Shown here: positions 1-64,000 of the stretch, piece after piece | How the letters are laid out: the number at the start of each line of letters is the position of its first letter | Numbering within the stretch: position 1 is the stretch's first letter | Assembly: GCA_900471815.1 (NCBI GenBank) | Contig: UICE01000003.1 | Span: 395,558 to 459,557 of the forward strand | DNA: 64,000 nucleotides | Direction: 5' to 3' | Origin: Hyphomicrobiales bacterium | GTDB taxonomy: Bacteria > Pseudomonadota > Alphaproteobacteria > Rhizobiales > Rhizobiaceae | Notes under the pieces: model-generated | Database searches by the model: none | Seen by the model: only the letters and a program-made list of their open reading frames with translations | What the model was told of the DNA's origin: nothing | Position numbers and translations under genes: made by a program

Positions 1-1172
1 AAAAATCCAATCCTGAACTCATGGCGGCGCGCGAGAAATTATTGCCGATTGTCCGCCGCGCGGAGATGCTGGCTGAACTGATGCGTTTTCGTCAGGCAGT
101 TGCTATCGGCGGCACACACGGCAAGACGACCACCACCTCAATGGTTGCAACGCTTCTTGATGCGGGCAAGCTCGATCCAACGGTGATCAATGGTGGTATT
201 ATCAACGCCTATGGTACTAATGCGCGCATGGGTGCTGGCGAGTGGATGGTCGTCGAGGCTGATGAAAGCGATGGCACATTCCTCAAGCTTCCTGCAGACA
301 TCGCGGTTGTTACCAATATTGATCCGGAGCATCTCGACCATTACGGCACATTCGATCGGGTGCGTGAAGCATTTCGCCAATTTGTTGAAAATGTTCCGTT
401 TTATGGCTTCGGCGTCATGTGTCTTGACCATCCGGAAGTTCAGTCTCTCGTCTCCCGTATCGAGGACCGGCGCGTTATCACCTATGGTGAAAATCCACAG
501 GCCGATGTGCGTTTTGTCAATCTGGTTGTCGATGGCGCGAGTTCACGTTTCGATGTGCATATCGCCAAACGCAAGACCGGCGAAGTAACCGAGATCACGG
601 GACTACATTTGCCGATGCCGGGCAGGCACAATGTATCAAACGCCACGGCGGCTATTGCTGTGGCACATGAACTGGGCATTTCATCGGCTGATATTAAAAA
701 GGGCCTGTCATCATTCGGCGGTGTAAAACGGCGCTTCACGCATACCGGTTCCTGGAGTGGCGTCGACATTTTTGATGATTATGGTCACCATCCGGTCGAA
801 ATCAAAGCGGTGCTGAAAGCCGCACGCGATTCTGCCAAGGGCCGCGTTATCGCTATTGTCCAGCCGCATCGTTTCACACGACTTGCCAGCCTGTTCGATG
901 AATTTGCCTCATGCTTCAACGATGCCGATACAGTTATCGTCGCTCCGGTTTATACCGCTGGCGAAGATCCTATCGAGGGCGTTACATCGGAAACATTGGT
1001 TTCGCGGATCAAGACAGCAGCGCACAGAGACGCGCGCTACATCAATGGCTCGCAGGAAATTGCTCCGTTGATCGCTGATATCGCCAAGCCGGGCGACTTT
1101 GTGATCTTTCTTGGGGCTGGCAACATCACACAATGGGCCTATGCCTTGCCAAAAGAACTGGCGGCGCTCTAG
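1..1172 (+). CDS. murC: UDP-N-acetylmuramate--L-alanine ligase, 5' end missing
   Basis: Cytoplasmic ligase that adds the first amino acid, L-alanine, to UDP-MurNAc using ATP. The reading frame is open from base 3, so the window starts inside the gene; the ATG at 21 is internal, because the residues before it (KSNPEL) continue the family sequence. About 389 residues are visible, and perhaps 80 N-terminal residues are missing. Seen: the ATP-binding loop [11 protein letters not shown] at about visible residues 36-46, the Mur ligase centre [11 protein letters not shown], and the C-terminal [10 protein letters not shown] motif. murB follows after 45 bases on the same strand, as in the rhizobial division and cell-wall cluster. 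The family call is firm. Confidence 0.97.
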
Positions 1173-1217
1173 ATTTGGCAGTTGCCCTTGAGAGGGTAGA
1201 GCTGCTGAAAGGATAAA

Positions 1218-2192
1218 ATGTCTTCACTTGTTGATGGAGAAGCCCTGCTTTCGAAGCTGGGAGACCGTTTTGCTGGTTTGCGTGGACGGCTTACGCCCAA
1301 TATGGGCATGGAGAAAGTGACCTGGTTTCGCGCAGGCGGGCCCGCTGAAGTCATGTTTCAACCCGCCGACGAAGAAGATTTGGCAGCGTTCCTGAAAGCA
1401 GTTCCAGAAGAATATCCGATTCTGACCGTGGGCATTGGCTCAAATTTGCTCGTGCGGGATGGTGGCATTCCGGGTTTCGTTGTGCGCCTTTCGGCAAAAG
1501 GTTTTGGTGAAGTAGAGCGCGTGGGCGAAACGCAACTGCGTGCCGGTACGGCGACGCCTGACAAGCGTGTCGCCTCTGCCGCTTTGGACGCGGGCATTGC
1601 CGGGTTCCATTTTTATCACGGCATACCCGGCGGAATTGGCGGCGCGCTGCGTATGAATGCCGGCGCCAATGGCGTTGAGACCCGTGAGCGTGTGGTTGAG
1701 GTGAGGGCGCTGGATCGCAAGGGCGAGTTGCATATCCTTTCCAATGCCGACATGGGTTATGCCTATCGTCATTCCGGTGCCGCCAGTGATCTGATTTTTA
1801 CCTCTGCTCTTTTCGAAGGAATGCCGGGTGAGCGGCCGGAAATTCAGGCCGCGATGGATGCCGTCCAGCATCATCGTGAAACCGTGCAGCCAATTCGAGA
1901 AAAAACGGGCGGCTCTACGTTCAAAAACCCTGAGGGCTCATCTGCCTGGAAGGAAATTGATGCGGCAGGCGGTCGTGGCTTGAGGATTGGCGGCGCTCAA
2001 ATGTCGCCGATGCATTGCAATTTCATGATTAATACCGGTACGGCCAATGGCTATGAGCTGGAGACCTTGGGCGAAACGATCCGTTCGCGTGTCCTCCAAA
2101 ACTCCGGAATTCGCCTGCACTGGGAAATAAAGCGGCTTGGTCTTTTCCGTCCGGGTCAGGAAGTGCACGAATTCATGGGGCAACTGCTCTAG
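1218..2192 (+). CDS. murB: UDP-N-acetylenolpyruvoylglucosamine reductase
   Basis: FAD enzyme that reduces UDP-GlcNAc-enolpyruvate to UDP-MurNAc with NADPH, in the cytoplasm, one step before MurC. The 324-residue protein has the FAD-binding stretch [12 protein letters not shown] near residue 75, the MurB motif [18 protein letters not shown] in the middle, and the catalytic-serine region [10 protein letters not shown] near residue 230. The ATG at 1218 is preceded by a GAAAGGA ribosome site at a normal distance. Length and motifs are normal for the type found in alphaproteobacteria. It lies between murC and ddl, but the gap to ddl is unusually long (405 bases), so ddl may be transcribed separately. 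Confidence 0.97.
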
Positions 2193-2597
2193 CCTGCACA
2201 CATATTGTGCGTGGTTCGACAGAGCTCACAATAAGGAAGGTGGTTGGATTGCATATTAGTCGCTGCCAACCTCGCAGGATATAAACCTCCTGCAAATAAT
2301 AACCTCCCTCATGGTGAGCTCGCGCGGCCGGAATTGCGCTCCTGACACATTTTTTTACACGAAATATCATTGTTGAATCATTGGGGACTTGTCAGCGAAT
2401 CAACTCTCTGATTCTTTAGGGGCAAGCGTTAACTGATTTGAGTCGGCTGGTTCTGCCAGTCTTGGGTATCTGCGGTCCTGGCCGCCGGATGTGCGACGAC
2501 TCATGCCTTTTTCCGCCCGCGCATGGCTGCGAGAATTTCGTGGGTTTTTAGTTTCCGGTCATGCGTCAGATGGGGATGTGTTTGAGGGGATGCCTTA
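2193..2597. other. 405-base gap between murB and ddl; no gene, structured DNA in the first third
   Basis: No convincing coding sequence on either strand. Bases 2222-2321 form a nested inverted-repeat element, described separately. The rest (about 2330-2590) shows no clear promoter or terminator by eye; a GAGGGGA ribosome site for ddl lies just before its ATG. Confidence 0.6.
2222..2321. repeat. nested inverted-repeat element (REP/MITE-like)
   Basis: The outer arms 2222-2241 and 2302-2321 are inverted copies, matching at 17 of 20 positions (GAGCTCAC...AGGT). Inside lie two smaller hairpins: 2242-2247 with 2266-2271 (GGTTGG/CCAACC), and 2274-2279 with 2288-2293 (GCAGGA/TCCTGC). The whole could fold as a three-way junction. 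GTGGTTCGAC immediately before the element resembles the edge of a dispersed rhizobial intergenic repeat, but that relationship is from memory only. Confidence 0.6.
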
Positions 2598-3524
2598 ATG
2601 GCGAAAAAGCATGTTGCGGTGCTGATGGGCGGATTTTCTTCGGAACGTCCCGTTTCGCTGTCGTCAGGCAATTCCTGCGCCGATGCCTTGGAGGCTGAGG
2701 GCTACACAGTCACCCGTGTAGATGTATCCCGCGATATCGCCAATGTTCTGCAAGAACTTAAGCCCGATGTTGTGTTCAACGCCCTTCATGGCCCGTTTGG
2801 CGAGGATGGTACCATTCAGGGCATCCTCGAATATCTACAGATTCCCTATACCCATTCGGGGGTGCTTGCTTCCGCTCTGGCGATGAACAAGGAGCAGGCA
2901 AAAATCGTTGCCAAAGCCGCGGGTGTGCCTGTAGCTGAAGCGAAGGTGATGGATCGCTCCAAATTCACAGCCAAGCATCCGATGAAGCCGCCTTATGTCA
3001 TCAAGCCAGTGAGCGAGGGGTCGAGCTTTGGCGTCGTTATCGTCAAGGAAGATCAGTCGCATCCGCCGCAGGTCGTTACCTCCGATGAATGGAAATTTGG
3101 CGGCTCGGTGATGGTCGAGCGCTACATTCACGGGCGTGAGTTGACATGCGCGGTGATGGGCGATGTTGCCATTGGGGTCTGTGAAATCATCCCGGTTGGG
3201 CACCAGTTCTACGATTATGATTCAAAATATGTTGCAGGCGGATCAAATCATGTGGTTCCCGCAAAAATTTCACTAAAAATTTACCAAAAAATACAAACAC
3301 TGTCTCTCAAGGCGCATCAGGCAATTGGATGTAAAGGGATCAGCCGGTCGGACTTTCGTTACGACGACCGGTTTTCCGAAGATGGCGAGCTTATTTGGCT
3401 GGAGGTGAACACTCAGCCAGGCATGACTCCCACATCACTTGTACCTGATATCGCCAAAGCTGCGGGGCATACCTTCGGTGAATTGTTGAGTTGGATGGTG
3501 GAGGACGCATCGTGTTTGCGTTGA
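2598..3524 (+). CDS. ddl: D-alanine--D-alanine ligase
   Basis: ATP-grasp enzyme that joins two D-alanines for the peptidoglycan stem. The protein has 308 residues, the usual DdlB length. Seen: the N-terminal [11 protein letters not shown] motif near residue 62, the ATP-grasp segment [12 protein letters not shown] near residue 135, and the metal-binding end [13 protein letters not shown]. The ATG at 2598 follows a GAGGGGA ribosome site. The last 13 bases overlap the proposed ftsQ start, so the two are probably translationally coupled. The codons near 3260-3300 are unusually AT-rich for this gene (a run of Lys/Ile/Gln codons), but the frame stays open and the motifs continue. Confidence 0.97.
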
Positions 3525-4453
3525 AGGGCAAAAATACGCACCGCCTCGGTGCTGCGCCGATGTCTTCGGACAGGTCGGTGGCTTTTGGCCGTTTTCGCAT
3601 GGTCCTGCCAAAGTTTCTTCGCAAGCCCGTCCGTGTTTTCTTGCGGGTGGTAGATGGGGAAGTTTCTGTCCCGAATCACATCGGCACAATCGGAGCGGTC
3701 GCTTTCCTTGCATTGACCGGAGCCTATGGCGCGATCCTGGGTGGTCATGCGCCGGAAGTCGTCAAGGTTACGACATCCACGTTCGGTTTTGCCATCGAAG
3801 ATGTAAAAGTTGTCGGCAATAAAGAAACATCCGAGATCGATATTCTCGGTGCACTTGGCCTTGACGGCGAAACATCACTGGTAGGTTTGAGCGCTTCTGA
3901 TGCGCAGGCAGCTGTCGCTGGCCTTCCTTGGGTTGAGAGTGTGGATGTTTTCAAGGTCTACCCGAATACAATCCAGATCTCGATCCATGAGCGCACGGCA
4001 TTGGCTGTCTGGCAGAATGGTACGGAACTGAACGTTATTGATGCCGATGGGCGGATCATTGTTCCTTTCACCGGCGGACGCAGTGCGCTCTTGCCGTTGG
4101 TCATCGGTGCGGGTGCCGATCAGCAAGTAAAACTTCTGATGGCGCAGATGGCTGCCTATCCGAAGATTGCCCAGGATGTTCGAGCCTATGCTCGTGTGGG
4201 TGATCGCCGCTGGGATCTCGTTCTCAAAAATGGCGTAACGCTCATGCTGCCTGAGCACGGCGTTTCTGAGGCCTTGGCCGATATCGCGGGCATGGAAGCA
4301 AAGGCAGGTCTGTTGTCTCGCGATATTGCCTCTGTCGATTTGCGGTTGGATGACCGCGTTGTTGTAAAGCTGACACCGGAAGCCATGGTGCAGCGTGTTG
4401 AGTATCTGAAGGCGCGCGATAAGGCGCCCAAGCGTTCGGAGAAGCGTGTATGA
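3512..4453 (+). CDS. ftsQ: cell division protein FtsQ
   Basis: Single-pass inner-membrane protein of the divisome that links early and late division proteins. About 313 residues: a basic cytoplasmic N-terminus, one membrane helix (about residues 50-70), a POTRA domain beginning near [11 protein letters not shown], then the FtsQ/DivIB domain. I chose the GTG at 3512 because GGTGGAGGA lies about six bases upstream; a TTG at 3491 would be a longer option but has no good ribosome site. It overlaps ddl by 13 bases and ftsA by four (ATGA), consistent with one operon. Confidence 0.93.
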
Positions 4454-5772
4454 GTATTCTGAACGGAAAAAGCGCATCATCAGGAACGTCTTCCGCAAAA
4501 CGGACGCGTTCCTTGACGGTTTTGGACATAGGTTCGAGCAAGGTGTGCTGCATCATTGCTCGTCTGCGTCCGCGCGAGGAAAGTGCGCATTTGCCGGGCC
4601 GCACACATCGCATTGAAGTTTTGGGTATCGGCCATCAGAAGTCGCGTGGCATCAAGTCTGGCGTCATTGTCAATCTTGACGCCGCAGAGCAGGCTATCCG
4701 CCTCGCTGTCGATGCGGCGGAACGTATGGCTGGCCTGACGGTCGATTCGATGATCGTCAATATCTCGGCGGGGCGCCTGAAGAGCGAAAGCTTTTCAGCA
4801 AGCATCAATCTTGGCGGTCATGAGGTCGATCAGGCTGATATTCGCCGCGTGCTTGCTGCCGGTGCCAAGCAGGCTTTGGCAACAGAGCGTCATCTCGTTC
4901 ACTCGCTGCCGATCGCTTACGGGCTTGATGGCGAGCGCGGTATCCGTGATCCGCTTGGCATGATTGGCGATACTCTTGGCGTTGATATGCATGTTCTGAC
5001 CGCAGATGCGGCTCCACTGCGCAATCTTGAGCTTTGCGTCAATCGCTGCCATCTGTCCGTCGAGGCAATGATCGCCACTCCCTATGCAAGCGGTCTTTCT
5101 GCTCTTGTTGATGATGAAGCAGAGATGGGCGCTGCCTGCATCGATATGGGTGGCGGCACAACGACGATTTCAGTCTTCTCTGAAGGCAAATTCATTCATG
5201 CTGATGCAATCGCCATTGGCGGCAATCACGTGACCATGGATGTGGCTCGTGGCTTGTCGGCGCATATGGATGATGCGGAGCGCTTGAAGGTCATGCATGG
5301 TTCGGCGCTTCCAAGCGCTGCCGACGACCGTGATCTCATCAGCGTTTCGCCGCTTGGCAATGATGCCCGCGATGTTCCCAATCAATATCCGCGCGCAGTT
5401 TTGACGCGCATCATTCGTGCCCGTGTTGAAGAGACACTGGAACTGGCGCGCGACCGCCTCAATCAATCCGGTTACGGCCAGATTGTCGGCAAGCGCGTTG
5501 TTCTGACGGGCGGTGCAAGTCAGTTGGCCGGGCTGCCCGAAGTGGCCCGCCGTATTCTGGCTCGCAATGTACGAATTGGCCGTCCCCTGGGCGTTACGGG
5601 TCTTCCCGAAGCGGCAAAGGGTCCGGCTTTTTCTGCAGCGGTTGGTCTTCTGATCTATCCGCAGGTAGCAGGTATTGAAGAGCGTTCTGTAAAGGCCGGT
5701 TCATCATCGCTGATGACAGGTACGGGTGGGCGTTTTCAGCGTATCGGCCAGTGGCTGAAAGAGAGTTTTTAA
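4450..5772 (+). CDS. ftsA: cell division protein FtsA
   Basis: Actin-like ATPase that ties FtsZ filaments to the inner membrane. 440 residues. Seen: phosphate-1 segment VLDIGSSKVCC near residue 25, phosphate-2 segment CIDMGGGTTTIS near residue 235, the adenosine motif VLTGGASQLAGLPE near residue 350, and a C-terminal amphipathic tail ending RIGQWLKESF, expected to bind the membrane. Its ATG overlaps the ftsQ stop. The N-terminal extension before the first nucleotide motif (about 20 residues) is typical of alphaproteobacteria. ftsZ follows after a 67-base spacer that carries an inverted repeat. Confidence 0.97.
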   Translation: MSILNGKSASSGTSSAKRTRSLTVLDIGSSKVCCIIARLRPREESAHLPGRTHRIEVLGIGHQKSRGIKSGVIVNLDAAEQAIRLAVDAAERMAGLTVDSMIVNISAGRLKSESFSASINLGGHEVDQADIRRVLAAGAKQALATERHLVHSLPIAYGLDGERGIRDPLGMIGDTLGVDMHVLTADAAPLRNLELCVNRCHLSVEAMIATPYASGLSALVDDEAEMGAACIDMGGGTTTISVFSEGKFIHADAIAIGGNHVTMDVARGLSAHMDDAERLKVMHGSALPSAADDRDLISVSPLGNDARDVPNQYPRAVLTRIIRARVEETLELARDRLNQSGYGQIVGKRVVLTGGASQLAGLPEVARRILARNVRIGRPLGVTGLPEAAKGPAFSAAVGLLIYPQVAGIEERSVKAGSSSLMTGTGGRFQRIGQWLKESF

Positions 5773-5796
5773 TTAATCGGGGAAACCCAAAAGAAA

Positions 5797-5819
5797 TTAC
5801 CGCAGCGGCGACGCGGTAA
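5797..5819 (+). promoter_or_regulatory. perfect inverted repeat in the ftsZ leader
   Basis: TTACCGC at 5797-5803 and GCGGTAA at 5813-5819 are exact inverted copies with a nine-base loop, 20 bases before the ftsZ ATG and just upstream of its AAAGGAAC ribosome site. There is no T-run, so this is not a terminator. It could be an mRNA hairpin or a protein-binding site; the function is inference. Confidence 0.5.
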
Positions 5820-5839
5820 AGACAAAAAGGAACGGACAA

Positions 5840-7528
5840 ATGAGCATCAATCTGCAAAAGCCGGACATTACCGAGCTTAAGCCCCGGATCACCGTTTTCG
5901 GTGTTGGCGGCGGCGGCGGCAATGCGGTCAATAACATGATCAATGCCGGCTTGCGCGGTGTTGAATTCGTTGTAGCAAATACAGACGCACAGGCATTGGC
6001 GCAGTCCAAGGCAGAGCGCCTGGTTCAGCTCGGCGCTTCGGTTACCGAGGGGCTGGGTGCCGGTTCGCAGCCCGAAGTTGGCCGCGCTGCCGCTGAAGAG
6101 TGCATTGACGAGATCAATGATCATCTTCAGGGTACGCATATGTGCTTTGTTACTGCCGGTATGGGCGGCGGTACCGGTACTGGCGCTGCCCCTGTCGTAG
6201 CTCGCGCTGCGCGGGAAAAGGGCATTCTGACGGTTGGTGTTGTTACCAAGCCGTTCCATTTCGAAGGTCAGCGCCGTATGCGCACCGCAGATATGGGCAT
6301 CGAAGATCTGCAGAAGAATGTCGACACATTGATTGTCATTCCGAACCAGAACCTCTTCCGCATTGCCAATGACAAGACGACTTTCGCCGATGCTTTCGCG
6401 ATGGCCGATCAGGTTCTTTATTCTGGCGTTGCCTGCATCACCGATTTGATGGTCAAGGAAGGCCTGATCAATCTCGACTTTGCTGACGTCCGTTCTGTCA
6501 TGCGCGAAATGGGCAAGGCAATGATGGGCACAGGCGAAGCCTCCGGCGATGGCCGCGCAATGGCCGCTGCTGAAGCTGCGATTGCCAACCCGCTTCTGGA
6601 CGAGACGTCCATGCGTGGTGCCAAGGGCTTGCTCATCTCGATCACCGGTGGTCGCGACATGACCCTGTTTGAGGTTGATGAAGCTGCAACTCGTATCCGC
6701 GAAGAAGTTGATCAGGATGCCAATATCATCCTCGGCGCTACTTTCGATGAAAGCCTTGAAGGCATCATCCGCGTTTCGGTTGTTGCCACTGGCATCGACA
6801 AGCAGGTTGGAGATGCGGCGCCAGCGCCGATCGAGTTTCGCCAGCCGCTAAAGCCAATGCCAAAGCCGGCACCACAAGTAGTGGCCAAGGTTGAAACAGT
6901 GGCTCGTCCGCCTGTTCAGCAGTCGGTATCACCGGTCGCCGAGGCGGTGCGCAATGCAGGGCTTGATGTAGCGCAGCACGCACCACAGCCTGTCCAGCAG
7001 GAATTCCGTCCGCAGAGCCGCATTTTCCAGGCTCCTGCTCCGGAAGTATTTGATGCACCAGTCGCAGCAGCACCACAGGCGCCAGTCTATCAGCCAGCAC
7101 CTCAGCCTGCACCGCAAATGGCTGAACCTGCACCGCAGCCAGTTGCACCACGCATGCCGAATGTTGCTGATTTCCCGCCGCTGGTTCAGGCTGAACTCAA
7201 CGCCCGTGATATGGGGTCGCGTGACCATTCCCGTGATCAGGCTGCTCACGAAGCCCACGAAGACCGTGGCCCGATGGGTCTGCTCAAGCGCCTTACCGCT
7301 GGTCTGACACGCCGCGAAGATGAGACTGCTCGTCTCGAGCCAGCTCAGCCTCGCGAACCAGCAATGCGCCCGGCAGAACCACGCCGTCCGCTTTCGCAAG
7401 ATGCTTCCATTTATGCACCTCGTCGTGGACAGCTTGACGAACAGGGCCGCGTACAGCCGCAGGCGCGTCAGTCTTCGGAAGACGATCAGTTGGAAATTCC
7501 CGCATTCCTTCGCCGTCAGGCCAACTGA
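5840..7528 (+). CDS. ftsZ: cell division protein FtsZ
   Basis: Tubulin-like GTPase that forms the division ring. 562 residues, long because of the C-terminal linker. Seen: [13 protein letters not shown] near residue 23, the tubulin signature [11 protein letters not shown] near residue 110, and the T7-loop region with NLDFADV near residue 210. Residues of about 330-540 form a Pro/Gln/Ala-rich disordered linker, and the protein ends with the conserved tail [12 protein letters not shown] that binds FtsA and other partners. Long linkers are normal in Rhizobiales. A factor-independent terminator follows 27 bases after the stop, so the division operon probably ends here. Confidence 0.98.
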
Positions 7529-7555
7529 TCTGACTGCAGTCATCTTCAAAACTCA

Positions 7556-7590
7556 AATTCCGCCATTGTCTCAATGGCGGAATTTTTCGT
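7556..7590 (+). terminator. strong factor-independent terminator after ftsZ
   Basis: A 13-bp perfect stem (7556-7568 with 7572-7584, AATTCCGCCATTG) with a three-base loop, followed by TTTTTCGTTT. This is the clearest terminator in the first 20 kb and separates ftsZ from lpxC. Confidence 0.92.
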
Positions 7591-7673
7591 TTAATTCATT
7601 GAAAAATACTATAAACGACTTAGCTGATAGCCAGGCGCCGCACAGATGCGATGGATGACTACGAGGGTTTGTA

Positions 7674-8594
7674 TTGCAGGATTTCCAGACCACGATTGCG
7701 AAACGCATTTCTGTCTCGGGCGCAGGTGTACATAGCGGCGCCCCGGTCACGCTTTCCTTTTTGCCTGCGGCAGTCAACACCGGCATTGTTTTCAATGTGA
7801 TTGACAGCGCAGGTGTCCGCCACCCAATCAAAGCGCTGGTTTCGGAAGTTGGCGCAACAGACCTTTCGACCAAGTTGGCAAATGTTGAAGGTATCACCAT
7901 CAGCACCATTGAGCACGTGATGGCGGCCATTGCAGGTTCTGGCATTGATAATATGGTGCTCGAGATTGATGGTCCAGAAGTGCCCATCTTCGATGGATCA
8001 TCAGCCGCTTTCCTGGAAGCCTTTGATGAAGCGGGGTTGAGCCAACAGTCGGCCAAGCGCCGCTATATCCGCATTCTTAAATCTTCGCGCGTAGAATCCG
8101 GCGCATCATGGGCGGAGTTCATTCCTTACGAAGGCACACGTTATGAAGTCGAAATTGACTTTGAAACGCCTGTCATAGGTCGTCAGAAGTTCGCGGGCGA
8201 CATGGATGACGCGGTGTTCCGCAAAGAGATATCGCGCGCGCGCACATTTGGATTCATGCGGGACGTAGAAAGACTCTGGGCCGCTGGCCTCGCGCTTGGA
8301 TCATCGCTTGATAACTCCTTGGTCATTGGTGACGACAATACCGTCATCAACCCCGGTGGATTGCGGTATCCGGATGAGTTTGTTCGCCATAAGACATTGG
8401 ATGCGATCGGAGATCTATCGCTGGCGGGCGCACCCTTTATTGGCTGTTTCCGCTCCTATCGAGGCGGGCATCGTCTCAACGCGAGCGCTGTGCGTGCTTT
8501 GCTCGCCGACCCGTCGGCTTTTGAGATTATAGAGATGCAGCACAGCGGTCCTGTGGGTGCAAGCAAGGCAGTCAGTGCTGCTTCAACCGTATAA
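7674..8594 (+). CDS. lpxC: UDP-3-O-acyl-N-acetylglucosamine deacetylase
   Basis: Zinc deacetylase that makes the committed step of lipid A synthesis. 306 residues. Zinc ligands are visible: histidine in STIEHVMAA (near residue 80) and the HKTLDAIGD segment near residue 240. The start is a TTG at 7674 with CGAGGG six bases upstream; an in-frame stop lies at 7656-7658, so no ATG or GTG start is available nearby. It stands alone between the ftsZ terminator and a convergent LysR gene, with one base between the two stop codons. The TTG start may keep expression low, but that is inference. Confidence 0.96.
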   Translation: MQDFQTTIAKRISVSGAGVHSGAPVTLSFLPAAVNTGIVFNVIDSAGVRHPIKALVSEVGATDLSTKLANVEGITISTIEHVMAAIAGSGIDNMVLEIDGPEVPIFDGSSAAFLEAFDEAGLSQQSAKRRYIRILKSSRVESGASWAEFIPYEGTRYEVEIDFETPVIGRQKFAGDMDDAVFRKEISRARTFGFMRDVERLWAAGLALGSSLDNSLVIGDDNTVINPGGLRYPDEFVRHKTLDAIGDLSLAGAPFIGCFRSYRGGHRLNASAVRALLADPSAFEIIEMQHSGPVGASKAVSAASTV

Positions 8595-8595
8595 A

Positions 8596-9486
8596 TCATT
8601 TTTTTTGCGGTATTGAGTTGATGGATTGCAGCAGAATGGCCGCAAGCCGGGCTGTGGCTGGCTCAGGCTGCGCCTCTGACCGATGAAGCATCAAGCCGAG
8701 CGAGGGCAGGGATGGCAGCCCGTCCTCCTGCGGTCCCAGACACTGTACCGTTGTTGGTAGTCCAAATGGCGTTCGTATCGTCACGCCCAGACCTGCAGCC
8801 GTTGCGGCCCACAATCCGGTCAGGCTTGGGCTGATAAATGACAAACGCCAGGGAATGCCGGCGCGATCCAGAGCGTTGACAGCGGCCGTGCGCAAAAGAC
8901 ATGGTGCTTCCAGCGAAATTAAAGGTAAGGGATCTCCGCCATTCTGCCAGTTTCTGGATTCTCCAGCCGGACCTATCCAGCACATTGGCACATCCAGGAC
9001 ATGTTCGTAATGCGGTGTTGTAGAGGCCCCGCTGCTCCATGCCAGCGCGAGATCAAGACGCCCTGATGTAATCCGATCAAGCAGGTCGGCATTTCGCGTT
9101 ACGCGCGCTTCAATGCGCACTTTAGGATGTGCTCGGGCAAATTGGCCAAGAACGTCGGTCAACAGGCTTTCGCCGAAATCCTCCTGTAGGCCAAGCCTCA
9201 CCCAGCCTTCGAGTTCACTTCCATGGACAGCCGTAATTGCCTCATCATTCAGATCAAGCATGCGGCGCGCATAACCGAGCATGGTTTCGCCAGCTTCGGT
9301 TAGGGCAAGTCCACGACCGGCTTTAACGAAGATGGCTGTCTCGGCTTGTTGTTCGAGCTTCTTTAGCTGAGCGCTGACTGCTGATGTCGAACGGCCAAGG
9401 CGCTCCGCTGCCTTGGCAAAACTGCCCAACTCCATCCCGGTAGAGAAGGTCCGCAGCACGTCCAGATCAAGTGTGATCTTTCTCAT
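8596..9486 (-). CDS. LysR-family transcriptional regulator
   Basis: DNA-binding regulator, 296 residues. The N-terminal winged helix-turn-helix (residues 1-60; GSFAKAAERLGRSTSAVSAQLKKLE) is typical of LysR, and the remainder fits the two-lobed effector-binding domain. The ATG at 9486 is preferred over a TTG three codons upstream. The gene is divergent from the tautomerase-cupin-DUF4865 operon, with about 110 bases between the starts, the usual arrangement for a LysR protein controlling its neighbour; so it most likely regulates that operon in response to an unknown small molecule. Confidence 0.93.
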   Translation of the reverse strand: MRKITLDLDVLRTFSTGMELGSFAKAAERLGRSTSAVSAQLKKLEQQAETAIFVKAGRGLALTEAGETMLGYARRMLDLNDEAITAVHGSELEGWVRLGLQEDFGESLLTDVLGQFARAHPKVRIEARVTRNADLLDRITSGRLDLALAWSSGASTTPHYEHVLDVPMCWIGPAGESRNWQNGGDPLPLISLEAPCLLRTAAVNALDRAGIPWRLSFISPSLTGLWAATAAGLGVTIRTPFGLPTTVQCLGPQEDGLPSLPSLGLMLHRSEAQPEPATARLAAILLQSINSIPQKK

Positions 9487-9594
9487 TTGAAACAATCCAC
9501 ATTTTTAGGACTATTAGTCCTGAATAATCTGATTTTCAGGATCATTGTGGGAGCTTATTGATATGGCGTCAAGCAATTCATGAAAGGAAGTCAA

Positions 9595-9984
9595 ATGCCC
9601 TTTACCCGCATCTCCCTGCTGGAAGGTAAATCTCCTGAGTACCTCAAGGCGCTGTCGGACAGTTTCCATCAGGCAATGGTCGAAACATTCAACGTTCCCC
9701 TGACTGATAAATTTCAGGCCATTCATCAGCACCGGCCAAACGAACTCATCATTGATCCAACTTACTTCAGCGATGGTCGCTCGGATGATTTCGTTATCTT
9801 TACAATAACGATTGGCAAGCCGCGCGATACAGCTACCAAGCAAGCTTTCTACAAGCGCGTCGTCGAGCTTCTGGGTAAGTCGCCCGGTATTCGGCCGCAA
9901 GACATTATGATTGTGGTCAGCACATCGACACGCGACGAGTGGTCATTCAGCAATGGCGATACGCAAATGGTTGAGCCAGCTTGA
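9595..9984 (+). CDS. tautomerase-superfamily protein
   Basis: Small enzyme of the 4-oxalocrotonate tautomerase superfamily, 129 residues. I placed the start at the ATG at 9595 (MPFTRI) because these enzymes use the N-terminal proline, exposed after Met removal, as catalytic base, and AAAGGAAG sits six bases upstream; an ATG at 9580 would bury that proline. The length is that of a fused double-unit tautomerase rather than the 60-residue type. First gene of an operon that overlaps the cupin gene. The substrate is unknown; aromatic-acid or dehalogenation chemistry is possible but not shown. Confidence 0.88.
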   Translation: MPFTRISLLEGKSPEYLKALSDSFHQAMVETFNVPLTDKFQAIHQHRPNELIIDPTYFSDGRSDDFVIFTITIGKPRDTATKQAFYKRVVELLGKSPGIRPQDIMIVVSTSTRDEWSFSNGDTQMVEPA

Positions 9985-10001
9985 GCAAGGTTAGCGAGAT
10001 T

Positions 10002-10424
10002 ATGAACAGTCCAAAGCGCTGCCCGCAGCAAATGACCGTTCGTCGGGCAGGCCAATCCATCGCACCGGCCCCCGCCAATATTTCCACGGCTCCCTTCTGG
10101 GCACAGATGTTGCTGGAAAGCGATGTGGATGGCGAAAATAATGTCATGCAAGCCTATGTCGAACCTGGTGTCATCACCAATTGGCACACACATCCTCGCG
10201 GACAGTTCCTCTATGTTCTGTCCGGCGTTGGGTTTGCCCAGTGCGACGGCGGTCCCATGGTTGAATTGCGCGCGGGAGATTGTGTCTGGTTTGCGCCGGA
10301 TGAGCGCCATTGGCACGGAGCAAGTCCGACCAGCACTTTTTGCTACATCAGCATTCAAGCAACCCAGGATGGGACCGCTGTATCCTGGCTTGAACCCGTT
10401 ATTCGCGAGGAGGCCGCGCAATGA
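10002..10424 (+). CDS. cupin-domain protein of the LysR-linked operon
   Basis: A single cupin barrel, 140 residues from the ATG at 10002; a TTG at 9981 overlapping the tautomerase stop would add seven residues. Metal-site residues are visible: NWHTHPRGQFLYVLSG (two His and an aromatic in place of the usual Glu region) and the second motif PDERHWHGAS. Proteins of this kind are often small dioxygenases, isomerases or binding proteins. The stop overlaps the DUF4865 start (ATGA). The function is not known from sequence. Confidence 0.87.
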   Translation: MNSPKRCPQQMTVRRAGQSIAPAPANISTAPFWAQMLLESDVDGENNVMQAYVEPGVITNWHTHPRGQFLYVLSGVGFAQCDGGPMVELRAGDCVWFAPDERHWHGASPTSTFCYISIQATQDGTAVSWLEPVIREEAAQ

Positions 10425-10990
10425 TTGCGATGCAGTATAGTTTTACGCTGCCTGCCGATTACGACATGGGCATTATCGATCGGCGCATCGCAGAAAAGGG
10501 GCCGTTGCTGGATAATTTCCCCAATCTTGCATTCAAGGCCTATCTGACAGCGCGACGCGACGACGAACGACAAATTCGTGAAAACCTCTATGCCCCGTTT
10601 TATGTGTGGCGGCACGAAGCTGGATTGAACGATTTTGTTTGCGGCAATGGCTTTGATGCGGTCAGCCAGTCATTCGGGCGGCCAAGCATTAAGACATGGA
10701 TAGTATGGCAGGCAGAAATATCAGCTGCAATATCATCGGCTGCTTTCGCCACAAGGGAAATACTGCCGATAGAACCCTATTCATCGCTTGCGGATTTGCG
10801 ATGCCGCGAAGCAGAAAAGGCTTTGGCCGATGTTGAAAAGGGCGGAGCGCTCGCTGCGGTTTCGGCTTTTGACCCTACTTGCTGGACGCAGATACGTTTT
10901 CGATTATGGAAAGAAGAGCCGAAATCAACAATAAAATCAGGCTTTCAAGCCTATAAAATCGGTCATCTTTCTCTGCCAAAGGTCGACTAA
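10421..10990 (+). CDS. DUF4865 family protein
   Basis: 189-residue cytoplasmic protein resembling DUF4865 (MQYSFTLPADYDM start and the WRHEAGLNDFV segment). No catalytic motif is recognised and there are no membrane helices. GAGGAGG lies seven bases before the ATG at 10421, which overlaps the cupin stop. DUF4865 genes are known to sit with tautomerase, cupin and LysR genes, as here, which suggests a shared pathway, possibly quinone or reactive carbonyl handling; this is inference. Confidence 0.85.
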   Translation: MIAMQYSFTLPADYDMGIIDRRIAEKGPLLDNFPNLAFKAYLTARRDDERQIRENLYAPFYVWRHEAGLNDFVCGNGFDAVSQSFGRPSIKTWIVWQAEISAAISSAAFATREILPIEPYSSLADLRCREAEKALADVEKGGALAAVSAFDPTCWTQIRFRLWKEEPKSTIKSGFQAYKIGHLSLPKVD

Positions 10991-11095
10991 TTCCCGCTCC
11001 GCCACAAATTTGGACGATTGCATGGCAATAACATTGCTGATTCCTGTCGCTTGTGGTTTATGAACGCCCAACCGACGGTAAGATTGTCTATGTCT

Positions 11096-11141
11096 AGAGC
11101 ATGGCGCGAAAACGTGATATCGGGTTTCGCGACAATGCTCT
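11096..11141. repeat. AGAGCAT...ATGCTCT palindromic repeat upstream of bamD
   Basis: The outer arms AGAGCAT (11096-11102) and ATGCTCT (11135-11141) and the inner arms CGCGAAA/TTTCGCG are exact inverted copies. It resembles the dispersed short palindromes of Brucellaceae intergenic DNA. It lies 28 bases before bamD. Confidence 0.75.
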
Positions 11142-11169
11142 TAAATTATAATGTGGGGCCGGAGACAGC

Positions 11170-12072
11170 ATGGCGAATAGCAGAACGCTTATCAGCGCAA
11201 GGTTTGGAAACGCAGGGTTTGGCGGAAAGGTCCGTGCAGCTCTTCTTCTTTTTCCGATTGCCGGCGCTGTTGCAATCTCGGGTTGCGCATCCAAGGACGA
11301 TGATCTTGATCTTTCTGCCTATGTGGACACGATTGAGCCTGCCGACGTGCTTTACAATCAGGCTCTGGCAAATTTGAATTCGGGTCGCCTTGATGAGGCA
11401 GCCAAGAAGTTTGATGCGGTCGACCGTCAGCATCCTTACTCTGAATTTGCACGTAAATCTCTGGTCATGGGCGCGTTCGCTAATTACCGCAGCGGTAAAT
11501 ATGACGATGCCATCGCCATGACGAAGCGTTATATTGCCCTTTACCCGACGCAGCCCGAAGCTGCATATGCTTATTATATAACCGGCCTTTCCTATTACCG
11601 GCAAATTCCGGACATTACGCGCGAGCAGAGCATGACCCGCAGGTCGATTGCCGCGTTTCAAGAGGTCGTGCAAACCTATCCTGACTCTGAATATGTTGAA
11701 GACTCAAAAGCAAAGATCCGTTTCGGCCGCGATCAGCTCGCAGGCAAGGAAATGCAGGTCGGCCGCTACTATCTGGAGCGCAAGGATTACCTCGCATCGA
11801 TCAAGCGTTTCCGTGGTGTCGTTGAACAATATTCCAATACCCGTCACATCGAAGAAGCGCTCGCGCGTCTCGTTGAAGCCTATTACGCGCTCGGCTTGAC
11901 GAGCGAAGCCCAAGCTGCTGCTGCCGTTCTTGGTCAGAATTATCCTGACAGCGATTGGTACAAGGACAGCTACAAGCTGCTGCAAAGCGGTGGTCTCGAG
12001 CCGCGTGAAAATGCAGGCTCATGGCTTTCGAAAGCGGCTACAGCAATTACTGGCGGCAAAGAAGGCGCTTAA
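11170..12072 (+). CDS. bamD: outer membrane assembly lipoprotein BamD
   Basis: Essential lipoprotein of the BAM complex that inserts beta-barrel proteins into the outer membrane. 300 residues: a basic N-terminus, hydrophobic signal (about 22-38), lipobox ISGCAS with the lipidated Cys at about residue 39, then five TPR-like repeats (for example [21 protein letters not shown] region and repeated YPDSEY/YPDSDW elements). The ATG at 11170 has GGAGACAGC upstream. recN follows after 23 bases; bamD-recN-ligA is a conserved order in Rhizobiales. Confidence 0.95.
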
Positions 12073-12095
12073 ACTAGAACTCAACCTGAGCCATC

Positions 12096-13766
12096 ATGCT
12101 TTCGCATCTGTCGATCCGCGATATTGTCCTGATTGAACGGCTCGACATCGAGTTCGGCGAAGGTCTGTCCGTGCTTACGGGTGAAACTGGCGCCGGCAAG
12201 TCCATCCTGCTTGATGCCTTGTCACTGGCGCTCGGCGCACGGGGCGACGCGTCTTTGGTCAGGCACGGTGCCGAGCAGGGGCAGGTTACCGCAGTTTTTG
12301 ACGTCGCGGGCAGTCATCCGGCTCGTCTGCTTTTGCGTGAAAATGACATTGACGATGATGGCGATATCATTTTGCGGCGCGTGCAGAATGCGGATGGTCG
12401 TAGCCGGGTTTTTATCAATGATCAGGCCGCCAGCGTTACCATGCTCAAAGAGCTTGGGCGGCGGCTCGTCGAAATTCATGGCCAGCATGATGATCGCGCG
12501 CTGATCGATATCGATATTCATCGCACATTGCTTGATGCTTTCGGTGCTTTGGAAACAAAAGCAAATCTGGTCCGGTCGCTGCACAAGAAATGGCGCGAGG
12601 CCGAACATGCTCTGGTTCGCCATCGGGCCAAGGTTGAGGCAGCGGCACGTGAAGCCGACTATCTGCGTGCTTCGGTGGAGGAGCTTTCCAAGCTCGATCC
12701 GGAACCGCAGGAAGAAGAAATGCTGGCGATAAAGCGCACAGAAATGATGCGTTCGGAAAAAATTGCCGGTGATGTCAATGAGGCCAATGATATTTTGTCA
12801 GGCAATGCGTCGCCGGTACCATCGCTCGCCAGTCTTGTTCGGCGGCTTGAGCGTAAAGTACCCGAAGCGCCGCATTTGCTTGAACCAGTCGTCAAAGCCA
12901 TTGATGAAGCGCTGAATTTTCTGGCCGAAGCGCAAAATGGTATTGAGCAAGCAATTCGCGCGATCGACTTCGACCCGCGTGTTCTGGAGCAGACGGAAGA
13001 ACGCCTGTTTGCGCTGCGTGGTGCGGCGCGTAAATATTCGGTGGCAGTGGATGATCTATCGGCACTGCGGGATCGCATGGACGGAGATCTTGCCGATATT
13101 GACGCCGGAGCCGAACGTCTGGCAGCACTGGAAAAAGAAACCCTTGCGGCACGGGATGCCTTTGATGAAGCTGCCCTGTCGCTCTCCGCTCACCGTCATG
13201 AAACAGCCGAACATCTAAAACAGGCCGTCATGGCCGAGCTTCCCGCCCTCAAGCTTGAACGGGCGGAGTTCATTGTCGAGATGACGACGGATGTGAATAA
13301 TCGCACAGCAGATGGAATTGATACGGTTGAATATTGGGTGCGAACCAATCCTGGCACGCGCGCAGGGCCAATGATGAAGGTTGCATCGGGCGGCGAGCTT
13401 TCACGCTTTCTGCTTGCGCTCAAAGTGGCGCTGGCAGATCGCGGATCAGCTCCAACACTGGTTTTTGACGAGATTGATACGGGTGTTGGCGGTGCCGTAG
13501 CCGATGCAATCGGCCAGCGGCTTCGGCGCTTGTCCGGCAATGTGCAGGTACTGTCGGTCACTCATGCGCCGCAAGTTGCGGCTCGGGCCCAAACACATTT
13601 TCTCATCGCCAAATCCTCTGCGGGTAATGATCGCGTGGCTACATCGATCCGGGCAATGGAAACGGATGATCGTCAGGAAGAAATTGCGCGCATGTTGGCC
13701 GGTGCAAGTGTCACCGATGAGGCGCGCGCTGCCGCGGTGCGATTGCTTCGAGAAAACGCTGCTTAG
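12096..13766 (+). CDS. recN: DNA repair protein RecN
   Basis: SMC-like ATPase acting early in double-strand break repair. 556 residues with the Walker A motif GETGAGKS near residue 31, a central coiled-coil region (about 160-380), the ABC-type signature VASGGELSRF near residue 430, and Walker B LVFDEIDTGVGG near residue 455. Length and motifs are normal. Transcribed with bamD; ligA starts 109 bases downstream, possibly with its own promoter. Confidence 0.97.
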   Translation: MLSHLSIRDIVLIERLDIEFGEGLSVLTGETGAGKSILLDALSLALGARGDASLVRHGAEQGQVTAVFDVAGSHPARLLLRENDIDDDGDIILRRVQNADGRSRVFINDQAASVTMLKELGRRLVEIHGQHDDRALIDIDIHRTLLDAFGALETKANLVRSLHKKWREAEHALVRHRAKVEAAAREADYLRASVEELSKLDPEPQEEEMLAIKRTEMMRSEKIAGDVNEANDILSGNASPVPSLASLVRRLERKVPEAPHLLEPVVKAIDEALNFLAEAQNGIEQAIRAIDFDPRVLEQTEERLFALRGAARKYSVAVDDLSALRDRMDGDLADIDAGAERLAALEKETLAARDAFDEAALSLSAHRHETAEHLKQAVMAELPALKLERAEFIVEMTTDVNNRTADGIDTVEYWVRTNPGTRAGPMMKVASGGELSRFLLALKVALADRGSAPTLVFDEIDTGVGGAVADAIGQRLRRLSGNVQVLSVTHAPQVAARAQTHFLIAKSSAGNDRVATSIRAMETDDRQEEIARMLAGASVTDEARAAAVRLLRENAA

Positions 13767-13845
13767 TTCAACGCTAAAATATAAGGATAGATCGTTAATT
13801 ACGCCCGGCGATCTAGACAGTGCCAATTTGGGGTTTTTCGGCTAA

Positions 13846-16721
<2,876 letters not shown>

Positions 16722-16946
16722 AAAGCTTGTTGCAGTTAGCAATTGTGTCCTTCTTGTCACATATGTCTCCTCGCTGAAACATATGGAAATATTCTGTGCA
16801 ATTAATCTTGACTTAAATGGTAAAGTTTAAGTAGCTAGCGCCAGTTGCACGTAATTGCGTGCATTATTCGCTCAGCAAGCCACCGACATCTCGCGATCGC
16901 CTATCGCAGGTCCAGCCAGCCAAGCATTCTCTCGCGGGGACTTGTT

Positions 16947-19211
16947 ATGGTTTTGGGTAAGATTCTGTTTGCACGCCTTATGTGTGGTAGCGCCGGTACG
17001 ATTTTGGCGCTTGGATTGGGCTCGGGGATTGCGGCGGCGCAGACCGCTCCTGCTGATGGCGAGAATATCACGCTTGCACCCATCGTTCTTAAAAACAAAC
17101 CGGGCGGCGACGAAGCGACTGTCCTGACAAATACTGTTGACCGCGAAGTTATCCAAAACCGTATGGTCCAAGACTTTGAAGACCTCGGCCGACGGGTTGA
17201 TGCAGGCGTTAATTACAATTCCACCTCCAAGAGTATCAACCTCCGCGGGCTGGATCAGAATCGCGTATTGACCACCCTTGATGGAATTCGTGTGCCATGG
17301 ATTTCCGATCCACGCAGCACGCAAGGCGGGCTGGATACGTTCGGCTTTGACGGCCTTTCCAAGATCAACATCACCAAGGGTACCGATTCCAGCCGTTATG
17401 GCTCTGGCGCACTTGGTGGGGTTATCCAGATACACACGCTGGACCCTGTTGATATTATTGGTGAGGGAAAGAATTGGGGTGTCTGGACCAAGGGCACCTA
17501 TGATGATTCAAGCCGCAGCTGGCGGACAAATATTGCGGCTGCAACGCGCATCAATGACACTGAGTTGCTTGTTCAGGGCGGCTACACGACAGGTCATGAA
17601 AAGGACCGCATGGGTGATATTGGCGGTTACGGCGCCGGACGCACAGAGCCGAATCCTCTCGACGTCGACCAACGCAATTTGCTGGTAAAGCTCTATCAGA
17701 ACGTGGAGGGTGGCCATCGTTTTGGTTTGACTGGAGAAATCTCCAATCGCGAACAGGACGGCGAGAACTTCATTGGCACAACGTCTTCCTATGAGCGTGG
17801 GAAATTCCAGTCGGGCGAAGAGTCAGAGCGTATCCGCATTTCGGGCAGCTATGATTATGTCGCGCCGGATAAAACCGGTTGGCTTGATGAGGCGCACGCC
17901 GTCGCTTACTGGACCCGGCAGACTCTGAATAATACCACTGATGCAATTCGCCTGCGGGACAGCAGAGCGTCCATCATACCGCGTGATCCTTTCCGCTATG
18001 GCTATCCTTTCGGCATCTATAAGCGCGACAATGAGTTGGAGCTTGACGCTTACGGCTTTACCGGCAATGCGAGCAAGACTGTCGAGATTGGCAGCATTGA
18101 GCACAAGTTCCGTATTGGAGCGGAAATTTACCGCCAGGATCTCCATCAGTATTCAGCGGGTGTGGACAATTGTCCGGATATTGATTGGACAAGAATTCCC
18201 TCACCATTCGGCCCGCAATCGTGCAAAATGCTGCACTCGAATGCGTCCGATATGCCTGATGTGGAAACTACTGGATTTGGCCTCTATGTCGAGGACGATA
18301 TCGAGCTTCTCAACGGCAAGCTGACGCTGACGCCGGGTGGTCGTTTTGACTGGTATGAGCACAGCCCGCAGTCGACGGCAGCTTACGAGAGGGGGCCGAA
18401 TTATGATGGCGGCTTGCCTGCGTCAAACAGCGATTCCCGCTTCACGCCCAAGCTTCGTGCGACATGGCACGCAAATAATAATCTCGATTTCTATGCTCAA
18501 TGGGCGCAGGGCTTCCGCATGCCCTCGGCGATGGAGCTTTACCAGAATTATGGCGCTCCCGGTTCCTATGCGAGAATCGGTAATCCGGACCTGAAGGCAG
18601 AGACCAGCAATGGTTTCGAAATTGGTACCAAATATGATGATGGCACCTATGCGCTGTCAGCCAGCATATTCAACAATTACTACCGCAACTTCATCCATGA
18701 CGTGACTATCGCACCTCCCGGTGGCGAGTATCCGGTTGGTGGTATTACGGGCTATGAGAACCTTAGCCGCGTACAGATTTATGGTGCGGAACTGAGTGGG
18801 CGCGTGAACTTCGCTAATAATTGGACGACATGGACATCCATTGCGTTTGTTGAAGGCAAGGACACCAAGACAGATGAGTATCTGAACTCTATTCCACCAA
18901 TCCGCGCCATTGTTGGTCTTGGCTATGCGGCTGATAGCTGGGGCGCCGATGTGTCCCTGACCATGGCTGCCAGACGCGACAAGGTGAGCCAGGGTGGTTT
19001 TGTTGCCCCAGGTTATGGCATTGTCGATACAACTGCCTATTGGGAGCCGAAATTTGCCAAAGGTATGAAGCTGCAAGTTGGTGTATTCAACGTATTCGAC
19101 AAGAAATATTGGTCCGCAACCGACGTGCCAGACAGCATCAACCTTGCTATAGCAGACCGCTATTCCGAAGTTGGCCGTAGCTTCCGTGTGTCGCTGACAC
19201 AGAAATTCTGA
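16947..19211 (+). CDS. TonB-dependent haem/haemoglobin-type receptor
   Basis: Outer-membrane barrel that imports haem or a haem-like iron source with TonB energy. 754 residues: a signal peptide ending near GIAAAQT, a TonB-box-like stretch (ITLAPIVL), a plug domain with LRGLDQNRVLTTLDGIRVP, and a C-terminal barrel ending in Phe. The FRMPSAMELY and GNPDLKAE motifs resemble the FRAP/NPDL box of bacterial haem receptors. The ATG at 16947 has GGGGA six bases upstream; a TTG 34 codons earlier lacks a signal peptide pattern. Homology to Brucella BhuA is likely but not tested. It is alone, without haem transporter genes nearby. Confidence 0.88.
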   Translation: MVLGKILFARLMCGSAGTILALGLGSGIAAAQTAPADGENITLAPIVLKNKPGGDEATVLTNTVDREVIQNRMVQDFEDLGRRVDAGVNYNSTSKSINLRGLDQNRVLTTLDGIRVPWISDPRSTQGGLDTFGFDGLSKINITKGTDSSRYGSGALGGVIQIHTLDPVDIIGEGKNWGVWTKGTYDDSSRSWRTNIAAATRINDTELLVQGGYTTGHEKDRMGDIGGYGAGRTEPNPLDVDQRNLLVKLYQNVEGGHRFGLTGEISNREQDGENFIGTTSSYERGKFQSGEESERIRISGSYDYVAPDKTGWLDEAHAVAYWTRQTLNNTTDAIRLRDSRASIIPRDPFRYGYPFGIYKRDNELELDAYGFTGNASKTVEIGSIEHKFRIGAEIYRQDLHQYSAGVDNCPDIDWTRIPSPFGPQSCKMLHSNASDMPDVETTGFGLYVEDDIELLNGKLTLTPGGRFDWYEHSPQSTAAYERGPNYDGGLPASNSDSRFTPKLRATWHANNNLDFYAQWAQGFRMPSAMELYQNYGAPGSYARIGNPDLKAETSNGFEIGTKYDDGTYALSASIFNNYYRNFIHDVTIAPPGGEYPVGGITGYENLSRVQIYGAELSGRVNFANNWTTWTSIAFVEGKDTKTDEYLNSIPPIRAIVGLGYAADSWGADVSLTMAARRDKVSQGGFVAPGYGIVDTTAYWEPKFAKGMKLQVGVFNVFDKKYWSATDVPDSINLAIADRYSEVGRSFRVSLTQKF

Positions 19212-19224
19212 TTAAAATTGGCAT

Positions 19225-19248
19225 GGCTCCCTGCCCAGGCGGGGAGCC
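19225..19248. terminator. hairpin between convergent genes
   Basis: GGCTCCC (19225-19231) and GGGAGCC (19242-19248) form a 7-bp GC stem between the receptor gene and the convergent cupin gene. No clear T-run follows on the plus strand, so termination is only probable. Confidence 0.4.
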
Positions 19249-19264
19249 GTACCGCATAATTAAG

Positions 19265-19609
19265 CTACTCCAGCCATTCAGTGACGAACACTTCATTGGC
19301 GTGAATATCGATCGTTTCCAGCGCGCCTGGTCCCAGATTTTTGAAATTGTGCGGCGTGTTCGCCGGACACACCACGATTTGCCCTTCCTCGGCATCGATT
19401 ATTTCCTCGCCCACCGTGAAGCGCGCCCGCCCTCTGCGTATGATGAAGGTTTCAGTATAGGGGTGTTTATGCAGTCGTGGTCCGGCGCCGACGCGTTCCT
19501 GATTGTTGAATATAATCGACACATTGGTGCCATAGGGCTTGCCGGTAATTTCCCCATGCCAGCTTAGCGGGAGATCTTCCCAAACTTCCCTATTAATAAT
19601 ATGCGCCAT
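19265..19609 (-). CDS. small cupin-domain protein
   Basis: 114-residue single cupin. Start ATG at 19609 chosen because GGAGGAGCA lies six bases upstream. Metal-binding pattern visible: HKHPYTETFIIRRGRARF (two His and Glu) and a second motif with PANTPHNFKN. The function is unknown; cupins of this size often act as sugar isomerases, dioxygenases or sensors. It is convergent with the receptor gene and divergent from azlC, about 128 bases away. Confidence 0.88.
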   Translation of the reverse strand: MAHIINREVWEDLPLSWHGEITGKPYGTNVSIIFNNQERVGAGPRLHKHPYTETFIIRRGRARFTVGEEIIDAEEGQIVVCPANTPHNFKNLGPGALETIDIHANEVFVTEWLE

Positions 19610-19736
19610 GATTGCTCCTCCGCTCTTCAACTGGAAATCTAAAGAGCCGAGACATCACCGACAAGATGCGACCGTGTCTGAGATTGATGATAGCCATCAA
19701 CAAAACTAACGTGACAGAATAAGCTCGGTGGCCTAG

Positions 19737-20492
19737 ATGGGGGACATGGATGAACATATATATCAGCAGAAGCCATCGCAGGCTGTTCCAGTGAGGAAAA
19801 GCACGCAATTTTGGGAAGGGTTTGCCAAAGGGCTGCCGATCATGATTGCGGCCGCGCCATTCGGGGTATTGTTTGGTGCACTTGCGATTGATCAGGGCTT
19901 TTCTCTGTTCGAAACTGTACTTATGAGTGCTGCCATATTTGGCGGTGCCAGCCAAATGGTCGGAATTGAGCTGTTTGGACAGCATATCCCTGCTTGGCTC
20001 ATCGTCTTTTCCATCTTCGCGGTTAATTTCCGACATGTTCTTTATTCGGCAGCGGTTGGCCGTCGTATCGGACATTTCAAGCCATTAGAAGCAATGCTCA
20101 GCTATTTTTTGCTGACTGATCCGCAATATGCTGAAACCGAAAAGCGTGCAGAGTCCGGAAAGCCGGTAACCTTCATCTGGTATCTCGGCGTTGCTACACC
20201 GATCTATGTAATGTGGGTCGTTGAGGCTTTTATTGGCGGGCTTTTTGGTAATCTCATTGCGGATACGCATGCGCTGGGTATCGATATGCTGCTTCCCATT
20301 TATTTCCTTGGGTTGGTGATGGGGTTCCGCAAACGGACCAATTGGGGACCGATTGTCATTACCAGTGCCATTGCATCAATCATTGCCGCAAAGACCATTG
20401 GATCGCCCTGGCATGTCAGCATAGGTGCCGTCGCGGGTATCCTCATGGCGGTCATTCTTGCCAAGCCTGAGCCGGCAAAGGAAAAACGCTGA
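19737..20492 (+). CDS. azlC: AzlC-type branched-chain amino-acid exporter, large subunit
   Basis: Inner-membrane protein of the AzlC family, 251 residues, with about seven hydrophobic segments (for example GLPIMIAAAPFGVLFGALA near residue 32). AzlC with the small partner AzlD exports branched-chain amino acids in species where it was studied. The stop codon overlaps the azlD start (TGATG), showing translational coupling. Substrate here is inferred. Confidence 0.9.
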   Translation: MGDMDEHIYQQKPSQAVPVRKSTQFWEGFAKGLPIMIAAAPFGVLFGALAIDQGFSLFETVLMSAAIFGGASQMVGIELFGQHIPAWLIVFSIFAVNFRHVLYSAAVGRRIGHFKPLEAMLSYFLLTDPQYAETEKRAESGKPVTFIWYLGVATPIYVMWVVEAFIGGLFGNLIADTHALGIDMLLPIYFLGLVMGFRKRTNWGPIVITSAIASIIAAKTIGSPWHVSIGAVAGILMAVILAKPEPAKEKR

Positions 20493-20785
20493 TGTCATCG
20501 ATTTTCTGGATCATTATTGCGGGCGCGGTTGCCACTTTTTTAACCCGCATAGGCGGCCATCTCGTGCTTTCGCGCTTTGAGCGGGTGCATCCACGCGTTG
20601 AAGTCGCGTTGAATGCAGTGCCGGCAGCGGTCTTGACGACGCTGGTTGCGCCCGCCGCGGCCAATGCCGATTGGCGAGGCCTTGTGGCACTTGCCATTGC
20701 CGGACTTGTGTCAGTGCGCTTCAATGCGCTGACCATGTTTTTGATTGGCGCAGCAGTCATCATCCTGCTGCGCCAGTTTACCTGA
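20492..20785 (+). CDS. azlD: AzlD-type exporter, small subunit
   Basis: 97-residue membrane protein with three or four hydrophobic segments, of the AzlD family (FLTRIGGHLVL and ALNAVPAAVLTTLVAP motifs). It acts with AzlC as a two-component exporter in the inner membrane. Its end is convergent with and one base from the stop of the aminopeptidase gene. Confidence 0.9.
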   Translation: MSSIFWIIIAGAVATFLTRIGGHLVLSRFERVHPRVEVALNAVPAAVLTTLVAPAAANADWRGLVALAIAGLVSVRFNALTMFLIGAAVIILLRQFT

Positions 20786-20786
20786 A

Positions 20787-22622
20787 TTATCCTTCGTGGC
20801 CGAATGGTTCTGTCGCATTGACGAGCCATTCGCGCGCTTCACCGCTGGTGTGAGGCAGTAATTTTTCCCGGACCTTGGCATGGTAGGCATCAAGCCATAC
20901 CAGTTCTTCGCGAACAAGCAGGCTTGTATCGATGAGCCGCTTGTCGATGGGGCACAGGGTAATTGTCTCAAACCCCATCATCGGCAAATCGCCACCTTCA
21001 GGCACTTGTGGCTCCGTAACAATCAGCAGATTTTCTGTGCGTATGCCATAGCCACCCGGCTTGTAATATCCAGGTTCATTGGAAAGAATCATGCCCGGCA
21101 AGAGTTCCTGGGTGCCCCGCTTCGAAATATTTTGCGGGCCTTCGTGCACGGAGAGGAAAGAGCCGACACCGTGCCCTGTGCCATGGCCGTAATCATAGCC
21201 CTGTTTCCACAAAGCAATGCGGGCAAGAACGTCAATGTCCATGCCGCGCGTTCCTTTCGGAAAACGTGCGGTTGAAATGGCAATCATGCCCTTCAAAACC
21301 AGTGTGAACTTCTTTTTCATATCCGCTGTTGGCGTGCCAACCGGCAATGTCCGGGTAATGTCGGTTGTACCATCGCGATACTGGCCGCCACTATCAATCA
21401 AATAGAGCTCGCCATCCTGCAGCTTGCGGTTTGACTCCGTGTTGACGCGATAATGCGCAAATGCGCCATTTGGGCCAGCACCGGAAATGCTGTCGAATGA
21501 CAGATTTTCGAGCGGCATCTGGAAGCCTTGAGCAATCTCGTGGCGCGTTTCTTCGAGTTTGGTCGCAGCGTCGATTTCGTCAATCGTGCCCGGTGCCTGA
21601 TGGTCAATCCATGACAGGAAGGAGACCATGGCCACGCCGTCACGCTCATGCGACTTGCGTGCGCCTTCCAGCTCGGTTTTGTTTTTAATGGCACGCGGCA
21701 GGCGCGCGGGGTCGAGACCTTCGACGATTTTGCCGCCAGCTTTTTCGATGATCAGCCGCAGCTTTTCCGCTGCCAGCGCCGGATCGAGCATGACAGTGTG
21801 ACCCTGAGCAGCAAAATCGGCAACGTCATTATCGAGCGTTGACGGCGCGCGCAATGTGGCGAGCTGGGTCAAATAGGCCTCTGTTTCCATTGGCAGCTTG
21901 CGCTTGTCGATGAAAAGCAAGGGCTCGCCATTTGCGGGGATGAGTGCAAAGGCCAAGGGCAAAGGCGTATTGCTCACATCATTGCCGCGAATGTTGAACG
22001 TCCACGCAATCGAGGATGGGTCTGTCAAAATGGTTGCATCCGCTTTGGCTTTGCCGACAGCATCCGCCAATTCATGCAGTTTCACTTTGGCAAGCTTGCC
22101 GGCATATTTTTCCGGCTGGATCGTCACTGCTTCAAGCGGTGGGGCAGGCTGATCGTCCCAGATAAGATCGACAAGATTATCCTTTACGGCGACGAGGCTG
22201 CCGCCATTTTTCTCCAGCGCTTCGCGCAAGGCTTTTGTTTCGCTGATTGTGTGCAGCCATGGATCAAAGCCGATGGTCAGCGGACGTTCAATACTGCGCA
22301 GCCAGACCGCAGGCGGCGTATCGATAAGGCTTTCAATCGTAAAGACGGAAGGGTCGGTTTGATCTGCCGCCTGTAAAGTGTAACGCCCATCGACGAAAAG
22401 ATGCGCCTTGTTCTTCAACACCAGAACAACGCCCGCAGAACCGGTAAAGCCCGTCAGCCAAGCCAGACGTTGCGCGCGGGCAGGAACATATTCACCCTGA
22501 TGCTCGTCTGCACGGGGCACGAGAAAACCATCGAGCTTCAAGCCTTCGAGTTCAGCTCGTAATTTTGCAACACGCGGTGCGCCGGTAGCTGGATTGCTGG
22601 ACACCTCAAACGACTGGAACAT
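20787..22622 (-). CDS. pepP: M24 family aminopeptidase P (Xaa-Pro aminopeptidase)
   Basis: Cytoplasmic metallopeptidase that removes N-terminal residues before proline. 611 residues, the long form with two creatinase-like N-terminal domains (about 1-160 and 160-310) and a C-terminal pita-bread domain. Metal ligands are visible in LIDSGGQYRDGTTDITRT (two Asp), GTGHGVGSFLSVHEGP (His), NEPGYY (Glu) and GIRTENL (Glu). The start ATG at 22622 follows AGAGG. The nuclease/partner pair lies just upstream on the same strand with about 100 bases between. Confidence 0.95.
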   Translation of the reverse strand: MFQSFEVSSNPATGAPRVAKLRAELEGLKLDGFLVPRADEHQGEYVPARAQRLAWLTGFTGSAGVVLVLKNKAHLFVDGRYTLQAADQTDPSVFTIESLIDTPPAVWLRSIERPLTIGFDPWLHTISETKALREALEKNGGSLVAVKDNLVDLIWDDQPAPPLEAVTIQPEKYAGKLAKVKLHELADAVGKAKADATILTDPSSIAWTFNIRGNDVSNTPLPLAFALIPANGEPLLFIDKRKLPMETEAYLTQLATLRAPSTLDNDVADFAAQGHTVMLDPALAAEKLRLIIEKAGGKIVEGLDPARLPRAIKNKTELEGARKSHERDGVAMVSFLSWIDHQAPGTIDEIDAATKLEETRHEIAQGFQMPLENLSFDSISGAGPNGAFAHYRVNTESNRKLQDGELYLIDSGGQYRDGTTDITRTLPVGTPTADMKKKFTLVLKGMIAISTARFPKGTRGMDIDVLARIALWKQGYDYGHGTGHGVGSFLSVHEGPQNISKRGTQELLPGMILSNEPGYYKPGGYGIRTENLLIVTEPQVPEGGDLPMMGFETITLCPIDKRLIDTSLLVREELVWLDAYHAKVREKLLPHTSGEAREWLVNATEPFGHEG

Positions 22623-22724
22623 GATGATATCGACCTCTTTTGTTTGGGTCGAAACCTATCTTCCCCATTTGCTCTGCGCAATGGAGCATTGAATTTAGCA
22701 ACCGGTTTAATCGCTCGAGGTGTT

Positions 22725-23357
22725 TTAGTCTTTGAGTTCAAGCGGAAAGGGTGTGGGCTCCCAGTATTTTTCGAGCTTGAGATTCTTGATCATGAAAGCT
22801 TGTTTTTCTTGTAGATTCATCAACAAGGCTGCCCGATCACGAGATATCAGCGCATTGTAGTAGTCTGGTTTCCTACCCAGCTGACCACTTGTAATGCCTT
22901 CTTCAACAAAAGAAATTGCAAGATCAAGATCACCGTTCGCTAAGGCGGCTATTGCGCGCAGACTGGCATTTCGAAGAAAATACCAGGAGTTTTCAGGATC
23001 ATTGCTACGGTGGGTTACATAGTCATCTATAGAGTTTATTCGGCGCAGTTCTGGTAAGGCCTCCTCAATGATATTGCGCATGAGCTCGATAGATTTCAGG
23101 TCGCGGATGTCCCATAAACGTTGATGTATGTAGAGAAGACGTCCTCCGCTTAAAGGCCAATGATTCAACCCGAGAAATGATAGTGTAACCGCTGTGTCTA
23201 CCACAAAAATATTGGGGTTGGATCGCCGATCTATACAGATAAAGCGGAGAACATTGCGTACCGGTGTCAAAACCAGCATGCGTCCAAGGAGCGCCAGATC
23301 GGAATGGCGCTCCAGCAAGGGCATTATGGCCTGTTTCACATGTGCGGCTGTTGTCAA
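22725..23357 (-). CDS. partner protein of the nuclease-like gene, possible immunity protein
   Basis: 210-residue soluble protein with no family I recognise; helical in appearance, with a C-terminal part resembling tetratricopeptide-like helices (ALANGDLDLAISFVEEG). It starts at a TTG (23357) that overlaps the upstream gene's TGA by four bases, so it is translated by coupling. Composition is AT-rich compared with pepP and prmA. A small protein tied to a nuclease-like gene fits an immunity or antidote role, but this is inference; it might also be a regulator or chaperone. Confidence 0.7.
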   Translation of the reverse strand: MTTAAHVKQAIMPLLERHSDLALLGRMLVLTPVRNVLRFICIDRRSNPNIFVVDTAVTLSFLGLNHWPLSGGRLLYIHQRLWDIRDLKSIELMRNIIEEALPELRRINSIDDYVTHRSNDPENSWYFLRNASLRAIAALANGDLDLAISFVEEGITSGQLGRKPDYYNALISRDRAALLMNLQEKQAFMIKNLKLEKYWEPTPFPLELKD

Positions 23358-24406
23358 TAATCTAGCTCAGGTTGGATTGGGATAATGAAGATGCGGTATG
23401 GTCCTGAAAAATTCTTTTGCACAGATTGGCCGATCTCTACCATTCTAGCGGGTGTGAGACCTTTTTTGCCCGCTTTGAGATCGTAAACGCAAACAACACC
23501 ATTTTTAACCTTCTCGAGGATATCGAGGCGTAGTGATGCTGGAAGACCATATCTTACACCATTTTCTCCGTAATTATTTTCCGACAGTTCCTCAGCATAC
23601 TTTAAGAATGATCGTTCGGGTATTAGACGTCCGTTGTAGTTGCGGACAATATTATCCTTGAGAATCGTATGCATTCTTGTGCCGAATTCCGCTGCGGAAC
23701 GATAGTCTGATATCTTTCCTGCTGCCCGAGCTGCCAGATTCACTTGTGTCTGAACTGCCTTATATAGTGGGCAGGCTCCCTCAACCTGTTCACGCAACAT
23801 AGGTACCACGACTTTTTCCAGTTTGGGCCCTTCGCCTGGCTTAAACTCGTGGGGTGTAAAGTGTAGTGCGGGAACAATACTCTTTGGTGCATTTTGGAGC
23901 AACCAATTGTAGCGGTCCAAAGCCTCCTGGGTTGTACCCCGGAATGATGAATTCAATGGGTCTGTGTCAGGTAACTGGCGCAATATTTCGGCAGCAATTG
24001 CAGGACCGCCGCTTCTACCTGTCTGACGTCCCGATCTAAAGTCCGGCATAGGCTTGATCGGCTGCTGCGTATCTGCCCTTGGCCTAACTCCTGAAAAGTC
24101 AACTTTCATTGGTTTTACATTCTGATCATGCGGCAGTGATGATCCACCATTGCCATTTGTCCATTGCCCTCCGTCTGAATGGCCTGCAGGCACGCGCGGC
24201 TGATTGGCATTGAATTTCCGTTCAGCTGCTTCGAGAAAGCGTAACCGTGACTTGCGAGAATCGAGCCCCAACTCAAGCTGGCGAATTTGCATGCGGGGAA
24301 AGGTATTAAGTGGAGCCAGCCGCATATGTTTAAGATTGGCGCTATCTGCTGCGACTTGGTTTCTGAGGTGGTGGATTTCAGTCAGATAGGGAAATAATGC
24401 GCTCAT
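23354..24406 (-). CDS. putative PD-(D/E)XK nuclease-domain protein (polymorphic-toxin-like)
   Basis: 350-residue protein. Residues 68-83 hold NQPRVPAGHSDGGQWT, a motif I recall from many rhizobial accessory proteins, placed before a low-complexity linker (to about 140). The C-terminal part has EFGTRMHTILKD (about residue 245), LRLDIL (Asp near 295) and VYDLKAG (Asp 309, Lys 311), a spacing that fits the D...DxK core of PD-(D/E)XK nucleases. No signal peptide or membrane helix. The ATG at 24406 has GAGGA nine bases upstream. AT-rich compared with neighbours, suggesting transfer. Overlaps its partner gene. Function and target are inferred. Confidence 0.65.
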   Translation of the reverse strand: MSALFPYLTEIHHLRNQVAADSANLKHMRLAPLNTFPRMQIRQLELGLDSRKSRLRFLEAAERKFNANQPRVPAGHSDGGQWTNGNGGSSLPHDQNVKPMKVDFSGVRPRADTQQPIKPMPDFRSGRQTGRSGGPAIAAEILRQLPDTDPLNSSFRGTTQEALDRYNWLLQNAPKSIVPALHFTPHEFKPGEGPKLEKVVVPMLREQVEGACPLYKAVQTQVNLAARAAGKISDYRSAAEFGTRMHTILKDNIVRNYNGRLIPERSFLKYAEELSENNYGENGVRYGLPASLRLDILEKVKNGVVCVYDLKAGKKGLTPARMVEIGQSVQKNFSGPYRIFIIPIQPELDY

Positions 24407-24427
24407 GAAATAAATCCTCGTTAAAGG

Positions 24428-24459
24428 TATATATTCCTATAACGAGATAAAGATGTCAA
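24428..24459 (-). promoter_or_regulatory. candidate promoter of the nuclease/partner pair
   Basis: On the minus strand TTGACA (24459-24454) is followed by the TATA-rich stretch at about 24436-24428, 17-20 bases away, ahead of the ATG at 24406. The spacing is imperfect, so this is a candidate only. It suggests the pair is expressed independently of prmA. Confidence 0.4.
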
Positions 24460-24488
24460 TTATACCAAAGAAGCATTTAGCCCATGGG

Positions 24489-25364
24489 TTAGTAAGTTGC
24501 GCGCGCTTTCAAATGCAGCGTTACCCAGCCCTCGCGGCGGAGGGTCTTCACGTGGAAAAGCCCCTGCACACGATAGGCGGCGAGTACTTTTTCGCGTTGG
24601 GTTTCCAGAATACCCGAAAGGATCAGCGAGCCGCCCCAGCCAAGATGTTTGCGCATTTCGGGCGCGAGCATCATCAATGGCCGTGCCAGAATATTGGCGA
24701 CAATCAGGTCGAAGGGCGCCGAACCGCGCATCGCCGGATGATGGAAGCCGGTAGCTGTTTCGGTGCGAACCCGCGAAGCAACACCGTTCTTCACCACGTT
24801 TTCCCGTGCAACAGCAACAGCGACAGGATCGATATCTGTCGCCAGAACGGGAATAGGCGCGAGCTTTGCAATGCCGATGGCCAGAACCGCACTTCCTGTT
24901 CCCAGATCAAGCGCATTTCGTGGGTGTTCGCGGCGGATCACTTCGCCGATCATATCAAGACAGCCGGATGTCGTGCCGTGGTGGCCGGTGCCAAAGGCCT
25001 GCCCGGCATCGATTTCAATGCCGAGATCATTGATACGGCGCTTGTGGCGGTCATGTGAGCCATGCACAAAGAATCGCCCGGCGCGCACCGGCTTCAAGCC
25101 TTCCAGCGAATGCGCAACCCAATCAATATCAGGTACCTGTTCGCGCTCGACGGGCCAATTCTTGCCAACGGTGTCGATCATGCGAGTTTCAATTTCTTCC
25201 GGTTCAAACGTATAGACCGAAACTTCATATATCTCGCGATCCTCATCGATCTCCGCTGAGGAGATTGGCAGGCCATCATCTTCGAAAGCATTTTCCAGCA
25301 AGATAAACAGCCGCTCGGCTTCGGCCTTGCCGGCAGTAATGAAAAGGCGGGTCTGGGTCGTCAT
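24489..25364 (-). CDS. prmA: ribosomal protein L11 methyltransferase
   Basis: SAM-dependent methyltransferase that modifies ribosomal protein L11. 291 residues from the ATG at 25364 (a longer start at 25388 is possible). Seen: [12 protein letters not shown] near residue 140, the SAM motif [13 protein letters not shown] near residue 165, and the acidic ATDIDP following, then the motif [12 protein letters not shown]. The family call is firm. The gene is divergent from the acetyltransferase gene and upstream of the nuclease-like pair. Confidence 0.95.
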
Positions 25365-25478
25365 GGGCGTTTGCTTTCGGAAAGGCATGTGTCGGCTACC
25401 CCTATCAGGATTTTCGCCATAGGCAACGGTGCATCATTTGTGCAAAAGAATTGCACTGACCTGATCCGGGAAACCGCA

Positions 25479-26111
25479 ATGACTGAAATTGATGATCCTC
25501 GCTTTCTCAACCCGCAGCCGCGCATCCATCCGAGCGCGCATCTGAAGGGCGTCAAGCTTGGCAAATATGCGGAAGTGGGCGAGCGCGTCATCCTACGCGA
25601 CGTTACCATGGGGGATTTTTCCTATATTGAGCGTCACAGTGAGGGCATATATGCCGATATTGGCCGGTTCTGCTCCATTGCTCCCAATGTGCGTATCAAC
25701 GCTCTCGAACATCCTATGGAGCGGGTGACAACCCATAAAATCAGCTATCGCCCCAATGAGTTTTTCAAATTTCAGGGCATAGACGCTGATTTTCGTGCGC
25801 GCAGACAAGGCAAGCGCGTCAGCATTGGTCATGATGTATGGATCGGTCATGGCGCGGTTATCATGCCAGCAATTACTATTGGTCATGGCGCGGTCATTGG
25901 TGCCAATGCCGTCGTTACCAAAGATGTCGCGCCCTATATGATCGTAGCTGGTAATCCTGCAAGGCCCATTCGACCGCGCTTTTCCCAAGAGATAGCCATC
26001 CGCCTGATCAAGCTTGCCTGGTGGGATTGGCCGCATACGGTTCTGTTTGATGCAATTGCTGATATCCAGTCACTGAGCATCGAGGATTTTCTCGCCAAGT
26101 GGGAACGTTAG
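25479..26111 (+). CDS. hexapeptide-repeat acetyltransferase, phosphonate-metabolism type
   Basis: Left-handed beta-helix acyltransferase, 210 residues from the ATG at 25479. The hexapeptide pattern runs from about residue 20 to 165, with the catalytic-type His in GHDVWIGHGAVIMP and GNPARPIRPRF near the end. The C-terminus (WWDWPHTVLFDAIADIQSLS) resembles the phosphonate-linked family TIGR03308. No phn genes are seen nearby, so a role in phosphonate use is inferred. An internal upstream start at 25371 is unlikely. Confidence 0.85.
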   Translation: MTEIDDPRFLNPQPRIHPSAHLKGVKLGKYAEVGERVILRDVTMGDFSYIERHSEGIYADIGRFCSIAPNVRINALEHPMERVTTHKISYRPNEFFKFQGIDADFRARRQGKRVSIGHDVWIGHGAVIMPAITIGHGAVIGANAVVTKDVAPYMIVAGNPARPIRPRFSQEIAIRLIKLAWWDWPHTVLFDAIADIQSLSIEDFLAKWER

Positions 26112-26197
26112 CGGTCCATCCTCGTTCTGGTTGCATTCCACCTGCTCAGTCCCCAACTGAGGCTTATGAGTTCTGCCACAATTTTCTGGAGATTTCG

Positions 26198-26680
26198 ATG
26201 AAGCGTAGTCTTGCTGCCCTGGCTCTTTTGGCCGCCTCTATATTGCCCTCCCATGCGGAAGAGGTGGGTAAAGTCGGCGTCGATTGGCTGGGCAATGATA
26301 TTGTCATTGATGCTGTGACGGATCCGAAAGTGCAGGGCGTCACCTGCCATCTCGCCTCGTTCTCACGCGGCGTCATTGATCGGCTGCAAAAGGGGAACTG
26401 GTTCGAAGATCCGTCCAATGCCTCTATTTCATGCCAGCAGACTGGTCCGGTCGTGATCGGTGATATTGAACTGGATGAGGGCGGCGAACGCGTGTTTTCG
26501 GAGCGCACCAGCCTGATATGGAAGAAGCTCATTATCACCCGCATTTATGACAAGGCGAACAACACGCTGATTTATCTGGCTCACGCCAGTCAGGTTCAGG
26601 ATGGTTCGGCCAAAACATCCATATCCACAATCCCGCTATTTGCAGGCAATGCTACCTGGACAAAGGGCAAGCCGGAATAA
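26198..26680 (+). CDS. creA: CreA family protein, exported
   Basis: 160-residue protein with a short signal peptide (MKRSLAALALLAASILPSHA) followed by the CreA domain (VGVDWLGNDIVIDAVTDPKVQGVTCHLAS). Likely periplasmic. The ATG at 26198 has GGAG upstream and begins the signal peptide, so the longer frame from 26099 is rejected. CreA is conserved in proteobacteria but its role is unknown. Confidence 0.9.
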   Translation: MKRSLAALALLAASILPSHAEEVGKVGVDWLGNDIVIDAVTDPKVQGVTCHLASFSRGVIDRLQKGNWFEDPSNASISCQQTGPVVIGDIELDEGGERVFSERTSLIWKKLIITRIYDKANNTLIYLAHASQVQDGSAKTSISTIPLFAGNATWTKGKPE

Positions 26681-26695
26681 TCAGAAAACCTGAAA

Positions 26696-26722
26696 GGTGC
26701 CGCTACAAGCGGCATCTTTTTC
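26696..26722 (+). terminator. terminator after creA
   Basis: A 9-bp stem (GGTGCCGCT 26696-26704 with AGCGGCATC 26708-26716, one G-T pair), a three-base loop, then TTTTT. Clear factor-independent terminator. Confidence 0.85.
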
Positions 26723-26784
26723 ATTGACGAATAGGAATTAAAACTTATTATATGGATACTCATATTGTTTTGAGGAATTTTTTC

Positions 26785-27408
26785 ATGAATTTCGCGGTTA
26801 AAAGCCACAGACTACATGTCGGATCCAGTGCGATTCCCTTCATCCCATCGCCCAATATTGGTGGGCAGCTTTCCCCAAAATTTCTGATCATTCACTATAC
26901 GGCCAGCGGTCCTGACTCGGATATTGCCAGCTATTTCGCTAGAAAATCGGCTAATGTTTCGGCCCATCTAGTTATCCGTCGTGACGGGACTGTAAAGCAA
27001 TGTGTTCCATTCAACAGGGTGGCGTGGCACGCGGGCAAAAGCCAATGGACTGGGAAAAATGGCGTGCTCTATTCCGGCTTGAACAATTCCTCGATCGGCA
27101 TGGAAATGGAAAATTGGGGGCCACTCAAGAAAATTGAGGACCGCTGGATTTCATGGACGGGCGTTGATGTTGTTCGTTCCAAAATTATCGAGGCGCGCCA
27201 TAAATTCGGTGTGCCGGATTGTGGCTGGGAGGTTTTCACCAAGGCGCAGATTAAAACAGCGCAAGCGGCAGCGCGGGCAATCTGCGCCGCCTATAAGATC
27301 CAAGATATCATGGGCCATGACGATATTGCCCCCGGGCGCAAATCAGACCCCGGACCCGCTTGGGACATGGCAGCGTTCAAAACGAAGGTTGGTTTGGTCA
27401 GTCTCTAG
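26785..27408 (+). CDS. N-acetylmuramoyl-L-alanine amidase, endolysin-like
   Basis: Zinc amidase of the Amidase_2/AmpD fold that cuts between MurNAc and L-alanine in peptidoglycan. 207 residues from the ATG at 26785 (GAGGA eight bases before). The zinc-ligand pattern is visible: IIHYTAS near residue 36, WHAGKS near residue 80, and MGHDDIAPGRKSDPG near residue 180. No signal peptide, so it may be cytoplasmic or a phage relic released by lysis. It sits in a short stretch with repeats and a toxin-antitoxin pair, which suggests a remnant of a mobile element. Confidence 0.85.
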   Translation: MNFAVKSHRLHVGSSAIPFIPSPNIGGQLSPKFLIIHYTASGPDSDIASYFARKSANVSAHLVIRRDGTVKQCVPFNRVAWHAGKSQWTGKNGVLYSGLNNSSIGMEMENWGPLKKIEDRWISWTGVDVVRSKIIEARHKFGVPDCGWEVFTKAQIKTAQAAARAICAAYKIQDIMGHDDIAPGRKSDPGPAWDMAAFKTKVGLVSL

Positions 27409-27508
27409 AGCGTTCTGCGCTCTGATAGATTCAAAACGACGCTCTAAGTCTTTGTTTTTACGCAATTCCGGACGGAAAACTGCTACACACTTTTCCGGGA
27501 ATTGCTCT
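27407..27508. repeat. two-hairpin intergenic repeat bounded by AGAGC and GCTCT
   Basis: Begins within the amidase stop codon. AGAGCG (27407-27412) pairs with CGCTCT (27440-27445); a second hairpin pairs CAATTCC...GGAAAA (27463-27479) with TTTTCCGGGAATTG (27491-27504). The outer ends AGAGC and GCTCT are inverse copies. It resembles a dispersed Brucellaceae/Ochrobactrum repeat as I recall it. It lies between the amidase and the toxin-antitoxin pair. Confidence 0.75.
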
Positions 27509-27599
27509 AATCGTAGCAATTGCTTGTTTGGGCATTTCGAAAAGGTACAGTGGGATAATTGAAGTCTATTGCATTTTATAGCTATTGGTAATAATTGTA

Positions 27600-27851
27600 A
27601 TGAGAAATATTGCATATAGCAAAGAATCGTCGCAGTTGCTGCGACGAATCCCGAAGAACGAAGCTGAAAAAATTATGAGGAAAATCCGTGCTTATGCGGA
27701 TGATCCTGCAAGTTTGAAAAATAATGTGAAAACCTTGCAGGGCTTGGGGCTAAAGCGCCTTCGGGTTGGTGAGTGGCGCGTTATTTTTGATGAGGATGGA
27801 AACGTGCTTACAATCGTTAAAATCGGCCCGCGGAGTAGTGTCTATGATTGA
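27600..27851 (+). CDS. RelE/HigB-type toxin
   Basis: 83-residue basic protein of the RelE/ParE superfamily, probably an mRNA-cutting ribosome-dependent toxin. The family pattern is visible: RRIPKNEAEKIMRKI, LKRLRVGEWRVIFDEDGNVLTIVKIGPRSSVYD, with Arg and Tyr near the end. The ATG at 27600 is chosen over an upstream start at 27585. It overlaps the downstream antitoxin gene by 8 bases or ends seven bases before its alternative start, so the two form one unit with toxin first, as in higBA. Confidence 0.87.
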   Translation: MRNIAYSKESSQLLRRIPKNEAEKIMRKIRAYADDPASLKNNVKTLQGLGLKRLRVGEWRVIFDEDGNVLTIVKIGPRSSVYD

Positions 27852-28281
27852 GGCAAAAATGGGTGAATTGAAGGTAAGCTATATAATGCCTCCGGGCAGT
27901 GATCAGCGTTATGCGATGATTTCAGAAGACGATTTTCTCGCTTTGAAAGCAATTGTCACCCGTTTGGATGATGTCTCGCTTGGCAAAGATAGTCATTCCA
28001 TAAAGGAACTTGTGGAAGCATTGAACATTCGAGATGCTATCGCAAGGGGCGATGAAGAGACATTTCCCGAAGATGTGGTGTTCGCTCTCGTGCAAGGTGA
28101 GAACCCGGTAAGAGTTTTCCGGAAGTGGCGCGGCATGACAGCTGTGGCGCTGTCGCAGGCAGCAGGAATTTCGCAACCATATCTTTCCGAAATTGAAAAT
28201 GGTTCAAAAGATGGATCATTATCAGTGATGAAACGTATTGCGACGATATTAAATGTGACACTTGATGATTTGGCAGGATAA
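27844..28281 (+). CDS. XRE-family antitoxin
   Basis: 145-residue protein with a C-terminal Cro/CI-type helix-turn-helix (ALSQAAGISQPYLSEIENG, about residues 105-123) and an N-terminal part of unknown fold. Start either ATG 27844 (overlapping the toxin stop) or ATG 27859, which has GAGG five bases before. Antitoxins of this type bind the toxin and repress their own operon. It ends five bases from the convergent uvrD stop. Confidence 0.85.
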   Translation: MIEAKMGELKVSYIMPPGSDQRYAMISEDDFLALKAIVTRLDDVSLGKDSHSIKELVEALNIRDAIARGDEETFPEDVVFALVQGENPVRVFRKWRGMTAVALSQAAGISQPYLSEIENGSKDGSLSVMKRIATILNVTLDDLAG

Positions 28282-28285
28282 TCGT

Positions 28286-30727
28286 TCAAATCCCCTTCAC
28301 GAAACTATCCAGCACGCGTTTTTGTCCGGCCTTGTCGAAGTCGATCGTCAGCTTGTTGCCTTCGATGGATGAGACATTGCCATTGCCGAATTTGATATGG
28401 AATACACGGTCGCCAACATCGAAATTTGATGGCGTTTCACTGACGGATTTGGCGACGAGTTCGCCATCAATCATGCGTCCTTTAACCGAGCCGCGCCCTG
28501 CGCCATGGCCGGAATCCGTCTCGCCATAGCCTATTCGCTCCACACGTGCGCCCGAGCGCGAGCCCCAATTATTGCGTGTGGCGTCAGAACGGTTCTGCTG
28601 GGCTCTTTGCCAACCGGGCGTTGAGTAGCTGTTTTCAAAAGGATCGGCGCGATCAAAGCGCGACTGGCCATAGCCTCCGCGCCCGCCATATCCACCATAG
28701 CTATCGCCACCGGCGATTACTTCGACATGCGCTTCGGGGAGTTCTTCAAGGAAGCGGGAAGGGATGGTGGATTGCCACAGACCATGGATACGGCGGTTGG
28801 AAACAAACCAGATATGCAGGTTTTTCTTGGCACGGGTAAGCCCGACATAGGCAAGACGGCGTTCTTCTTCCAGCCCGGAGCGTCCACCTTCATCCAGCGC
28901 ACGCTGATGCGGAAACAGACCTTCCTCCCAGCCAGGAAGAATGACCGTTTCAAACTCCAGCCCTTTTGCCGAGTGCAGCGTCATGATGTTTACAGCATCG
29001 AGATTTTCGTTCTGCTCAGCATCCATGACCAGCGCGACATGCTCAAGGAAAGAGCGCAGTGATTCATATTCTTCCATAGAGCGGATAAGCTCTTTAAGGT
29101 TTTCGAGGCGACCCGGCGCTTCGGCTGAGCGGTCTGCCTGCCACATGGCGGTATAACCGGATTCGTCGAGAATCTTTTCCGCCAGTTCCGTGTGGGGTAC
29201 GGAATCAATTTGCGACTGCCAACGCCGGAAATTTTCCACCACTTCGCGTAAAGCCGAGCGCGGCTTGGGCTTCAACTCCTCAGTTTCAACAAGATCTGCG
29301 GCTGCATCAAGCATGCCGATGTCCTTGGCGCGGGCATAATCATGCACCTGCCGGATTGCAGCTTCGCCAAGACCGCGCTTGGGATTATTGATAATGCGCT
29401 CCAGCGCCAGATCGTCGGAACCCTGCGCAACAACGCGGAAATAGGCCAGTGCATCGCGTATTTCCATGCGCTCGTAAAAGCGTGGACCACCGACAACGCG
29501 GTAATTCAGACCTAGCGTGACAAAGCGGTCTTCAAACTCGCGCATCTGAAAGGAAGCGCGCACAAGAATGGCAATATCATTGAGATTGTGGCCTTTGCGC
29601 TGCGCTTGTTCGATCTCTTCGCCGACTGCCCGAGCCTCTTCCTCGGAATCCCAGCCGGCATGCACATTGACCTTGGCATCTTCCGGGTTTGGGGCATCGG
29701 TGAAAAGCGTTTTGCCAAGCCGTCCCTCATTATGGGAAATGAGATGCGATGCGGTGCCAAGAATATGCGCGGTAGAGCGATAATTGCGCTCCAACCGGAT
29801 CACGACTGCGCCCGGGAAATCCTTTTCGAAGCGTAGAATATTGTCTACCTCTGCCCCGCGCCAGCCATAGATCGACTGGTCATCATCGCCGACACAGCAG
29901 ACATTCTTCGAACCCTGTGCGATGAGGCGCAGCCACATATATTGCGCGGTATTGGTGTCTTGATACTCGTCGACGAGAATATAGCGGAACTTGGCGTGAT
30001 ATTCCTTGAGGATATCGGGATAGGCGCGGAACATCCGGATTGGATGGCATAGCAAATCGCCAAAATCGCAGGCATTCAATGTTTTCAGACGGTTCTGGTA
30101 GGCGGTGTAAAGTTCGCGGCCCTTACCATTGGCAAACGACCGGGCATCGCCTTCAGCAATTTCGGAGGGTCCGAGCCCTTTGTTCTTCCAGCCATCAATC
30201 ATCAGCGCAAATTGCTTGGCGGGCCAGCGCTTGTCGTCCAGCCCTTCCGCCTGAATGATCTGCTTGATCAGCCTTATGACATCATCCGTATCCAGAATGG
30301 TGAAATCGGAGCGCAACCCCACGAGTTCCGCATGGCGGCGCAATAGCTTGACGCCGATGGAGTGGAACGTGCCGAGCCATGGCATGCCTTCGACAGCACC
30401 GCCGACGAGAACGCCAATGCGCTCCTTCATCTCGCGTGCTGCTTTATTCGTGAAGGTGACGGCGAGTATCTGGCTTGGCCAAGCTTTGCCGAGCGAAAGG
30501 ATATGCGCAATACGGGAAGTCAGAACCCGTGTTTTGCCAGTGCCAGCACCAGCCAGAACGAGTACAGGCCCTTCGGTGGTTTCAACCGCCAGTCGCTGTT
30601 CGGGGTTAAGTCCATTGAGATAAGGTGGTGCACTACGCGCCTGCATGGCGCGTGCAGCTATGCCCGAAGGCTGGCGGGGCGCATCAGGTTCGTCGAAAAA
30701 CGGAATATCGTCAGGTAATCCAGACAT
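28286..30727 (-). CDS. uvrD: ATP-dependent DNA helicase UvrD/PcrA
   Basis: Superfamily 1A 3'-5' helicase for nucleotide excision and mismatch repair. 813 residues from the ATG at 30727. Motifs: Walker A LAGAGTGKTR near residue 60, motif II VDEYQDTN near residue 255, motif III QSIYGWRGA, motif IV, and motif VI VGLTRAKKNLHIW near residue 655. A glycine/arginine-rich tail (about 690-760) precedes the C-terminal UvrD Tudor-like end (VGDRVFHIKFGNG). The family is firm. Confidence 0.96.
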   Translation of the reverse strand: MSGLPDDIPFFDEPDAPRQPSGIAARAMQARSAPPYLNGLNPEQRLAVETTEGPVLVLAGAGTGKTRVLTSRIAHILSLGKAWPSQILAVTFTNKAAREMKERIGVLVGGAVEGMPWLGTFHSIGVKLLRRHAELVGLRSDFTILDTDDVIRLIKQIIQAEGLDDKRWPAKQFALMIDGWKNKGLGPSEIAEGDARSFANGKGRELYTAYQNRLKTLNACDFGDLLCHPIRMFRAYPDILKEYHAKFRYILVDEYQDTNTAQYMWLRLIAQGSKNVCCVGDDDQSIYGWRGAEVDNILRFEKDFPGAVVIRLERNYRSTAHILGTASHLISHNEGRLGKTLFTDAPNPEDAKVNVHAGWDSEEEARAVGEEIEQAQRKGHNLNDIAILVRASFQMREFEDRFVTLGLNYRVVGGPRFYERMEIRDALAYFRVVAQGSDDLALERIINNPKRGLGEAAIRQVHDYARAKDIGMLDAAADLVETEELKPKPRSALREVVENFRRWQSQIDSVPHTELAEKILDESGYTAMWQADRSAEAPGRLENLKELIRSMEEYESLRSFLEHVALVMDAEQNENLDAVNIMTLHSAKGLEFETVILPGWEEGLFPHQRALDEGGRSGLEEERRLAYVGLTRAKKNLHIWFVSNRRIHGLWQSTIPSRFLEELPEAHVEVIAGGDSYGGYGGRGGYGQSRFDRADPFENSYSTPGWQRAQQNRSDATRNNWGSRSGARVERIGYGETDSGHGAGRGSVKGRMIDGELVAKSVSETPSNFDVGDRVFHIKFGNGNVSSIEGNKLTIDFDKAGQKRVLDSFVKGI

Positions 30728-30985
30728 TTGAACCCAATGTAGTGATTCGGTACCGAAAAACCAGAAAAATGCGATACAAAAAGAGAACAATTGCAATTAG
30801 CCCCCCACTTTCAATTGAAGTGGGCGGTTGAAATATCAAGTCAGGATATTGCGTCACTCGATTTATGAGCCTACCCATTTTGATTAATGACTCGTGACTT
30901 CAAGGTTTTGACAGCCGATGGCAACATTCGTCGCCTCATGTCAGGATCATCTGGTTTTGATTGAGATCGGAAAGGGACTTTCCTC

Positions 30986-33328
30986 ATGGCAATCACTCTC
31001 ACGGCACTCGTTTTCCTTCTCATTGGCGCGGCTCTTGGCGTCGGCGGTGTATGGCTCGCTGTCCTGGGCGGCAGTTGGTATTATATCATTGCTGCGCTTG
31101 CGTTCCTTGTGGTTGCTTTTCTGCTCTTCCGTAGGCGGTCATCCGCTCTGCTGCTTTATGCTCTGCTGGTGGTAGGAACGCTTGGCTGGGCCATTTGGGA
31201 AATCGGCTTCGACTGGTGGCAGCTTGCGCCACGCGGCGGCGTCATCATGATCCTTGGCCTGTGGCTGCTCACACCATGGATCAGGCGGGGCTTGAATTCA
31301 TCTGCAAGCGGTTCTGGTTCTTCCTCCGCTGTTCCGGCTCTGTCGTTGTCCGTTGCTGTTGTTGTGGCGCTGGTTGTTGCAGGCTATTCGATGACCCAGG
31401 ATCCTTTGCAAATTACGGGTGAATTGAGCAGGGAAATTGTCTCGGATACTGTCGATCTGGGCGGCAATATGCCGGAGGGCGATTGGCACCAATATGGGCG
31501 TACGCCCTATGGTCAGCGTTATTCACCGTTGAAGCAGATCACCACCGAAAACGTTGACAAGCTGCAAGTCGCCTGGACCTATCAGACTGGCGACGTCAAG
31601 TTGCCGGAGGATGTTGGCGAGACCACTTATCAGGTCACGCCGCTCAAGGTTCGCGATACACTTTTCATCTGCACGCCGCACAATTGGGCCATCGCGCTTG
31701 ATGCGGCAACAGGCAAGGAAAAGTGGAAGTTTGATTCCAATTCCGGCATGAATCCCGATCGTCAGCACCAGACCTGCCGCGGTGTTTCCTATTATGCCGA
31801 TTCTGCTGCCACGCCAGGCCAGCCTTGTGCCGAACGCGTCTATCTGCCGACGTCCGACGCGCGTTTGATTGCGCTTGATGCGGCCAATGGCCAGATTTGT
31901 TCGTCCTTTGCTGACAAGGGCACGCTGCATCTTGAAAAAGGCATGCCCTATAACCCCGCAGGCTATTACTATTCCACATCGCCGCCTGTTGTTGCGGCGG
32001 GAAAGATCATAATCGGCGGTGCGGTCAATGATAATTATTCAACCAAGGAGCAATCCGGTGTTATCCGCGCTTTCGATATCAATACTGGCGCGCTTGTGTG
32101 GAACTGGGATTCCGGCAATCCGGATGTAACGACACCTTTGCCGGATGGACAGACCTACACGCATAATTCTCCCAATAGCTGGTCTGTTTCCAGTGCCGAT
32201 GAAAAGCTTGGTCTGATCTATGTACCTCTTGGAAATCAGACACCTGACCAGCTTGGTGCTGGGCGCTCCGCAAATGTGGAGAAATTCTCGTCCTCAATCG
32301 TTGCGCTTGATCTTAATACCGGTCAGATGCGCTGGGTGCGCCAGACTGTCCATCATGATCTTTGGGACATGGATGTTCCTGCACAACCAACGCTAGTTGA
32401 TATCAATACGGTCAATGGCACAGTGCCGGGACTGGTAGGACCAACCAAGCAGGGCGATCTCTATGTTCTCGACCGCCGTACGGGCGAGCCGATCATTCCG
32501 ATCAAGGAAATTCCCGCGCCGACAGGCGCTATCGAGGGTGACTTTACCTCTCCCACGCAGCCGATTTCGGACCTGACATTCTCGCCGCCACCGTTGACGG
32601 GCAAGGATATGTGGGGCGTGTCCATGTTCGACCAGCTCGTCTGCCGGATCGAATTCCTGAAATTGCGCTATGAAGGGCGCTATACTCCGCCATCATTGCA
32701 AGGATCACTCGTCTATCCGGGTAATTTTGGCGTGTTCAACTGGGGCGGCGTCGCAGTTGACCCGGAACGGCAGATCATGTTCGGCATGCCGACATATCTT
32801 GCCTTTACCTCGCGTCTTGTGCCACGCGCCGATGTGCCTCCGCCCGGCGTTGGCACCAAGGGCAGCGAGCAGGGGCTTAACCGCAATGAGGGCGCTCCTT
32901 ACGCGGTGGTGATGGGTCCATTTGTTTCACCGCTTGGCCTGCCTTGCCAGTCGCCGCCATGGGGCTATGTCGCCGGTGCCGATCTGCGCACGGGCAAGAT
33001 CGCTTGGAAGCACCGCAATGGCACTGTGCGGGATTCCTCGCCAGTGCCATTGCCATTCAAGGTTGGGGTGCCGGGCATTGGCGGTCCGATCATCACAGCC
33101 GGTGGCGTTGCGTTTCTCGGGGCCGCGGTTGATGATTATCTGCGCGCCTATAACGTGACTGATGGCAAGCAGCTTTGGGAGGCTCGCCTTCCTGCCGGTG
33201 GCCAGTCAACGCCGATGACCTTCTCCTTGGATGATGGCAAGCAATATGTGGTCATTGTTGCGGGTGGCCATGGTTCGGTCGGCACAAAGCCGGGGGATTA
33301 TGTCATCGCCTATACTCTGCCAAAATGA
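30986..33328 (+). CDS. gcd: membrane-bound PQQ-dependent dehydrogenase, glucose/quinate type
   Basis: Quinoprotein dehydrogenase oxidising glucose (or quinate/shikimate) on the periplasmic side and passing electrons to ubiquinone. 780 residues: five membrane helices in about residues 1-135, then an eight-bladed PQQ propeller. Visible: DWHQYGRTPYGQRYSPLKQI near residue 165, WRTGDV-like WTYQTGDVKLPED, and QTVHHDLWDMDVPAQPTLVDI near residue 455. No pqq biosynthesis genes are in the window, so PQQ must come from elsewhere or the medium. Substrate is inferred. Confidence 0.93.
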   Translation: MAITLTALVFLLIGAALGVGGVWLAVLGGSWYYIIAALAFLVVAFLLFRRRSSALLLYALLVVGTLGWAIWEIGFDWWQLAPRGGVIMILGLWLLTPWIRRGLNSSASGSGSSSAVPALSLSVAVVVALVVAGYSMTQDPLQITGELSREIVSDTVDLGGNMPEGDWHQYGRTPYGQRYSPLKQITTENVDKLQVAWTYQTGDVKLPEDVGETTYQVTPLKVRDTLFICTPHNWAIALDAATGKEKWKFDSNSGMNPDRQHQTCRGVSYYADSAATPGQPCAERVYLPTSDARLIALDAANGQICSSFADKGTLHLEKGMPYNPAGYYYSTSPPVVAAGKIIIGGAVNDNYSTKEQSGVIRAFDINTGALVWNWDSGNPDVTTPLPDGQTYTHNSPNSWSVSSADEKLGLIYVPLGNQTPDQLGAGRSANVEKFSSSIVALDLNTGQMRWVRQTVHHDLWDMDVPAQPTLVDINTVNGTVPGLVGPTKQGDLYVLDRRTGEPIIPIKEIPAPTGAIEGDFTSPTQPISDLTFSPPPLTGKDMWGVSMFDQLVCRIEFLKLRYEGRYTPPSLQGSLVYPGNFGVFNWGGVAVDPERQIMFGMPTYLAFTSRLVPRADVPPPGVGTKGSEQGLNRNEGAPYAVVMGPFVSPLGLPCQSPPWGYVAGADLRTGKIAWKHRNGTVRDSSPVPLPFKVGVPGIGGPIITAGGVAFLGAAVDDYLRAYNVTDGKQLWEARLPAGGQSTPMTFSLDDGKQYVVIVAGGHGSVGTKPGDYVIAYTLPK

Positions 33329-33364
33329 GATTGACGGTAATCCGAAGCAGGAATATTGCTGCAA

Positions 33365-33385
33365 GCGGCTGATACAGCCAGCCGC
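33365..33385 (+). terminator. hairpin after the PQQ dehydrogenase gene
   Basis: GCGGCTG (33365-33371) and CAGCCGC (33379-33385) form a 7-bp stem with a seven-base loop about 36 bases after the stop. No T-run, so termination is uncertain. Confidence 0.35.
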
Positions 33386-33508
33386 TCGCGGCCTTCGGGT
33401 TACGGTGAATGTATCGAATAAATAAGCTTGGCTTCATCCTTTGAAAGGTGAACTGGTCGGCAATGCGAGCACTGACTTTCCAGATTCACCGACGACGAAG
33501 GAATGATT

Positions 33509-34042
33509 ATGCGTACTTTCAATGACGCCAAGGCTATTGCCAAATCGCTGCGCAACGCTCTGGACGAAAAGAATATCAAAATTTCTCACGGTGAGGGGCT
33601 TGAACTCGTCGCAGCCGGTTTCGGTTTCGATAGTTGGAATGTGCTTGCGGCCAAAATTGCCGATGAACCAGCCCCGAAAGAAGGTATCTCGTTCGGACCT
33701 GCCAATCCCATCCTCCGTATCTTTGATGTTTCTAAAGCCCGGGAATTCTATCTCGATTTTCTTGGCTTCACGCTCGATTGGGAGCATCGGTTTGGAGACA
33801 ATTTTCCGCTTTATTGTCAGGTATCACGTTCCGATCTGACACTGCATCTTAGCGAGCATTCAGGTGATGCCAGCCCCGGCGCGCGGGTCTATGTCCGCAT
33901 GACAGGCATTGAGGCTTTCCATAAGGAACTGCATTCCCAAGACTACCGTTTCATGAAACCTGGTCTTGAAGAAGCACCCTGGGGACGAGAAGTCACCGTT
34001 ACTGACCCGTTCAGCAATCGGATTACCTTCTGCGAATCCTGA
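33509..34042 (+). CDS. glyoxalase/bleomycin-resistance superfamily (VOC) protein
   Basis: 177-residue protein: an N-terminal helical extension (about 1-55, FNDAKAIAKSLRNALDEKNIKISHG..FGFDSWNVLA) and a C-terminal VOC domain (PILRIFDVSKAREFYLDFLGF to TDPFSNRITFCE). The ATG at 33509 has AAGGA six to seven bases upstream. The N-terminal extension matches the Glyoxalase_8-type region known in some VOC proteins. Function is unknown; binding of an electrophile or antibiotic is possible. Confidence 0.87.
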   Translation: MRTFNDAKAIAKSLRNALDEKNIKISHGEGLELVAAGFGFDSWNVLAAKIADEPAPKEGISFGPANPILRIFDVSKAREFYLDFLGFTLDWEHRFGDNFPLYCQVSRSDLTLHLSEHSGDASPGARVYVRMTGIEAFHKELHSQDYRFMKPGLEEAPWGREVTVTDPFSNRITFCES

Positions 34043-34043
34043 T

Positions 34044-34514
34044 TCAGCGCTGCGGTAGTTTCAAGGGACTGTTGGTCTTGATTGTGCGAATGGCAAAGTT
34101 TGAGCGAATGTCCGATATGCCGGGCAGGACCAGCAGTTTTTCCGTAAGAAACCGCTCATAGGCGGAAAGGTCTTCCACCACCACCTCAGCAAGAAAATCC
34201 GCTGTTCCTGAAATAAGGAACGCGCCGGTCACTTCCGGCATGGCGATCAAAGCCGCTTGCTGAAGTTCGGAGTTTGCCTTGCTGTGCTGTCCCACCTTTA
34301 TTTCCACAAAGACGGTCAGTCCAAGTCCGACTTCCTTGCGATCAATATCGGCGCGGTAACCTCGAATGACACCGGACTTTTCCAGATTTCGGATGCGCCG
34401 CAGGCAAGGAGAAGGTGACAGATTCACCTTTTCTGCAATCTCGACATTTGTGGCCCGTGCATCACCTTGCAGTGCCTCAAGAATACCAATATCGAATTTA
34501 TCAAGATTTGGCAT
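34044..34514 (-). CDS. Lrp/AsnC-family transcriptional regulator
   Basis: 156-residue regulator with an N-terminal HTH (EIAEKVNLSPSPCLRRIRNLEKSGVIRGYRAD, about 20-52) and a C-terminal RAM/ligand-binding domain (QHSKANSELQQAALIAMPEVTGAFLISG). It is divergent from the EamA exporter gene, with 145 bases between starts, and so probably controls amino-acid-responsive expression of that exporter. Confidence 0.93.
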   Translation of the reverse strand: MPNLDKFDIGILEALQGDARATNVEIAEKVNLSPSPCLRRIRNLEKSGVIRGYRADIDRKEVGLGLTVFVEIKVGQHSKANSELQQAALIAMPEVTGAFLISGTADFLAEVVVEDLSAYERFLTEKLLVLPGISDIRSNFAIRTIKTNSPLKLPQR

Positions 34515-34659
34515 ATTCTGCCTTTAACAAGGTTAAATCTTATCGAAAGTAGCTGAAATCATAGGTTAAGTGGCATCAACTTGCAAGGACATGCCAGAGA
34601 CATTCGCTCTATATTGCTCCCATGGAAACGCATTCAGACTAATCTGAAAGGATATTTCA

Positions 34660-35571
34660 ATGGTTGCGATCTCACCCGAAATCAACAAATCCGCCTCTCT
34701 GGCTCCCGGTTATGCCGGCGCTCTGGTTACGGTCTTCATCTGGGCAACGTGGATCATTGCCACCCGCCATTCCGGCGGTACGCATCTTGGTACTATCGAT
34801 CTTGGGCTCATTCGTTACGGTCTTCCCGTGCTGGTGCTGGCGCCGGTATGGCTGAAGACGGGCTTGCTGCCCCGCAATGTTCCCTTGGCGTTGCTCGCAA
34901 TCATGGTTTGTGGCGCGGGCGTATTGTTCTTCCAGATCACCACCTTCGCCATTCATTCGACGCCCGCCGCCGCCGTAGGCGTGCTGCTCGGCGGTTCAAT
35001 GCCCCTTGCAGCCGCACTGATCGGGGTTGTCCTGTTCGGCGAACGCCCGGATGCCGCACGCTGGCTTGGCCTTGCTGCCATTGTTGCCGGGCTTGCCATT
35101 CTGCTGACGCTAGCCATCGGCAGCCATCAGATTTCATGGGTAAGCTTTGTGTTTCTGCCATTCGGCGCATTGCTATGGGCTGGTTATACCCACGCTTTCA
35201 AGCGTTCAGGTCTGACTGCTCTACAGGGTGGCGCTTTGATTGCTGTCTGGTCATTCATCATCCATCTGGTGCTGGCTGCTTTTTTCGGCACAACGATCAT
35301 GGATGTACCGCTGTCTGAAATCGGCTTGCAGTTTTTGAGCCAGGGTGTGCTCTCCGGGCTGGCTGCTATGCTTGCCTACGGAATAGCCGTTCGTTCGCTG
35401 GGCGGTAGTCAGGCTGCCGCGTTCAGCGCGCTCACTCCGGTGCTTGCTGCTGTGGGTGGCTCCATCTTCCTTGACGAGGCGCTCGGTGTCTGGGAAATTG
35501 CAGCAGCAATTATCACGGGACTTGGCGTTGCTCTTTCTACCGGCATCCTGTCGCATCGGGTCAGGACTTGA
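34660..35571 (+). CDS. EamA-family (DMT) transporter
   Basis: 303-residue inner-membrane protein with about ten helices in two EamA repeats (for example LVTVFIWATWIIATRHSGG near residue 20 and AGYTHAFKRSGLTALQGG near residue 175). Family members export amino acids or other metabolites. The ATG at 34660 has AAAGGA upstream. The Lrp regulator is divergent, supporting an amino-acid-related role; the substrate is not known. Confidence 0.9.
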   Translation: MVAISPEINKSASLAPGYAGALVTVFIWATWIIATRHSGGTHLGTIDLGLIRYGLPVLVLAPVWLKTGLLPRNVPLALLAIMVCGAGVLFFQITTFAIHSTPAAAVGVLLGGSMPLAAALIGVVLFGERPDAARWLGLAAIVAGLAILLTLAIGSHQISWVSFVFLPFGALLWAGYTHAFKRSGLTALQGGALIAVWSFIIHLVLAAFFGTTIMDVPLSEIGLQFLSQGVLSGLAAMLAYGIAVRSLGGSQAAAFSALTPVLAAVGGSIFLDEALGVWEIAAAIITGLGVALSTGILSHRVRT

Positions 35572-35610
35572 TTGGAGGGGGCGGCGCATTTCCCCTAAAA
35601 GGATTGTAAA

Positions 35611-36498
35611 ATGAGCGAACCAACAAAGCATCCGAATATTACCCAGGCGATGGTCGACGCGTTTGATGAGTATACTCACCTGACGCTCGACCGCCGCTCT
35701 TTCATGGACAAGCTCACAAAGCTTGCAGGTTCGGGCGCCGCTGCGGCAGTTATTGCTCCCATGCTCGCAGCAAATTCTGCTCAGGCTGCAATCATCGCAC
35801 CGGAAGACAAACGGCTCTTCACCAAAGATCTCGTGTTTGCAGGACCTTCCGGCGATATCAAGGCCTATCTGGCTGTTCCTGCCGATGCGTCTGGTAAGCT
35901 TCCAGCAGTTGTCGTCATCCACGAGAATCGCGGGTTAAACGGCCATATTCGCGACGTTGCCCGGCGTATGGCCCTTGAAGGTTTTGTGGCAATGGCGCCG
36001 GATCTTCTGTCATCAGCGGGTGGGACGCCCGAGGACGAGGAAAAAGCCCGTGGCATGATAAGCGCGCTCGATTCAAAGACGGCGATTGCAGAGGGCGTCG
36101 CCTCTCTGGACTATCTTGCCAAAATCAAATCATCGAATGGCAAGGTTGGCGCTGTTGGTTTCTGCTGGGGAGGTGGCATGGTCAACGATCTTGCTGTCAA
36201 TGCGCCACAGCTTGGGGCAGGCGTAGCCTATTATGGTCGTCAGCCGAAATCGGAAGACGTGGCAAAGATCAAAGCCCCCCTGCTTTTGCAATATGCGGGT
36301 CTCGATTCACGGATTAATGCCGGAATTGAGGATTACAGGAAAGCGCTTGAAGCCAATGGAAAGACCTTTGAGATTCATGTCTATGAAGGTGCGAACCATG
36401 CTTTTAACAACGACACCTCTGCTGCGCGCTACGACAAGAAGACTGCCGATCTTGCATGGAGCCGCACGGTTGAGTTTTTCAAGAAGAATTTGAGCTGA
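35611..36498 (+). CDS. dienelactone hydrolase family protein with Tat signal
   Basis: 295-residue alpha/beta hydrolase. A twin-arginine signal RRSFMDKL begins near residue 28, followed by a hydrophobic stretch ending near ANSAQA, suggesting export folded to the periplasm. The catalytic triad is visible: Cys in GFCWGGGM near residue 185, Asp in AGLDSRIN near residue 230, and His in GANHAFNND near residue 262. The substrate is unknown (dienelactones in the model enzyme). Confidence 0.9.
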   Translation: MSEPTKHPNITQAMVDAFDEYTHLTLDRRSFMDKLTKLAGSGAAAAVIAPMLAANSAQAAIIAPEDKRLFTKDLVFAGPSGDIKAYLAVPADASGKLPAVVVIHENRGLNGHIRDVARRMALEGFVAMAPDLLSSAGGTPEDEEKARGMISALDSKTAIAEGVASLDYLAKIKSSNGKVGAVGFCWGGGMVNDLAVNAPQLGAGVAYYGRQPKSEDVAKIKAPLLLQYAGLDSRINAGIEDYRKALEANGKTFEIHVYEGANHAFNNDTSAARYDKKTADLAWSRTVEFFKKNLS

Positions 36499-36607
36499 GA
36501 GCAATTCAACGCAGCTGTACGAATGGTCGACCGGACTTGCGAAACCAATCGCTTGCCGGATCGTTCTGTGCTTACTATTTGTGCGTTAATAAAACAGGAT
36601 TTGATAA

Positions 36608-37561
36608 ATGCAGTTTGTTGGACGGGTCTTCGGCCTCTTGTTTGTTTTGTTGGTGATCGCCCAACCCGGATTTGCGCAAGAAGCGGTTTTTCCAAGTGGA
36701 TCAGGTATTGGCTTGGTTCCGCCAGCCGGTTTGGTACCATCTTCCAGTTTCAGCGGTTTCGAAGACCCAGCCAAGGGCACATCTATCGTCGTGACCGAAC
36801 TTCCCGTTGATGCCTATGCCACAATCGCTGCGGGGTTTAATCGGGAAGGCCTACTGGCTACGGGTATAGAAACCATATCCGGGCCTGAGGAATGGTCGGT
36901 GCAGGGCGCTGTTGTTTCAAAACTGATCCGCGCCAGTCAGGTGGCAGCTGGCGTCAAATATCGCAAGTGGATTGTGCTTGTCGGTGCCGAAAGCACAACT
37001 GCAATGGTGACGGTCCAGATACCGGATGGTGCCAAAGGTGCGTTGTCGGATGCCGATGTGGAAAAAGCTCTGCGTACTTTGGTTGTTCGCGCGCCCGCAA
37101 GCTTGCCGGACCAGATTGCGTCTTTGCCCTTCAAAGTTGCAGATACGTCCGGTTTTCGCCCCGTGCGTGTTATTGCCGGAGCCACCTTGCTTTTGACCGA
37201 GGGGCCAAATGATGTTGCCATCAACTCGATGCAACCAATGGTGATTATTGCTTCAAACCTGAATACAGCGCCTGAGGCCGCCACGCGGCTGGAGTTTTCG
37301 AAAAAGGCCTTCGCATCGCTAACCGGAATCAAGGATGTCCAGTCCGATAATGAGACAAGCAGCGAGGTCGATGGCGCGGAATGGATCGAAATCGATGGAA
37401 CAGCGACAGATTCCGCCAGCGGCGATGCACTTTACGTGGCCCAGATCGCGCGGTTTGAAACCAATCGCTATGTGCGCGCCATCCTCATCGTCAATGCTAC
37501 GGAAAAGAGCAAATATGCTGACCGCTTCCGGAAGCTAGCCAAGTCCATGACGATCAACTAA
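36608..37561 (+). CDS. exported protein of unknown function
   Basis: 317-residue protein with a signal peptide (MQFVGRVFGLLFVLLVIAQPGFAQ) and a mature part without a motif I recognise; it contains alternating beta-rich segments (SIVVTELPVDAYATIA). Likely periplasmic. The ATG at 36608 begins the signal peptide. It is followed after eight bases by the DUF2185 gene, so the two may form an operon. Composition is like its neighbours. Confidence 0.85.
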   Translation: MQFVGRVFGLLFVLLVIAQPGFAQEAVFPSGSGIGLVPPAGLVPSSSFSGFEDPAKGTSIVVTELPVDAYATIAAGFNREGLLATGIETISGPEEWSVQGAVVSKLIRASQVAAGVKYRKWIVLVGAESTTAMVTVQIPDGAKGALSDADVEKALRTLVVRAPASLPDQIASLPFKVADTSGFRPVRVIAGATLLLTEGPNDVAINSMQPMVIIASNLNTAPEAATRLEFSKKAFASLTGIKDVQSDNETSSEVDGAEWIEIDGTATDSASGDALYVAQIARFETNRYVRAILIVNATEKSKYADRFRKLAKSMTIN

Positions 37562-37569
37562 AATCGGCT

Positions 37570-37956
37570 ATGGATAAAAGTTACCGACTCACCAAGGAAG
37601 AAATACGGCCACTGATACGCAATTATGGTGGTTGCATTGCGACTGACACGATAACGATTGACGGCTATCCAGTGCGTTTCATGTATCGCGAAGATCCTGA
37701 TAATGATCTTGATAGTGGTTGGCGCTTCCTCTCCGGCTTTGAGAGCGACGACTATATGGAAGATCCCGAGAATAGTGGCATCTTCGACGTTAATACCATC
37801 GCAAACTATGATCCGAGTATTATTCCTCTTCTGGATTCGCCCGTTGGCAGTGTTTTTGAAAAAACTGGTGAGCAGGAACGCTTCGTTGCAGTAACCGACT
37901 GGTCACCCGGTGAAGACGATGATGATGATGATGATGATGATGATGACGAAGATTAA
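37570..37956 (+). CDS. DUF2185 family protein with poly-Asp tail
   Basis: 128-residue protein resembling DUF2185 (GGCIATDTITIDGYPVRFMY and SGWRFLSGFESDDYM...NPDPSIIPLLDSPVGSVF). The last 15 residues are almost entirely Asp and Glu, coded by a run of nine GAT codons (37918-37944). This family has been linked to immunity-type proteins in polymorphic systems, but no toxin is adjacent. The role of the acidic tail is unknown. Confidence 0.82.
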   Translation: MDKSYRLTKEEIRPLIRNYGGCIATDTITIDGYPVRFMYREDPDNDLDSGWRFLSGFESDDYMEDPENSGIFDVNTIANYDPSIIPLLDSPVGSVFEKTGEQERFVAVTDWSPGEDDDDDDDDDDDED

Positions 37957-38076
37957 GGCGCGGAAGAACTGACGCCTGCGGCCTTTCGTGTAACGCAGAG
38001 TTACAACTAGACAAGGCCCGTGTATTGCCTAAAAATACCGTTCTGAAGAGAATCCAACAAAAGGCTGGAAACTGGA

Positions 38077-39486
38077 ATGGCATTGGCAGACGCAGGTGCA
38101 TTGCTGCGCAACGAAAACGGTATTGCAACCGTAGTATCCATCCTCAAAAAGCGCTTCGGCGATAATGCCCAAGGCGGAAAATCCATCCGCGAGCAGCACG
38201 CCCATACCACAAGTTATGTGCCTAATCAGGCACCTGATCTGGTTGTATTTGCCGAGTCTATCGAAGACGTGCAGGAGGTCGTCCGCCTCTGCGGCGAATG
38301 GCAGGTGCCTGTTATCGCATTTGGTACTGGAACTTCGCTCGAAGGCCAGGTGAATGCGCCGGCCGGTGGCATATCAATCGATCTTTCGCGGATGAACCGT
38401 ATTCTCAAAGTCTATAATGACGATTTGAATGTCGTTATAGAGCCGGGCGTCACACGCAAAGAGTTGAACGAGTATCTGCGTGATACTGGTCTGTTCTTTC
38501 CTATTGATCCTGGTGCAAATGCGAGCCTTGGGGGCATGGCTGCAACCCGCGCGTCAGGGACAAACGCTGTCCGCTACGGTACGATGCGGGAAAATGTCTT
38601 GGCTCTTAAGGCCGTGATGCCGGACGGCAGGCTTATTACAACGTCGAAGCGGGTGAAAAAGACGTCTGCCGGTTACGATCTGACGAGGCTTTTGATTGGT
38701 TCTGAGGGAACGCTTGGTATTATCGTTGAGCTGACGTTGAAATTATACGGCATCCCACAGGCCATTTCGGGCGGCATTTGCGCTTTTCCTGATCTGGAAA
38801 GCGCCTGCAATACGGTTATTGAGACGATCCAGATGGGCATTCCCGTTGCACGCATCGAGCTTGTCAATGAGCTCGAAATGACGGCAATGATTGCCTACTC
38901 CAAGCTGGATTATGATCCTGCGCCTTATCTGTTCCTAGAGTTTCACGGCAGCGAGACGAGTGTGGCGGAGCAGGCGGAGTTGTTTGGAGAGATTGCAGCT
39001 GCCAATGGCGGCGGCGAATTCAAGTGGACTGCCAATGTTGAGGAGCGGGAAAAACTTTGGGCCGCCCGGCATAATTCCTACTTTGCCTGCATGACATTGG
39101 CGCCCGGCAAGCAATCGCTGTCCACTGATGTCTGCGTGCCAATTTCTCGTTTGGCCGAATGCATCGTCGAAACCGAAAAGGATATTGAGAAGAGCGGCTT
39201 GATTGCACCTATCGTCGGTCATGCTGGTGATGGCAATTTCCATGTTCTTGTGCTTTTCGATGAGAAGAATCCAGCTGAAATCGAAAATGTGGAAGCATTT
39301 GTGGAGCGCCTCAATCTTCGTGCTATCGCGATGGATGGAACGTGCACCGGCGAACATGGGATCGGGCAGGGGAAGATAAAATTTCTTCGCGCTGAACTCG
39401 GCGGTGCCGTTGATGTCATGGAAACGATCAAGCGGGCTATCGATCCGGGGAATATCATGAATCCCGGCAAGATCTTACGCCTTTAG
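38077..39486 (+). CDS. FAD-binding oxidase, D-lactate dehydrogenase/glycolate oxidase type
   Basis: 469-residue flavoenzyme: FAD-binding domain (about 45-220; GTGTSLEGQV, PGANASLGGMAATRASGTNAVRYG) and the FAD-oxidase C domain with the redox/metal motifs GHAGDGNFHVL near residue 385 and TGEHGIGQGK near residue 425. It likely oxidises D-lactate, glycolate or a similar 2-hydroxyacid to the respiratory chain. The exact substrate cannot be read. Confidence 0.9.
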   Translation: MALADAGALLRNENGIATVVSILKKRFGDNAQGGKSIREQHAHTTSYVPNQAPDLVVFAESIEDVQEVVRLCGEWQVPVIAFGTGTSLEGQVNAPAGGISIDLSRMNRILKVYNDDLNVVIEPGVTRKELNEYLRDTGLFFPIDPGANASLGGMAATRASGTNAVRYGTMRENVLALKAVMPDGRLITTSKRVKKTSAGYDLTRLLIGSEGTLGIIVELTLKLYGIPQAISGGICAFPDLESACNTVIETIQMGIPVARIELVNELEMTAMIAYSKLDYDPAPYLFLEFHGSETSVAEQAELFGEIAAANGGGEFKWTANVEEREKLWAARHNSYFACMTLAPGKQSLSTDVCVPISRLAECIVETEKDIEKSGLIAPIVGHAGDGNFHVLVLFDEKNPAEIENVEAFVERLNLRAIAMDGTCTGEHGIGQGKIKFLRAELGGAVDVMETIKRAIDPGNIMNPGKILRL

Positions 39487-39589
39487 GTTCGCATTTTGAT
39501 TCCGGGTGTTAAAGCATGGTGTAAGCATTGCAAATCGCGCATAGAAACGGTCATGTCTCGGCACTGCCATAAAGTCGTTTCTATGGTGA

Positions 39590-42500
39590 TTGGCGCGAAC
39601 CTATCGGAGTAAGACACTGGCACGTTTGTTTGTTTTCATCGGCGGATTGTTGGTACTGCTGCTGACCGCAGCGCTGGTTGTGCCATATTTCGTCGACTGG
39701 GCCGGCTATCGCTCTTCGTTCGAACGTGAAGCATCCACATTGCTTGGCCGTCCCGTGACTGTTGCCGGAAGCGCGAGTGCGCGGCTTTTGCCGTTCCCCT
39801 CCGTTACCTTTTCGGATGTTCGTGTCGGTGATCCGGGCGTTGAACCGGTAATGACCATCGAGAAATTCTCCATGGATGCGGAGCTTGCTCCCTTTCTGCG
39901 CGGTGAGATTCTCATATTTGACATGCGGCTGGAAAAACCGGCTGCAACAGTGCGGATAAGTGAAGGCGGCGTAGTCGATTGGGCAATCCGGCCGCGCACT
40001 CCTTTCCACAAAACGCAGGTCAAGCTGGAGAATTTGCGGATTAGCAATGGTTCGCTGATCATTCGCGATGCTTCGACGGGGACAACGCGCTCAATCTCCG
40101 ATTTGAATGCCACCATGTCTGCTGACGATCTTTCCGGACCATGGAAATTCGACGGGAACTTGTTCTTCAACGGCAAAAAAATCTCCGTTTCCTCTTCGAC
40201 CGGCGCATTGAAACCGGACGGATCGTTGCAAATGCACGCGCGTGTCATTCCGGACAATATTCCGGCTGCGATGGAAACGGACGGCCAGATAACGCTCGAT
40301 CAGGGTGCGTTGAAATATGCCGGCCGCATCGACATTCGTTCTCGCGACGAAGTCGCTGATAAATCAGGAGAAAAAGCAGGATCGGCAGACAAGCCGCTGC
40401 TCTCCAGTCTTCGCCTGTCCGGACAATTTGAAGCCGATCATGCCAGGATAACCATACCGGAGTTTCATATGGAGCAGGGGCCGGTGGCGGACCCCTATGT
40501 GGTCAATGGCAACGCCCATTTTGACTATGGCGATAATCCGCGATTTGAGGTGAAAGCCGATGGTCAGCAAGTAACATTCGGCAATCAGGAGGCAGAGCAG
40601 GCAAACGCCAAAGCAAACCCTGAAACCGCGGCTCAGCGCCTTGGTATATTCCGGCGTTTGATGGATCAGCTTCCTGTGCCGACCATGCCCGGAAGAATAG
40701 ATTTGAAACTGCCTGCTATCGTCGCCGGCGATACAACAATTCGTTCGGTAACGATTGATGCAGCACCCGCAGCCGGTAATTGGGTAATAAATCAGCTCAA
40801 GGCGGAATTGCCAGGACGTACGCAATTTGAAGCAAAAGGCGTCTTGCAGGTTGGCGATAATTTCGGCTTCGATGGCAAATTGCTTGTCGCATCGCGCCAA
40901 CCTTCCGGACTTGCCGTCTGGCTGACAAACACAGTGGACGATTCCATTCGCCGTATTCGCGGTGCCGGTTTCTCCGGCGATGTGAGCCTGCATGATGAAT
41001 TGCAGAAGGTCGATAATCTTGAGCTTGCGCTCGGGGGTGCCTCGTTGAAGGGAACGCTGGTTCGTAGCGCCAAGGGCGATTCCCTGCCGCTGACGCAATT
41101 GAAACTGGAAGGCGGCGCGCTCGATGCAGATGCGCTGGAGGCTTTCGCGGCATTGTTCAGCAGCAATGCATCAAATGGCAGTTCCGCTATATTAAACGGG
41201 CAGGACCTTGATGTTGACCTGAAAGCGGGACCGGTCGCCCATGGCGGATTTGTCGCTGAAACGGTGGATACGGCGTTCCGTCTGCGCGAAGGTGTGTTCG
41301 ATATTGATCGCCTGACTATTGGCAGTGTCGCTGGCACCACGATCACCGCCACCGGCAAGCTGGAGCCCTTCAAGACGGAGCCATCAGGGTCGGTTGACGC
41401 AACATTGCTGTCGGATGACATGGCGCCCTTTGTCGATGCGCTTGCACAGCGTTTCCCGGACTTCCCGTTTCTCGTTGCCATGAAGGAGCGGTCATCACGC
41501 TTCCCAGGTCTCTTCGAGGATACGCAGATGAGTGTCCTCGCCAATACGCTGCATGGAAAGTCTGGAACAAATGAGTTTTCGTTGAGTGCCGCGGGAAAGT
41601 CGGGTGGGATGAACATCACTCTTTCCGGCACAAGCACCATGAATGAGGAGCAATTGCGCACACTCGAACTGACCATGAATGCGCGTACCGATCATGCCGA
41701 AGGGCTGATGGCCTTTATTGGCTTGCCAGCATTGCCGCTTGGTCTTGCCGGAGAGTTGGAAGCCGATATCGCCCTTAAAGGAAACCAGAATGCCGGATTT
41801 CAGACGCAGCTCGCTTTGAAAGCGCCGGACGGTCGCGCATTACTGGATGGTAGTTTCCGCTATGCGGATGGTAGCCTGAACGGGGAGGGACGGGCATCGC
41901 TCAAGAGTAGCGATATCGATGCCTATCTCGCAACGGCAGGCTATTCCGTGCCAGGCTTCGGGAACGGCACGCCGATTGATGCAGCCAGCAGCTTTTCCCT
42001 TAACAATGGCAAACTCATGCTGCCCGATCTGAGCGGGCAGGTGAACGACACAAAAATTGGAGGGCACATCGGCTTCGTGCTCGACAATGGCGTGCCAAAT
42101 GCGCAAGGCGATCTCACGCTCGCTCAGATTAATCTTGATGCCGTCACGCAATTTGTTCTTGGCACAGGCAGTACGGATGGCGATGGCAAGTCGCAGTGGC
42201 CGCAACAACCATTTCTTGCAAGCCCGCTTTTCCCGATGGGCTTTGACCTCAAATTGCGCGCAGAAACTGCCGATACGGGGATTATAGGCGAGATAGGCAA
42301 TTTTCAAACCAGTGCTACGCTGAAAGACGGTGCTTTGCGCCTTGATGATGTCAAGGGTGACCTTTTCGGCGGCAAATTGGCTGGCATGTTCGAGCTTCGC
42401 AATACAAGCGGTACCGGCTTGGCGACGGGCCAGTTCACGCTTGATCAAGCGGGTATTGACGAACTCTATCAGCCGGAAACGGGTATTGCTGCTGTTCAAG

Positions 42501-43306
42501 GCAAGGCAAAAATTTCGGCGTCCGTCAATGCAACGGGCACGTCGATGGCGGAATTGGTCAAATCCATCGCTGGCTCTGGAGTCGTGGCGGTAAGCGATCT
42601 TACGATCAACGCGCTTAATCCGGCAGCGTTGGTGCCGATTTTGGCGGATGTCGACGCCATGGAAGGGCCCGTTACAACCGCCACCATCGATGCGATCATT
42701 GGTAAATATCTGAATGCCGGAGCGTTGAAGGCAACTGCCTCTGAAATTCCCTATACGATTGCTGGAGGAGTGGCGCGCACATCGACATTCCAGTTAAACA
42801 ATGGGGATGCCCGGCTTTTTGCTGATTTGCGGATAAATTTCCCGGAAATGATGGTGGCTTCCCAAGGCAAACTGACATTTGAGCCCGGAAAGACCGTTGT
42901 CGTCGGTGCCGATCCCGTAGTCGAGTTTACGCTGGATGGCCCATGGCATGGCCCTGCGGTCACCTTTAATCGGCAACCGCTTGAGCAGTTCCTGACCCAG
43001 CGCGCGCTGGAGCGCGAGCAGCAGCGGGTGGAAACACTGCAGGCATCGCTGGTGGAAAAGCAGCGTTTGCGTCGCGAGACGCAGTTATTTCAGGCGCTTG
43101 CGGAAGAGCGGGTGAGGGTCGCGCGCCTCAAGGTTGAGCAGGAAGCGCGCGAGGCGGCGGAAAGAAAAGCGGCCGAGGAAGCAGCGCGCAAAGCTCTTGA
43201 GAACCCACCTGCCGCCCCTCCGCCAGCGCAGCCGCAAGGCGCCATTGACCGGCAGTCGCTCGATGAGTTTTTGCAAACCATCGAGCCGAATGCCGTTCCG
43301 CAGTGA
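39590..43306 (+). CDS. AsmA family envelope protein, very large
   Basis: About 1230 residues: one N-terminal membrane helix (LFVFIGGLLVLLLTAALVVPYF), a large AsmA-type beta-rich body used in lipid transport or outer-membrane assembly in other bacteria, and a C-terminal helical/charged tail (about 1130-1238, Glu/Arg/Ala-rich) ending in a Pro-rich part. The TTG at 39590 opens the frame; an in-frame CTG at 39617 has GGAG seven bases upstream and might be the true start (MARLFVF). The coding strand is clear by length. Confidence 0.9.
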   Translation: MARTYRSKTLARLFVFIGGLLVLLLTAALVVPYFVDWAGYRSSFEREASTLLGRPVTVAGSASARLLPFPSVTFSDVRVGDPGVEPVMTIEKFSMDAELAPFLRGEILIFDMRLEKPAATVRISEGGVVDWAIRPRTPFHKTQVKLENLRISNGSLIIRDASTGTTRSISDLNATMSADDLSGPWKFDGNLFFNGKKISVSSSTGALKPDGSLQMHARVIPDNIPAAMETDGQITLDQGALKYAGRIDIRSRDEVADKSGEKAGSADKPLLSSLRLSGQFEADHARITIPEFHMEQGPVADPYVVNGNAHFDYGDNPRFEVKADGQQVTFGNQEAEQANAKANPETAAQRLGIFRRLMDQLPVPTMPGRIDLKLPAIVAGDTTIRSVTIDAAPAAGNWVINQLKAELPGRTQFEAKGVLQVGDNFGFDGKLLVASRQPSGLAVWLTNTVDDSIRRIRGAGFSGDVSLHDELQKVDNLELALGGASLKGTLVRSAKGDSLPLTQLKLEGGALDADALEAFAALFSSNASNGSSAILNGQDLDVDLKAGPVAHGGFVAETVDTAFRLREGVFDIDRLTIGSVAGTTITATGKLEPFKTEPSGSVDATLLSDDMAPFVDALAQRFPDFPFLVAMKERSSRFPGLFEDTQMSVLANTLHGKSGTNEFSLSAAGKSGGMNITLSGTSTMNEEQLRTLELTMNARTDHAEGLMAFIGLPALPLGLAGELEADIALKGNQNAGFQTQLALKAPDGRALLDGSFRYADGSLNGEGRASLKSSDIDAYLATAGYSVPGFGNGTPIDAASSFSLNNGKLMLPDLSGQVNDTKIGGHIGFVLDNGVPNAQGDLTLAQINLDAVTQFVLGTGSTDGDGKSQWPQQPFLASPLFPMGFDLKLRAETADTGIIGEIGNFQTSATLKDGALRLDDVKGDLFGGKLAGMFELRNTSGTGLATGQFTLDQAGIDELYQPETGIAAVQGKAKISASVNATGTSMAELVKSIAGSGVVAVSDLTINALNPAALVPILADVDAMEGPVTTATIDAIIGKYLNAGALKATASEIPYTIAGGVARTSTFQLNNGDARLFADLRINFPEMMVASQGKLTFEPGKTVVVGADPVVEFTLDGPWHGPAVTFNRQPLEQFLTQRALEREQQRVETLQASLVEKQRLRRETQLFQALAEERVRVARLKVEQEAREAAERKAAEEAARKALENPPAAPPPAQPQGAIDRQSLDEFLQTIEPNAVPQ

Positions 43307-43309
43307 TCT

Positions 43310-43795
43310 TTACTCGCCCCTAAAAGCCGCTTCCAGCTTGCTGATGTCGAGCTTGTGCATTTGCAGGAGTGCTCCCAAAAGGCGGTCAACCTTTGTCTGG
43401 TCCTTGTCTTGCATCATTTGACCAAGCACCGAAGGCACGATCTGCCATGACAGGCCAAACTTGTCCTTTACCCAGCCGCATGGGCCGATTTCACCGCCAT
43501 TTGCAGTCAACTTCTCGGTGAGCTCATCTATTTCAGCTTGGGATCCGCAATCGATTATAAGAGAGATGGCCTCGTTGAATTTGAATTCCGGACCGCCATT
43601 CAGCGCCAGATATTCCTGACCGGCGATTTCAAATCGAGCGGTCAGCAAAGATCCTTCCGGTCCCATGCCGCCTTTGCCCCAATAGCTCTTTTCCAGAATC
43701 TTTCCATTTTCAAAGATGGAAAAATAGAACTCCATCGCTTCTTCGGCATTGCCTTCGAACCATAAGCATGGAGTAATTTTTTGTTTGATTGGCAT
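43310..43795 (-). CDS. PhnB-like VOC-superfamily protein
   Basis: 161-residue protein of the VOC/PhnB family (QKITPCLWFEGNAEEAMEFYFSIF at the start, and WVKDKFGLSWQIVPSVLGQMMQD near residue 120). The start ATG at 43795 has AAAGGGA upstream; the longer frame from 43906 has no good ribosome site. Function unknown; such proteins are often annotated as 3-demethylubiquinone methyltransferase-like without evidence. It is convergent with the AsmA gene, three bases apart. Confidence 0.88.
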   Translation of the reverse strand: MPIKQKITPCLWFEGNAEEAMEFYFSIFENGKILEKSYWGKGGMGPEGSLLTARFEIAGQEYLALNGGPEFKFNEAISLIIDCGSQAEIDELTEKLTANGGEIGPCGWVKDKFGLSWQIVPSVLGQMMQDKDQTKVDRLLGALLQMHKLDISKLEAAFRGE

Positions 43796-43869
43796 GTCAT
43801 TCCCTTTCATTGCGATTTGAACTGCCTGAAAGACGAAGGAAGGCTGACCAATCCTACATGATGCCGGAA

Positions 43870-44103
43870 TTATTTTTGCGTAGACATGCCGCCACTTTGC
43901 ACCCAAGCCAATACGTATAATCGCAATGCGGATGAAAGGCTGGAGTCGCGATCCCGGTCTTTGTCGACCTGTGCGATAAGTGCCGCCAGCGTCATTTGGC
44001 GGGTTTGTGCAATGGAGGTGATAATTTCATAAAAGGGATCTTCGAGCGAAAAGCTGGTGCGGTGCCCGTGAATTGTCACCGAGCGCTTCTGGACAAGACT
44101 CAC
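43870..44103 (-). CDS. small ribbon-helix-helix protein
   Basis: 77-residue protein with a ribbon-helix-helix pattern (RTSFSLEDPFYEIITSIAQTRQMTLAALIAQVD). Conserved in alphaproteobacteria, probably a DNA-binding regulator. Its start overlaps the DUF4169 stop by four bases. Confidence 0.82.
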   Translation of the reverse strand: MSLVQKRSVTIHGHRTSFSLEDPFYEIITSIAQTRQMTLAALIAQVDKDRDRDSSLSSALRLYVLAWVQSGGMSTQK

Positions 44104-44291
44104 TTGTCGTCCAAGGGCTTTTCCAGCCGGCTATCGTCCAAAAACCGCTCTGCTTTAGCGGTTAATGCAGTTTCGAACTTCTTCTCAGTCTTGGTGCGCC
44201 CGAACAAGATGCGGTTCTGAGCCGCAACCTGTTCTTCAGCATCTTTGGCTTTGCGCTTCCTGACCTGCCGCAGGTTGACGATCTCGGCCAT
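44100..44291 (-). CDS. DUF4169 family protein
   Basis: 63-residue highly charged, helix-forming protein matching DUF4169 (MAEIVNLRQVRKRKAKDAEE). No function is known. It lies between sspB and the ribbon-helix-helix gene, a conserved alphaproteobacterial order, and overlaps the latter by four bases. Confidence 0.85.
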   Translation of the reverse strand: MAEIVNLRQVRKRKAKDAEEQVAAQNRILFGRTKTEKKFETALTAKAERFLDDSRLEKPLDDK

Positions 44292-44299
44292 GGAGGTCG

Positions 44300-44893
44300 T
44301 TATTTCTTCTTGCGGAAGGAGTCGAGCGATACCACCGAAGCAGAAGCTTTCTCGCCATTATCGTCTGAGCTTCCATCGGCTGCCGCTTCCGACTTTCCGG
44401 ATGGCTTGGCCGGTTTCTTGGCGGATTTCGCCGGAGGCTTTGGCTTGGCGCTGGTCGAAGCGAGCTTGGGACCGTCAGTAATGTCGGTTGGCGCTATGCT
44501 GGTGATACCCTGGTCATTGTCGCCAACGGTTTCTTCAACCTCCACATCGAACTCCAGCTCGAAGTTTACAGAAGGGTCATAGAAACCGCGAATCGCGGAG
44601 AATGGCACGACGAGTTTCTCCGGCACATCGCCAAACGATAGGCCGACTTCAAGATGGGTGTCTGTGACCTGCATGTCCCAGAATTGATGTTGAAGGACAA
44701 TCGTCATCTGTTCCGGATATTTTTCGTGAAGCCGCGTCGAAATACGCACGCCGGGTGCGCCGGTCAAAAAGGTGACGAAAAAATGGTGGTTGCCGGGCAG
44801 GCCTGCTTTGGCAACTTCACCTAGCACCTTACGGATAACGCCGCGAAGCGCTTCCTGGGCAAGTATATCGTAACGGATCATATCTTGTGGCAT
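44300..44893 (-). CDS. sspB: ClpXP adaptor SspB (alphaproteobacterial type)
   Basis: Cytoplasmic adaptor that delivers ssrA-tagged proteins to ClpXP. 197 residues: the conserved SspB domain in residues 1-125 (IRYDILAQEALRGVIRKVL, GVRISTRLHEKYPEQMTIVLQHQFWDM), then a low-complexity Ala/Lys/Ser-rich linker and a C-terminal tail SVVSLDSFRKKK that in SspB families docks to ClpX. The tmRNA gene about 5.4 kb away encodes a tag of the type such adaptors bind. Confidence 0.92.
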   Translation of the reverse strand: MPQDMIRYDILAQEALRGVIRKVLGEVAKAGLPGNHHFFVTFLTGAPGVRISTRLHEKYPEQMTIVLQHQFWDMQVTDTHLEVGLSFGDVPEKLVVPFSAIRGFYDPSVNFELEFDVEVEETVGDNDQGITSIAPTDITDGPKLASTSAKPKPPAKSAKKPAKPSGKSEAAADGSSDDNGEKASASVVSLDSFRKKK

Positions 44894-45163
44894 GCACTCT
44901 TATCCCATGGATTCCCCCCTGCCTGTCAAGCGGAGATAGAAATCGTATCCGACCATTATGGCGTATCGCTAATGCATTTGCGACCGATTGTCAGCAATGG
45001 GTGCAAATATATCCAGCGAACAGGATATCGATGTCTGTGAAGCGCATTATCAAGAGTATTTGCGGCAAATTTTACAGCGGCTTGGCGTCAGACAACCAAG
45101 GACCACAATAAATGAGCAAATTGTACTTTGCTGGTAGACGCTTTCGCAATTCAAATGTGGAAG

Positions 45164-45886
45164 TCAGCTGACAGCCATCAGGACAGGAGCCGGTTGGCTG
45201 CTGGTTTCCTGTACGCGCGGACCATAGGCTCGCAAGAAAGTTTCAACGGCATTTTTGGCAGCGGTCTGCAGTTCTTCTTCTGTCGGTTTGCCACCAAACA
45301 GATAAATCATTTGGAGATCGGCATTCACCAGCGCCAGAAATTGGCGGGCGGCAAGGTCAAAATCATCGATTCGCAATGCACCCTTGTGGGCGAGCTTTGC
45401 AAACAGCGCGCCAAGCGTCGTGCTTATTTTGCATGGACCGTGCTGGCGCCATCCTTCGAACAAATGCGGATATCTCTCGCCCTCGGATTGGACAAGCCTG
45501 CGCAGGAACTTTCCGTCATCGTTGCACAGGCAATTTTTTGTCAGCCTTATGGCGAAATCGGCCAAATCTTGTTGCAGATGATCGGGCTTGTCGGGAAAGG
45601 TCGAAAGTGTAGAGAAAAGCATGGCGTTTGCCCGCTCCATAACATCTTCGATCACTGCGACAAACAGCGTTTCTTTTTCGCGGTAGTGGTTATATATTGT
45701 CTGGCGCGAGACGCATGCTTCAATTGCGATTTCATCAATACTCGCTCCGGAAAAGCCTTCCCGGCAAAAAACATTTGCTGCGGCATCCAGAATAGACACA
45801 CGTTTTGAACATTGACCGCGTTGTGTGGGACCGGTGTCTTTGCGTGCAGTTGATGGTCGGCTTAAAGCCATCGCGTGATTTTTCAT
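45164..45886 (-). CDS. TetR-family repressor of the efflux gene
   Basis: 240-residue regulator with an N-terminal HTH (ILDAAANVFCREGFSGASIDEIAIEACVSRQTIYNHY, about residues 32-70) and a C-terminal domain of the AefR-like type. It is divergent from the Bcr/CflA gene with 291 bases between starts, and a perfect palindrome lies 28 bases upstream of its start, so it probably represses itself and perhaps the efflux gene. Confidence 0.92.
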   Translation of the reverse strand: MKNHAMALSRPSTARKDTGPTQRGQCSKRVSILDAAANVFCREGFSGASIDEIAIEACVSRQTIYNHYREKETLFVAVIEDVMERANAMLFSTLSTFPDKPDHLQQDLADFAIRLTKNCLCNDDGKFLRRLVQSEGERYPHLFEGWRQHGPCKISTTLGALFAKLAHKGALRIDDFDLAARQFLALVNADLQMIYLFGGKPTEEELQTAAKNAVETFLRAYGPRVQETSSQPAPVLMAVS

Positions 45887-45913
45887 AGGCCCAAGATAAT
45901 GCGTCTTGACGTG

Positions 45914-45931
45914 TTAGACAATAGTGTCTAA
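45914..45931. promoter_or_regulatory. palindromic operator of the TetR gene
   Basis: TTAGACA (45914-45920) and TGTCTAA (45925-45931) are perfect inverted copies with a four-base spacer (ATAG), a site of the type TetR proteins bind, placed 28 bases upstream of the TetR start codon. Confidence 0.75.
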
Positions 45932-46072
45932 TTTTACACCTGTGTCCAAATATATTGACGCAGTATTTTCCATGAGCGCCATGCTCCTCCCAAGCAGACG
46001 CCTTCATGTTTAGCGCAGTGCCCAAAACCGGATTTCTGGCTGTCCGGGGGTAGCTGCGAAGAAATTTCGGAT

Positions 46073-46111
46073 AGGGCAGGGTGTTTCATCAAATTGAGAC
46101 GGCCCTGCTCT
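46073..46111. repeat. imperfect palindrome upstream of the efflux gene
   Basis: AGGGCAGGGTGTTTCA (46073-46088) pairs with TGAGACGGCCCTGCTCT (46095-46111), with one bulge and one or two mismatches. It may be another AGAGC-type dispersed repeat or a leader hairpin of the efflux gene. Confidence 0.55.
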
Positions 46112-46177
46112 ATCAAGACCGTTCAATTCGTAAATGCAACGCGCTCCTGTGCCGCGATTGCTTGAAAGAGCATCACC

Positions 46178-47383
46178 ATGAAGTCCTCCTTCCTACGTTA
46201 TGCAATCATCCTTGGATTGCTGTCGGCCATCGGTCCTTTTGCGATCGATATGTATTTGCCTGCGCTTCCATTCATCGGTGCCGATCTGGCGGCGGGTGAA
46301 AATGCCGTGCAAATGAGTCTTTTGGCCTTTTTCCTGTCCTTTGCCCTCTTCCAGATCGTCTATGGTCCGCTCTCGGATATGTGGGGTCGCAAGCTACCTC
46401 TCTATATGGGGATCGGTCTGTTTACGGTAGCCAGCATTGGCTGCGCCCTGGCAACAAATATTGAGACGCTGGTCGCATTCCGCTTCCTGCAGGGAATTGG
46501 CGGTGCAGCAGGTATGGTCATTCCACGCGCTGTTGTACGTGATATGCATACTGGTGTTCAGGCCGCCCGCCTTATGTCGCTGCTGATGCTGGTGTTCAGC
46601 ATTTCTCCTATTCTAGCGCCGTTGACAGGCAGTGCGGTTATTCACTTTTTTGGATGGCGCGGCGTATTCTGGGCCGTAATGATTGCCGCCCTTATCGGTC
46701 TGGTTTTGCTGTCAACACAGCTTGAAGAAACCCGGCCAAAGGAAGCGCGTGCGGAAAGTAGCTTGCGCAGTGCGCTTACTGCTTACGGAATTCTGCTGCG
46801 TGATCGCAACTTTATGGTCTTGTCGATGATTGGCGGTTTTGGCATTGCGAGCTTCCTCGTCTATCTCGCCAACTCGCCTTTCGTCTTGATTGACCACTAC
46901 GGCCTGACACCAACGCAATATAGTATTGCTTTCTCGATCAACGCGGTTTCGTTTTTCACCGTGTCGCAATTGACCGGTTGGCTTGGCAGTCGCTTTGGTC
47001 TGGTGCGTGTCATGCGTATGGCAGTTACGGGCTTTGGCATAACATTGGCCGCCATGGTTGTTGTCATGGGCGCCGGCTTTGATCAATTGCCGGTTCTGGC
47101 TGCATTCCTCTTTGTCGGCTATGGCTTCCTCGGCCTTGTTATCCCGACAACCGGTGTTCTTGCATTGGAAGAGCACGGAGAAATTGCCGGTTCCGCGTCG
47201 GCTCTGTTGGGTACTTTGCAGTTCGTGATATCGATCATTGCCATGATTGTTGCGGCGCTTTTCTTCACAGGCAAGCCACTGCCGATGGCCGCCGGTATTG
47301 CCATGTGCGCCGTGATAGCTTTCGCCGTCACACAACTGACGATCGGCCGTCGTCCTGTTGAAGTTGGTGCTGCTGCCGAGTAA
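46178..47383 (+). CDS. Bcr/CflA-family drug efflux transporter (MFS)
   Basis: 401-residue inner-membrane protein with 12 helices, Bcr/CflA type of the DHA1 drug-proton antiporters. Seen: motif A GPLSDMWGRKLPLYMG near residue 65, motif C-like GIGGAAGMVIPRAVVRD, and FAIDMYLPALPFIGADL near the start. The ATG at 46178 follows GAGCATCACC. Drug substrate unknown. Divergent from the TetR gene, suggesting drug-induced derepression. A terminator lies 20 bases after the stop. Confidence 0.92.
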   Translation: MKSSFLRYAIILGLLSAIGPFAIDMYLPALPFIGADLAAGENAVQMSLLAFFLSFALFQIVYGPLSDMWGRKLPLYMGIGLFTVASIGCALATNIETLVAFRFLQGIGGAAGMVIPRAVVRDMHTGVQAARLMSLLMLVFSISPILAPLTGSAVIHFFGWRGVFWAVMIAALIGLVLLSTQLEETRPKEARAESSLRSALTAYGILLRDRNFMVLSMIGGFGIASFLVYLANSPFVLIDHYGLTPTQYSIAFSINAVSFFTVSQLTGWLGSRFGLVRVMRMAVTGFGITLAAMVVVMGAGFDQLPVLAAFLFVGYGFLGLVIPTTGVLALEEHGEIAGSASALLGTLQFVISIIAMIVAALFFTGKPLPMAAGIAMCAVIAFAVTQLTIGRRPVEVGAAAE

Positions 47384-47402
47384 TTCTGAGTTTCAGATAT
47401 GC

Positions 47403-47435
47403 AAAAAGGCCCGGATGCAAATCCGGGCCTTTTTT
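47403..47435. terminator. bidirectional terminator between efflux gene and ATPase gene
   Basis: AAAAAGGCCCGGAT (47403-47416), a four-base loop, then ATCCGGGCCTTTTTT (47421-47435). A 14-bp stem with an A-run and T-run on both sides, and the T-run overlaps the stop codon region of the minus-strand gene. Confidence 0.9.
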
Positions 47436-47979
47436 ATGATAGGTGCTCAAGGATAAAGTCGGCTCGGTGACTGGCTGGCAATCGAGGCACTTCGATCAGG
47501 TCATAGCCAAAATGCCCATAGGCTTTCACCATGGCATGATAGGTCCGGACAGCCTCCGCAAATGTTTGTTTGCGTTCCCTATCTTGCTCGAAGATATCTT
47601 CCCAAGGGGGCAGTATGAAAGCCAGCGGGTTATACCGGTATTGTTCGGCAGCGTTTTGAACATGTGCGGGCACCGCAAGCTGCGATAGTTGCAGATATCC
47701 TGCGATGTCCGGGATGCCGCGATCGAAAAAGATCATCCCATCCACTTCTTGTGCAATCTCGTAAGATCGCAGTTCCCAACAAAGCATCAGTTCGGAGAAA
47801 AGGGCAGGGTCTTTCCAAGGCAGCGCTGGTCCTTCAATGCTTGTTTGCTGCTGGATAATCGCTCGCCCAGCTTCGACCGAGGCGGCGTGACCGCGTTGTT
47901 TCAGCTCTTCAATGAGAGTTGTTTTTCCTGAGCCCGGGCCGCCTGTGAGGACGACAAACCTTTCATTTAGAATGTGCAT
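47434..47979 (-). CDS. P-loop AAA_28-type ATPase
   Basis: 181-residue nucleotide-binding protein. Walker A LTGGPGSGKTT near residue 11; the segment MIFFDRGIPDIAGY near residue 80 fits a Walker B-like motif, and the length fits AAA_28, a family of small NTPases or kinases of unknown function. The ATG at 47979 has GGAG upstream. It is convergent with the efflux gene and sits near the small membrane gene on the same strand, 168 bases away. Confidence 0.82.
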   Translation of the reverse strand: MHILNERFVVLTGGPGSGKTTLIEELKQRGHAASVEAGRAIIQQQTSIEGPALPWKDPALFSELMLCWELRSYEIAQEVDGMIFFDRGIPDIAGYLQLSQLAVPAHVQNAAEQYRYNPLAFILPPWEDIFEQDRERKQTFAEAVRTYHAMVKAYGHFGYDLIEVPRLPASHRADFILEHLS

Positions 47980-48147
47980 GGATAGCTCCTGCTGACGCGC
48001 GCTCACGGCTATCAGCTTCATAGATTTACGAACAGCAGACGCGGACCGCCGCTGGCTTTAAGGGAATTTCGGGGGAGGGTTTTGGCGCTTGATCAGCGAA
48101 CCATGTGGATGATTTAACCAACCATATCGAAGAAACTCAAGCGAATT

Positions 48148-48447
48148 TCATTGTCCGGAAGGTTTTTTATAGCTCGCATCAGTTAGCTGGATGGGTTTGG
48201 CTCCATTTGCTGGCACGCCGCTGCAAATGGGCTGCGCGAGAATTTCAGCCAGTACAGAACGCTCATTATTGGCGGCCCTGTTGAAATAGTGCCGGACATG
48301 CTCTGCCGCGAAAGCTGAGCCCACAATCACGGTGATGGACGCGATGGCATAGGCAAGGACGCGCAGCCGCCGGGCGAGAATGTTTTTCAAACTCGCCCGG
48401 GTTGCGGTTGCCATTGCGATGCACAGTGCAATGAGTGTGCAGCACAT
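48148..48447 (-). CDS. small hypothetical membrane protein
   Basis: 99 residues, an N-terminal hydrophobic part (MCCTLIALCIAMATATRASL) and one helix (LAYAIASITVIVGSAFAAEH), then a soluble tail. It begins nine bases after the DUF899 stop on the same strand, but the ribosome site is weak, so it may be an overcalled frame. Function unknown. Confidence 0.45.
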   Translation of the reverse strand: MCCTLIALCIAMATATRASLKNILARRLRVLAYAIASITVIVGSAFAAEHVRHYFNRAANNERSVLAEILAQPICSGVPANGAKPIQLTDASYKKPSGQ

Positions 48448-48456
48448 GGTGCAAAG

Positions 48457-49227
48457 TCAGCTATGTGTCGAACAAGCGCATGCAGCGGCTTGCTCGTGGA
48501 TTGGCGCCGGCGGATTGCTGGTCCGGCCATTGGTGTTTTTCAGCCGCGCCCAATCGCCAAGATTGAAATGCGGACCATTTTCATTGCGGCCCTTTGGCAT
48601 GATGTCGAAATAGGCGTAGACACCAAGGAATTGCTCATCACCGCGGCCAAATGCTGAATAGGTATGATAGATCTGGCCGTCTTCATCCTTGTAGAACACG
48701 CTGCCGCCCGACAAATCGTCGATCCCCGGGTCGCCATATTCATAATTGTAGAATGCCGTGCCTTTCTCTCTTTCCTCCGCAGTAAATGACACGTCAAAAT
48801 CATAGTTGAAGTCGTTATTGAAAGACGACACCCAGGGAAAGTTCCAGCCCATGGATTTACGGGCAGCTTCGATTTCAGCAATTGGCGCCCGCGCAATGGC
48901 GACATAAGACACGTCATTATTTGCCAGATGCCGTAAAATGCCTTCCACGTGATCCACAACGAGTCCGCAACCGAAACATGGTTTTTCCTGACCGGGTGCC
49001 AACATGAAATGCTTGATGAAAAGCTGGCTGTGTCCGTTGAACAAATCAGAGAGCGTTACCTTTCCTGAAGGGCTATCAAAGACATAATCCTTTTCGATTT
49101 TTACCCAAGGCAGCGCGCGTTTTTCCGCACTCATGCGCTCTTGCGCTTTGGTAAAGGCTTTTTCTTTTTCGAGCAGTGCAGTGCGCGCTTCAAGCCATTG
49201 TTCTCGTGATACGATCTGGTGTTGCAT
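48457..49227 (-). CDS. DUF899 family protein (thioredoxin-like)
   Basis: 256-residue protein of the DUF899 family, related to thioredoxin-fold proteins: an N-terminal helical part, FIKHFMLAPGQEKPCFGCGLVVDHVEG near residue 80 with a CxxC-like CFGCG, and FNYDFDVSFTAEER. It ends with Cys residues (AAACACSTHS). ATG at 49227 with GGAG upstream. It follows AHSA1 and ArsR genes on the same strand; a stress-response role is likely but unproven. Confidence 0.87.
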   Translation of the reverse strand: MQHQIVSREQWLEARTALLEKEKAFTKAQERMSAEKRALPWVKIEKDYVFDSPSGKVTLSDLFNGHSQLFIKHFMLAPGQEKPCFGCGLVVDHVEGILRHLANNDVSYVAIARAPIAEIEAARKSMGWNFPWVSSFNNDFNYDFDVSFTAEEREKGTAFYNYEYGDPGIDDLSGGSVFYKDEDGQIYHTYSAFGRGDEQFLGVYAYFDIMPKGRNENGPHFNLGDWARLKNTNGRTSNPPAPIHEQAAACACSTHS

Positions 49228-49265
49228 GATCATCTCCTGTTGCTGTTGCTTCGTCGCTGCTGATT

Positions 49266-49739
49266 TCAGGCGAGCAGTTCTTCCAGCCTGTCGAAGGCGC
49301 TGTTCCAACCCTGCCGGTGGCCTTCACAATTTTCCACTGTGTCGAACTCGGACTGTTGAAACTGCATTTTGGTCTTGCCGGCCAAGTCTTCGAAATCGAT
49401 TTTGACAAGCGTTTCCCTGCCTGCTTTTCCGTCTTCCTGATCCCATGCAAATGTGAAGACGAGCCGTTCGTCTGGTACGACCTCATGATAGATTCCGCCG
49501 TGCCAAAGTTCCTCGCCATTTGCCGCCGAGTCCAGGCATGCCCGCCATTTGCCACCGGGGCGGACATCCGCTTCCACGAAACTTGCGGGATAGTCCCGGG
49601 GCCCAAGCCATTGCAGCATTCGTTTTGGGTCGGTGAACGCCTTGAAAACTACGGAACGTGGGGCATTGAAAACCCGATTGATAGTCAGGACGCGCCCGGC
49701 AACAGTGTTTGCTATTTCGGCACTATTGTTCTGAATCAT
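49266..49739 (-). CDS. AHSA1/SRPBCC-domain protein
   Basis: 157-residue protein of the START-like SRPBCC/AHSA1 family (RVFNAPRSVVFKAFTDPKRMLQWLGP, and WNSAFDRLEELLA at the end). It binds hydrophobic ligands or acts as a co-chaperone-like domain in relatives. The ATG at 49739 has GGAGGA eight bases upstream and lies inside the ArsR gene's end (17-base overlap), so the two are co-translated. Confidence 0.9.
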   Translation of the reverse strand: MIQNNSAEIANTVAGRVLTINRVFNAPRSVVFKAFTDPKRMLQWLGPRDYPASFVEADVRPGGKWRACLDSAANGEELWHGGIYHEVVPDERLVFTFAWDQEDGKAGRETLVKIDFEDLAGKTKMQFQQSEFDTVENCEGHRQGWNSAFDRLEELLA

Positions 49740-50073
49740 TTTTCTTGTCCTCCACCTGTAGCTCTTCCAGATATTCTTCCAACCGGTCGAAGCTGTTTTC
49801 CCAGAAGCGTTTATAATGTTCGATCCAGGTCTCGACTTCCTTTAGCGGTGCAGCATTGAGGCTGCATGGCCGCCACTGCGCTTCCCGGCCACGAATGACC
49901 AGGCCTGCGCGTTCCAAAACCTTCAGATGTTTTGAAATAGCGGGGCCTGACATTTCGAAAGGTTCTGCCAGTTCCGTTACCGAAGTTGTTCCGAGTGAAA
50001 GCCGCGCAAGAATCGCACGGCGGGTAGGGTCGGCCAGCGCAGAAAAAATATTGTCGAGGCGGTCAGTTTGCAT
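49723..50073 (-). CDS. ArsR-family transcriptional regulator
   Basis: 116-residue winged helix regulator (DPTRRAILARLSLGTTSVTELAEPFEMSGPAISKHLKVLERAGLV). There is no metal-binding Cys cluster, so it is likely a sensor of something other than arsenic, or of the SdpR type. First gene of the operon ArsR-AHSA1-DUF899, an arrangement common in proteobacteria where ArsR represses its own operon. Confidence 0.93.
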   Translation of the reverse strand: MQTDRLDNIFSALADPTRRAILARLSLGTTSVTELAEPFEMSGPAISKHLKVLERAGLVIRGREAQWRPCSLNAAPLKEVETWIEHYKRFWENSFDRLEEYLEELQVEDKKNDSEQ

Positions 50074-50221
50074 TGCTGTAGAACCATTCGGTTATTTAAC
50101 TTAATGGTTATATACGCCTGACAAACGCGATCGTCAAGCAGGACTTTGCAAGCGCAAAGGCAGCAGGAGGTCACAACGCAGAAATGCGAAGGAGTGTTTT
50201 AAAGATTTTGAAGGAGAGGAA

Positions 50222-50541
50222 GTGGAGGTTTCTGTTGCCAGGTACCTCCGAACCCCGCCTAGAAGTGCGAACCCCTAGGACTTGATTTGAAGCTATAGCA
50301 CTGCATTAAGCAGCGATACGTGCTTCCGCATAGTTGTCGTTTGCAACTACTGAGTTAGCCCGATAACGGTGGTACAATGCCGGGCAAAAGTTCGATCTTT
50401 ACACCCTTGTCGATCCTATTTCGCCCCCGCCACAAGGCAGCGTTGTTCTGCTGCATTGTGGTGGAGGCGCCGGGTACCGCCCCCGGGTCCAATGGGCTTA
50501 TTTCATCGTCCGTTTATCACCATAGCTGGCCGAAGCCAGCG
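50222..50541 (-). ncRNA. ssrA: permuted two-piece tmRNA
   Basis: Rescues stalled ribosomes by adding a degradation tag. On the minus strand: the acceptor piece ends with CGCCTCCACCA (50469-50459); a 30-base intervening segment follows (50458-50429) that folds as a hairpin and is removed; then the coding piece starts GGGGGCG (50428-50422), which pairs with CGCCTCC as the 7-bp acceptor stem. The tag frame runs 50344-50306: ANDNYAEARIAA then TAA. The circularly permuted order is typical of alphaproteobacteria. The 5' end is estimated from the promoter; the 3' end near 50222 is after the stem GGAGGT/ACCTCC (50249-50244 with 50229-50224) and is approximate. Confidence 0.95.
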
Positions 50542-50546
50542 GAACG

Positions 50547-50575
50547 TATATAGGTGTGCCGCATAATTAAATCAA
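50547..50575 (-). promoter_or_regulatory. promoter of the tmRNA gene
   Basis: On the minus strand TTGATT (50575-50570), a 17-base spacer and TATATA (50552-50547), which predicts a transcription start near 50541. It matches the sigma-70-type consensus well and ends close to the acceptor piece. Confidence 0.8.
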
Positions 50576-50672
50576 CGCGCAAATCATTGATTTTCCGGTT
50601 GATGCAAGTGTAGCGGCGACTGCTCGGTTCCCTTATAAGCAGAGCCAACAGTCACCAGAAAGCGGTCAGATC

Positions 50673-51260
50673 ATGCAGACGTTGAAAATATCCACGCTTA
50701 CAATATGCGGTATCGATGAACTTCCCGGCCAAAGGGAGCGCGGCGTCAGCCATGTGCTTTCAATCGTTGATCCCGACTGGCCAGAGCTGGAAGCGTTTCA
50801 GTCCTATGGTGTCCATGACCGCACAATCCTGCAATTTCACGACATTATCGACCCTGCGCCAGATCGTGTTCTACCTCAGCAACATCATGTGACGGAAATA
50901 CTCAACTTCGGCTCTCGCCTGCTTCAATCGGCAGAAGATCGCGTTGAGGGCCACCTGCTTGTGCATTGCCATATGGGCGTTTCACGCTCGACTGCCGCTA
51001 TGCTGACGCTTATGGCGCAAGCCAGTCCGGATGAGGCTGAAGATCGGCTTTTCGAGAGACTGCGAACAATCCGGCCTCAGGCCTGGCCGAACTCATTGAT
51101 GGTTGGCTATGCCGATGAACAATTGGGCCGTAAAGGCAGGCTGGTTTCCGAATTGCACCGCCACTATGCAGTCCAGCTGAAGCGCGATGCAATGTTCGAA
51201 GAGTTGATGACACGCATTGGTCGCACACGTGAATTGGAAATGGGCAGATCGGCGGCCTGA
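50673..51260 (+). CDS. protein tyrosine/dual-specificity phosphatase-like protein
   Basis: 195-residue cytoplasmic protein with the phosphatase signature HCHMGVSRSTAAM near residue 98 (Cys and Arg of CX5R). Upstream residues give the general-acid-loop region (FHDIIDPAPD near residue 55). Substrate unknown. It begins 132 bases from the tmRNA start region, in the opposite direction, possibly sharing the intergenic promoter zone. Confidence 0.88.
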   Translation: MQTLKISTLTICGIDELPGQRERGVSHVLSIVDPDWPELEAFQSYGVHDRTILQFHDIIDPAPDRVLPQQHHVTEILNFGSRLLQSAEDRVEGHLLVHCHMGVSRSTAAMLTLMAQASPDEAEDRLFERLRTIRPQAWPNSLMVGYADEQLGRKGRLVSELHRHYAVQLKRDAMFEELMTRIGRTRELEMGRSAA

Positions 51261-51275
51261 TAGAGCTCTGTACGC

Positions 51276-51482
51276 TTACTCAGGGACAAGGCCGTCAAAG
51301 ACTTCCAGCATAGCATCGGCAATGGCCTTGCCCAGCGCTGCTCCGGACTCTTTCAATCCGGCCTCATCCATATCGCGCGCGGCGAGGGCAAGAGCGGACC
51401 CTTCGGATCGCACTATCTCCTGCGCGCGCTCAATCGCCCACATGGCAAAATCGCTGCGCGTCGTAATTTCCACAGTATCCAT
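51276..51482 (-). CDS. small conserved hypothetical protein
   Basis: 68-residue helical acidic protein (MDTVEITTRSDFAMWAIERA..). AGGAAGG lies seven bases upstream of the ATG, and it is convergent with the phosphatase gene. The family is not recognised. Confidence 0.65.
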   Translation of the reverse strand: MDTVEITTRSDFAMWAIERAQEIVRSEGSALALAARDMDEAGLKESGAALGKAIADAMLEVFDGLVPE

Positions 51483-51727
51483 GGCGGTGCCTTCCTGTCA
51501 TTTGATGCCGCTGTACTATCCTTTGGCGGACGATTTCGAAAGCGGTTTCGCGATAAAGCCAGACATCGGCCGAGCCAAAGAGTGATTGACTTGGGGGTAT
51601 TGCTGAGGAATGTTCCTTTTGTCTAGCGTGGACATTGGCCAGCCTGTTTTCCGCAACGCGCCATGTCTTCATTGTCAGGGGAGGTTGCAATGCAGCGCAT
51701 TGGGCCTAGCAATCAGGAGATTTTTAC

Positions 51728-52039
51728 ATGAGTGACTATCTAACCGATGTCCGTCATTACGATGCTGCGGCTGATGAAGCTGTCGTTGCAAAGATCGTCA
51801 AACATCTCGGCATTGCTCTACGCAACCGGGATTCATCACTGGTATCCTGTTCTGATCCTGAAGAATTGGCGCGCGTTCGCACCAATTGGGTGGAAAAGAA
51901 GCTTGGCCTGACAGATGTGGCCAAAGCCGATGCCGCAATCGAGTCCGTATGCGCAACAATGAAGGACGACCGCACCAAGAGCCGCGTTACATTTTACTAT
52001 CTGACCGCTAAGGCTCTTGGAGCGTTGGGTAGCATCTGA
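51728..52039 (+). CDS. DUF2853 family protein
   Basis: 103-residue protein of the DUF2853 family (DYLTDVRHYDAAADEAVVAKIVKHLGIALRNRDSS). The ATG at 51728 has AGGAG upstream. No function known. A terminator-like hairpin lies downstream at 52059-52094. Confidence 0.85.
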   Translation: MSDYLTDVRHYDAAADEAVVAKIVKHLGIALRNRDSSLVSCSDPEELARVRTNWVEKKLGLTDVAKADAAIESVCATMKDDRTKSRVTFYYLTAKALGALGSI

Positions 52040-52058
52040 TCTTTCCGCCTCAAAAGAG

Positions 52059-52094
52059 AAAGCCTTGTGGGAATCCGCAGGGCTTTTCTGTTTG
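52059..52094 (+). terminator. terminator after DUF2853 gene
   Basis: AAAGCCTTG (52059-52067) pairs with CAGGGCTTT (52078-52086), nine base pairs including one G-T pair, followed by TCTGTTT. Moderate factor-independent terminator. Confidence 0.6.
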
Positions 52095-52156
52095 CAGTGC
52101 TGTGGATCACGTACAAGTTTTACTATTTAGTCAGTCGAATCTGCTAAAGAGAAACG

Positions 52157-52951
52157 ATGCGCACTTATCTTGATCTTCTACAGCACGTCCTTGACAACGG
52201 TGCCGACCGTGGTGATCGCACGGGCACGGGCACGCGTTCGGTTTTCGGCTATCAAATGCGATTTGATCTGGCCGCAGGGTTTCCCGTTCTCACCACGAAG
52301 AAACTGCATCTCAAGTCGATTATCCACGAGTTGTTGTGGTTCCTGAAAGGCGACACCAACATTGCCTATCTGCGTGATAATGGCGTAACGATTTGGGACG
52401 AATGGGCTGACGAAAACGGCGATCTCGGCCCCGTCTATGGCTATCAATGGCGCTCATGGCCGACACCGGATGGCGGGCATATTGACCAGATTGCCGGGCT
52501 ACTGAGTGCCATACGGAACAACCCCAATTCACGGCGTCTGATCGTTTCGGCATGGAATCCCGCGCTTGTAGACGAGATGGCGCTGCCGCCATGCCACTGC
52601 CTGTTCCAGTTTTATGTGTCTGATGGCAAACTGTCCTGCCAGCTTTACCAACGATCCGCCGATATTTTTCTGGGCGTTCCGTTCAACATCGCCTCTTATG
52701 CGCTGTTGACGATGATGATCGCTCAGGTGACAGGTTTGAAACCGGGTGATTTTGTTCACACTCTGGGCGATGCGCATCTTTATGCAAACCATTTCGAGCA
52801 GGCGCGATTACAACTTGCGCGCAAGCCGGGTCCATTGCCTATTATGCAGATCAATCCTGATGTGACTGATCTCTTTGCTTTTAAATATGATGACTTCCGT
52901 CTCGTTGATTATGTCGCTGAGCCGGCCATTAAGGCGCCCATCGCCGTCTAG
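52157..52951 (+). CDS. thyA: thymidylate synthase
   Basis: Methylates dUMP to dTMP using methylene-tetrahydrofolate. 264 residues, standard length. The catalytic-Cys segment [12 protein letters not shown] is near residue 146, and the dUMP contact motif [19 protein letters not shown] follows. The stop overlaps the start of an AGAGC-type palindrome. With folA downstream it forms the usual thymidylate cycle pair, here separated by a DUF4424 gene. Confidence 0.97.
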
Positions 52952-52987
52952 AGCAATTCATGACATCGTTTTAGTTGAAAATGCTCT
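52950..52987. repeat. AGAGCA...TGCTCT palindrome after thyA
   Basis: AGAGCA (52950-52955) and TGCTCT (52982-52987) are exact inverted copies around the thyA stop; the inner arms match partly. It resembles the repeat at 11096-11141. Confidence 0.6.
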
Positions 52988-53011
52988 GGACCATCTTCGC
53001 GGAGAGTGAAA

Positions 53012-54004
53012 ATGACTGTCAGATTGTCTCTCGTCGCTCTTCAGACATTGCTGCTTCTGATTTCATCGCCAGGTCTGGCTAATGATACAACCGCATCGGT
53101 GGGAACTGGCGGTCTGATCTACACGCGCAATTCGATCATTTCCATGGAACAGGAAGACCTGTTCATTTCGGAAAACGAGATACGCGTCGATTATGTGTTC
53201 AGAAACAATTCGGATGGCGATGTGGAGAACATTATTGCTTTCCCCATGCCTGATCTCGAACCCCGTTACGAATCCGATATTGCCATTCCGGATATGGGCT
53301 CGGACAATTTTCTGGACTTTACAGTCGCCATTGATGGCAAGCCGATCAAGCCCGAGCTGCAACAGCGTGGCTTGGCCGGCGGTCTTGATGTTACTGACGC
53401 CCTCATGTCGAGTGCAATTCCAGTGTCACCGCAAAATGCTTCGGTCCAAGCGGCGATTGACAAGTTGGATACCGCCACAAAACAGGATTGGCTGAAACGC
53501 GGTATTCTCCAAAATAGTGATGATTCTGAATTTGCACCGGGCTGGTTGCTCAAGTCGACCTATTGGTGGGTGGGCCATTTTCCGGCAGGAAAGGATGTGC
53601 GTGTATCGCATCGCTACAAGCCCAGTGTCGGCGGAACAGTCAGCCTGAATTTTGATCCCGATGATAACAGTACCCATGGCCCCAATTTTGACCACGCGCA
53701 GAAGTATTGCCGTGACAAGAGCTTCAATCAAAGCGTTGCAAAAATCGTCAAGAAGGCTGGGCCCGAGCGAACCGTGCTCTATGAAAATTGGATATCATAT
53801 ATCCTTACCACAGGTGGTAATTGGGCAGGCCCCATCAAGAAGTTCAAACTTACGATCGATAAGGGCGACACGGAGAATCTGATCAGTTTTTGTGGGCAGA
53901 ATGTCAGAAAAACCGGTCCCACAACCTTTGAGATGACTGCTGAAGATTTCTGGCCCGAGCGCGATTTGGAAATACTGCTTCTGAAGAGGAATAAGTCTGA
54001 ATGA
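53012..54004 (+). CDS. DUF4424 exported protein
   Basis: 330-residue protein with a signal peptide (MTVRLSLVALQTLLLLISSPGLA) and the DUF4424 body (SIISMEQEDLFISENEIRVDYVFRN, IAFPMPDLEPRY). The ATG at 53012 has GGAGAG upstream. It overlaps folA by four bases. DUF4424 is uncharacterised; the location between thyA and folA may be chance. Confidence 0.87.
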   Translation: MTVRLSLVALQTLLLLISSPGLANDTTASVGTGGLIYTRNSIISMEQEDLFISENEIRVDYVFRNNSDGDVENIIAFPMPDLEPRYESDIAIPDMGSDNFLDFTVAIDGKPIKPELQQRGLAGGLDVTDALMSSAIPVSPQNASVQAAIDKLDTATKQDWLKRGILQNSDDSEFAPGWLLKSTYWWVGHFPAGKDVRVSHRYKPSVGGTVSLNFDPDDNSTHGPNFDHAQKYCRDKSFNQSVAKIVKKAGPERTVLYENWISYILTTGGNWAGPIKKFKLTIDKGDTENLISFCGQNVRKTGPTTFEMTAEDFWPERDLEILLLKRNKSE

Positions 54005-54504
54005 TCAGCTTTGTAGTTGCCATTGCGCAGAATGGTGTGATTGGACGGGATAATGATCTGCCATGGCGATTATCTTCGGATTTGAAGCGGTTCAAGGCGA
54101 TTACCATGGGCAAACCCATCATCATGGGTCGCAAGACATGGGATTCGCTTGGCAAGCCTTTGCCGGGACGCACAAATATCGTCATTACGCGCGATCCAGC
54201 TTTCAATGTCGAGGGGGTAGTCTCGGCCAGGTCCGTTGACGAAGCGCTGCTGATTGCGGGCAGCCACGCGGGCGCTGATCAGGTCAATGAGATTTGCATT
54301 ATCGGCGGCGGCGAGATCTTCCGGCAATGCCTCAACCGCGCTGACAGGTTGTATGTGACATGGGTGCTTGCGAGCGTGGAAGGCGATGTCCATTTTCCCG
54401 AGATCGATCCTGCCATCTGGTCGGAATCGTCCAGCGAAGAATTTCCCGCTGGGGAAAAAGACAACTATCCGACACGCTATGTCGTCTACGAGCGTCGCCA
54501 TTAA
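54001..54504 (+). CDS. folA: dihydrofolate reductase
   Basis: Reduces dihydrofolate to tetrahydrofolate with NADPH. 167 residues with the motifs ISFVVAIAQNGVIGRDNDLPWRL at the start, PIIMGRKTWDSLGKPLPGRTNIVITRD near residue 40 and the C-terminal HFPEIDP. It overlaps the DUF4424 gene by four bases. Confidence 0.97.
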   Translation: MISFVVAIAQNGVIGRDNDLPWRLSSDLKRFKAITMGKPIIMGRKTWDSLGKPLPGRTNIVITRDPAFNVEGVVSARSVDEALLIAGSHAGADQVNEICIIGGGEIFRQCLNRADRLYVTWVLASVEGDVHFPEIDPAIWSESSSEEFPAGEKDNYPTRYVVYERRH

Positions 54505-54795
54505 GCTTGCCGACACGCCTCATATTATGAAAATATTGTGATAACTGACGATAATTGTTTGGTTTTTCAGCAAAAGGCTCAGAAAAGCGTCGGTGTGCGT
54601 TGAAAGCCAACCTCGCCATCCCTATAAACGGGATGTTGAGCTACTGCGTCCCGTGTCAGAATGGCGACGCAAAGGTCTCAGTAGAGCGTTAAAATAGCGC
54701 ATGGCCCATTCTAAAAATCGATTCCGGTTTCTAGGGGCATGTGCTGCGAGGGGTAGCCACAGGGTGGTGATTTTCGTTCAAATTAAGAGGTAGGA

Positions 54796-55902
54796 ATGCC
54801 CTGGAGTAATCAGAACGGTGGCGGCGGCCCTTGGGGCGGTGGCGGTAATAATAATGGCGGTGGTGGTGGCCCTTGGGGTCAAAAACCGCAAGGTGGCGGT
54901 GGAGGCAAGACGCCTCCGGACCTCGAAGACATTTTCCGCCGCGGTCAAGACCGTCTGCGGCAAGCAATCCCCGGTGGCACCGGCGGTAGTCCAGCTATCT
55001 GGGGCCTGATCGGACTTGCCCTTGTGGCTTTCTGGGTTTTCCAGTCTGTTTATACTGTTCAGCCAGACGAACGTGCAGTCGAACTGCGTTTTGGTAAACC
55101 GAAGACCGATATTTCCGAGCCTGGCTTGCATTTCCACTTCTGGCCAATCGAATCCTACGAAAAGGTGGAGATTGTTGAAAAGCAGAAGAATATTGGCGGA
55201 CAAGGTACACGCGGCGCCAAGGAAGGCCTGATGCTTTCGGGTGACCAGAACATCGTCGATGTTCAGTTCTCGGTGCTTTATCGTGTTTCCGATCCGGTTT
55301 CCTATCTGTTCAAGGTCGAAAATCCGGAAAATCTGGTACAGCAGGTTTCTGAAAGCGCTATGCGCGAGATCGTTGGCCGCAGTCCAGCTCAGGATATTTT
55401 CCGTGATAATCGCGCAGGCATTGCCAACGACGTGCGCAACATTATCCAGAAAACGCTTGATGAATATGGCGCTGGCATTGCTATCAATGCTCTTTCAATT
55501 GAAGATGCAGCTCCACCGCGCGAAGTTGCAGACGCCTTCGACGAAGTTCAGCGTGCTGAACAGGACGAAGATCGTTTCGTTGAGGAATCCAATCAATATT
55601 CCAACCAGAAGCTTGGTCAGGCTCGCGGTGAGGGCGCGCAGATTCGTGAAGATGCTGCGGCTTATAAAAACCGTATCGTTCAGGAAGCAGCGGGTGAGGC
55701 CCAGCGCTTTACCTCAGTCTACGATGAATATGTCAAGGCGCCGGAAGTTACCCGTAAGCGTCTTTTCCTTGAAACCATGGAGCGTGTGCTGAAAGACTCT
55801 ACCAAGGTCATTGTTGATCAGAACGGGCAGGGCGTTGTTCCCTATCTACCATTGCCGGAACTGAGCAAACAGGCGAAACCCGCGACCGGAGGAGCACAGT
55901 GA
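54796..55902 (+). CDS. hflK: FtsH protease modulator HflK
   Basis: SPFH/Band-7 inner-membrane protein forming the HflKC complex around FtsH. 368 residues: a Gly/Asn-rich N-terminal tail (about 1-65), a membrane helix (IWGLIGLALVAFWVFQSVYTV, about 75-95), and the SPFH domain. It overlaps hflC by four bases. The ATG at 54796 has GAGGTAGGA upstream. Confidence 0.95.
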   Translation: MPWSNQNGGGGPWGGGGNNNGGGGGPWGQKPQGGGGGKTPPDLEDIFRRGQDRLRQAIPGGTGGSPAIWGLIGLALVAFWVFQSVYTVQPDERAVELRFGKPKTDISEPGLHFHFWPIESYEKVEIVEKQKNIGGQGTRGAKEGLMLSGDQNIVDVQFSVLYRVSDPVSYLFKVENPENLVQQVSESAMREIVGRSPAQDIFRDNRAGIANDVRNIIQKTLDEYGAGIAINALSIEDAAPPREVADAFDEVQRAEQDEDRFVEESNQYSNQKLGQARGEGAQIREDAAAYKNRIVQEAAGEAQRFTSVYDEYVKAPEVTRKRLFLETMERVLKDSTKVIVDQNGQGVVPYLPLPELSKQAKPATGGAQ

Positions 55903-56846
55903 TGAACCAGAATCGTCTCCCGATTTATGTCGGTGTAATCCTCTTCGCTGCGCTTCTTGTTTATGCGTCAATCTTTGTTGTACGCGCCGGTCAGCAGGCC
56001 ATCGTTCTGCGCTTCGGTGAAATTGTCGATGTGGAATCCGAGCCCGGTATCTATTTCAAAATGCCTTTCGGCTTTCTTGAAGCAGATAATGTTCAGATGA
56101 TCGAAAATCGTGCTCTCAGCTTTGAACTCGATAATATCCGTGTTCAGGTTTCGGGCGGCAAGTTCTACGAAGTCGATGCCTTCCTCGTCTATCGCATCAC
56201 CGATCCTCGTAAATTCCGTCAGACCGTTTCGGGCGACGTGACTCTGGCGGAAGCCCGCCTACGCACGCGTCTTGATGCAGCCCTGCGTGGCGTTTACGGC
56301 CTGCGCGGCTTTGAAGCTGCTTTGTCGGATGAACGTGCAGGCATGATGCTTGAGGTGCGTGAACAATTGCGTCCTGACTCTGAATCGCTTGGATTGCAGA
56401 TCACCGATGTACGTATTCGCCGTACGGATCTAACTCAGGAAGTATCCCAGCAGACCTTTGCCCGTATGAGCGCCGAGCGTCTTGCTGAAGCTGAACGTCT
56501 GCGTGCGCGTGGCCGTGAAGCTGCACAGCGGATTAAGGCGATTGCCGATCGTCAGGTGGTTGAGATCGTTGCCGAAGCCCGCAAGGAATCAGAAATTATC
56601 CGCGGTCAGGGTGAAGGCGAACGCAGCCGTATCTTCGCGGATGTATTCTCGAAAGATCCCGATTTCTTTGCTTTCTATAGGTCAATGTCGGCCTATGGCA
56701 CTGCACTGGAAAACACCGGAACGACGATGGTACTTTCACCTAACTCCGAGTTTTTCCGTTACTTCCAGGATGCTGGTGGAGCATTGCCGCCAGTTAGCGG
56801 TTCCACACCGCCTGCGCCTGCTGCAACAACACCTGCCCCTCAATAG
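55899..56846 (+). CDS. hflC: FtsH protease modulator HflC
   Basis: Partner of HflK, 315 residues, with an N-terminal membrane helix (VGVILFAALLVYASIFVV), SPFH domain and a charged helical C-terminal half (EAERLRARGREAAQRIKA). It regulates the FtsH protease in the inner membrane. Overlaps hflK by four bases; 15 bases to the DUF2065 gene. Confidence 0.95.
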   Translation: MMNQNRLPIYVGVILFAALLVYASIFVVRAGQQAIVLRFGEIVDVESEPGIYFKMPFGFLEADNVQMIENRALSFELDNIRVQVSGGKFYEVDAFLVYRITDPRKFRQTVSGDVTLAEARLRTRLDAALRGVYGLRGFEAALSDERAGMMLEVREQLRPDSESLGLQITDVRIRRTDLTQEVSQQTFARMSAERLAEAERLRARGREAAQRIKAIADRQVVEIVAEARKESEIIRGQGEGERSRIFADVFSKDPDFFAFYRSMSAYGTALENTGTTMVLSPNSEFFRYFQDAGGALPPVSGSTPPAPAATTPAPQ

Positions 56847-56861
56847 GGGCAGGATCGGCTG

Positions 56862-57047
56862 ATGACTGATTTTTTGGATGCCGTCGGACTGTTCCTTGTT
56901 TTTGAAGGATTGCTCTACGGGTGTTTTCCAATCGTAGCCAAACGGGTTGCTCGCGATGTCAGCGAGCAACCCGATGGTTTCCTGCGTGTAGCTGGCGTTG
57001 CATCGATTGCAATTGGCGTGGCCGTTGTTTGGCTGGTCCGCGGTTAG
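56862..57047 (+). CDS. DUF2065 small membrane protein
   Basis: 61-residue protein with two hydrophobic helices (DFLDAVGLFLVFEGLLYG and VAGVASIAIGVAVVWLV), of the DUF2065 family, commonly placed after hflC in alphaproteobacteria. Function unknown. Confidence 0.87.
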   Translation: MTDFLDAVGLFLVFEGLLYGCFPIVAKRVARDVSEQPDGFLRVAGVASIAIGVAVVWLVRG

Positions 57048-57338
57048 AGCTGGATATTGCTGTCGATCTCAATCAGCAAATCTTGAGTTGAACTCCAACC
57101 AAATAAACGCTGAAATAGCTAGGGCAGGTTTTGTTTATAGAGAGTCATTCTGCGGGTCAGGCAGTTCGTTCGATGGAACCACATCGACCTCGCTGCCTTC
57201 CGCGTGGATTGTCTCGTTATCCGTGAAACAGAATTGGCTCTATATAAATAAAATTTGCTCTGTCCGGCCATACTTTCGACCATAGTGGTGGTTCTGCTGG
57301 CCTGAAATATTCCGACCTTATTGAAAAGGCCTGTTGTC

Positions 57339-58886
57339 ATGGTTTCTAGCACTGCCCGCAAAGCATTCCGTTCTGCTACAGCCGCAATTGCATTGACTGC
57401 CTTGGCAGCCACCGGATTTCCACCGGCACTCGTCACGGTGGCAAATGCGCAGACGCAGGCGCCAACTGTTCCCAATAGTGCGCAGCCAAGAGCGCAGGGC
57501 CCGGCTTCTGTGGCCGATCTTGCCGAGGGTCTCCTGGGCGCTGTGGTGAATATTTCCACATCGCAGACCGTTAAGGGACAGGACGGGGATTCTGGTCCGA
57601 TCCCGATGCCGAAAGTTCCCGAGGGCTCGCCCTTTCAGGAATTCTTCAATGACTATTTCGGTAAGCAGCAACCGGGGCAAAACAATCCATCCCGTCAGGT
57701 GCAGTCATTGGGTTCAGGTTTCGTCGTTGATGCCCAAGAGGGCATTATCGTAACCAATAATCATGTGATCGCTGATGCAGACGAAATCGAGGTCAACTTT
57801 AGTGATGGCTCGAAACTGAAAGCCGAATTGGTCGGTAAAGATACCAAGACGGACCTTGCCGTTCTCAAAGTTGATCCGAAGAAGCACAAGCTTGTTGCTG
57901 TGAAATTTGGCGATTCTTCGAAAACGCGCATTGGCGATTGGGTTATGGCAATCGGTAATCCCTTTGGTTTCGGTGGCACTGTGACAGTCGGAATTGTTTC
58001 TGCACGCAACCGCGATATTAATTCTGGCCCCTATGACAATTTTATCCAGACCGATGCAGCGATCAATCGCGGTAATTCCGGCGGGCCGCTGTTTGATATG
58101 TATGGACAGGTCATCGGTATCAATACCGCGATTATCTCGCCTACCGGTGGCTCAATTGGTATCGGCTTTGCCATTCCTGCCGAATTGGCGTCCGGCGTGA
58201 TTGCCCAATTGCGGGAATTTGGTGAAACTCGTCGCGGCTGGCTGGGTGTGCGTATTCAACCCGTGACGGACGATATTGCGGAAAGTCTGGGGATGACCAC
58301 CAGCAAGGGTGCATTGGTTGCCGGTATCATTGATGGCGGTCCTGTCGCCAACGGCTCCATCCTTGCAGGTGATGTGATTATTCGCTTCGATGGCAAAGAA
58401 GTGGCAACTGTCAAAGATCTGCCGCGCGTTGTTGCTGAAAGCCCCGTAGGCAAGGAAGTGGATGTCGTCGTTGTTCGTAAGGGCAAGGAGCAGACAGTGA
58501 AGGTCACGCTTGGTCGTCTGGAAGACAGTGAACAAGCTCCCAAGAAACCTGTTGATTCTGATCAGGATGAAGACGGCGCCATTCAGGGCGTTGATGTCTT
58601 GGGGATGACCTTGGGCGTGCTGGACGAAGATACCCGCAAGTCATTCGGGATCTCCAAAGAAGTCGAAGGCGTGCTCGTAACAGAAGTCCAGGATGACTCG
58701 GTTGCAGGCAATAAGCGGATACAAGCCGGGGATGTAATTGTCGATATTGCACAGGAGACAGTTTCGACTCCGGAGGATGTTGCAGCACGTATCGAAAAAC
58801 TGCGCGATGAGGGCCGCAAGAATGCGCTCCTCATGCTCGCATCCAAGACGGGCGAGTTGCGATTTGTAACTTTGCAAATGGACTGA
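57339..58886 (+). CDS. degP: periplasmic serine protease DegP/MucD (Do type)
   Basis: 515-residue periplasmic protease/chaperone. Signal peptide at the start, ending near VANAQT. The catalytic triad is visible: His in TNNHVIADADE, Asp in KTDLAVLKV, Ser in RGNSGGPLFD. Two PDZ domains follow. The ATG at 57339 with AAAAGG upstream is preferred over a TTG at 57321. It follows hflKC and DUF2065, a conserved protein quality-control arrangement. Confidence 0.94.
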   Translation: MVSSTARKAFRSATAAIALTALAATGFPPALVTVANAQTQAPTVPNSAQPRAQGPASVADLAEGLLGAVVNISTSQTVKGQDGDSGPIPMPKVPEGSPFQEFFNDYFGKQQPGQNNPSRQVQSLGSGFVVDAQEGIIVTNNHVIADADEIEVNFSDGSKLKAELVGKDTKTDLAVLKVDPKKHKLVAVKFGDSSKTRIGDWVMAIGNPFGFGGTVTVGIVSARNRDINSGPYDNFIQTDAAINRGNSGGPLFDMYGQVIGINTAIISPTGGSIGIGFAIPAELASGVIAQLREFGETRRGWLGVRIQPVTDDIAESLGMTTSKGALVAGIIDGGPVANGSILAGDVIIRFDGKEVATVKDLPRVVAESPVGKEVDVVVVRKGKEQTVKVTLGRLEDSEQAPKKPVDSDQDEDGAIQGVDVLGMTLGVLDEDTRKSFGISKEVEGVLVTEVQDDSVAGNKRIQAGDVIVDIAQETVSTPEDVAARIEKLRDEGRKNALLMLASKTGELRFVTLQMD

Positions 58887-59053
58887 GCACTGGGAAGCGC
58901 AATCTGCGAACGAAAGTGCCCTGATCGGTCGAGGTTTTTACCGATACAGGTTCATTTTGAAGCATAATTCCTGAAAGTTGCTGAAAAATGCTCGATTTTT
59001 GCTGAAATTTTTCTACCAGAGCGTGAAAAATAGTTGCGGGTAGGCGAGTGCAC

Positions 59054-59941
59054 TTAGATAAGGAAGTCGGACTTTCGGTAGCCTTGAATATAGAGCAGAG
59101 CGGTCAAATCCCCGTGGTCGATTCGAACCTTGGCCTGTTCGGCAACTACTGGTTTTGCATGAAGAGCGACACCCGTTCCTGCAAGTTGCAACATATCAAG
59201 ATCATTAGCGCCATCGCCCACTGCGATCGCTTCTTCCGGCGCAAAGCCAAAACGCTCGCAAATGCTGCTTAATGCCGCCACCTTCGCAGCGCGGCCAAGA
59301 ATGGGTTCCTGGACTTTGCCTGTTAGCGTTTCTCCATTGTTTATCAATATGTTAGCGCTATTTTCGTTAAACCCGATCATCTCGGCGATACGTTGTGTGA
59401 ATACGGTAAAGCCGCCGGAAACGAGAGCGGTGTAGGCGCCGTGTTTCTTCATGGTTCTGACAAGTTCCGGTCCGCCCGGCATCAGTGTAATCCGGCTTGC
59501 GATCACTTTATCGATGACCGAATATGACAGGCCCTCCAGTAGGGCAACGCGCTCCCGCAATGCCGGTTCGAACTCGATTTCGCCATTCATGGCTCGCGCG
59601 GTGATTGCCGCTACCTCATCGCGCAACCCGGCTTCCTCGGCCAGTTCATCGATACACTCCTGCTGAATCATGGTTGAATCCATGTCTGCAATCAGAATTT
59701 TTTTGCGCCTGCTATCCTGATTTTGAATAACAATATCAATTGGTTCACCGTCCAGCGCGCGAGCAAGTAGGCCTCTGGCTTCGTCAAGGTCGCTGGTGTC
59801 TTTCAAGGTGATGTCACAGGCAATTCCATCGGCCAGCCAATAAAGACCTGTTGCATTGACTGCAGCCGAGGCTTTAATCCCCAATGATGGTGTAAGATTG
59901 GATGCGGCAGGATTTGCAATGAGCGTAGCCATTAGAGGCAT
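59054..59941 (-). CDS. serB: phosphoserine phosphatase
   Basis: HAD-family enzyme performing the last step of serine synthesis. About 295 residues: an N-terminal ACT-like regulatory part (about 1-75), then the HAD motif [11 protein letters not shown] (Asp nucleophile), [12 protein letters not shown] (motif II) and [19 protein letters not shown] (motif III). The start is probably 59941; 59932 is possible. Divergent from miaA by 14 bases. Confidence 0.95.
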
Positions 59942-59955
59942 GGGGCGATTTCCAT

Positions 59956-60849
59956 TTGGGCAGTGATTTGAACAGACAGATAATCCTGATAGCCGGACCA
60001 ACGGCCAGCGGCAAGTCAGCGCTCGCGCTTCGTTTAGCCGAAGAATTGAATGGCGTAATCATCAATACGGATTCCATGCAAGTTTACAATGTGCTGGAAC
60101 AGCTGACCGCGCGTCCGGGCAAAGCTGAGTTGGAGCGAGTGCCTCATTATCTTTATGGACACGTCTCGCCCTCCTTAGCCTATTCGACAGGGCGCTGGTT
60201 TTCCGATGTCGAGGGACTTTTGAAGTCTCCGGAACTCTTTGAAAAGACTTTGATTTTTGCTGGCGGTACCGGGCTTTACTTTCGTGCACTCCTTGGCGGT
60301 CTTTCAACGATGCCGGCTATCCCAGAGGCTGTCCGCTCTTTTTGGCGCAAGCAGGATGGTGAACTGGGAGCGGAAAAACTCCATGAAATGCTGGTGCTGA
60401 AAGACCCTTTGGCTGCCGCATCACTTCGCCCGACGGATAGTCAGCGAATTGTTCGTGCGCTTGAAGTTTTCGATACTTCAGGCCGCTCCATCATTGAATG
60501 GCAGAAGGAAACTGGCCGGGCGTTGATTAATGCTGCAACTGCCAGAAAGATCATTATTGAACCGGATCGGCAGTGGCTAGGTTCGCGTATTGCCAAGCGT
60601 TTTGAAGCAATGATGGAAGAGGGGGCTATCGAGGAGGTCAAGTCCTTGTTATCGCTTGGACTTTCACAAGAATTTCCAGCCATGCGCGCCATTGGCGTTA
60701 AGGAAATAGCAGAAGTATTGGCCGGAAGAATAAGATCCGAGCAAGCTGCGGAACTTGCGACAATTGCCACGCGGCAATATGCAAAACGGCAAATGACCTG
60801 GTTTCGCAATCAACTTGGCGACGATTGGGAAAGAGTGCCATATCCCTGA
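59956..60849 (+). CDS. miaA: tRNA dimethylallyltransferase
   Basis: Adds dimethylallyl to A37 of tRNAs reading codons starting with U. 297 residues; P-loop [14 protein letters not shown] near residue 14, NTDSMQVYN near residue 36. The start is TTG (59956), with a second TTG at 59968 possible. The converging HerA-type gene ends four bases downstream. Confidence 0.95.
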
Positions 60850-60853
60850 TTTA

Positions 60854-62704
60854 TTAGGTTTTATCGTTGCGGAATGTTCGGATCAGATCGCTTGCGCGAA
60901 AGCCTTCAACAGTGGGCTGGCTTTGTTCCGTCCGCACGACCGGTTCCGTACTGCGCCATTGAATTTTTTCCGGCTGCGGTTTGGGTGCGGCCAAGGGGGA
61001 CTCAAATGTTTGAAATGCCGAGTCTGTATCGTCTTTCGCCATGCCGTCAGCGGCATTGAGCTGGCGCATTCGCATTAGCACGCTATCAAGACTCAAGTGC
61101 TGACTGTCTGGTTTTGCCAATTCTTGCTTCTTCGTCATATTTGCCGCAGGAAGGTCTTCCGGGGCTATTGTCTCGAATATCATACGCATCGGCGTGGGAA
61201 CTGCTTCACCAAAGGCAATGGCCTCACGATTTGCGATTGATGACAGAAAGCCGACTGTACTTTGTGAAGCGCCAGTGATTGAGCCACGAATAATTTCCTG
61301 ATCGCGTTCGTTTCCCAGCCGCATGGCGAAAACAGTACTGCATTGCGATAGAATCGTGGAATCGAGTTCTCCCGGACGTTGCGTGATCACACCTAGATAA
61401 ACCCCATATTTTCGGCCTTCCTTTGCTATACGGGCGATCGCTTGCCGGGTTGGCAAAAATCCGGCGTCCGGGTTTGCTGGAATGTAGCGATGCGCCTCTT
61501 CGCACACGACCAATGTCTGCAGGGTGCCATCGCTTGAAACAGCCAGATCAAAGGCCATTCGGCACAATACGGACGCAACAGAGTTCACGACTTCTGATGG
61601 CAATCCGGCCAGCTGAAAAACGCAGATAGGTTTATCATTTGCCGGTATGCGGAAAATATGACTGATGGTCTGCCGCATAGTGTCCATTGTCGTTGGGGCG
61701 GTAAACATGAACCGATAACGGGGGTCAGCGATCAATGCCTGAAGACGTTGTTTCAGAGCCTTCATGACTGGCCTATCGGTCTTGCCTTCAAGTTGGCCAA
61801 TGCGTTCATCAATCAACTTGATTAGGTCAGCTATTCGATAGGGTGCCGGCGTATCAGCCGTCATCGATGTGTAATCCCGGTCTCTTTTTAGGAGTGAAGG
61901 AGCTACGGGTTGCTCTGAATTTGCAAATTGTTCCTTGGCCATGGGGATCAAATCCCTCAAGGCATCTACTTCACCGGCGATGACAGGGCGTCCCCGGAAT
62001 ACGGCCTCCGCAAACTCTTCGAGTTTGAACAACCAGTAGGGCATATCAAACGTATTATGGTCTATTGAGATTGCATTTTTGGGAAATGCGCTGGCAAATT
62101 CATTATGTGGATCAAGGATCAGGATTCGAAGTTCTGGGCGCTGCTTGATGATTTTGCGCAAAAGAAGCGAAACTGCGCTCGATTTTCCGACGCCTGTGCT
62201 GCCAAGAACGGCAAAGTGGCGGGTAATCAAACTTTCGATGGAAATCAGGGCAGGGATCGATGCGTTCTGCGATAGATGTCCTATTGAAACTGCATTCTTG
62301 AGACTTGCGGTGTAAATCGTGGCCAGATCAGTTGCGCGAATACGATGCGCTATCGCCCCCATATGAGGATAGTTTGCGATGCCCGACGAAAATGTCAGTT
62401 TGTCATTCGTATCCGTGTTGACCTGTCCGACAAGTTCGACGTGCACATGCACATCCTGATCCGAACCTGAAACCCATCGGGTTTCAGGCAAATCAACTTT
62501 GAATATCAGCCCGACTATCCGGGCGTTGTCGACTTGAATGGAGATAAGTTGCCCGACGGTCCAGTAATCGTCGGAAGCACCTATTGACGGACCTGTTTGG
62601 GCATAAATGACAGCTGTCCGGCCATTGCATTCAATAATGTGACCATCAGCTCTGTTGCGAACAAATGGCCGCGGTTCTCCGGTAGGCATGGCTTCAGCGC
62701 TCAT
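60854..62704 (-). CDS. HerA-type (DUF87) ATPase
   Basis: 616-residue hexameric-type ATPase: an N-terminal HAS-barrel-like domain (about 30-160), Walker A VLGSTGVGKSSAVSLLL near residue 170, a DPHNEFASAF segment, and a C-terminal part with AKEGRKYGVYLGVITQRPGELDSTILSQCSTVFAMRL near residue 460, which is typical of HerA/FtsK-like bacterial ATPases. No nuclease (NurA-like) or SIR2 gene is adjacent. The start at 62704 is the choice; a longer frame to 62818 is possible. Function in DNA ends is inferred. Confidence 0.85.
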   Translation of the reverse strand: MSAEAMPTGEPRPFVRNRADGHIIECNGRTAVIYAQTGPSIGASDDYWTVGQLISIQVDNARIVGLIFKVDLPETRWVSGSDQDVHVHVELVGQVNTDTNDKLTFSSGIANYPHMGAIAHRIRATDLATIYTASLKNAVSIGHLSQNASIPALISIESLITRHFAVLGSTGVGKSSAVSLLLRKIIKQRPELRILILDPHNEFASAFPKNAISIDHNTFDMPYWLFKLEEFAEAVFRGRPVIAGEVDALRDLIPMAKEQFANSEQPVAPSLLKRDRDYTSMTADTPAPYRIADLIKLIDERIGQLEGKTDRPVMKALKQRLQALIADPRYRFMFTAPTTMDTMRQTISHIFRIPANDKPICVFQLAGLPSEVVNSVASVLCRMAFDLAVSSDGTLQTLVVCEEAHRYIPANPDAGFLPTRQAIARIAKEGRKYGVYLGVITQRPGELDSTILSQCSTVFAMRLGNERDQEIIRGSITGASQSTVGFLSSIANREAIAFGEAVPTPMRMIFETIAPEDLPAANMTKKQELAKPDSQHLSLDSVLMRMRQLNAADGMAKDDTDSAFQTFESPLAAPKPQPEKIQWRSTEPVVRTEQSQPTVEGFRASDLIRTFRNDKT

Positions 62705-62883
62705 CGGCTGTTTGTCCCAATTAGATTGCCCGTCGGATGACAGAGGCCAGATGGCTATTTTGCATGCAAGGAATTGAAAATACCTTAGCGACCCAATGCT
62801 AAATCGCCGTGACCGCAATCACCTGACTTGATTTGCACTTTGCCGGTTGACGGATTGAAATCACTAAATTATCGTCCGCGACC

Positions 62884-62934
62884 ATGAAAACAGTTCTTAT
62901 TGTCGTGGGACCGCGTATGGGCAGGGTGTTGTAA
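62884..62934 (+). CDS. leader peptide of the acetolactate synthase operon
   Basis: A 16-residue frame MKTVLIVVGPRMGRVL followed by TAA. Seven of its 16 residues are Val, Leu or Ile, as expected of an attenuation control peptide sensing branched-chain amino-acid supply. It stands just upstream of an intrinsic terminator and the acetolactate synthase gene. The ribosome site is not obvious. Confidence 0.82.
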   Translation: MKTVLIVVGPRMGRVL

Positions 62935-62989
62935 GCACCCGGCGAAAGCTCCCATGCGCGAAACACAGGCTCCCTCGGGGGCCTTTTTT
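62912..62989 (+). promoter_or_regulatory. attenuator with alternative hairpins and terminator
   Basis: CGCGTATGGG (62912-62921, inside the leader peptide) can pair with CCCATGCGCG (62951-62960), ten pairs including one G-T. Downstream, AGGCTCC (62967-62973) pairs with GGGGCCT (62978-62984), followed by TTTTT (62985-62989), the terminator. A further GGGTG/CACCC hairpin lies at about 62924-62940. The arrangement fits transcription attenuation by translation of the leader. Confidence 0.8.
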
Positions 62990-63062
62990 ATTTTCTACAT
63001 CTCAGTTAAACGAAAGCACCTTCTGAAAGGCTTTGCGCCGCAGAATAGACGGGAAGAGACCG

Positions 63063-64000
63063 ATGACAGCAGATAAACAGGATAGCAGTAAAACTTCGCA
63101 ACGACGTGAGATGACTGGCGCCGAAATGGTCGTGCAGGCTCTTATCGATCAGGGCGTGACCGATATTTTCGGATATCCCGGTGGTGCTGTGCTTCCGATC
63201 TATGATGAACTCTTTCAGCAGGACAAGATCAACCACATTCTCGTTCGCCATGAGCAGGGCGCTGGTCATGCGGCTGAAGGATATGCTCGTTCCACCGGCA
63301 AAGTCGGTGTCATGCTGGTTACTTCCGGTCCAGGTGCAACCAACGCCGTTACCCCACTTCAAGATGCGTTAATGGATTCAATTCCGCTTGTTTGCATCAG
63401 CGGACAGGTTCCAACCAGCTTGATCGGATCAGATGCTTTTCAAGAATGTGATACCGTTGGGATTACGCGTCCTTGCACCAAACATAACTGGCTGGTGAAG
63501 GACGTAAACGATCTCTCCCGTATATTGCACGAAGCGTTTCACATCGCTCGTACCGGACGTCCTGGTCCAGTTCTGGTTGATGTTCCCAAGGACGTTCAGT
63601 TCGCTACGGGCATTTATACACCTCCTGAAACCAGTCCGCGGACCAGTTATCGTCCTACCATCCAGGCAGACCTCGAAGCCGTAAAGCAGGCTGTAGCGCT
63701 GATGCTGACGGCAAAGCGCCCGGTGATTTATTCGGGTGGTGGCGTCATCAACTCCGGTGATGAAGCAAGCAAATTGTTGCGCGAGTTGGTACAGCTGACG
63801 AATTTCCCCATCACATCGACATTGATGGGGCTTGGTGCTTATCCGGCTTCGGGCAAGAATTGGCTGGGAATGCTCGGCATGCATGGCACGTATGAAGCCA
63901 ATATGACCATGCATGACTGTGATGTCATGGTGAACGTTGGTGCACGTTTTGATGACCGCATTACAGGGCGGCTGAGCGGATTCTCACCAAATTCGAAAAA
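63063..64000 (+). CDS. ilvB: acetolactate synthase large subunit, 3' end missing
   Basis: ThDP-dependent enzyme, first common step of isoleucine, valine and leucine synthesis. ATG at 63063 with GGAAGAG upstream; 312 codons are visible and the frame runs off the window edge. Seen: GAEMVVQALIDQGVTDIFGYPGGAVLPIYDEL, with the ThDP activating Glu in RHEQGAGHAAEGYARSTGK and FQECDTVGITRPCTKHNW. The gene is behind the attenuator. Symbol could be ilvI by other naming. Confidence 0.96.
   Translation, partial: MTADKQDSSKTSQRREMTGAEMVVQALIDQGVTDIFGYPGGAVLPIYDELFQQDKINHILVRHEQGAGHAAEGYARSTGKVGVMLVTSGPGATNAVTPLQDALMDSIPLVCISGQVPTSLIGSDAFQECDTVGITRPCTKHNWLVKDVNDLSRILHEAFHIARTGRPGPVLVDVPKDVQFATGIYTPPETSPRTSYRPTIQADLEAVKQAVALMLTAKRPVIYSGGGVINSGDEASKLLRELVQLTNFPITSTLMGLGAYPASGKNWLGMLGMHGTYEANMTMHDCDVMVNVGARFDDRITGRLSGFSPNSK

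Follow-up and report, generated by a model that had tools for sequence, protein, structure and literature searches.

Two coupled genes lie on the minus strand of the window (the whole 64,000-nucleotide stretch that was analysed), which comes from the genome of a plant-associated Phyllobacterium. The upstream gene, P0001 (23354..24406, ATG start), encodes a 350-residue predicted nuclease toxin and the downstream gene, P0002 (22725..23357, TTG start), a 210-residue predicted cognate immunity protein; both open reading frames (ORFs) are present as they had been listed in a preliminary description of this DNA. Also as described there, the stop of P0001 and the TTG start of P0002 overlap by 4 nt in the tetranucleotide TTGA (minus-strand 23354-23357). 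The pair is bounded upstream by prmA (24489..25388) and downstream by pepP (20787..22622), both on the same strand, and its reported AT-richness was reproduced: the G+C content is 47.7% for the pair versus 54.7% for pepP, 56.3% for prmA and 52.9% for the window, which places the pair at rank 5 among 312 windows of equal size. A promoter of its own, also proposed, was not borne out, as a consensus scan returned 3 promoter-like sites against 3.1 expected by chance, none of them on-strand upstream of P0001. Elsewhere in the window (27585-28281), we noted by eye an 88-residue RelE/HigB-like ORF overlapping a helix-turn-helix ORF, an ordinary toxin-antitoxin-like pair; similar ORFs occur near prmA in sister genomes (L102 and L080).

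P0001 is built of four parts. An N-terminal helical hairpin (residues 5-64, helices 5-30 and 38-64; 24215..24394, minus strand), delimited from the model, the alignment and the fusions described below and predicted with block pLDDT of 92-96 over residues 11-60, is followed by the signature motif QPRVPAGHSDGGQWT (residues 69-83; 24158..24202, minus strand), which is conserved in 23 diverse sequences with invariant R, G, GG and W. A disordered linker (residues 87-150, pLDDT <50; 23957..24148, minus strand) then leads to the C-terminal PD-(D/E)XK-type domain (residues 155-350; 23357..23944, minus strand) with conserved H246, E264, D295, D309 and K311. The motif and linker ahead of the core had been recognised in the preliminary description, which had also numbered D295, D309 and K311 correctly. 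Conservation was recounted without motif selection because our 25-sequence alignment had been drawn from relatives carrying DxKTG. Among the covered sequences of 46 relatives found by single-sequence search, E264 was conserved in 42/42, D295 in 41/41, D309 in 39/43 and K311 in 41/43; loci of named genomes, which had been found with the pattern CxYDxKTG, were excluded from these counts. The Asp and DxK residues, whose loss in homologues had been named beforehand as a sign against the nuclease call, are thus retained.

An AlphaFold2 prediction of P0001 (mean pLDDT 73, pTM 0.54, block pLDDT 77-93 in the core elements) shows the core order alpha-beta-beta-beta-alpha-beta. In this model, E264 belongs to strand one and D295 to strand two; D309 closes strand three, and K311 comes shortly after it. 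Relatives of P0001 gave weak matches to PDDEXK_1, the nearest Pfam family by relatives. Together, the conservation of H246, E264, D295 and D309xK311, the predicted core order and these weak matches uphold the PD-(D/E)XK-like core first proposed; judged from alignment and model, the C-terminus of P0001 is a predicted PD-(D/E)XK-type nuclease, with a motif arrangement that we read as RecB/Cas4-like. Structural matches to residues 1-94 were helical hairpins and bundles, functionally uninformative; that no other nuclease chains were among these structural matches carries no evidential weight. A PDB sequence match to Tako8 was rejected as a repeated short DxKTG stretch.

Searches of Pfam, NCBIfam, PHROGs and PADLOC returned no usable match for either protein. 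The Pfam search with P0001 gave no match better than E 0.2, and the best Pfam match of P0002 (YcaO_C, E 0.015) fell below its cut-off; an Imm49 profile matched one of 32 partner sequences (E 0.003), P0002 not being among the matches. A single-sequence scan of genome contigs with P0001 found no match, and neither did tblastn with P0001 against plasmids or with a 90-residue front of gene transfer agent (GTA) type against phages and plasmids, both single-sequence searches that distant forms could escape.

Of the 20 genus genomes, counting the window genome, 19 have the 210-residue partner family. The loci examined contain 65 distinct nuclease-domain ORFs, 47 bacterial and 18 from virus contigs. 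At least 39 of the 47 bacterial ORFs, which include fragments and overlapping loci and are not all independent, have a same-strand partner no more than 350 bp downstream, in most cases overlapping by 4 nt; of the ORFs from virus contigs, 0/18 do. ORFs were called mechanically and some genes were lost in the process: a partner-type match lies directly downstream in L071 and L094, both of which were counted as partnerless. Partner genes sometimes occur in tandem copies, and across 79 loci from named genomes the nuclease cluster occurs in 78 and the partner cluster in 67, and no further family exceeds 15 loci. No secretion or other recurring gene family stood out beside the nuclease pairs among mechanically called ORFs within 10 kb on each side.

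Comparison with Phyllobacterium YR531 gave dN/dS values of ~0.11 (partner), 0.15 and 0.08 (two parts of the toxin), 0.017 (pepP) and 0.033 (prmA), which are rough because synonymous sites are close to saturation; by this comparison, both genes look maintained and appear to evolve faster than their neighbours. The downstream partner found in most bacterial relatives contradicts the possibility, raised in the preliminary description, that homologues always lack it. From its positional association the partner is best read as an immunity gene, which would protect the producer. The effector/immunity-type unit first suggested thus gains support from the conserved nuclease domain, the predicted core and the recurrent downstream partner, and we regard it as probable that the pair encodes a nuclease toxin with its cognate immunity protein, although activity, toxicity and immunity are the inferred parts of that reading.

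Comparison of the prmA-pepP junction across the genus showed that the pair does split two otherwise neighbouring genes. prmA is present in all 20 genomes; the junction holds a family gene in six, a partner remnant only in one and a contig end in one, and it is empty in 12, where the prmA and pepP matches lie 172-611 bp apart. The six occupied junctions are not uniform in content. At one, a similar front carries a different toxin type of 433 residues, accompanied by a partner with a Sec-signal-like start (by eye); at another, the nuclease is followed by two partner genes and then by this second toxin type; at a third, three partner-type ORFs come after the nuclease, along with a lone partner of the secreted type. 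Two different C-termini stand behind similar fronts at the pepP-prmA junction of relatives (L080 and L102), and this varied content is what exchange among polymorphic toxins would be expected to leave. The second toxin type (L080 5558-7656, L102 8033-10175 and L103 3305-3976) has no Pfam match; a periplasmic target would fit it, as its partner begins like a secreted protein.

The front of P0001 is itself widely shared. Many proteins whose C-termini differ, with CdiA-type RNase and colicin-type cytotoxic domains among these, have a front similar to its first 90 residues, which close with QPRVPAGHSDGGQWT; what precedes the motif in relatives is another helical stretch, prohead-protease sequence or a portal protein. 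The family therefore shows the hallmarks of polymorphic toxins: a common N-terminal part, exchangeable C-terminal toxin domains and an immunity-type gene directly downstream.

In Phyllobacterium sister genomes, proteins with this front form arrays within an RcGTA-like cluster holding terminase, portal, S78 prohead protease, capsid, NlpC/P60 and GTA_TIM/Rcc01698_C genes. In three genomes, a single ORF fuses the full S78 prohead protease to the motif and a variable C-terminus (E 1.5e-31, 1e-31 and 2e-32). A neighbouring ORF of the same array encodes the end of the protease (E 2e-10) and continues in frame into the motif and then a CdiA-type RNase A (E 1.4e-13); in a further genome, a colicin-type Cytotoxic domain (E 7.8e-19) comes after the motif. 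Twelve genus genomes have a close GTA capsid gene. Six of these carry module sequence in the interval between protease and capsid (in one case only a short protease-motif ORF), and in the remaining six the protease and capsid matches are ~105-145 bp apart with nothing between. Three Phyllobacterium GTA loci (L307, L309 and L311), of which two are incomplete, have P0001-type genes next to gp15. Further cargo C-termini without a Pfam match were seen in the GTA arrays (L093, L095, L098, L099 and L101), among them, by eye, a nucleotidyltransferase-like GSAVTGRN...SDxDLAL type, and the prohead protease gene recurs in pieces in the arrays, which points to tandem duplication.

We then looked beyond the genus. 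A profile of the front matched 56 of 397 genomes of the order, in 31 of 142 genera, and 19 of 385 genomes in a sample of the class, own included in each. GTA-type head genes were found in 12 of 38 regions (36 genomes) from other families, a chosen part of 88 matches and mostly the best, against ~0.25 expected, and in 2 of 18 regions (16 genomes) from other genera of the family, likewise part of the matches, against 0.12 expected. The expected numbers were computed for 28 kb out of a 4.2 Mb genome, with the regions treated as independent; the tail value for the other families (1.8e-17) is nominal because several genomes share a genus and the front profile includes GTA-embedded rows. A strict motif ORF could be scored in ten of the 12 regions. 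It lies on the strand of the head genes in all ten, inside the head block in eight and outside it by 432 and 530 bp in the other two, and in two regions it is fused to portal; one such ORF has a Phage_portal match (E 2.1e-87) followed by one to CdiA-type RNase A (E 6.9e-13). The P0001 type of nuclease itself occurs in a Phreatobacter GTA, between the protease and capsid genes, as a full motif-nuclease ORF with no P0002-type partner detected, a nuclease piece with a P0002-type partner at -4 and one short copy.

Virus contigs of IMG/VR yielded 121 confirmed front stretches, the best 80 of which correspond to 72 loci. Within this set, 34 of the 72 loci have terminase, portal, protease or capsid matches to GTA markers, and the 86 distinct motif ORFs include 29 fused to portal and five fused to protease. 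Six loci (L228-L233) closely match the Phyllobacterium toxin arrays and are therefore probably GTA clusters taken for viruses. A distant nuclease of the P0001 type occurs in portal-fused proteins of three contigs (L254, 3.9e-7; L276, 1.1e-6; L299, 1.2e-5). A reading in which the N-terminal motif is restricted to GTAs was dropped because the motif also stands behind portal proteins in virus contigs and because most pairs of the nuclease type are orphans. On balance, the family front part, hairpin and motif, seems to serve head association.

The window genome has no complete RcGTA-like head and tail cluster. Its own GTA locus (L189, contig C9, 345000-364999) has the same flanks as in relatives, a LysE/penicillin-binding-protein side and a response-regulator side, and is internally deleted: it keeps only terL, portal and a C-terminal piece of gp15 (a 131-residue ORF), the portal-to-late-gp15 interval being lost. 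Among the named loci of this nuclease subtype, 74/79 lack a nearby GTA gene. The deletion makes delivery from the window strain by a GTA route unlikely and, together with the 74 loci, marks the window pair as an orphan. The one capsid match in the window genome lies away from this locus (L148 14848-15786; C12, ~766.6-767.8 kb) and is 26% identical to the GTA capsid; this distant capsid protein perhaps comes from a prophage.

The pair is reasonably likely to be an orphan unit of polymorphic toxin and immunity gene, from a family associated with phage-type heads that is MuF-like without a MuF domain. In such a unit, the hairpin and QPRVPAGxxDGGQWT would form the head-association part, the PD-(D/E)XK C-terminus would act on nucleic acid of the target cell, and the 210-residue protein, whose translation would be coupled to that of the toxin on a shared message, would neutralise the toxin in the producer and its kin. 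Since the motif and its cargo stand in frame behind prohead protease or portal in GTAs and virus-like contigs, the cargo would be enclosed with DNA and would reach recipients in the particle. With its own GTA locus deleted, the window strain probably keeps the pair for immunity or as an addiction-like unit, or uses it with another particle; the immunity gene may still be of benefit when others bring in the same toxin. What this adds to the preliminary description is a likely delivery class, the heads of GTAs and related phages.

Export of a polymorphic toxin/immunity pair by some other route, with the GTA and portal contexts reflecting cargo capture and the N-terminal motif a generic linker, is a possible if rather unlikely alternative. 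It would agree with the scattered orphan state of most pairs of the subtype (74/79 loci without a GTA gene, and head genes in only 2/18 regions from other genera), with the lack of an intact GTA in the window genome and with the different toxin type at the same junction, whose partner starts in a Sec-signal-like manner (by eye). However, the mechanically called ORFs within 10 kb of the nuclease pairs on either side show no recurring secretion or other family, head genes lie near module genes far above chance and on the same strand in the ten scored regions, and there are in-frame fusions to two different head proteins. An improbable reading confines the action of the pair to its own cell, where it would serve for toxin-antitoxin control, addiction or phage defence (abortive). 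In favour of this are the coupling of the two genes, their insertion at a variable junction and their orphan location, and both genes look maintained relative to YR531 (by the rough dN/dS values of 0.11, and 0.15 and 0.08), but the 350-residue toxin has a shared front and a linker, and PADLOC models match neither protein. Toxin-first order, a long multidomain toxin, tandem immunity copies and head fusions are unusual for type II toxin-antitoxins; here the toxin gene comes first, its C-termini are exchangeable behind a shared front, immunity copies occur in tandem and fusions to head proteins recur, all of which speak against a purely intracellular role.

That the nuclease instead serves the particle itself, by trimming DNA or excluding competing DNA, with the partner as a regulator rather than an immunity protein, appears very improbable. 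The protease-capsid location in the Phreatobacter GTA and the RecB/Cas4-like motif arrangement, as we read it, would suit this role; yet the same slots hold an unrelated CdiA-type RNase A and a colicin-type cytotoxic domain, and the protease-capsid slot is empty in six of the 12 Phyllobacterium GTAs with a close capsid gene.

The favoured reading, a toxin/immunity unit tied to phage-type heads, suggests that gene-transfer particles may carry toxins as well as DNA. GTAs are usually viewed as domesticated particles that move DNA only. We tentatively propose, as a wider idea that may well not hold, that many Alphaproteobacteria possess armed GTAs, in which the QPRVPAGxxDGGQWT head-association module, joined to prohead-protease sequence, portal or a small hairpin, would load exchangeable toxins beside host DNA and the particle would deliver genes to immune kin while acting as a weapon against non-kin; the window pair would be a stranded cartridge of such a system. 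If GTA heads do carry toxins and these have matching immunity genes, killing would restrict GTA exchange to kin, which would bear on the still open matter of why GTAs persist although they are costly and lytic. The motif also offers a sequence tag for listing head-borne toxins outside the MuF family.

A literature search with the motif letters returned no paper, and titles and abstracts on GTAs and toxins, a scope outside which preprints and most subscription papers fell, mention no toxin/immunity genes in a GTA head block. The parts consulted of PMC13236601, PMC5675462 and PMC5512222 do not treat toxins in GTA heads, and the phrase 'Gene transfer agent' has 0 occurrences in the searched text of PMC5576092 and PMC3482391 (for the latter, its first 300,000 characters). 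Another paper, PMC12429752, reportedly concerns prophage-carried genes in Sinorhizobium. According to the sections seen of these last two papers, MuF polymorphic toxins are temperate-phage genes beside portal and terminase, for which capsid delivery has been proposed, and they resemble the present family in placing C-terminal toxin domains, often nucleases, behind a head-associated front. Unlike in MuF toxins, the part before the motif here is prohead-protease sequence, portal or a helical hairpin, followed by QPRVPAGxxDGGQWT, and the relatives lie in alphaproteobacterial RcGTA-like clusters and in scattered orphan pairs. No MuF domain (PF04233, PF06152 or relatives) was among the Pfam matches of P0001 up to E 1 or among the 10 families listed for the 25 aligned relatives (the DxKTG-carrying selection). 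The portal/terminase adjacency typical of MuF genes is absent from the window pair, which sits between pepP and prmA, whereas relatives with the same signature have it (12/38 and 2/18 regions).

P0001 also recalls the Tox-REase families, restriction-endonuclease-fold toxin domains of polymorphic toxins (PMC3482391, in the part seen; Tox-REase-1 to 10), to any of which it may or may not belong; it has no Pfam match better than E 0.2, and by its relatives the nearest family is PDDEXK_1. Phage T4 Alt offers a precedent for an enzyme enclosed in the head, being injected with the DNA and acting early on host RNA polymerase (PMC5512222, from the portion seen); unlike Alt, the cargo here is varied and paired with putative immunity genes, and its processing by the prohead protease is only a guess. 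As in RcGTA-like agents, the Phyllobacterium clusters that hold the relatives of the pair carry terminase, portal, S78 protease, capsid, NlpC/P60 and GTA_TIM/Rcc01698_C genes.
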